Assembly: GCA_043820105.1 (NCBI GenBank)
Contig: JBDREC010000055.1
Location: 1 to 11,478 of the forward strand
Origin: JBDREC01 sp043820105 [NCBI: Pseudomonadota bacterium]
GTDB lineage: Bacteria; Bdellovibrionota_F; JAHFAK01
Length of the DNA: 11,478 bases
Direction: 5' to 3'
Below are positions 1 to 11,478 of the stretch, piece after piece. The notes beneath the pieces were generated by a model. It saw only the letters and a program-made list of their open reading frames with translations. It searched no databases and was not told where the DNA came from. A program made the translations under genes and the position numbers. Positions within the stretch are counted from its first letter, which is position 1; the number at the start of each line of letters is the position of its first letter.

Positions 1-90
1 ATTTATTATAAATTTACTTCCCAAATATCCCTTTTATAAATACTTAATTTTGGCTTCCTTCAATATTTTATTATTTTTACTTTGGTAGGT

Positions 91-135
91 GGACCACTTT
101 TGCGTCCGATTACTGGACCAGTTTATCGTCCGATT
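91..135. repeat. Tandem pair of 21-bp repeats, each with a GGAC/GTCC dyad
   Basis: Two copies, 91-111 and 115-135, match at 18 of 21 positions with a 24-bp period. Each contains the dyad GGAC-N9-GTCC (91-94/104-107 and 115-118/128-131), and each starts within TGGACCA. Two readings fit. (1) They are paired activator-binding sites for the sigma-54-type promoter at 201-216, which would put them about 95-135 bp upstream of the predicted start, the usual range for enhancer sites. (2) They are the multi-repeat end of an IS21-family element whose body lies left of the window; repeated TGGACCA/GTCCG-like units at IS21 ends are my recollection of that family, not something I could check. No transposase coding sequence is present here. 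The repeat itself is certain; its role is not. Confidence 0.6.
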
Positions 136-138
136 TGC

Positions 139-154
139 ATGAATGTTGATTCAT
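139..154. other. Small hairpin ATGAAT-GTTG-ATTCAT
   Basis: A perfect 6-bp stem (139-144 with 149-154) around a GTTG loop is followed by TTTTAAA. It could be a weak terminator for a gene left of the window or a protein-binding dyad upstream of the promoter at 201. The stem is AT-rich, and chance is a real possibility. Confidence 0.3.
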
Positions 155-200
155 TTTAAAGTAAATGAAATTATTTGGAAAAACAAGGATGAAGTGCTTT

Positions 201-216
201 TGGTATGACAATTGCA
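201..216 (+). promoter_or_regulatory. Sigma-54 (RpoN) -24/-12 type promoter for the gene at 318
   Basis: TGGTATGACAATTGCA matches the consensus TGGCACG-N4-TTGC(A/T) at 10 of 12 defined positions. The essential GG (202-203) and GC (214-215) are separated by exactly 10 bp. Transcription should start near 227, giving a leader of about 90 nt before the ATG at 318. RpoN promoters need an ATP-driven activator bound upstream; the paired dyads at 91-135 are candidate sites. Similar promoters occur at 1483 and 7939 before the other two transcription units, which raises confidence in this one. Confidence 0.72.
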
Positions 217-239
217 TTGTTAGTTATGAAAAAGACCCT

Positions 240-258
240 TTATCTAGGGCGAGCATAT
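240..258 (+). promoter_or_regulatory. Leader element TTATCTA-N4-GAGCATAT (copy 1)
   Basis: The 5' leader downstream of the 201-216 promoter contains TTATCTA, four variable bases, then GAGCATAT. The same arrangement occurs at 7956-7974, and GAGCATAT alone at 1541-1548. All three follow sigma-54-type promoters. The CCCT at 236-239 can pair with AGGG at 246-249 as a 4-bp hairpin overlapping the element. Function is unknown; it may be a protein or small-RNA site in a co-regulated set of mRNAs. Confidence 0.4.
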
Positions 259-317
259 ATAACTATGATTTACTTTGTTAAAATTGGGTTTAAACAAACT
301 TGAAAGGATCAATATAT

Positions 318-1373
318 ATGCAAAGATCTAGATTAATCATCATTTCTTTCTTTATAATAATAATAATAATAAGCCAAATAGTTTTCGCACAGGTATTAGT
401 AAGGCAAAGACCTGCGCTTGAAAGACAAAATAAAGAAAGAAGCGCCGAGCTTTTTGCAGCTTATGAAAGATATTATGAAGAGAGAATGCAAAGAACTGAA
501 GCTCTAAAAAGAGAACTCCAAAGAAAAATAGAACAAAGAGAGGCAATTGATCCTGGACTTATGAGGGAAGTTCAAGAACTTAAACAAGAAGTATTGGAAG
601 TTGAGGTTGAATATACAACAATGTGTAGAGAAGCAAGAGAAATGGGGCTTTGGGATGAAGCTTTTAAGGAAAGAGTGCGAATTTATAAACGCGATGAAAT
701 GCAAAGGCAAGCTTCACCAGTTGAAAGACCAATGACACAAGAACAGGTTGAATCGCAAGAAAGAGCAGAAACAGCTAATAATCAAGCTCTTGTAATTATG
801 AGAAGACAAATGACTGATGTAACAAGTACTTGGAAATCACGCCTGCAAGATGTTTCGCCAGAAACCTGGGGACGATTTAATGAATACTTAAAAGGTGCTA
901 ACAGGGATCTGCTAATAAGATTAGAAGAAGCAATAGATTATATTTCATCAAGAAGCAGTGAAGGTATTCGCAATGAAGTTCAAAGAGCCTTTGTTGAAGC
1001 TTGTGCAACCATGTTCACAACAAATGGAAATGGAACACATCCATTGAACGTGGTGACTCATCTAAAACATCTTGATTTGGCAGGTCTATCAGAAGCGGTT
1101 AAAATAAGAAGACTTGGCAGACTTTTTAGAGTTATAAAAAATGCCCATCTTCTTACCATGTCAGAAAGAGCAATTAATGAAAGCCTAACTTACGCTGAAA
1201 ACTTTAAAGTAGAATTTAGAGTTTTGATGGAAGAATTAAAAGCTATTGCTTTAGAAGACAGGCTTTTAACAGAAGCTGAAAGAGAAACCTTAAGAGATGA
1301 AATTATTGAAAGAATTAGAAAAAGAGAAGAACGCCTTGAAATATGCGGCTTAAGTGCGGCAGCTCCAGTTTAA
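318..1373 (+). CDS. Exported charged, helical protein of unknown function (351 aa)
   Basis: I do not recognise a family. The ATG at 318 is preferred because AAAGGA at 303-308 lies 9 nt upstream; an in-frame TTG at 300 would overlap that site. Residues 1-24 form a signal peptide with a basic start (MQRSR), a very hydrophobic core including six consecutive Ile all encoded ATA, and a likely cut after VFA. Residues about 33-130 are rich in Glu, Arg, Lys and Gln with heptad-like spacing, suggesting a long helix or coiled coil. Residues about 185-290 look like a more globular helical part, and about 305-345 is another charged helix. There are three cysteines after the signal (103, 229, 343). The protein would be periplasmic or outer-surface. 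It appears monocistronic: a sigma-54-type promoter precedes it, and candidate hairpins plus a new promoter follow. A structural or scaffold role is possible, but nothing proves it. Confidence 0.85.
   Translation: MQRSRLIIISFFIIIIIISQIVFAQVLVRQRPALERQNKERSAELFAAYERYYEERMQRTEALKRELQRKIEQREAIDPGLMREVQELKQEVLEVEVEYTTMCREAREMGLWDEAFKERVRIYKRDEMQRQASPVERPMTQEQVESQERAETANNQALVIMRRQMTDVTSTWKSRLQDVSPETWGRFNEYLKGANRDLLIRLEEAIDYISSRSSEGIRNEVQRAFVEACATMFTTNGNGTHPLNVVTHLKHLDLAGLSEAVKIRRLGRLFRVIKNAHLLTMSERAINESLTYAENFKVEFRVLMEELKAIALEDRLLTEAERETLRDEIIERIRKREERLEICGLSAAAPV
354..371 (+). repeat. (ATA)6 trinucleotide tract inside the signal peptide
   Basis: Six tandem ATA codons encode six Ile in the hydrophobic core of the signal peptide of the 318-1373 gene. 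Unit gain or loss would keep the frame and only change the length of the core. All six Ile use ATA, although the same signal peptide also uses ATC and ATT. Confidence 0.75.
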
Positions 1374-1376
1374 TAA

Positions 1377-1392
1377 TCCTCATATCTGAGGA
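1377..1392 (+). other. Hairpin TCCTCA-TATC-TGAGGA just after the 318 gene
   Basis: A perfect 6-bp stem with a 4-nt loop begins 4 nt after the TAA stop at 1371-1373. No U-tract follows, so it is not a classical intrinsic terminator. It could protect the mRNA 3' end. It also sits about 95-110 bp upstream of the -24 element at 1483, so an activator-binding dyad is possible; GGACAACTT at 1390-1398 resembles GGACCACTT at 91-99. Confidence 0.4.
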
Positions 1393-1413
1393 CAACTTAA
1401 CCCACCTGATTTG

Positions 1414-1440
1414 TTTTAACAATTTACAAGCTTTTAACAA
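1414..1440. repeat. Pair of TTTTAACAA direct repeats
   Basis: The 9-mer TTTTAACAA occurs at 1414-1422 and 1432-1440, 18 bp apart, about 45-70 bp upstream of the -24 box at 1484. It may be a binding site for a nucleoid or regulatory protein, but AT-rich sequence makes chance plausible. Confidence 0.3.
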
Positions 1441-1448
1441 AATGAAAT

Positions 1449-1480
1449 CATTGACAAAAAAGGCCTGGTCAATGTCTTGT
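1449..1480 (+). terminator. Inverted repeat CATTGAC/GTCAATG with T-rich tail
   Basis: A perfect 7-bp stem (1449-1455 with 1468-1474) with a 12-nt loop is followed by TCTTGTTTT. It could act as an intrinsic terminator for the 318-1373 gene, about 75 nt after its stop. It also ends only 8 bp before the TGG of the promoter at 1483, so an operator controlling the downstream operon is an equal alternative. The long loop and interrupted T-tract keep confidence low. Confidence 0.35.
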
Positions 1481-1482
1481 TT

Positions 1483-1498
1483 TGGCACAATACTTGCT
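1483..1498 (+). promoter_or_regulatory. Sigma-54 -24/-12 type promoter for the 1686-7801 operon
   Basis: TGGCACAATACTTGCT matches TGGCACG-N4-TTGC(A/T) at 11 of 12 defined positions. GG (1484-1485) and GC (1496-1497) are exactly 10 bp apart. The predicted start is near 1509, leaving a leader of about 175 nt that contains GAGCATAT (1541-1548), the heptamer array and the palindrome. This is one of the two best -24/-12 matches in the window. Confidence 0.78.
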
Positions 1499-1540
1499 TA
1501 TATCTATTATTATGGACACATTTCCTGTGCTTCCATTCTT

Positions 1541-1548
1541 GAGCATAT
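1541..1548 (+). promoter_or_regulatory. Leader octamer GAGCATAT (copy 2)
   Basis: This octamer is shared with the leaders at 251-258 and 7967-7974. The TTATCTA half is not adjacent here, but a TATCTA lies at 1501-1506, starting 4 nt after the -12 GC, the same offset as in the third promoter. Function unknown. Confidence 0.3.
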
Positions 1549-1561
1549 CTATTGAAATAAG

Positions 1562-1589
1562 TGGTAAGTGGTAAGTGGTAAGCAGTAAG
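1562..1589. repeat. Short tandem heptamer array (TGGTAAG)3 plus one variant
   Basis: Three exact TGGTAAG units (1562-1582) are followed by CAGTAAG (1583-1589). A second pair of related heptamers, GTTGCTG and GTTGCTA, follows at 1594-1607. Such short tandemly repeated sequences between genes are known from cyanobacteria and occur in other lineages. The array lies in the untranslated leader of the operon. Copy number may vary between strains. Confidence 0.8.
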
Positions 1590-1617
1590 TTTTGTTGCTG
1601 GTTGCTAGTAAATACAA

Positions 1618-1647
1618 CTCGTGCTCGTTCACGTGAACGTATACGAG
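1618..1647. repeat. 30-bp near-palindrome in the operon leader
   Basis: A perfect 14-bp palindrome CGTTCACGTGAACG (1626-1639) lies inside a longer imperfect one: arms 1618-1632 and 1633-1647 give 12 Watson-Crick pairs, one G-U and two mismatches. It is far more GC-rich than its surroundings. It ends 25 nt before the Shine-Dalgarno sequence at 1672. As RNA it would fold into a strong hairpin near the ribosome site; as DNA it could bind a dimeric regulator or be a dispersed repeat unit. No T-tract follows, so it is not an intrinsic terminator. Confidence 0.65.
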
Positions 1648-1685
1648 AACGAATATACAAAAAAAATTATCAAGGAAGAATTTTG

Positions 1686-4577
1686 ATGGAAAACAAATGG
1701 ATTCAACTTATTTTAGTTTATTTTTTCATTTGTGTTTCTATATCTAATCTATACTCAAACCCCAGGCAATCAATTGAAACCTTTGGTCGTGATCTTGATA
1801 CAAAGAGCATCTCAACATCTGATCCAAATCATGTAATCAGGATACATCCAAAGCAACAAGCCATGGAAGAATTTGCTCAATATGAAAAAGATCCATTCTT
1901 GTTTTTAGGTCTTTCTGAATCAGCTACACCAATGCAAATTGAAGAAGCTATAAAGTCAAGAGAAGCTAAAATATCCGCCTTTTCTAGTCGATCAAGATTT
2001 ATGCCAAATGAAAGCACTCAAAGAAATGTTGCCTGGAGAGCTTCAGTTGAAACAGAAAAAGTAAGAATGATTAGAGGACTGTTTGAATATTATTTACATC
2101 TAGGAGATGCAAATGAACAATTACGCAGTCCACGGCCCTATCGCCTTAGAGTTTTAGAAAACACAAACCAGGAAGAAATCGCTAGAAAACAAAAAATATT
2201 TTACACGAAAGCAGCAGATCTGGGTTTTTTTCCTGGAAAATATATGCAAAGCCAGCATGCAACACAAACAGCTCACATGATGCAGTTTTATGTTGCTTGT
2301 GCTGTCTCTGAACTAATTGATAGTTTGGGGACAAATGGAGACTTATCAAAAGTTCAAAATTATTTTTTAAGTTTGCTTGAACCAAGAACTCATGCTCAGT
2401 TCATGCTTTTTTCTTTTGGAGCAGCCTTTGGAACCCAAGGCCTAAGTTATGCATTTCAAAGATATTTGCCATATCTTGGTATGCATGCTGGAAATGGTTC
2501 AATGCAAGTTGCATCAATGCTTGGGCTTATGATTGGATCTGGCTTATCAGATTTAGTATTTGGTCTTTTATTAAATCCAGAGTTTAGAATGTATAGAAAT
2601 TCTCCTAATGCAGAAGAAAAAGATTATTACATGGATCGCTTGCTTGAAAATTTTTATTATGACATTGCTGTTGGAACAACTAGCTTAGCAGCCGCTGTGG
2701 GAATGTTAAATTTAGGAAAATACGCGATAACAACCATTGCCAAAAATAAATTGGATTTAGTTGCACATGAAGTTCCTTTAACAAATTCAGCCTTTTTAGC
2801 CAATCGATTTAAAAACCTGGCTTTAGTTAAAAGATGGGGGCTTGATGATTTTTTAATAAGGCTCGGCCATGCTCCAAAAGGAGTTGAAGTAAGTAGAGTT
2901 GTTATAGGACCTCATGGAAAAGAAATAGCTCAAAAGCTATTTTATGTTGGTGGTCATGTTGGAATCATGTTTTCAATGGCAGGTACTGTTATCATGCTTC
3001 GATTTGCTGATAAGTTTCATCATCTTTTTGATGAGTATTTAGCCAACCCTGTTAGGCATTGGTTTTTAGATAATGCAAAAAAAGAATATATAGAATTGAA
3101 AAATAAATATCTAGCGGTAGCGGATGATTCAACCTGGAGAGAGATCATAGATCTTTATTATTCAATAAGTCTTATTGATGACCGCTATAATGATTTAATG
3201 AAAAAAGCTAAAGAAGAACATTTGGAACATGAAATGACTTATCAGCAGGAAGTTTATGAAATTGAAAAGGCCTATGACACTAAGATTAATTGGGCTATTT
3301 GGTTAGGTCAGCGTGGAGCAAATGTAAATGATCCTTTATTTAAACAGGAAAATGTTCAAGATGCTAATTTGAAATGGCACGCTGATATTAACACTTTTGA
3401 TTTTCAAAAGGAACTGCACAGTAATATTAGAAATATTTTTTATAAATCAGAAAAAGAAGTTCCTGCCTTTGGTCCTTTGGGATCTCGATCAGTTAATACA
3501 GGCCTTGGGATGCTCTCTATTGCTGTTGATCAGATTACCAGGAATAGTGGGCCAAACAATTCAAATTTTAATTTTGGATATAATTTTCCTCAAGAACTAT
3601 TTGCTCCTCCTGTTGTTTTTGGAGATTTTTTGTATGATAATTATGTTGAACAAAATCCAGGTCTTGCTTCAGATAAATATTATATGAGAAATGTCGCTAA
3701 GATTTTAATAAATAAAATAAAAAAAGGCGATCTTATATATGTTGTTGAAGATTACGTTCAAAAGCTTCGGGAAGATAAAATTCATAAGATTCAGCTTATA
3801 AGTGAAAAATATAACAGGAATCTTTCTGAAGTAACAAGCAAAGTGTATTCTCAAGATGGAGAGCTTTGGAAGATAACAAAAGAACAATTAGATTATTTTT
3901 ATAAGGAGTTTATAGTTTCTTATAAACTTACAAATATTAAAAATTCTAAAGAGAAAACCCAAATAGATAAGCTTATAAATTGCATAGATGTTTTGGTTTA
4001 TAATGATCAAAGTTCTGGTTTAAGCAGCCAGGTTTGTAAAATGGATGCTATTGATGAAATTCATGATCTATATAGGGAAAGATATTCTCCTGAGGACTTT
4101 CAAAAACTGCAATCCTACTTAACATATGATGATATTGATTCAACTATTGCTGCTTTTGCTTATGCCAGAGCCTTAAAGGATCATTTCCATGTTCTGGATT
4201 TGTCAGGTACCTGTTATTATTTAAAGACAAAGGAAAATGATCTTTATGATGAGCTAGACTCTGTATGTAATATGTACTCTAATTTGCGTGCCTCTGGAAA
4301 CCTAAGTTCAATTATGATTTCAGGAATGCTTGAAAATGAACTTAAAAATAATTCCTCTAATAAAAAAACAGCTGATCCAATTTTAAAACATTATTATGAA
4401 TCAGAGCATAAGCTCAGTCAAGATAGAGACTATGAGTTAAGATATAGAAGATTAAAAGTAACATCGATTTTAGCTGAAAAACTTTTTTCTTCCATTGCTA
4501 CTTACGAGCACTTTAGATCAGTGCTGGCTTCAATTGGAAACGCCAAGGAATTTGCAGCCAGAGTGCGGGTTAGATAG
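1686..4577 (+). CDS. Large exported protein with hydrophobic segments and degenerate J-domain-like stretch (963 aa)
   Basis: The start at ATG 1686 is chosen because AAGGAAG (1672-1678) sits 7 nt upstream and a signal peptide follows directly (residues 1 to about 24, likely cut after YS). The frame stays open back to a GTG at 1575, but that extension would translate the tandem repeats and palindrome. Residues 69-96 (DPFLFLGLSESATPMQIEEA...) resemble the opening of a DnaJ J-domain (DPY-x-LG-[IV]-x-x-x-A-x-x-x-x-I-[KR]-x-A), and 127-152 (a helix ending LRSPRPYRL) resembles its end. No HPD tripeptide is visible, so DnaK stimulation is not expected. Hydrophobic segments at about 239-258, 273-297, 325-346 and 418-438 suggest membrane association. 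Residues 450-963 are hydrophilic and mostly helical. The next gene encodes a product of similar size and layout 13 nt downstream. No enzyme motif is recognised. Family unknown. Confidence 0.85.
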   Translation: MENKWIQLILVYFFICVSISNLYSNPRQSIETFGRDLDTKSISTSDPNHVIRIHPKQQAMEEFAQYEKDPFLFLGLSESATPMQIEEAIKSREAKISAFSSRSRFMPNESTQRNVAWRASVETEKVRMIRGLFEYYLHLGDANEQLRSPRPYRLRVLENTNQEEIARKQKIFYTKAADLGFFPGKYMQSQHATQTAHMMQFYVACAVSELIDSLGTNGDLSKVQNYFLSLLEPRTHAQFMLFSFGAAFGTQGLSYAFQRYLPYLGMHAGNGSMQVASMLGLMIGSGLSDLVFGLLLNPEFRMYRNSPNAEEKDYYMDRLLENFYYDIAVGTTSLAAAVGMLNLGKYAITTIAKNKLDLVAHEVPLTNSAFLANRFKNLALVKRWGLDDFLIRLGHAPKGVEVSRVVIGPHGKEIAQKLFYVGGHVGIMFSMAGTVIMLRFADKFHHLFDEYLANPVRHWFLDNAKKEYIELKNKYLAVADDSTWREIIDLYYSISLIDDRYNDLMKKAKEEHLEHEMTYQQEVYEIEKAYDTKINWAIWLGQRGANVNDPLFKQENVQDANLKWHADINTFDFQKELHSNIRNIFYKSEKEVPAFGPLGSRSVNTGLGMLSIAVDQITRNSGPNNSNFNFGYNFPQELFAPPVVFGDFLYDNYVEQNPGLASDKYYMRNVAKILINKIKKGDLIYVVEDYVQKLREDKIHKIQLISEKYNRNLSEVTSKVYSQDGELWKITKEQLDYFYKEFIVSYKLTNIKNSKEKTQIDKLINCIDVLVYNDQSSGLSSQVCKMDAIDEIHDLYRERYSPEDFQKLQSYLTYDDIDSTIAAFAYARALKDHFHVLDLSGTCYYLKTKENDLYDELDSVCNMYSNLRASGNLSSIMISGMLENELKNNSSNKKTADPILKHYYESEHKLSQDRDYELRYRRLKVTSILAEKLFSSIATYEHFRSVLASIGNAKEFAARVRVR

Positions 4578-4590
4578 AAAGGATAATTTA

Positions 4591-7380
4591 ATGCTTAAAA
4601 GGACGTTGAAAATTATTTTAATACTTACGATGGTGACTAATTTAGCATTTCCTAATGCTATTTTTGCTGTTCAAAATATTCCAGATGATCAAATCATAAG
4701 AAAAGCAGGATATGAAAATGTTAATGGTTCTGTTTTAGGGCTGGCGACTTTTGATTCCAGGGCTGCCTGGTTAAGTATAGCAGAAGAAATTGAAGAGCTA
4801 ACAAAGCTTTACCTTTTTCCTTTAGAAGATAATACCAGAAACTATGATTTTGGTTTAAGTCACATTGCCAGGAATCAATCCGCAAGCGGTATTGAAAAAG
4901 CCTATGTTGAAAAGGACAAGGGTTTGGATGCCTATATCCTTTTGCATGTTATAACAAGGAAAACTCCCCCTGCTTATACAAAAACAAAAGCAGGGCAAGA
5001 TATTTGGAATGGATGCATATACCGGGATGAAAATGGTGCAATTGATCTTAGAGATGGCTTAAAAGACACCTTTATGCATAGATTTGATCCTAAACATGAA
5101 ATTTTTAACTATGATATTTCGAGCTATAGTGATGATTATAAATCTGAACTAGCTAAAACCGCTGAATATTTCAACGAGGTTTTTAGAAATGGATTTATGT
5201 TTTTCGGTGAAGAAAATTCATACGAAGCAGCTCAAAAAATACCACCTGGTTTAGCTGAAGTTAAAATTGAAAAACAAAGATTTAGTATTAATTTAAATAT
5301 AAAAGAATTTTCAAAATTATTTTATGGAAGAACAATATTTGATATACCTATTTGTTTTGGGCAAGATGAAAATTCTATCTTGGCGGAAATTCAAGAACTT
5401 AAAATGATTATGATAGAAAATGGACTCATGCGAGGCGAGCTACCACAAAACTTATCAGGGCATGATACAGGAATATTGTCAGCTTATGGAAAGACCTCGG
5501 AAAAGGTAAAAAGTATTTTGGCAAATAGCTATGGGAAAAATGAAAAGCTTAGAGAATTTTATTTTCTTGGAGCGGCCCTGGGTTCATTAATGCTGGGAGT
5601 TGTGAAACCAGACAGGATCATGGCTGTTGGCTCCTGGATCGGGGACAATTCTTTAGCACCAGCGTCTTTTTTTGTTGAAAAATTAACAAAGACTGGTGAA
5701 ACTGCTTTTGTAATGCAAAAAGCCGGTGTTGCGTCAAGAGCATTTAGGTTCGCGGGTGGCCTTACTTTACATCTTGCAATTATAGCCTTATTTTTGATTC
5801 AATCAGGTATTGTTATTTATGATGCTTCAAAGCTTACAAGCGGTGAACTCAATCCAAATGAAAATGATTATTTTAAATCTGCAATAACGTTTGACACAAT
5901 GAGGGCTGCAGCTATTGCAATTATGACTGCTGGAGCCTTAGCAAACCCTGTTGTTCTTGGTTTTTTGGGTTTATATGGGATGCTTGAATATTATGATTAC
6001 TATGCAATAAGCAATGGTGACATCGGATTAAAGCAAATCTTTGCAAATTATTATAGATATTACTCAAGACCAGATGGAGCCTTACATTCTTATGAAGGCA
6101 ATAGATATGCCCGGTATGCAAGGAGCAAGGCAGGCCTTGAAAGATTTTTAACAACTTCTGATGGCACAGATTATAGTGAATTTATAACAGTAGAAAGGCT
6201 TGAAGACGAACAAGAGCGCTTTGCTGGGATAATGAAGCTTGTTAAAGATGGTATGAACAATATAAATGATTCATTTGAAGTGGCTAAAGTCATAAAACAA
6301 ATAAAAATAGTTTTGGAAAATGACGAGGATCCAATAGTTCTTCCTGAGCGATATGAAAATCCCCAAAGAAATATTAAAAAGCTTTTAGAATATTTAGAAA
6401 GGTCTTATTCATACTATCAAGGCTATTTAGAAAATGCCTATTATTATAAGCTTAGCTTTTTGCAAGAGTGGTTGGCCTTTGCAGGAGATCATACAATTAT
6501 GGGTACTCCAGGAGCTATTGCTCCAATAAAGGCTTTAGGAGAGTCAGCAAGATGGTTTATGATGGAAAATATTCCAAATTATTTTAATTATTGGGTCGAT
6601 TACTTTAGCCAACCATTTAGACTCGGTGATTATAAGTTAGAGTTAACAAAAGAAGCCTTCTGGCATGACTTTAAAGAGCTTTCCTGGAATTCCTGGACAG
6701 GGTATGTGCCAAGGCTGGCTCTGATTGCACCTGCGGCGTCTTGGTTTGGTTTAAGGTCAATGGGGATGGATAAAGTAACAGGCTTAGATGATTTGTTTGA
6801 TTTAGAAGAATTTAATAATAATGTATTTGAGACAATGAAACCACTAGGCATTGATATTGATATGCAAGGCTTTAAATCTCAAGATATGGCCGAACGATAT
6901 GCTGCCTTTGATTTTCATTTCAATACTTTATACTTGCATGAAGATTTTAAATATAGAGCAAAAGAGTCCTATGTAAAGGTTGATGAATTTGATAATATTA
7001 TTGTTAATGAAGAAGAGGGTCGCAAAAAAACGATTAATGTTGATTATGAGTGCAGTGCTACAATCAGTGAAGATGAATATAGAAGAAAAATTAATCTCGT
7101 TGGTTATTATAAAAAGCTTTATGAACAAGTTAATCAGCAAAGTACAATTTATAATAAGCTATTAGGAGATGATCCTGTTGGAGATGAAATTGATACAATT
7201 GTTGATAATTTAGGCAGACAATATACAAATCTTTTAGGTAAGCTGGCTTATGAAGCAGAGACTCTTTCAAGATACGATTATAGATCTGATATTTTTCAAA
7301 CCTTAATTCTAGTTTCAAAAATGGCCGAGGAGTGGAAAAAGTCGTCTATAGAAGATCAAGAGGAGAGTATAGTTGAATAA
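4591..7380 (+). CDS. Large exported protein with membrane-like segments, unknown function (929 aa)
   Basis: The ATG at 4591 has AAAGGA (4578-4583) 7 nt upstream and begins a clear signal peptide (basic MLKRTLK, hydrophobic core, cut after IFA at about residue 26). The open frame continues back to a TTG at 4495, inside the previous gene, but that start has no supporting site. Hydrophobic stretches lie at about 323-339, 388-410, 437-463 and weakly 706-722; the rest is soluble, Tyr-rich and acidic. The layout (signal peptide, N-terminal soluble part, hydrophobic cluster in the middle third, long helical C-terminus) parallels the preceding 963-aa protein. The two may form a complex or be very diverged relatives, although I cannot align them by eye. 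The gene is 13 nt downstream of its neighbour and overlaps the next by 8 nt, so the three are surely co-transcribed. No catalytic motif recognised. Confidence 0.85.
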   Translation: MLKRTLKIILILTMVTNLAFPNAIFAVQNIPDDQIIRKAGYENVNGSVLGLATFDSRAAWLSIAEEIEELTKLYLFPLEDNTRNYDFGLSHIARNQSASGIEKAYVEKDKGLDAYILLHVITRKTPPAYTKTKAGQDIWNGCIYRDENGAIDLRDGLKDTFMHRFDPKHEIFNYDISSYSDDYKSELAKTAEYFNEVFRNGFMFFGEENSYEAAQKIPPGLAEVKIEKQRFSINLNIKEFSKLFYGRTIFDIPICFGQDENSILAEIQELKMIMIENGLMRGELPQNLSGHDTGILSAYGKTSEKVKSILANSYGKNEKLREFYFLGAALGSLMLGVVKPDRIMAVGSWIGDNSLAPASFFVEKLTKTGETAFVMQKAGVASRAFRFAGGLTLHLAIIALFLIQSGIVIYDASKLTSGELNPNENDYFKSAITFDTMRAAAIAIMTAGALANPVVLGFLGLYGMLEYYDYYAISNGDIGLKQIFANYYRYYSRPDGALHSYEGNRYARYARSKAGLERFLTTSDGTDYSEFITVERLEDEQERFAGIMKLVKDGMNNINDSFEVAKVIKQIKIVLENDEDPIVLPERYENPQRNIKKLLEYLERSYSYYQGYLENAYYYKLSFLQEWLAFAGDHTIMGTPGAIAPIKALGESARWFMMENIPNYFNYWVDYFSQPFRLGDYKLELTKEAFWHDFKELSWNSWTGYVPRLALIAPAASWFGLRSMGMDKVTGLDDLFDLEEFNNNVFETMKPLGIDIDMQGFKSQDMAERYAAFDFHFNTLYLHEDFKYRAKESYVKVDEFDNIIVNEEEGRKKTINVDYECSATISEDEYRRKINLVGYYKKLYEQVNQQSTIYNKLLGDDPVGDEIDTIVDNLGRQYTNLLGKLAYEAETLSRYDYRSDIFQTLILVSKMAEEWKKSSIEDQEESIVE

Positions 7381-7801
7381 AAATATAAAGAACATTTTAA
7401 TATTTTTATTAATGCTGAGTTGTTCTTTGTATGCACAATCTTTTCCTATTCCCTTTGGAGATAGAAGCAATGATGCTCCAAAGTATGAAGAAGAAGAGCC
7501 AGATGCATATGTCAGCTTTTTGCTAAAAATTCATGAAGATCTTTCCTATAAAGATCCTTTAGATTTTCACGGAATCTGCGAGCTAAAGGAAGCATATAGA
7601 AGCGAGCTTTCAAAGCTTTATAATAAATGTGTTGATTATGCTGAGGATCATGGCATTTCCTATACAGAGAGAATGGATTATCATCTGGATTTTGAAGCCG
7701 AAATGTATGGAGCAATTTGGGAAGAGATAATGGCTGATAATGTTTTGAGTTATGAAAATTATGGACAAGAATGTTTTGGGCCTTTTTGTCCTAATAATTA
7801 A
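7373..7801 (+). CDS. Small exported cysteine-containing protein (142 aa), TTG start
   Basis: Translation begins at TTG 7373, overlapping the end of the previous gene by 8 nt. The start is supported by GGAG (7362-7365) 7 nt upstream and by the signal peptide that follows (MNKNIKNILIFLLMLSCSLYA, likely cut after A21). The only other in-frame ATG nearby is inside that signal. Cys17 lies in a weak lipobox-like LMLSC, so a lipoprotein is a less likely alternative. The mature part is about 120 aa, acidic (four Glu at 39-42) and largely helical, with Cys at 69, 86, 134 and 139. The last two form C-x4-C (CFGPFC) four residues from the end, and disulfides are plausible in an oxidising compartment. Overlap with the upstream gene suggests translational coupling and fixed stoichiometry with the 929-aa protein. 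No known family. Confidence 0.8.
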   Translation: MNKNIKNILIFLLMLSCSLYAQSFPIPFGDRSNDAPKYEEEEPDAYVSFLLKIHEDLSYKDPLDFHGICELKEAYRSELSKLYNKCVDYAEDHGISYTERMDYHLDFEAEMYGAIWEEIMADNVLSYENYGQECFGPFCPNN

Positions 7802-7829
7802 AATGTATATAAAATAAATGGTTTTGATT

Positions 7830-7866
7830 GGGACTTCAATTCCTCGAAATTGCTTGTAAAAGTCTC
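7830..7866 (+). other. Bulged hairpin after the three-gene operon
   Basis: The outer stem GGGACTT (7830-7836) pairs with AAGTCTC (7860-7866, one G-U). The inner stem CAATT (7837-7841) pairs with AATTG (7848-7852), leaving a 6-nt loop and a 7-nt bulge on the right. It lies 29 nt after the operon stop. There is no clean U-run, so it may be a factor-assisted terminator or mRNA end. It also lies about 75-110 bp upstream of the -24 element at 7940, where an activator site would be expected. Confidence 0.4.
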
Positions 7867-7938
7867 GGTTTGCGATAACATTTCTTCATTGACTTATCTA
7901 ATCTAGTGATTTAACAAAGCTTGTCAAATAACACGCTG

Positions 7939-7954
7939 TGGCATGAACTTTGCA
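7939..7954 (+). promoter_or_regulatory. Sigma-54 -24/-12 type promoter for the GH13-like gene
   Basis: TGGCATGAACTTTGCA matches TGGCACG-N4-TTGC(A/T) at 11 of 12 defined positions (only C to T at the sixth). GG (7940-7941) and GC (7952-7953) are exactly 10 bp apart. The predicted start is near 7965, leaving a leader of only about 37 nt. A TTGTCA at 7921-7926 could pass for a -35 box, but no convincing -10 follows at proper spacing. Confidence 0.78.
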
Positions 7955-7955
7955 G

Positions 7956-7974
7956 TTATCTAAAGTGAGCATAT
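7956..7974 (+). promoter_or_regulatory. Element TTATCTA-N4-GAGCATAT (copy 3)
   Basis: This is the same spaced pair as at 240-258, 15 of 15 defined bases identical. Here it starts 3 nt after the -12 GC, so it spans the predicted transcription start (about 7965). It is followed by TTGGACCAA (7974-7982), whose TGGACCA is also found in both repeats at 91-135. Function unknown. Confidence 0.4.
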
Positions 7975-8001
7975 TGGACCAAGTTATTAATTTATTAAAT
8001 A

Positions 8002-11000
8002 ATGGATTTTATGAAACGGAAAAATTATAGAAATCGACAAATTTTCCTTAATATATTCTTAAATTTAATTCTTTTAATATTTCTATCTAGTTTTGCTAAT
8101 TCTACTGTTTTAGATGTTTCAAAATTAGTTTCATTTGTCGATGGCCAAGCAATTGGGTCTATGTATCCTGATCAGGGGATAAAATCTTCATATTTGAATT
8201 TCCCAATATCAGGTCCCGATTCAGTAGTAGAACTACGAGTATATTTGGATTCAGAAGCCCAAAACAACCCGGAATTTATTTATTTAGAAACTTCAACAAA
8301 TGAGGAATCAGAATTATTAAAAAGTACTCTGGAAAAATTATTCATCTCTAGCAATGCAGCACAGCTTAGTGAAGCCTATACTGCATTAATTAATATTTTT
8401 AGTGGAAGATTCCCCAAAATACGCTTAAAGTCATCTGCGGTTAGGATTTCAGAAAATGGAGAAAGATATTATTCTATAATAATTAGTCCACGGTTTAATC
8501 AATTTGCTGAATCATCAATTGTTGATAGCAATGGCGGTCTTGTTACTCTTAGACAACCCAAAAGTTGGCACGGAGAAAATAGAACTTTAACAAATTTTAC
8601 TTTAAAGTTTTTTGATACAAGCATGACAAAAGGTGTCGGTGTAATGGGCTTTCCAGTTGCCTATTCAAGGCCAGTTCAAGATATTAAAGATGCAACACCG
8701 CTTTACGACTTTGATGAAATAACAATGAACAGGTTATATTTGGGGCAAATGTCTTATGAAGACGCGATACCTGTATTAAAAAAAATAATTGATGCTAGTA
8801 TTGCGTCATTATCATGGACAGGCAATCTTTTAGAACAAAGAGGTCTTGATGCAAGTGTTGAAAACCTTGGTTTATTAATTAGTGAATATGAAGCAGGTTT
8901 AATTGAATTAAGTGAGTTTCCAAGGTCCTTGCAACCATTTGTAGAAAATCTTGGATTCGAAAGGTTTTTTAATTTACTAAATGATATTGATATGGATACT
9001 TTAACAGAAGATAGAGCATATGATTACTTGAGAATAGCCTATGGAGATCCCTTGCAACCCGAGGAGCTTAGCTTTGAAGAAACTCAAAGAACAAGATATG
9101 TTTTTAGTCCTAAACAGGAAGCTTTATATATTCCCACCTTTGAAGAAATGGCGGAAATGATTGTCGCTGAAAAAGCAAGACTTGGATATGATACTGTTTG
9201 GTTAGCTCCTGTGCGAGACTATGGGGTAGATTCTGGTTTTACAACAGCTCCCGGAATATTTAAATTAAAAGATGCTGAAGGAAGGCAAAGGGAGGTTTTA
9301 TGGGGGCCATATAATACTACTTTCCCAGCTCTTATTATGCGTTATAATTCATCGTCAAATTCAGCTAGTTATTTATTGGGCGGGGATAGTTCTTTGCAAG
9401 CTTTGTTTGCTCGCTTTTATGCAGAGGGAATGACAACTGTTCTTGATTCACCGCATTTGCACCATTCAAGTGCTTCAATGGGTTATGATCTAACTGGATC
9501 AGAGCAGTTTTATCGCCTTGTTGATATTGTTTTAGCTTCACTTGGGTATAGGCGAACTGCACCTCATCCTTTAAATCTTCAAAACAGCTCGTTGATTGAA
9601 GTTAGTTCAGGCAGAGAAGTTTCCTCGTATGAAGTATTTTATGCTAAAAAACCAACTATAGACTCATCCGGAATAATTCAGGAATATTTTCCAGGTAAAG
9701 ATGCAAGACCCCAAAATCCTGGAGAAATTGGAAACCATCCGTTTACTGAGGCCAAGCCTGGAAATAGTGAGGCCATGCTTTGGAGAAATATCACAGCACC
9801 AGACACAAGAAGGCAGGCGGTGCAGCTTTTATATACCTTGGCTGAAATTGATTTTTTGAAAAGGATGACTCAAGGGAATATAGATCAGCGTTTAATTATA
9901 AGAATGGACGTTGATTTTGCAAGACTTGATCACGCAAGGCCCCAAGACAGACCATTTGCAAGAAATCTATTTAATAGTTTGATGGCGATGTTTCCCAAAT
10001 TAATACCTGCAGCTGAACTTGTTGGAATGCATTCTCCTGATGAAGTAAGAGAGTATGCGCGTGATACTGTTTTGGTTCAACCCAATCCAATGAACCCAAT
10101 GTTAACAGGAAGATTTGGAGAAGCTTTTGATGAACGTGGAGTTTTATCGCAACCTGAACGCATAGCTGAAATGGTTCAAGCCGGCGTTGCTTTGTCTTAT
10201 GGAGAATATCTTAGACAAGCAGGAACACCTGTTTTAGTTTTTGATCCAAGTGGCAAGTCAAACCCAATGTTTGTTTCTCATTTCTTGCATGACAATTGTA
10301 CTTCAATGCCAAGCCAGCTTGGCAGAAACTCTTTACAAGTAGATCGCTATGGTCATAGGACAGTAACATTTGAACATCCCAATCAAGTTCTTGGTACATG
10401 GCTTTATTATGCCTTTGGAGGCAATGGTATTGCTATGATTTTTGATGGACAATTAATTGCTTCACCTAATGATCCTGATTGGACTATTTCCAATGAATCC
10501 GGGCAGTATGAAATGCCACGATATGAAAGATATGTTGATCCAATGTCTTATATACCTGGGGACGCTAGTGAGGAAGAAAAGGTTGAATTGCGAAAGCAAG
10601 TTGCCCAAAATGCATTATTATTTAATCACAGCGCTGTTCAGCTAATTAGCTTTTTGCAGGCAACTAAAAATTATCAAGTTTTCCAAATCAAAAGCTTAAA
10701 TTCTGAAGGTACTTTAATTGGCAAAGTTATTTTAGTCCCAGGCAAAGGTTATGCTATACATTTATTGAACTTGGGCCCATATACTTATCCCGTTGAGCTT
10801 AATTTAGAATCAAACAGCCATTTAGGAGCTTTTGAAAGAACTTCTTTGCAACGATATTATGAGGAATTTGGAACAAAGCTAGCCAGAGTAAAAATCACTG
10901 AAGGTGAAAAAGCTAAAGCAAGATATTTTGAAAGAGATTCAGATAGAATTTTAAGAGTTGAAACCCTTGAGCCTTTTGAAACGGTTATATTATTTTCAGA

Positions 11001-11100
11001 AGGACTATTACAAGATTTTAAGCGAAACACAGGTTATCAGGAACCAAGTAGTGAGCTAGCTGGGTTTTTAGCATGTGCTGGTTTGTTTGGAGGACTTTAG
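8002..11100 (+). CDS. Exported GH13-like (alpha-amylase superfamily) protein, 1032 aa
   Basis: This is a probable secreted or periplasmic glycoside hydrolase or transglycosylase acting on alpha-glucans, or a carbohydrate-binding relative. Residues 1 to about 34 are a signal peptide. Residues 35-360 are an N-terminal region I do not recognise. The barrel starts near GYDTVWLAPV (395-404). Region I is VLDSPHLHH (480-488; Asp482, His487, with the usual Asn replaced). Region II is IIRMD (632-636; Arg634, nucleophile candidate Asp636, but without the usual Lys/His after it). Region III is AAELVG (670-675; acid/base Glu672). Region IV is HFLHDN (760-765; His763, Asp764). FGGNGIAMIFDGQ (805-817) matches the G-x-P-x-I-Y-x-G-Q-E region. 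About 880-1000 is a beta-rich domain C ending PFETVILF. The full catalytic triad order is present, but several flanking residues deviate, so substrate is open. ATG 8002 and ATG 8011 are both possible starts; neither has a good Shine-Dalgarno sequence. A sigma-54-type promoter lies just upstream. Confidence 0.75.
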   Translation: MDFMKRKNYRNRQIFLNIFLNLILLIFLSSFANSTVLDVSKLVSFVDGQAIGSMYPDQGIKSSYLNFPISGPDSVVELRVYLDSEAQNNPEFIYLETSTNEESELLKSTLEKLFISSNAAQLSEAYTALINIFSGRFPKIRLKSSAVRISENGERYYSIIISPRFNQFAESSIVDSNGGLVTLRQPKSWHGENRTLTNFTLKFFDTSMTKGVGVMGFPVAYSRPVQDIKDATPLYDFDEITMNRLYLGQMSYEDAIPVLKKIIDASIASLSWTGNLLEQRGLDASVENLGLLISEYEAGLIELSEFPRSLQPFVENLGFERFFNLLNDIDMDTLTEDRAYDYLRIAYGDPLQPEELSFEETQRTRYVFSPKQEALYIPTFEEMAEMIVAEKARLGYDTVWLAPVRDYGVDSGFTTAPGIFKLKDAEGRQREVLWGPYNTTFPALIMRYNSSSNSASYLLGGDSSLQALFARFYAEGMTTVLDSPHLHHSSASMGYDLTGSEQFYRLVDIVLASLGYRRTAPHPLNLQNSSLIEVSSGREVSSYEVFYAKKPTIDSSGIIQEYFPGKDARPQNPGEIGNHPFTEAKPGNSEAMLWRNITAPDTRRQAVQLLYTLAEIDFLKRMTQGNIDQRLIIRMDVDFARLDHARPQDRPFARNLFNSLMAMFPKLIPAAELVGMHSPDEVREYARDTVLVQPNPMNPMLTGRFGEAFDERGVLSQPERIAEMVQAGVALSYGEYLRQAGTPVLVFDPSGKSNPMFVSHFLHDNCTSMPSQLGRNSLQVDRYGHRTVTFEHPNQVLGTWLYYAFGGNGIAMIFDGQLIASPNDPDWTISNESGQYEMPRYERYVDPMSYIPGDASEEEKVELRKQVAQNALLFNHSAVQLISFLQATKNYQVFQIKSLNSEGTLIGKVILVPGKGYAIHLLNLGPYTYPVELNLESNSHLGAFERTSLQRYYEEFGTKLARVKITEGEKAKARYFERDSDRILRVETLEPFETVILFSEGLLQDFKRNTGYQEPSSELAGFLACAGLFGGL

Positions 11101-11110
11101 GAAAAGGACA

Positions 11111-11142
11111 AGGGAACAAGGGAACAAGGGAGCAAGGGAACA
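11111..11142. repeat. Short tandem octamer array (AGGGAACA)4
   Basis: There are four 8-bp units, the third AGGGAGCA, preceded by a degenerate AGGACA (11105-11110) and followed by AGG. The array begins 10 nt after the stop of the GH13-like gene and lies before the next gene. The strand shown is rich in Shine-Dalgarno-like AGGGA, but the copies are 37 or more nt from the ATG at 11179. This is the same class of element as the heptamer array at 1562, with a different unit. Confidence 0.8.
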
Positions 11143-11178
11143 AGGATAATATTTTTGTAAAAAGGGAAAAGATAAAAT

Positions 11179-11478
11179 ATGACAATTAATATTAAAAAGT
11201 ACTTATTCTTTATTACAGCAATAAGTATTTTTTCTGTTAATTTCGTTTTTAGCCTGCCTATCCCAGGAATGCAAGATACAACCTATAGATTGATTTATAC
11301 AGACAGAGTAGATTTTGAAGGCGCTATTCAACGGTCCAATATTTTAGGTCAAGAGATTTCAGAAGTATCATTACCTGAAGCTGCTGGCATCCTGGAAGTT
11401 TCATTAAGAAGAGAGCTGGCTAGATACCTTGATGGAGTTGGCAGGGGTCATCTTAAAATTGTGAAAGTATATATTGAT
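11179..11478 (+). CDS. Start of an exported protein, cut by the window edge (first 100 aa)
   Basis: The frame is open from ATG 11179 to the last base. AAAGGGA at 11161-11167 is a ribosome site 11 nt upstream. Residues 1 to about 25 are a signal peptide (MTINIKKYLF..., cut after VFS). The mature part begins LPIPGMQDTTYRL. The visible remainder is mixed in charge, with no motif I can place. The gap from the GH13-like gene is 78 nt with no terminator-like hairpin, so the two are probably co-transcribed from the 7939 promoter. The mature N-terminus shares the PIP triplet with the 142-aa protein (SFPIPFGD), which may be coincidence. Confidence 0.7.
   Translation, partial: MTINIKKYLFFITAISIFSVNFVFSLPIPGMQDTTYRLIYTDRVDFEGAIQRSNILGQEISEVSLPEAAGILEVSLRRELARYLDGVGRGHLKIVKVYID

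Follow-up and report, generated by a model that had tools for sequence, protein, structure and literature searches.

The window analysed here, a stretch of 11,478 nt with a GC content of 34.6%, contains six reading frames on the plus strand, and none of their products scores above the curated cut-off of any Pfam or NCBIfam family (a search of Rfam likewise returned no match). The question raised by this locus is how such genes are switched on, and three short intergenic sites resembling sigma-54 (RpoN) -24/-12 elements suggest an answer. Very probably, as judged from their sequence, all three are genuine sigma-54 promoters, each of which drives a unit whose products are probably exported. At each -24/-12 element, RNA polymerase carrying sigma-54 would sit in a closed complex until an ATP-hydrolysing enhancer-binding protein opens it, and only then would transcription take place. 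Transcription would start about 12 nt past the GC of the -12 box, and the driven units would be a single gene in the first case, three genes in an operon in the second and, in the third, a long gene that a second one may follow (Table 1). We infer that the cell has rpoN, that transcription begins at the predicted points and depends on an activator, that the genes are organized in operons and that their products are exported. If so, this block of exported proteins, which cannot otherwise be interpreted, gains a testable on-switch, and the units would stay silent until the activator responds to a signal, as in published sigma-54 surface programmes.

Genes and predicted products

Table 1. Genes, putative sigma-54 promoters and copies of the shared leader word in the window.
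Feature	Position	Strand	Description
Promoter 1 (-24/-12)	201..216	+	TGGTATG-ACAA-TTGCA = TGGTATGACAATTGCA; before unit 318-1373; predicted RNA start ~227
GAGCATAT copy 1	251..258	+	TTATCTA ahead at 240-246
Unit 1	318..1373	+	351-aa protein; hydrophobic N-terminus; no family over cut-off
Promoter 2 (-24/-12)	1483..1498	+	TGGCACA-ATAC-TTGCT = TGGCACAATACTTGCT; before operon-like unit 1686-7801; predicted RNA start ~1509
GAGCATAT copy 2	1541..1548	+	Leader of unit 2
Unit 2, first gene	1686..4577	+	963-aa protein; hydrophobic N-terminus; no family over cut-off
Unit 2, second gene	4591..7380	+	929-aa protein; 13-nt gap; hydrophobic N-terminus; no family over cut-off
Unit 2, third gene	7373..7801	+	142-aa protein; 8-nt overlap, TTG start; hydrophobic N-terminus; no family over cut-off
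Promoter 3 (-24/-12)	7939..7954	+	TGGCATG-AACT-TTGCA = TGGCATGAACTTTGCA; before unit starting at 8002; predicted RNA start ~7965
GAGCATAT copy 3	7967..7974	+	TTATCTA ahead at 7956-7962
Unit 3	8002..11100	+	1032-aa protein; hydrophobic N-terminus; GH13-like motifs only, no profile match
Next gene	11179..11478, runs off window	+	Hydrophobic N-terminus; 78-nt gap without sigma-54 match

The frames are preceded by 317 nt and separated by 312, 13, -8, 200 and 78 nt, and the division into three units follows from these gaps alone. Since the 78-nt gap lacks a sigma-54 match, the last gene is possibly cotranscribed with unit 3. The listed frames of the first three genes open farther upstream (300, 1575 and 4495), the chosen start being in each case the ATG downstream of a purine-rich stretch. 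A hydrophobic segment lies within the first 30 residues of all six products; they are probably exported, as had originally been predicted, the hydropathy scan being the one line of evidence that speaks for it. Residues 51-153 of the 963-aa protein (1836-2144) were modelled as helices at fair confidence (pLDDT 75.6). A J-domain in this N-terminal part was considered and rejected: J-domain chains appeared among many insignificant Foldseek matches (E above 1), and Pfam gave only two other families for these residues (E 0.16 and 0.26).

The 1032-aa protein had also been described as GH13-like. It contains the stretches VLDSPHLHH (residue 480), IIRMDVDF (residue ~632), PAAELVG (residue 669) and FVSHFLHDN (residue 757), which resemble, in this order, what we take to be the four GH13 regions. 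The description found no backing in profiles or known structures: Pfam yielded no match for the full-length protein (E up to 1) or for residues 355-937 (E up to 10), NCBIfam yielded none, and a PDB sequence search at E up to 1 returned no GH13 chain and a single unrelated one (E 0.85). A single-sequence model of the GH13-like part, inspected for a TIM barrel, had a pLDDT of 31.7 and was unusable. The likeness is a motif impression from the sequence and not a classification.

No confirmed relative of this protein was found in collections of genome contigs, viral contigs or plasmids, nor any confirmed relative of the 963-, 929- and 351-aa proteins in viral contigs; these searches start from an exact 8-residue match and therefore reach close relatives only. 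A plasmid match of 1-317 to Borrelia was short (E 7e-3, 17% covered) and was taken as chance. Whole genomes likewise contained no convincing relative of the 1032-aa protein in 1759 look-ups, among which some genomes occurred twice and whose blanks show little, there being no positive control. Three weak matches in whole genomes (E 0.0048, 0.0075 and 0.0070; 13.6-14.5 bits; 50-86 residues; internal stops) were judged to be chance, and 151 genomes of the phylum of Simkania sp. (L059) gave no match at E up to 0.01.

Sigma-54-type sites and their chance expectation

On re-check, the coordinates, coding strand, spacing and sequence of the three elements in the original prediction were all correct. 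Each site carries GG at -24 and GC at -12, 10 nt apart, and all three agree without mismatch with TGGYRYR-N4-TTGCW, a degenerate form that was drawn up after the sigma-54 consensus once the sites were known and that has no other match in the window on either strand. The consensus has been printed as TGGCAC-N5-7-TTGCT (PMC12316311); from a strict TGGCAC, site 1 (TGGTAT) differs at two positions, site 3 (TGGCAT) at one and site 2 at none. Exact matches on the plus strand number 1, 1, 1 and 0 in the intergenic regions of 317, 312, 200 and 78 nt, while the minus strand of these regions has none. Inside coding sequence, where an equal density of matches would have spoken against promoters, the full form does not occur (0 in 10,571 nt, both strands). 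The claim that such elements head every transcription unit stands for the three long intergenic regions and not for the gap 11101-11178 (78 nt), and it applies to units that are defined by intergenic gaps only, in a window that begins at base 1.

Francke et al. (2011, PMC3162934) report that the best sigma-54 sites concentrate 0-200 nt before genes, and do so only in genomes that bear sigma-54, and that well-placed sites are highly likely to be genuine; by mere number of sites, they report, genomes that have sigma-54 and those that lack it did not clearly differ, so that only placement speaks. In the window, the site ends lie 101 nt (site 1), 187 nt (site 2) and 47 nt (site 3) from the start codons, all within the 0-200 nt zone. 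In their TGG and TTGC boxes, their GG-N10-GC spacing and this distance, the sites are like known sigma-54 promoters, from which they differ in the TGGTAT and TGGCAT of sites 1 and 3 and in serving genes without assigned family. A search for the RpoN family in other genomes, which has no bearing on the source genome, gave matches in four of four fetched genomes and in 4 of 14 controls.

Alternatively, the matches could be chance occurrences or binding sites of another factor, with the units driven by ordinary sigma-70-type promoters. We regard this as very unlikely, although several observations can be cited in its favour. Site 2 overlaps a sigma-70-like TTGGCA-17-TATTAT at 1482-1510 that matches at 10 of 12 positions; such matches occur in the window at chance level, however (40 versus 45.1 +/- 6.2 expected), and the first region has none on its plus strand. 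Bare GG-N10-GC is likewise close to chance, with 45 occurrences in the window against 35.2 +/- 6.1 expected, and is for this reason uninformative alone, so that the full boxes have to carry the weight. Moreover, the sites are inconspicuous unless the consensus is taken as a prior. When the three regions were aligned blind to the consensus, the sites were not singled out at widths 12, 16, 18 or 20: the sigma-54 triple fell outside the best five at width 12 and ranked third at 16 and 18 and second at 20, and the best observed score was reached by 20, 8, 2 and 9 of 60 simulated sets, respectively. At width 16, the best triple joined the TATCTA...GAGCAT stretches of regions 1 and 3 to position 1383 in region 2. 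The significance of the sites therefore depends on the known consensus.

With that consensus, the numbers argue against chance. Among 20,000 first-order Markov resamples with each region's own make-up, the probability of at least one full match was 0.0003, 0.00165 and 0.00105 for regions 1-3 (product 5e-10). The product of simulated probabilities was 9e-8 for the looser TGGYRN6TTGC, and 9e-6 for the two cores only (TGGN8TTGC; 0.025, 0.022 and 0.017), a form with one match in coding sequence. An empirical background was taken from 119 genome loci that are among the matches listed for a pattern holding one such site, with the selecting match subtracted. It contains 18 further full matches in 882,456 bases, or 0.23 expected per window, and 9 in 279,973 bases of its low-GC loci, or 0.37 per window. 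The background was restricted to genome loci because viral loci made up the excess (43 in 359,917 bases), mostly a group with clustered sites; when both are pooled, low-GC loci give 1.1 matches per window, which is above the figure used. Against the genome-locus background, three matches in their 829 nt of one strand, where about 0.01 would be expected, have a probability of 1e-7 to 4e-7. The reading as sigma-54 promoters is well supported at the sequence level, by the quality of the matches, their placement and strand, and their absence from coding sequence, and the three probably add a further example to a known promoter class.

A shared leader word and a possible common activator

It had further been proposed that the three units form a single regulon that is switched on together. 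A more specific version, in which one enhancer-binding protein switches all three and the word GAGCATAT acts as a second control element shared by their leaders, is a tentative reading that we hold to be somewhat less probable than its negation. The promoter class is identical at all three units, and the regulon as proposed gains from this, but no shared upstream activator site was found. Sharing of 6- to 9-mers upstream of the three promoters was as in resamples (P at least 0.17 for pairs, and no excess of triples), i.e. no greater than chance. A candidate activator site, CATTGAC, occurs before promoter 2 (1449-1455; its inverted counterpart lies at 1468-1474) and before promoter 3 (7887-7893); it was discarded, upstream k-mer sharing being at chance, and the dyad was not among the inverted repeats listed by the repeat search. 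Not every such system needs an upstream site in common: CtcC of Chlamydia, an activator devoid of a DNA-binding domain, is described as turning on a sigma-54 regulon whose members include membrane proteins and type III effectors (PMC7482065). By analogy, the lack of upstream sharing would fit separate activators as well as one activator without a DNA-binding domain. The C. trachomatis regulon resembles the present locus in that sigma-54 promoters precede several genes whose products are membrane or secreted proteins; there, however, regulon and activator were tested (PMC7482065), whereas the promoters described here are known from sequence alone.

Four exact copies of GAGCATAT are present in the window, and three of them lie in the three leaders on the same strand (Table 1), two (copies 1 and 3) in the arrangement TTATCTA-N4-GAGCATAT. 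An 8-mer common to the three leaders, with one strand considered, arose in 0.6% of 4,000 resamples (P ~0.006), and the sharing seen when both strands are counted in 1.7%, neither value being corrected for how region and word length were chosen, which weakens the case for a common control element. So does the distance of the word from the predicted starts, which varies (about +25, +33 and +3), so that a role at the RNA level or an independent one at the DNA level is as likely as a part in the promoter. The leader element is a lead, and the only part of the locus that might be new.

Promoter and GAGCATAT together would offer a handle for finding further members in the genome, should the regulon be real. 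Elsewhere, the combined pattern was found in 35 viral and at least 119 genome stretches with titles from many unrelated organisms. A slightly wider pattern had exactly one copy in each of 20 genomes searched whole, presumably the selecting copy, and promoter plus GAGCATAT therefore marks no related regulon in those 20. One viral match outside long frames (L024) lies on a contig that looks by its reading frames like that of an ordinary phage.

A role for sigma-54 in governing the cell exterior is a published theme (Francke et al. 2011, PMC3162934), and the products of this locus are likewise predicted to lie outside the cytoplasm. The theme as set out there concerns transport and synthesis of polysaccharides, flagella, LPS, lipoproteins and wall precursors, whereas the genes considered here encode large orphan proteins with export-like N-termini. 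A literature search linking sigma-54 promoters, signal peptides, glycoside hydrolases and activators found nothing. That the lineage has a sigma-54 regulon given over to large exported proteins of its own, with GAGCATAT in the 5' leader marking the members and adding a further layer of control through RNA or DNA, is conceivable, and we consider it unlikely.

Other repeats and clustered sites in viral loci

Several repeats were noted in the intergenic regions of the window. Two 22-nt direct repeats, 24 nt apart, are located at 90-135 (TGGACCACTTTTGCGTCCGATT / TGGACCAGTTTATCGTCCGATT) and recall the repeated ends of IS21-type elements. Short tandem arrays occur at 1558-1590 (unit TAAGTGG, 4.7 copies) and 11108-11145 (unit ACAAGGGA, 4.8 copies). 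The leader of unit 2 contains at 1618-1647 an imperfect 15-nt inverted repeat with zero gap (CTCGTGCTCGTTCAC / GTGAACGTATACGAG, 80% complementary), and a long RNA fold of -45.1 kcal/mol, a value without shuffle control, is predicted for this leader.

Clusters of three to six exact sigma-54 consensus sites were observed in 11 of the 35 viral loci, the selecting site being counted. Six sites each are present in L013, L015, L020 and L026, four each in L019, L022, L033 and L034, and three each in L014 and L035; in the remaining locus, L002, they extend over 4152-5434 (4152, 4170 on the minus strand, 4226, 4317, 4400 and 5419). To our knowledge, sigma-54 promoters in phages would be unusual, and a search for literature on them in (marine) phages gave nothing on topic, as judged by title. 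The L002 sites at 4400 and 5419 precede genes that start at 4458 and 5480 behind purine-rich ribosome sites; the clustered sites are interspersed with copies of TTACCAAGTTGTTAA. The stretch 4100-5700 of L002 had no DNA match in the phage collection. A protein neighbouring the cluster matched 265 phage records, each at less than 60% identity (235 Mycobacterium and 11 Pelagibacter phages), the best match being to a Limnohabitans phage at 44%.
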